11,492 nucleotides of DNA from Candidatus Fermentibacterota bacterium. Its GTDB lineage: Bacteria; JAFGKV01. Location: positions 1-11,492 of the forward strand of contig JAUXFG010000126.1 of the NCBI GenBank assembly GCA_030620115.1, in the 5' to 3' direction. The notes below the pieces were generated by a model. It was not told where the DNA came from. It saw nothing but the letters and a program-made list of their open reading frames with translations, and searched no databases. This document shows positions 1-11,492 of the stretch, in pieces. The translations under genes and the position numbers were made by a program. Positions within the stretch are counted from its first letter, which is position 1, and every line of letters begins with the position of its first letter.

Positions 1-3000
1 CGGGATTTTGCCAGTTGAGACGGATGCCTCCTTCGACCTGCTTTGCCGAGAAATGGCTCACCGGGGGAGGGGGCGTGGTGTCGGCGGGTGTACCGTGTGC
101 GTGAAGACCTTCTGCGTAGTTCCAATACAGATCGTAACTGTATGCACGGTAATGGTATGTCGTATCGTTCATGACATTCTCATCGTCCCAGGCAGTATCA
201 TCCCCGACATAGATTACGATACTCTCACCATCGGGTAGGTACTGTGGGGGAACAGTCACCTCGTAGTCCACTCCAGGCACGGGATTGGTCATGATGGGCT
301 CACCCTTCCTTCTGCCTATGAGAACCCCCTCGTAGTCGGAGTCTATCGGCGGTGTCCACGCGAGGTGGAGGACCTCATCATCCTCCTCGATGTTGAAATC
401 CGTCACATCTTCGGGAGGATCGACGTCGGCTCCGCTGGGTGCATTGGCCGGATTGGACAGCCCCGACCAATTGCCGTCTGTGTCTGCTACTTTGAGTGCC
501 ACGTAGTACATCTTGTCAAAGGCGAGGGTGGCGAGGGTCACTGAATCCCGAAGACCGGGCTCTGAGGGCGTGGGAAGATCCCCCGGCGGAACCACGGTCG
601 CGTCGTCCCATTCTCCTTCAGTATTGATCGGTCCTGCCATGGTATAGCGCAGGTCATACTCCGCCGCCGGGCCGCTTTCGGTGAAGTTCGAATCATCGGG
701 AACCGCCTTCCATTTGACTTCGAGTTCTCCCGCCCTAGAGCCAGTGAATGCCTGGAGGGTTGATACCGCTACAGGAGGGGTCACATCTGTTTGCACCGTG
801 TCCGAAGGGCTATTCGATACGACTGACCAGTTATCATGGTCATCCACTGCCTTGCAGGCGAAGTGAAGAAGGTCACCGGGGTTCAAGTCCCTGGCAATCA
901 ACGTATCAGGCTGTTGGGGTGCCGAGAAGCCAGGGCCGCGGAGGATGTGTTGAGCATCGAGTACAGTGGCCTGCTGCCAATTGCCATCACCGATGGGAAA
1001 TCGAAGGTTGTAGCGGAAGTCATAGTCAGACACCGGGCCGCCCTGGGTCAGGGAGTCGTCGGCAACGGCGGTCCACGTCAACATGATCTGGCCCTCGATG
1101 AGTCCCGGTGCATTTCCGGATGCCTGGAGGGTCCAGATTTTCGCAGGTCTTGTCACATCGGTCTGGGGATATGAGCCGGGGCTGTTGGAGACGCCAGAAG
1201 GCAGATCGTGATCGTCTGTGACCTTTATTCCAAAGTAGTACTCAGTATCGGGATCGAATCCTGTGACCTTCAATGAATGTTGCTCTCCAGGTAGCCCCGG
1301 CGGGAATGGGATCGGGTATTGCGTACAACTTCCCCAGTTGCCTTCCGTGACGTCGCTGCCGGCATGATACTTGAGGATGTGCTTCGTGGCGGCGGCTCCT
1401 GAATCAGCATCATCACCTACTGCCTCCCATGTCAGGAGAATCTCACCCTCGATGAGCTGCGCGTCATCTCCAGTGGCCTCGAGGTCGTCGATCTCCGCAG
1501 GGGGGGTTACATCGATCTGAACAAGTCCGAATTCCTCGTTTGAAAGGGGTGAAGGATTGTGGGCTTCATCAAACACTCGAAGTCTGAAGTAGTAGTATTT
1601 GCCAGGCACCAGGTTGGAAGCCATCATCGTCTGGGTCTGACCTGCAGGCTCTGGGGCGGGCGGATTGGGGAGTTCCGGCGCCGCATCGAATTCGCTCTCG
1701 TTCTGGATGCGATTGGTGTCAGCCTTGACCACGTAGTGGTCCGCTGTGCCTTCGTCTCCGTCATCGCCTGTCGTCGTCCACCTTAATAGCACCTGGCCTT
1801 CTAGCGCGCCCTCCGATGACGTCTCGAGGTTGTTAATCATACCGGGGGGCGTCACATCCTCCTGGGGAACGGTGGATGGGGAGTTCGACAGGGGAGAGAC
1901 GAGCCCCCGATCATCCTCCGCACGCAGGCAGAACCATATATTCTCCCAGTCAGTGGGCATTCCGGTGGCCACCATGGATTCGTCAGTCTCGGCCATGGCT
2001 GGGGTGGGAACGTTTTCCGTGATGGAGTAAGCGGAATTCCATGCTCCCGTCGTGTTGATCTCGGTGGCCGCATACTTGATGTAATACATCGTTGCGCGAC
2101 CAGAACCACCATCGTCACCAGGGGCGGTCCACGTCAGATTCACTTCAGCCTCGACGCTGCCTGGGACCGCCTGGAGGTCAATGACCGCACGAGGCGGCAG
2201 CTCATCGTCCGCGGCTACGGGGCCTGCCTCATTGCATGGCGTGGATTCCAAGGATCCATCGTATGCCGTCACGACATAGTAGTAGTTCACGAGATCAGTC
2301 ACCGTGCTATCAATATGTTCGGACGATCCAGCCGGGAGAGTGGTCAGAGGATCATTGTAGCTTCCCTCTTCCGTTCTCCTGTAGACCTTGTAGCCCTCCA
2401 GGCCTCCTCCGCCGTTGTCGTCCGGGCTCTTCTGCCAGAGGAGACGTATCTTGCCGCCCCCATCGGGAGTTGGGTTGCTGACCAGCAGGTCGCTGGGCGC
2501 CCCGGGAGCGCCATTGTCCACCGCCATGGCCGAGTCTGCCACCGAGTAGGCGGAGTAATTCCTGCTGTCCTCGGCTCTGACGCGATAGTAGAAGACACTG
2601 CCGGGGTCGAGGCCCTGATCAACGTACAGCGTTTCCCCCGCGGAGGCCGATCCTCTGGTATAGAAGTTGGACGTATCCGCATCTACGGACCGAAGGATCT
2701 GATACTTCACCACGTCATCAGCTCCTGCGCCATCGTCAGGAGAGAGGCCCCAGACAACCTCGATGGCTGATCCCTGATCAGCGGGATAGTCCGATGCCTG
2801 GAGATCCGTGGGAGGCCGAGGAGGCAGGTTATCCACCGGTCTCCCGCTGACTGTTCCCGTAGGGGGGGAGAGTATGCCGGCAGCCAAGGCACTCACTCTA
2901 AAGTAGTAGAGAACAGCCGGTGCTAGGCTGCAATCAGTATACTTTTTTGTTCCCGCCTGGGTGGTGTCCACCGGCGCATAGGCGCCATCCAGGAGCGTGT

Positions 3001-3523
3001 CGCGCATGACTACATATCCGGTGACCTCTCCTCCCGTGGTATCCATGGGAGACAACGCCCATGATACATCAAGGCATCGTCCCTGATCCGCGGGATGATC
3101 GGCCACGACCAGCGAGAAAGGCGGTGAAACAGAAGCCGGAACCGCGGATTCGATCTTGGATTTCCTGCTTTCTTCACCGTTTCTTGCTACAGAGACCTGG
3201 TACTCGTATCTGATTTCCGGTACTACATCACGGTCCACATAGGCGGTTTCTGGTACTGCGACCCGCGTGAGCTCCGCGAAGAAAGTGGAGTCGGCGGAAG
3301 TGTCTTGTCTATAGATGATTGTTTGCTCGAGGTTGTCCACCCCGGGTATGTTCCAGGCCAACCGGATGCGGCCAACCAGCCCATCTATTCTGAGGTCGAA
3401 CGGATCGGACTCGGCAGGGTCCAGAGGGTTGTCGTGGTTTCGTGTACAAGCGAAGACCGCCATGACTACCATCAGGAATAAGAGTAGCAGTGGGCCAATC
3501 GCCCTAGAAACAGATCGAATCAT
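1..3523 (-). CDS. FN3-array lipoprotein, C-terminus beyond window
   Basis: Partial gene: the frame is open from the ATG at 3523-3521 to the left edge, 1174 codons with no stop. GGAGG at 3538-3534 lies 10 nt before this ATG. Residues 1-26 form a lipoprotein signal peptide (basic start, leucine-rich core, lipobox VFAC with Cys26; Thr27 follows, so outer-membrane retention is expected by the E. coli rule). The rest is a string of FN3-like modules starting near residues 37, 135, 233, 338, 441, 558, 673, 791, 915, 1035 and 1150 (the last cut off). Modules typically show a proline-rich start (TPP or similar), a strand with a core Trp (LTW), and a YYF/YYV strand near the end. Modules 3-9 place an acidic DD loop a few residues after that Trp. 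Modules 5-9 are the most alike (115-124 residues). I see no enzyme domain in this part; one may lie beyond the edge. Likely a surface or periplasmic adhesion or scaffold lipoprotein; the function is inferred. Confidence 0.9.
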   Translation of the reverse strand, partial: MIRSVSRAIGPLLLLFLMVVMAVFACTRNHDNPLDPAESDPFDLRIDGLVGRIRLAWNIPGVDNLEQTIIYRQDTSADSTFFAELTRVAVPETAYVDRDVVPEIRYEYQVSVARNGEESRKSKIESAVPASVSPPFSLVVADHPADQGRCLDVSWALSPMDTTGGEVTGYVVMRDTLLDGAYAPVDTTQAGTKKYTDCSLAPAVLYYFRVSALAAGILSPPTGTVSGRPVDNLPPRPPTDLQASDYPADQGSAIEVVWGLSPDDGAGADDVVKYQILRSVDADTSNFYTRGSASAGETLYVDQGLDPGSVFYYRVRAEDSRNYSAYSVADSAMAVDNGAPGAPSDLLVSNPTPDGGGKIRLLWQKSPDDNGGGGLEGYKVYRRTEEGSYNDPLTTLPAGSSEHIDSTVTDLVNYYYVVTAYDGSLESTPCNEAGPVAADDELPPRAVIDLQAVPGSVEAEVNLTWTAPGDDGGSGRATMYYIKYAATEINTTGAWNSAYSITENVPTPAMAETDESMVATGMPTDWENIWFCLRAEDDRGLVSPLSNSPSTVPQEDVTPPGMINNLETSSEGALEGQVLLRWTTTGDDGDEGTADHYVVKADTNRIQNESEFDAAPELPNPPAPEPAGQTQTMMASNLVPGKYYYFRLRVFDEAHNPSPLSNEEFGLVQIDVTPPAEIDDLEATGDDAQLIEGEILLTWEAVGDDADSGAAATKHILKYHAGSDVTEGNWGSCTQYPIPFPPGLPGEQHSLKVTGFDPDTEYYFGIKVTDDHDLPSGVSNSPGSYPQTDVTRPAKIWTLQASGNAPGLIEGQIMLTWTAVADDSLTQGGPVSDYDFRYNLRFPIGDGNWQQATVLDAQHILRGPGFSAPQQPDTLIARDLNPGDLLHFACKAVDDHDNWSVVSNSPSDTVQTDVTPPVAVSTLQAFTGSRAGELEVKWKAVPDDSNFTESGPAAEYDLRYTMAGPINTEGEWDDATVVPPGDLPTPSEPGLRDSVTLATLAFDKMYYVALKVADTDGNWSGLSNPANAPSGADVDPPEDVTDFNIEEDDEVLHLAWTPPIDSDYEGVLIGRRKGEPIMTNPVPGVDYEVTVPPQYLPDGESIVIYVGDDTAWDDENVMNDTTYHYRAYSYDLYWNYAEGLHAHGTPADTTPPPPVSHFSAKQVEGGIRLNWQNP

Positions 3524-3679
3524 CAAGGTCGAACCTCCACAGAAGCCCTTTGAATAGTACGGATTTAATTTGGTGCAGCGATTCGCCTTTTGGCCGTCAT
3601 CCTTCTCTCGTCATTCAGTCCAGTTCGAATGCACCCTTAGGCAATCTTACATCAACTACCTCATGTTCGGATCCGGCCG
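3524..3679. other. Spacer between two minus-strand genes
   Basis: These 156 bp separate the stop of the CsgG-like gene from the start of the FN3 lipoprotein gene. I see the GGAGG ribosome binding site at 3534-3538 but no convincing terminator hairpin and only a weak -10-like TACTAT on the minus strand. The two genes could be read from one transcript; the spacing does not settle it. Confidence 0.4.
3534..3538 (-). promoter_or_regulatory. Ribosome binding site of the FN3 lipoprotein gene
   Basis: GGAGG on the minus strand, 10 nt upstream of the ATG at 3523. It fixes the start codon and agrees with the signal peptide and lipobox read from that ATG. Confidence 0.7.
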
Positions 3680-4600
3680 TCAGAAGCGTCTGGTGAGAAC
3701 TACCCCTAGGCCCCTTGCCCCCGCCCATGGTCGGGCCGTCCACCTCTCACCGCTGGGGGTTCCGGTAGACCACTGCTCTGAAACCCCATAGTCATTAGCG
3801 AACCAATAGTAGATAGAAGCAGCAGCACTGCCAAGAGTTAGCACTGCGAGTGCGTTTCTGGCAAGAATATAATCGCCGGCTTGATTGTAAAGCCGGGTGA
3901 TTTCGTGCTCTCGAACGGCGTGCAGGTACTTGTCCCATGTATCTGATGATTGGGCATCATAATGATACGTAAGCATCCCGAGGCCAACAGTCGCACCAAG
4001 TGAAAGCCATGGAGCCATATGTCTTGCGGGAGATTCGCTTGGCTTGGACGGTGTCCGGCCGGGTGCGTGCTCCGTCACATCCTCACGTGGGGTTTGGCCC
4101 ACCACCTGACCCTGTACAACCCGCGCTGTTTCCACCGCAACTTGTCCTGAGAGAAGATCGAGATCCGGCTCAGGTTGTTCCACTGTATGGACCGTAAGCG
4201 CAATACAGTCCACGATATAGGTGTTGATGACCAGCACGTTTCCCCTGGGCGCAAAGGATCCAAAGATCACCTTTGTTGCCCCCAAGGATTGACCCAGCCG
4301 GAATGCCTGACGCTCATTGGTAATGTATCCTTGGTCCGGCACCAACGTATCCAAAGCAGCCGCTACTTCATCCCTCGGCACAAGAAGCACCTTCCCTGTT
4401 GCAAGCAGTCTGCTTGAAACAGCCAAGGAGATGCGGTCTTCGAGCACCTCCAAGGAATCGACATGTGTTCGGTTCCGGTACTGGAGGACCACGATTCTAT
4501 GAAGGGCCGGCAGTGATGTTTCGTCCGGCGGATCCTGGGCACATGCCTCCGCAGCAAACAAGGCAACACCTAGCACCAAAAGGGCGCACACACGCACCAT
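3680..4600 (-). CDS. Exported protein with CsgG/FlgO-like domain
   Basis: 306 residues. Residues 1-21 are a signal peptide ending ACA before QDPP, so cleavage by signal peptidase I fits; Cys20 lies in a poor lipobox, so a lipoprotein is less likely. Residues 33-135 match the pattern of CsgG, FlgO and TolB-N-type alpha/beta domains: a first strand RIVVLQYRNR, a helix EDRISLAVSSRLL, VLLVPRDEV, then GQSLGATKVIFGSF and a further strand. A polar proline-rich linker follows (about 168-196). The C-terminal part has two hydrophobic stretches (about 198-212 and 250-267) around a polar segment rich in Trp, Tyr and Glu, and the protein ends GLGVVLTRRF, a strand with terminal Phe as in many outer-membrane proteins. 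GAGG lies only 4 nt before the ATG; GTG codons at positions 2 and 4 are alternative starts with more usual spacing. It lies upstream of, and co-directional with, the FN3 lipoprotein gene. The exact role is unknown; curli or flagellar partner genes are absent here. Confidence 0.75.
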   Translation of the reverse strand: MVRVCALLVLGVALFAAEACAQDPPDETSLPALHRIVVLQYRNRTHVDSLEVLEDRISLAVSSRLLATGKVLLVPRDEVAAALDTLVPDQGYITNERQAFRLGQSLGATKVIFGSFAPRGNVLVINTYIVDCIALTVHTVEQPEPDLDLLSGQVAVETARVVQGQVVGQTPREDVTEHAPGRTPSKPSESPARHMAPWLSLGATVGLGMLTYHYDAQSSDTWDKYLHAVREHEITRLYNQAGDYILARNALAVLTLGSAAASIYYWFANDYGVSEQWSTGTPSGERWTARPWAGARGLGVVLTRRF

Positions 4601-4957
4601 CTCACCTCACATCCTGTTTTTTCGCAGAGCAGCATTCCCCCCAGCCTCTGTTGCTAAGTGCCAAGTTTGAGGGCGGCATCCGATCTTTTCTCTGCATACT
4701 CATTTCATCTGAAGCTTTCATACACGTCCCACCGAGGAAGTGTTTCCTCCAGGAAGACTGCTTTTTCCCAGTCGGTTCATCTTCGATTACCACGCATAGC
4801 CACTCACTGGAGCCCGCGCTCCTTCTCATGAGAGTCGCGGCAAGGAGGTTGATTGATGGCACGCGAAAGGGGTAACCACGTCTGCGTACGGTCTATGGAG
4901 ACCGTTGGAGCCAGTTGATGAATCGATCCCCACCGATTGGATCGCCCCATTGCTGAT
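4601..4957. other. Non-coding region upstream of the CsgG-like gene
   Basis: I find no supportable gene here. There is a perfect 7-bp hairpin (ACGGTCT, loop ATGG) at 4888-4905 without a T-run on either side, and a bulged stem followed by five T on the plus strand at 4739-4766. Any promoter for the minus-strand gene at 4600 should lie here, but I see no clear -35/-10 pair. Confidence 0.5.
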
Positions 4958-5077
4958 TTAGTTCTCGTCCAATTTGAGGTCATAGTCACCTGGAGGCAAG
5001 AGATAGTGACAAGTGGCAACGTTGATTGATATTTCGACGCTTCGGGTTGTGGGAGCGTTTTGGGGTTCAGCGTTCAT
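4958..5077 (-). pseudogene. Probable 3' remnant of a lost minus-strand gene
   Basis: A 39-codon frame from an ATG at 5077 to a TAA at 4958-4960. The first dozen codons are read through the GTTCA-rich repeat and look like noise. The last 27 or so (from RSVEISINV through HYLLPPGDYDLKLDEN to the stop) read like a genuine protein end: alternating hydrophobic residues and a PPGDYDLKL turn-strand pattern common at the ends of beta-sandwich domains. The apparent coding stretch begins where the repeat ends (about 5060), as if repeat-associated recombination removed the 5' part of the gene. I cannot assign a family from so few residues. A chance short ORF remains possible. Confidence 0.35.
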
Positions 5078-5106
5078 GCGTTCAGCGTTCAGAGTTCAGG
5101 GTTGAG
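5064..5106. repeat. GTTCA-rich short repeat stretch
   Basis: A run of GTTCA-type words (GTTCAGC, GTTCATGC, GTTCAGC, GTTCAGA, GTTCAGG) at irregular 7-9 bp spacing. Similar words recur at 5155-5168, 5314-5342 and 7767-7790, and in reverse complement at 5363-5368 and 5448-5460. The irregular spacing and lack of unique spacers rule out a CRISPR array; this is dispersed intergenic repeat material. Confidence 0.7.
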
Positions 5107-5190
5107 AGTACAGGTGGAAGAACAGGCCGTATGAGTCATGTACTCTCAAACAAGGGTTCATGGTTCAGATGACGGAGGAAGGAAGCAGAG

Positions 5191-5225
5191 AGATTCTTCG
5201 CTCCTTGGAGTCGCTCAGAATGACA
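5191..5225 (-). repeat. CATTCTGAG...GAAGAATCT repeat, copy 1
   Basis: On the minus strand this 35-nt unit starts TGTCATTCTGAG and ends GAAGAATCT. I recall this CATTCTGAG/GAAGAATC motif as a frequent intergenic repeat in many environmental bacterial genomes; that is memory, not a search. It pairs with copy 2 at 5255-5289 in inverted orientation. The inner 14 nt (CGACTCCAAGGAGC) differ from the other copy. Confidence 0.75.
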
Positions 5226-5254
5226 GTGGTAGTGTGCAGAAGTAGATGGCCGCG

Positions 5255-5289
5255 TGTCATTCTGAGGGAGCGAAGCGACCGAAGAATCT
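5255..5289 (+). repeat. CATTCTGAG...GAAGAATCT repeat, copy 2
   Basis: A 35-nt unit starting TGTCATTCTGAG and ending GAAGAATCT; its first 12 and last 9 bases are identical to copy 1 (5191-5225, opposite strand). The inner 14 nt read GGAGCGAAGCGACC here, rich in the same GGAG/GCGA words but in another arrangement. With 29 bp between the copies, a long hairpin with an unpaired middle is possible. Confidence 0.75.
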
Positions 5290-5411
5290 GGGTGGGGGGA
5301 GGAGAGAAGGAAGCGTTCAGGATTCAGGGGTTCAGGGTTCAGGAGGGACGCTCTCCCTGTCCTGAACTCTTGTTTGAGAGTGCATTTCATATCTGCTGTA
5401 CTCTCTACTTT

Positions 5412-5440
5412 GAAAAACCTGATGGCGCGGTGCCATCAGG
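5412..5440 (-). terminator. Terminator-like hairpin, minus strand
   Basis: A perfect 9-bp stem (CCTGATGGC at 5418-5426, GCCATCAGG at 5432-5440) with a 5-nt loop, followed on the minus strand by TTTTTC (5417-5412). The shape fits a rho-independent terminator reading leftward, but no minus-strand gene lies upstream of it in this window. It sits in the right arm of the composite repeat and may simply be part of that element. Confidence 0.45.
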
Positions 5441-5460
5441 GGTCGCACTGAACTCTGAAC

Positions 5461-5569
5461 TCCCGTAACGCCTGTGGCTCGCCATGCTAAGTCTATTGCG
5501 TGGGAGTTCATCAATCAGTACGTTGTCCTCGATCTGTGATGTTCAGTTCGGAACCGGAGGAGGCTCTCA
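5461..5569. other. Upstream region of the miaA operon
   Basis: This stretch separates the composite repeat from the first gene of the four-gene operon. The operon promoter should lie here or in the repeat. The best -35-like TTGCGT has only a poor -10 partner (TACGTT, 17 nt away), so I do not call a promoter. GGAGGAGG just before 5570 is a strong ribosome binding site. Confidence 0.4.
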
Positions 5570-5920
5570 ATGGAGAACCCCGTCGAGAAACTGGCAATGG
5601 AGGATGGGCGCTATAGCCCAAAGGCCTTCATGATAGTCCTCGAAGCCCTCCATATGGGCACGCCGGAAAAGCGTCATATCTCAGGGGCGGAGTTATCCCA
5701 TGCCGTGCTTGAACTCGTGAGGGGACTGTATGGAGTGTCGGCGCGGATGGTTCTTCATGAATGGGGGCTCAAGACGACCCGTGATATCGGCGAAGTAGTC
5801 TTCCTCTTGGTCAATGGAGGAATCATGCGGGCAGCTCCCGGCGATCGAATCGAAGATTTCGATGATCTCTTCGATCTCAGTGAACAGTTAGAAGAGAATT
5901 ATCCATGGGGGAGCCGCTGA
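5570..5920 (+). CDS. TIGR04138/Minf_1886-like conserved small protein
   Basis: 116 residues, cytosolic, no signal peptide. The sequence fits the small conserved family I know as TIGR04138 (Minf_1886 family), first described from Planctomycetes and Verrucomicrobia: RHISGAEL at 35-42, then VLHEWGLKTTRDIGEVVFLLV at 61-81, then an acidic DRIEDFDDLFDL segment at 92-103. No enzymatic function is established for this family to my knowledge. The ATG follows a strong GGAGGAGG ribosome binding site, and the length is normal for the family. The 3' end overlaps the next gene by 16 nt, so it is the first gene of a coupled four-gene unit ending in miaA. The family name rests on recalled motifs. Confidence 0.8.
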   Translation: MENPVEKLAMEDGRYSPKAFMIVLEALHMGTPEKRHISGAELSHAVLELVRGLYGVSARMVLHEWGLKTTRDIGEVVFLLVNGGIMRAAPGDRIEDFDDLFDLSEQLEENYPWGSR

Positions 5921-6336
5921 AAAAGGCAAAGACCTCCACCGTGATCGGCGGGGTCATGTGGACGAGGACGGCGTTTATCCTTTCCGCGCGCTCGTGTGCC
6001 TCGCTCTCCATCTTGTTTCTTCTCGATGGATTCTACGTGAATGGGTTCTGGCTGGCCCTGGGGATGGGGTTACTCTTCGGAGTGATAGGACTTCGTATTG
6101 CATCGGTGTTCCGTTGCTTTTCCGGATTGGGCTGCATGGTGGTTGAGTTTTTGGCTCAGTTAGGGGCGAGCATCTTGGTTGTCGCATCGGCAAGCCGACT
6201 CTTCGGCGGCATTCTGATCTTGGATCATACGGTGCTCTTGATGGCAGGCATCGGGGTTGGGTTGCTCCAGTTGCTTGCCAGCCTGGCGTTGGGCCGAGAC
6301 ATTCTGTCTCACAAGACATCAGGGGTTCGCGGATGA
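5905..6336 (+). CDS. Four-helix membrane protein, unknown function
   Basis: 143 residues. After a short basic N-terminus (GEPLKKAKTS) there are about four hydrophobic segments: roughly 20-46, 47-69, 78-102 and 108-127, ending in a polar tail (GRDILSHKTSGVRG). This pattern predicts a small integral inner-membrane protein. I see no catalytic or metal-binding motif; the third segment contains EFLAQLGAS, with a Glu and a Gln near the membrane edge. It begins inside the preceding gene (16-nt overlap) and its last bases overlap the next start (ATGA at 6333), so translation is probably coupled. I do not recognise the family. No clear ribosome binding site precedes the ATG, which fits coupling. Confidence 0.75.
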   Translation: MGEPLKKAKTSTVIGGVMWTRTAFILSARSCASLSILFLLDGFYVNGFWLALGMGLLFGVIGLRIASVFRCFSGLGCMVVEFLAQLGASILVVASASRLFGGILILDHTVLLMAGIGVGLLQLLASLALGRDILSHKTSGVRG

Positions 6337-6788
6337 CTGACATGTCCTCGCAGGAAGCAGCACAGAGGGAGGCTCGGGAGTTGCTCTCCTGGCGTGTTTT
6401 TCCTGCCTCCTCACATCCCCAGAAGGCCGTTCTTGTCTCGGTTGTCATTGTGCTGCTTTCCCTGGGCAGCGGCTGGTATGCAGGGAAAGCCTTGGGTGTG
6501 CTGGCGTTCTTTCTTCTTCTTGGAAGCCTATGGCCCTTTTTCATGCCTACCACATATCGTTTCACTACATGGGGTATCGAGCAGCTCAGATGGCCGACGA
6601 AACAGAAGCGACCGTGGACGTATTTTCGGCGTTTTACGGTAGACAATCGGGGCATTTTGGTCAGTCCATTTGTATCGCCGTCTCGATTGGATCCCTTCCG
6701 AGGTATGTATATCCTGACCGGCAAAGAGCGAGCGGATGTCATTGACACTATTGGGGAAATGGTGGGGGTGGATCAGGGGGAGGCATGA
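6333..6788 (+). CDS. Two-helix membrane protein with PH-like tail
   Basis: 151 residues. A polar N-terminus (1-30) precedes two hydrophobic segments (about 31-48 and 52-70), then a soluble C-terminal part. That part reads YRFTTWGIEQ, a basic linker (RWPTKQKRPWTYFRRF), TVDNRGILVSPF and PSRLDPFRGMYIL, then a short helix (KERADVIDTIGEMV). Two helices followed by short strands of the kind TTWGIE...W..FRRFTVD resemble bacterial PH-like (bPH/YcxB-type) membrane proteins; this is inference from layout. The LVSPF...SRLDPFRG stretch looks like a family signature. The ATG at 6333 overlaps the upstream stop (ATGA); a second ATG at 6342 is an alternative start. The stop overlaps the miaA start by 4 nt (ATGA at 6785). 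Confidence 0.75.
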   Translation: MTDMSSQEAAQREARELLSWRVFPASSHPQKAVLVSVVIVLLSLGSGWYAGKALGVLAFFLLLGSLWPFFMPTTYRFTTWGIEQLRWPTKQKRPWTYFRRFTVDNRGILVSPFVSPSRLDPFRGMYILTGKERADVIDTIGEMVGVDQGEA

Positions 6789-7705
6789 GCCCTCGTTTTT
6801 GGGCGTTACTCGGACCGACGGGCGTCGGCAAGACCCGCACGGCTCTTGCACTTGCCGCCTACGAGGACGTGGAGATAGTAGGCCTCGATAGTCGACAACT
6901 CTACAAACGGCTCGATATCGGCACGGCGAAGCCTAGCTCACGGGAACAGGCAGTTGTCCCGCATCACATGATCGATCTCCTTGAACCAGATCAGCGGTGG
7001 GATGCCATGGAGTACGCTCATGCGGCGAGGGGGATCATTGAGCAGGTCGCCAACCGGGGGCATGTACCCCTTGTGGTGGGCGGCACGGGCTTCTATTTCG
7101 AGGCATTGGTGGGAAACCTGAGTGAGGGGTTGCCCAAGCGAGTGGATTCGGTCAGAGCGAGCCTCGAGCGGGAGCTGGCAAGATCAGGTTCTGAACAACT
7201 CTGGGAGCAACTCAACCGAGTCGACCCTGAGACGGCGGCAAAGCTCCATCCCACAGACAAATCCAGGATCATCCGTGCACTTGAAGTGATGGAAGTAAGT
7301 GGCGTGCCGCTCTCCACATTGGGAAAGCTTCATCCACCCCAACCGTGGGGACGGCCCTCTGTGGTGGTACTGCACATGGAAGCTGTCGAGCTGAAACGGA
7401 AGATCAGGCAGCGGATCGAATCCATGATAGCAATGGGATGGATGGACGAGATTCGTGGGCTCTTGGAACACGGGTATGATCCATCATCTCCCGCTATGAG
7501 CGGTCTGGGCTATGCGGAGCTGATCAAGGCCCTCTCGGGAGAGATGAGCCTGGACGAGGCCAAAGAGAGGATCTATCATCGTACATGGCAGTACGCCAAG
7601 CGACAGATTACATGGTTCAAACGATTTCCCAAGGAGAGATGGGTCAGGGTGGATGACGGCGATCAGGCTGTGAGAGACGTGCTGGCGCTGTTTGGTTCTA
7701 TTTGA
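6785..7705 (+). CDS. miaA: tRNA dimethylallyltransferase
   Basis: 306 residues, the usual length for MiaA. The enzyme transfers a dimethylallyl group from dimethylallyl diphosphate to N6 of A37 in tRNAs that read codons starting with U; it acts in the cytosol. Visible landmarks: P-loop GPTGVGKT at 10-17, the DSRQLYKRLDIGTAKP substrate-binding segment at 35-50 with the catalytic Asp35, PHHMIDLLEP at 59-68, VVGGTGFYFEALV at 97-109 (Thr101), the helical swinging-domain segment in the middle, and near the C-terminus GLGYAELIKAL and RTWQYAKRQITWFKRF, the typical MiaA tail. It is last in a run of four overlapping genes, sharing ATGA with the membrane protein upstream. All key residues I can check are present. 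Confidence 0.97.
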   Translation: MSPRFWALLGPTGVGKTRTALALAAYEDVEIVGLDSRQLYKRLDIGTAKPSSREQAVVPHHMIDLLEPDQRWDAMEYAHAARGIIEQVANRGHVPLVVGGTGFYFEALVGNLSEGLPKRVDSVRASLERELARSGSEQLWEQLNRVDPETAAKLHPTDKSRIIRALEVMEVSGVPLSTLGKLHPPQPWGRPSVVVLHMEAVELKRKIRQRIESMIAMGWMDEIRGLLEHGYDPSSPAMSGLGYAELIKALSGEMSLDEAKERIYHRTWQYAKRQITWFKRFPKERWVRVDDGDQAVRDVLALFGSI

Positions 7706-7726
7706 GCCCTCAATGCCAGGTCCGGA

Positions 7727-7761
7727 TACCAGAACAGTAGAGAGGGGTTTCTATTCTGGTA
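7727..7761 (+). repeat. Hairpin downstream of miaA
   Basis: TACCAGAA (7727-7734) and TTCTGGTA (7754-7761) are perfectly complementary, with a possible inner TAGA/TCTA pairing after a 3-nt bulge. Its position about 20 bp after the miaA stop would suit a transcription end or an mRNA 3' stabiliser, but there is no T-run, so I do not call it a rho-independent terminator. Confidence 0.45.
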
Positions 7762-7766
7762 GCCGT

Positions 7767-7790
7767 TCATGGGTTCAGCGTTCACCGTTC
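7767..7790. repeat. GTTCA-rich stretch, second locus
   Basis: GTTCATGG, GTTCAGC, GTTCACC and GTTC follow each other, the same words as in the composite repeat region near 5064-5106, about 2.7 kb away. This shows that the repeat family is dispersed between genes. Confidence 0.6.
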
Positions 7791-7795
7791 CCGCC

Positions 7796-7816
7796 GGGCC
7801 GTAGGCCCTATGGGCC
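7796..7816. repeat. GGGCC/GGCCC alternating hairpins
   Basis: GGGCC, then GTA, then GGCCC, then TAT, then GGGCC: the middle block can pair with either flank. This lies across an in-frame ATG (7810) upstream of the barrel gene, one reason to reject that ATG as the start. Confidence 0.5.
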
Positions 7817-7863
7817 GGAGGCAGCGTTGCCCGAAGTCAGATGGGCTACGTGAGGGTTCATTG

Positions 7864-9609
7864 ATGGTCCAACCACGAATCATACTCACTGTTGCGGTGG
7901 CTCTTTCCGTGGTGTCAGCCCATGTGGGTGCTTCGGGATGGAAGGAACGACCCCGGGCATCGGGGGCATACGGCATATTGCGCCAGGATACGAGGCTCGA
8001 GTTTTCTATGTCGGGCAAGTACGCCTTGAGCAATCCATTCTTGACGGCATTGGGTTGGAGCTCTGGGGGGCAGCTCTTCAGGGCAGGGGTCTTGGATCGA
8101 GACAAGAGGAATAACAAGCTCAGTCTTTCCGCGTTTTTCCGGCCTGTACAGGAAATGAGTCTCACCGTCAGCACGAAAGGATGGCGAAGGAAAGACACCG
8201 GGGCACAGAGCTATGAACAGAGCAGGGGTGCGTCGCTGGAGGCAGCGCTTTTGACTGATTTTCCGGCAGGTCTGAAGCTCACTCAGCGGGTGGGATTGAT
8301 CAGGGATTTGGTGGCCACCGTGGGGCTGGGTGGTATTGAACATGATAATGGGGGGGTGAAGGCGGCCGGCGATGTGGAGATGACGCGATTTATTGCCGGC
8401 AGGAGCATTCGAGGCAGAATCAATCGATCCCTGGAAGATCTCCGTCTCAACGGGTCCGACGAGAGCGCTATCTCGGTCAATGTAAACGGCGCATGGCCGG
8501 AACTCGAATTGGGCCTTTTCGATCGCAGCAAACGATACCGGACAGGGTCCATTGAAGAATACCGAGGGGATCGTGGAACCCGGTTCGGGCTGGGAATGGA
8601 GATGGGGCCTCCTGGGGATAGGCAGATCTCCATGAGGTTCTCCGCCGGCTCAGCATCGACGCAGTACAGGGAAGGCACCAACCAGGATTATGCTGCTCGT
8701 GATCAAGAGGTCTCCCTTTCTCTGACTCCGCCCATCGCCCAGCGCTGGATGAGAACGAATATCAAGGCACGCCTGAGCCATCGGACCCATGATGAGGTCG
8801 GGAGAACGATATATGATCGTGAAGAAGATGGCCGGTCACTGGAAGCTCTCATGGAAACAGGCCCCCCTGATTCCCTTTACGCTTTCAGCCTGAGCCACCG
8901 GGTATCACTGGATAGGAAGTCATATACCGATCCCGTGAATTACAGTGACCATGACATTCGAGACCAGAAACTGGTAGGGAAGGTATCCCTCAGAAAGAGA
9001 GGATCGACGTGGTGGTTGAAGATGTCCCGTCGGGCCAATGACTTGGTTTACATCGATAGCCAACGCTCGGCGAATACAAGCCGAACCAATGAGTACATGG
9101 GATCTTTGGGCTATTCCATTGCCAAGGGATCGTGGCGGTGGCGCCAGAGTTACTTGATTTCGGCACGTTATGCTCGATATAGATTCCGACCCGAAGCCAA
9201 TGAATTGAGTCGCAGAGGGAGAGTGGAGAGCAATCTGTCCGGTAAGGCGGGAGATATCAATTGCGAGGTGTTTCAGAAATGGTTATGGGATGACAACGGA
9301 CCATATGACAATATCATGTTCCATCGGCAGGAGCTCACCGAGGAGGTGGAGGCTGGTGTGAGATTAGCGGTGAAGTCCGGTCCATGGCGCCTAGGGCCGG
9401 GATGGCGTGAACGATGGCGTATGATCTATGGCCCCTCGGGAAGGAGGGGTGGATCGGTTCAGCCGAGAATACGCGAGAGCTGGCTATCTCTGGATGTTGA
9501 GTGTCCGCTGGGTCCCAAAGGAAGGCTCTCCTTGGGGTCGACACTGGTAGTCAGGAGGGGCGGATCACGATACTGGCAGGCGAAGGTGAAGGTTGAGAAT
9601 ACTTGGTAA
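7864..9609 (+). CDS. Predicted outer-membrane beta-barrel protein
   Basis: 581 residues from the ATG at 7864. I prefer this start to the in-frame ATG at 7810 because GAGGG at 7852-7856 lies 7 nt before it and because it gives a clean signal peptide (VQPRIILTVAVALSVVSAHVGASG, cleavage near VSA or VGA); the extra 18 residues are arginine-rich and encoded by hairpin sequence. The mature part has almost no hydrophobic helix. It is a succession of short amphipathic strands alternating with charged loops (for example LSLSAFFRP, LTVSTKGW, INVEV-like and VSLSLTPP stretches; many Arg, Ser, Gly and aromatic residues), ending WQAKVKVENTW with an aromatic last residue as in many barrel proteins. I recognise no known porin or receptor family and no plug or POTRA domain. 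Barrel topology is inference; export is well supported. Confidence 0.75.
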   Translation: MVQPRIILTVAVALSVVSAHVGASGWKERPRASGAYGILRQDTRLEFSMSGKYALSNPFLTALGWSSGGQLFRAGVLDRDKRNNKLSLSAFFRPVQEMSLTVSTKGWRRKDTGAQSYEQSRGASLEAALLTDFPAGLKLTQRVGLIRDLVATVGLGGIEHDNGGVKAAGDVEMTRFIAGRSIRGRINRSLEDLRLNGSDESAISVNVNGAWPELELGLFDRSKRYRTGSIEEYRGDRGTRFGLGMEMGPPGDRQISMRFSAGSASTQYREGTNQDYAARDQEVSLSLTPPIAQRWMRTNIKARLSHRTHDEVGRTIYDREEDGRSLEALMETGPPDSLYAFSLSHRVSLDRKSYTDPVNYSDHDIRDQKLVGKVSLRKRGSTWWLKMSRRANDLVYIDSQRSANTSRTNEYMGSLGYSIAKGSWRWRQSYLISARYARYRFRPEANELSRRGRVESNLSGKAGDINCEVFQKWLWDDNGPYDNIMFHRQELTEEVEAGVRLAVKSGPWRLGPGWRERWRMIYGPSGRRGGSVQPRIRESWLSLDVECPLGPKGRLSLGSTLVVRRGGSRYWQAKVKVENTW

Positions 9610-9707
9610 GGGTTCGCGCAAGAATAAGCTGCATCGAGTCCCGCGTACTGCGCGGGGTTCGCAGTTCTGGCGCACAGATTCGCCGCAGAGTTGGTCTCCC
9701 CATGTAG

Positions 9708-9727
9708 GGGCACGGCATGCCGTGCCC
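9708..9727. repeat. Perfect 20-bp palindrome, GGCACGGCATGCCGTGCC core
   Basis: A perfect 20-bp palindrome centred on GCATGC and preceded by GTAGG. From memory, GTAGGGGCACGGCATGCCGTGCC-type elements occur between genes in many unrelated bacterial genomes. It could extrude as a hairpin or act as a transcript-end structure; there is no flanking T-run. Confidence 0.75.
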
Positions 9728-9769
9728 ACCGGAGGCGTAGTCCAAGCATCGCCCGAGGAGTCCGAAGGA

Positions 9770-9787
9770 GTCCGCCGGCTGGCGGAC
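9770..9787. repeat. GTCCGCC-GGCT-GGCGGAC hairpin
   Basis: A perfect 7-bp stem with a 4-nt loop, preceded by two GGAGTCCG words (9757-9764 and 9767-9774). It is not followed by a T-run. It is probably another dispersed intergenic repeat unit. Confidence 0.6.
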
Positions 9788-9833
9788 AGTAGGCGCGGAC
9801 AAATGCGACGCTCCAGCAGAAAGCTGGTGAGAG

Positions 9834-10421
9834 ATGCGGGTTAAATTTTTTCTCGTAGGTATCATTGCGTTGGGATTCTCGTGCGGTTGGTTTGACGCGC
9901 GCAACCCCGAAGCCCCTTCGGACTCAGGTGTCGAATGGCGCCAGCCTACGCAGGCGAGGTATGTGGTGGAGAATATCAGGAACACATTGGAGGGCCTCGA
10001 TCTTGGGCTCTATGCACGCTGTGCCGAGCAGGATAGTTTTGCGTTCCACGCTGATCCCGCACAAGTTGAGAACGATCCATCCCGGTACGCGGGGTGGACG
10101 TGGAGTGTGGAGGAGGAGGTCACCCGGCTCCTGTTCCAATCGATTGAGGAGCATTGGGGAGAACAAGATTCCGCCGTGGTCATTCTTCTCCAGGACGAGG
10201 ATTGGCTCGTGAGTGAGACCGATTCCGCATTGGTTCAGTACTCGTATGACGTGGTATTTCATCACGGCAGAATTGGCGTGGACAGCACTGGTGTGGGAAC
10301 CCTGCGATGGCGCATGCTGAAGAATTCTATGGACAGGCTGTGGTATCTGGCCGGTTGGTGGGATTTCGAGCAAGAAGGAGAGGGAGGATGGACTTCCCTC
10401 AAAGGTGGATTCAGGAACTAG
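9834..10421 (+). CDS. Small lipoprotein, possibly NTF2-like
   Basis: 195 residues. A short signal (MRVKFFLVGIIALGFSC) ends in a lipobox-like LGFSC with Cys17; Gly at -3 is unusual but Leu, Phe and Ser around it fit signal peptidase II. The mature part starts GWFDARNPEAP, then has a helical stretch VEWRQPTQARYVVENIRNTLEGLDLGLYARC, an aromatic SFAFHADP strand, WTWSVEEEVTRLLFQSIEE, and later strands (VVILLQDEDW, SALVQYSYDVVFHH, GVGTLRWRML, LWYLAGWWDFEQ) ending GWTSLKGGFRN. The order, helices followed by a curved sheet of aromatic strands, suggests an NTF2/SnoaL-like cone fold; this is inference. The ribosome binding site is weak (GGTGAGAG directly before the ATG). Its neighbours suggest a role in the envelope; the function is unknown. 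Confidence 0.75.
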   Translation: MRVKFFLVGIIALGFSCGWFDARNPEAPSDSGVEWRQPTQARYVVENIRNTLEGLDLGLYARCAEQDSFAFHADPAQVENDPSRYAGWTWSVEEEVTRLLFQSIEEHWGEQDSAVVILLQDEDWLVSETDSALVQYSYDVVFHHGRIGVDSTGVGTLRWRMLKNSMDRLWYLAGWWDFEQEGEGGWTSLKGGFRN

Positions 10422-10451
10422 TACTCCGTCTCGGAAGTTTTGTCCTCTGTT

Positions 10452-10479
10452 TTGGCAATTCAAAATGAGACGGTATTAG
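10452..10479 (+). promoter_or_regulatory. Possible sigma-70-like promoter before the glycosyltransferase
   Basis: TTGGCA at 10452-10457 (5 of 6 to TTGACA), a 16-nt spacer, then TATTAG at 10474-10479 (4 of 6 to TATAAT). A start would be expected near 10486, after the end of the upstream lipoprotein gene. This is a motif match only; promoter consensus in this organism is unknown. Confidence 0.25.
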
Positions 10480-10482
10480 GAG

Positions 10483-10614
10483 ATGATGAGACATCTCCGG
10501 ATTCTGCGACACGGGCGCGGGTGGGTGACATTGCTGGCTGCTGTGAAGGATGTAGAATTGCTGGAAACAGGTATAGAACCTCTGAAACACGATACTAGGC
10601 TAGAATCGAAATGA
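10483..10614 (+). CDS. Possible 43-residue ORF overlapping the glycosyltransferase start
   Basis: A short frame from ATG 10483 (second ATG at 10486) to TGA 10612-10614, whose last bases overlap the next start as ATGA. AGGAG at 10478-10482 abuts the first ATG, so spacing is poor for either start codon. The product begins MMRHLRILRHGRGWVTLLAAV and ends LKHDTRLESK, basic with a short hydrophobic middle. An in-frame stop lies directly upstream (10477-10479). The 4-nt overlap with the following gene, which lacks its own clear ribosome binding site, is the main support: translation of this ORF could feed the glycosyltransferase start. I recognise no family. It may be a leader peptide or chance. Confidence 0.3.
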   Translation: MMRHLRILRHGRGWVTLLAAVKDVELLETGIEPLKHDTRLESK

Positions 10615-11483
10615 CAAGAGAGCAAGACTATACAGTTGCAATCCCCGTGTTCAATGCCGCCACCACGTTATCCAAGGTATTGGCTGCTGCCCGGCGTTTT
10701 GAACCCAAACCTAAGGAGATCATCGTGGTGGATGATTGCTCCACTGACGGCAGCGGAGAGATCGCGCGGGAATTTCATGCGAGGGTGCTCACACACCAAG
10801 AGAGGCGAGGTCTCGCAGGTGCTCGAAATACGGCCCTGTCCGAAGTGAGGACAGAGCTCGTGCTCTGGCTTGACTCGGATTTTGTGCCCGATCAACAGGT
10901 TCCCCGGGCTTTTCTTGCTGGATTGGGGAGTGAGGATGTGGCAGGTGTGGGGGGGCGGGCCGAGGAGGCAGTGATCGTGGGCCGGGCAGATCTTTGGCGC
11001 AAGGTGCATGCTTCTCAGGATCATGGTCTGGCGCCCAAGCACAGTTCGTGGATGATCATGGGGCTCTGTGCACTACACCGGGTGGAGGTGTTGCGAGGAG
11101 TGGGTGGATTCGATGAGCGATTCAGGGGCTGTGGTGAAGATGTGGAGATGAGTCTACGTCTTAGGCGCTGCGGTTACCGATTGGTCTATCAACCCGCCGC
11201 CAGAGGGGATCATCTCCGTCACGATGATGATGCCTCGCTGATCACACGGATGGCGGAGTATATCAGGTGTACCAGCGCTGCGCTGATGCTCCATGGGAAG
11301 CGCCCCAGGCGTCACTTTTTGCCGATTCTTCTCAAACAGGCGGTACTTCATCCACTGTCTGACATGGTGGCGGGAAGGTTCGAATTGCTCCCCTTGGATT
11401 GGCAGATCAATCGCGCGCGGTGGATGGCGTTGAGGGAATTGGGGCAACTTCAGGGTTCGCGCAGGAATAACTTCACATTTTGA
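10611..11483 (+). CDS. Family 2 glycosyltransferase (GT-A fold)
   Basis: 290 residues, complete. The N-terminal GT-A domain is clear: TVAIPVFNAATTL at 8-20, IIVVDDCSTDGSG at 37-49 with the nucleotide-binding Asp pair, GLAGARNTALSE at 67-78, and the metal-binding DSD at 88-90 (LWLDSDFVPD). Further on, VGGFDERFRGCGEDVEMSLRL at 164-184 supplies the Glu-Asp pair expected at the acceptor side (GED at 175-177), and GYRLVY at 188-193 completes the family pattern. The C-terminal 80 residues are basic and amphipathic with no strong transmembrane segment, suggesting a cytosolic enzyme attached to the membrane. It should transfer a sugar from a nucleotide sugar to a lipid, glycan or protein acceptor; neither donor nor acceptor can be told. 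No good ribosome binding site precedes the ATG. Only 9 bp follow the stop in this window. Confidence 0.9.
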   Translation: MTREQDYTVAIPVFNAATTLSKVLAAARRFEPKPKEIIVVDDCSTDGSGEIAREFHARVLTHQERRGLAGARNTALSEVRTELVLWLDSDFVPDQQVPRAFLAGLGSEDVAGVGGRAEEAVIVGRADLWRKVHASQDHGLAPKHSSWMIMGLCALHRVEVLRGVGGFDERFRGCGEDVEMSLRLRRCGYRLVYQPAARGDHLRHDDDASLITRMAEYIRCTSAALMLHGKRPRRHFLPILLKQAVLHPLSDMVAGRFELLPLDWQINRARWMALRELGQLQGSRRNNFTF

Positions 11484-11492
11484 CATCCCATC

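Follow-up and report, generated by a model that had tools for sequence, protein, structure and literature searches.

Nested repeat families joined at GTTCAG heptamers between two divergent genes of a Candidatus Fermentibacterota bacterium

Intergenic composites in which REP-type repeats stand together with other repeat families are known from E. coli (BIME) and Neisseria (NIME). Miniature elements derived from IS200/IS605 (PATE-like) have hairpins near both ends, lie 3′ of a fixed short target and leave no target duplication. The CGTC-tagged REP dimers (Di Nocera et al. 2013, PMC3733652) have stems of 8–9 bp with loops of 4–5 nt, and are found inside palindromes in H. neapolitanus and in mosaics in Neisseria. 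They have no known mobilising enzyme, and reportedly no transposase is dedicated to them, even though the genomes that carry them contain Y1 genes. Heptamers are enriched among the simple repeats of bacteria, as in Xanthomonas and Nostoc (GGGAATC, GGGGAYT), while the GTTCAG heptamer described below is not named in that study (PMC4692102). Literature on the motif sequences of the present locus yielded nothing relevant, and the same was true for repeats of Eisenbacteria.

The window analysed here is a stretch of 11,492 nt of the Candidatus Fermentibacterota genome. It includes a gap of 969 bp between divergent genes for a 306-aa protein (start 4600, minus strand) and a 116-aa protein (start 5570), with fn3 repeats, miaA and a family-2 glycosyltransferase identified nearby by Pfam. 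A first-pass annotation had described an inverted repeat in this gap, with two arms carrying four motifs in the same order. All four were found in mirrored order, as follows:

5087–5099: motif 1, GTTCAGAGTTCAG, with a perfect complement at 5448–5460
5104–5112: motif 2, GAGAGTACA, complemented in the right arm (5095–5113 against 5396–5414, 84% identity)
5138–5160 and 5363–5385: motif 3, CTCTCAAACAAG block, 23 nt, 91% identity
5191–5225 and 5255–5289: motif 4, AGATTCTTCG block, 35 nt, 77% identity

The pairing of GAGAGTACA with TGTACTCTC noted earlier within the arms is present in both, being exact in the left arm and having one mismatch (GAGAGTGCA) in the right. Nine GTTCAGNGTTCAG-like pairs occur in the window, against an expectation of 0.07. 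The 386-nt stretch has a folding energy of −82.8 kcal/mol, compared to −49.6 kcal/mol in dinucleotide shuffles (z −8.95). When the whole stretch was compared by BLAST to its own 4.1-Mb genome, 67 matches were obtained, mostly to the middle part.

The arms had been taken for copies of one duplicated element, but a search of the whole genome showed the motifs occurring independently and in other combinations, an outcome that the annotation had itself named as evidence against such an element. Each motif is part of a separate genome-wide family: the four motifs of an arm are heptamers, the left half of the second hairpin of a module B, the right end of B, and half of a module A. The two 35-nt blocks together form a single module A, as its arms, and the true composite is wider than first noted, extending from about 5013 to 5490 within a palindromic host repeat, E:

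5013–5070 (+): left end of E, GTTGATTGATATTTCGACGCTTCGGGTTGTGGGAGCG...GTTCAG, homologous to E left ends at C185, C227, C191, C105, C114 and C262
5065–5101 (+): GTTCAGN heptamer array of the E left arm; such directed arrays adjoin the modules and contribute to a period-7 excess
5102–5154 (+): B1, a copy of B that has lost its first hairpin (TTGAGAGTACA...TGTACTCTCAAACAAG); fold z −2.6
5155–5168 (+): heptamers joining B1 to A, GGTTCATGGTTCAG; an identical joint is present at C166
5169–5313 (+): extended module A, comprising ATGACGGAGGAAGG..., an inverted REP-like pair and purine-rich GGGTGGGGGGAGGAGAGAAGGAAG
5191–5289 (+): core of module A, about 100 bp, with REP-like arms at 5191–5225 and 5255–5289 and TGTC tags facing inward (REPIN-like)
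5315–5345 (+): heptamer array between A and the E centre
5339–5365 (no strand): central palindrome of E (GTTCAGGAGGGACGCTCTCCCTGTCCTGAAC), where the heptamer orientation flips
5369–5447 (−): B2, full-length, with two hairpins; a BLAST and nhmmer member of the family, 91% identical to the consensus; fold z −5.2
5418–5440 (−): hairpin 1 of B2 (CCTGATGGCACCGCGCCATCAGG) followed by TTTTT, terminator-like
5448–5490 (−): right end of E, CTGAACTCTGAACTCCCGTAACGCC..., common to C227, C55, C7, C122 and C294; the outer limit is approximate

The left arm thus runs E-left, heptamers, B1 (+, hairpin 1 lost), heptamers and A (+), and the right arm heptamers, E centre, B2 (−) and E-right. A, B and E each occur alone elsewhere in the genome as well as combined.

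The heptamers of the host repeat E read GTTCAG in one half and CTGAAC in the other. E was found at no fewer than 15 places, only in the window's own genome. It is present without A or B at C7, C294, C272, C122, C176, C80, C115 and C247, with B at C227, C55 and C105, with a long form of B at C185, and with A at C191. The centre of the window's E is closest to that at C105, and analogous centres occur at C7, C227, C191, C122 and C176. Tandem repetition with a period of 7 nt is pronounced in this genome, with 86 runs at lag 7 compared to 14 at lag 6 and 41 at lag 8, and none at lag 7 in shuffles; these counts come from about 1.1 Mb examined as stretches that were partly picked for carrying elements, so that per-Mb values are biased. 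The excess derives from several motifs, all with GTT (GTTCAGC, GTTCAGG, GTTCGAT and GTTGAAT). A lesser tandem excess at period 8 was seen in the same 1.1 Mb. Like the repeats of Xanthomonas and Nostoc, the heptamers are intergenic 7-nt tandems, G-rich and sometimes inverted, but their motif (GGGTTCA/GTTCAGC) differs, and here they are joints or landing sites of other repeats. A further degenerate GTTCAG heptamer tract, with a weak match to E, lies at 7765–7790 of the window, between miaA and the next gene.

Module A has 154 strict copies genome-wide by pattern search, while a reversed control pattern gave none. Its tags with the AT that follows, TGTCATTCTGAG and CTCAGAATGACA, are present in all 154 strict copies (being set by the pattern) and are near-invariant in 56 aligned copies; the extended flanks are common, in whole or part, to 57 aligned copies. 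Six of 79 copies lie inside long ORFs. The core folds well (−24.6, z −5.5), but the single arms of about 35 nt in the window fold weakly (−1.7 and −2.5 kcal/mol), no better than shuffles. No RNA covariation was detected in A beyond that of shuffles (90.8% paired in both), the pair columns being almost invariant; A is therefore conserved as a DNA sequence, with no RNA-type support. It resembles the CGTC REPs in having a TGTC/CGTC tag followed by AT as the first stem bases, head-to-head (tag-to-tag) arms, very many copies, and resident Y1 genes that are not flanked by it. Unlike them, it has no stem of 8–9 bp with a 4–5-nt loop in each unit, and is bedded in directed GTTCAG heptamers. Because its single arms fold so weakly, A is CGTC-REP-like but not a member of that group. 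A also resembles the REPINs (Bertels and Rainey 2011, PMC3116915), in that two short repeats in inverted orientation are dispersed together as a unit, but it lacks the GTAG tag, and none of the RAYT genes of this genome has A at its flanks.

Module B is an element of about 79 bp with two hairpins (consensus GTTCAG followed by TGCGGCCTCTGATGGCGCCGCGCCATCAGGTTTTTCAAGGCAGAGAGTACAGCAAATATGAAATGTACTCTCAAACAAG). Its own genome has about 20 copies, two of them in the window (B1 and B2), and none of the 20 lies inside a long ORF. The interior of B1 is that of the copies at C166 and C150, both of which retain hairpin 1; its loss from B1 apparently occurred by deletion between TTCAGGG repeats. In hairpin 1 of the family, 88.8% of cells are paired compared to 82.8% in shuffles. 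The hairpin is kept in relatives, and the column pair 19–34 is T-A in 13 and G-C in 10 of 26 sequences, an exchange that represents chiefly one change between genera. The T run that follows becomes ATTCTC or TTTCTC in relatives, while the hairpin is retained.

With a loose cut-off, B matches were also found in two genomes of the same family, 46 in G001 and 12 in G002. Both carry long forms (165–341 nt) that keep the ends of B but vary in their interior, 90–330 nt being enclosed by the second inverted repeat. The ends of B are constant across genera. An autonomous long form, with distant ends and a gene between them, was sought and rejected, as only the 165–341-nt forms were found. At L157, L158 and L169 the interiors are themselves repetitive, made up of heptamers (GGCTATC) and hexamers (TATCGC) in short tandem arrays together with other repeats, and differ from copy to copy, so they may be variable cargo. 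In the sister genus (L142, L103 and L169; JAFGKV contigs), two further repeats stand after B: one (TGGGGGCCCCGGGC...) that also occurs without B, as GCTTAG followed by TGGGGG, and a textbook CGTC REP (CGTCATTGCCCGACTCGTTCGGGCAATCCAG, fold −9.7 kcal/mol).

The insertion point of B can be read from paralogous sites. An empty site at C176 (...GTTCAG followed by GAAAAAACCTGGTCC) has a filled counterpart at C185, where a B of 224 nt lies between GTTCAG and GAAAAAACCTGGTCC, and at C207 the copy of B has GTTCAG immediately on one side and the A flank ATGACGGAGG (ATGACGG) immediately on the other. When the flanks of 17 B copies were rejoined and 20-mers of the joints were searched with up to two mismatches, those of 10 copies recurred elsewhere (184 places) at the true cut. 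With the cut displaced by 2, 3, 5 or 10 nt, recurrence was seen for 0–3 copies, and with a displacement of 7, one heptamer, for 8–9. The remaining 7 of the 17 had no recognisable empty junction within the approximately 1.1 Mb examined. B thus sits exactly 3′ of GTTCAG without visible target duplication, as judged by C185 against the empty C176 site; by the same comparison it lacks the target-site duplication of a classical DDE MITE. GTTCAG could instead be B's own end, but the phase-preserving joins and C185 speak against this.

Orientation is equally regular. Heptamer arrays neighbouring A are on the same strand in 46 cases and on the opposite strand in none. Wherever A and B are clustered they are co-oriented, except for B2 of the window, which is co-oriented with its own heptamers, these being inverted as part of the other half of E. 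The mirrored motif order is explained by this arrangement, because E has oppositely oriented GTTCAG arrays and the modules follow the heptamer orientation. As an intergenic mosaic the locus is comparable to BIME and NIME, but differs from them in that GTTCAGN heptamers form the joints and set the orientation, and in that its families have no sequence relationship.

The annotation had suggested looking at the syntenic site of relatives, and G001, of the same family, was found to be without the modules there. Its gene order is the same, with homologues of the 306-aa, 116-aa, 151-aa and miaA proteins, and the gap is 459 bp compared to 969 bp, with no GTTCAG, A or B motifs in it. As G001 belongs to a different genus and the gap is unalignable, this represents absence at the site and not an exact empty junction. 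A chimeric contig across the repeat was rejected, as the conserved gene order on both sides speaks against it.

There is good support for the proposal of a non-autonomous mobile element, non-coding and located between divergent genes: the families are dispersed, mostly intergenic and without a recognisable gene, and are missing from the syntenic site in G001. B resembles the IS200/IS605 miniature elements in its hairpins near both ends, its position 3′ of a fixed short sequence and the lack of duplication. It differs in that an autonomous Y1 partner with the same ends was not found in three genomes, and that its second inverted repeat can enclose up to about 330 nt. The window's own genome encodes four Y1 transposases of RAYT type (L061–L064, at G000:C187, C118, C200 and C241). 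Each gene has long inverted repeats of its own on both sides (e.g., GGGGTCAG..., GTAGGTCGGGTTAGCGC...) that are not related to either module, and since none has A or B ends a link to these modules was rejected. The Y1 genes examined in relatives likewise have no A or B ends, and no B-like ends were found within about 1.5 kb of any Y1 gene detected in the three genomes. On the minus strand both boundaries of B abut CT, the dinucleotide at which the studied TnpA-REP enzymes cut (PMC8266576), a likeness that is suggestive only.

Taken together, the locus is a nested mosaic of non-autonomous repeats, in which the palindromic E carries opposed GTTCAGN arrays, one with B2 and the other with B1 and A. 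B, and perhaps A as well, were probably moved in trans at TTCAG by a single-strand enzyme. The putative enzyme would act on single-stranded hairpin DNA of B, and probably of A, and join the ends beside the short target (immediately after ...TTCAG), as IS200/IS605-type Y1 (HUH) transposases do; slippage of the heptamers would then enlarge the landing site and allow insertions to accumulate. Against this stand the resident Y1 genes with their unrelated repeats, no transposase tied to A or B having been found, and the 90–330 nt enclosed by the second inverted repeat of long B, where the end hairpins of IS200/IS605 are small. A less likely alternative needs no transposase: the modules would have come together during replication, by recombination between short GTTCAG arrays or by template switching from one to another, with the arrays as homology joints only. 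Most module joints do lie at a heptamer, exact 7-nt shifts nearly match the true cut (8–9 versus 10 copies), hairpin 1 of B1 was lost between two TTCAGGG repeats in the manner of a slippage-type deletion, and other heptamer motifs have expanded too. However, B joins exactly to non-heptamer sequence after GTTCAG (GAAAAAACC at C185, ATGACGG at C207), its ends are constant across genera, and 154 copies of A require a copying mechanism.

It is improbable that B is retained at gene ends for a regulatory role, as a terminator or attenuator of transcription. The terminator-like site at 5440–5418 (−) and the paired changes that conserve hairpin 1 would suit such a role, but the T run decays in relatives that keep the hairpin, B1 at the same locus is without the hairpin, and B2 is located where two genes diverge rather than where one ends. 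Least probable is the original idea of one duplicated structured element or RNA with the four-motif arm as its functional unit. The strong fold of the whole stretch and the motif order common to both arms were in its favour, but the motifs also occur separately and in other combinations, the syntenic site of the relative lacks them, no Rfam family matched the stretch, and compensatory change in A equals that of shuffles; with the T run of B not retained in relatives, a structured RNA has little support. Returning to mobilisation in trans, a bolder version is rather doubtful: one enzyme recognising single-stranded GTTCAG would insert unrelated hairpin modules (A, B, perhaps E) one way, with the heptamer arrays as self-made docking sites and B carrying variable interior DNA, a cargo suggested by the long forms in the sister genus.

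An elaborate symmetry is thus explained by simple rules, namely a landing word, a fixed orientation and a palindromic host, and paralogous empty and filled sites are present in one genome. Intergenic DNA of this uncultured bacterium appears to be built up by repeated insertion at a preferred landing sequence (GTTCAGN). With their defined target and exact junctions, A and B are a concrete substrate for finding a mobilising enzyme of such repeats. Many contigs end inside A or B, so these modules are probably the cause of many breaks in assemblies from this bacterial family. The arm motif of A, TCATTCTGAGGNAGCGAAGCGACNGAAGAATCT, or close variants of it, also occurs singly or paired in distantly related genomes (L081–L089; G015, G016, G026 and G007), indicating that this arm type is widespread.
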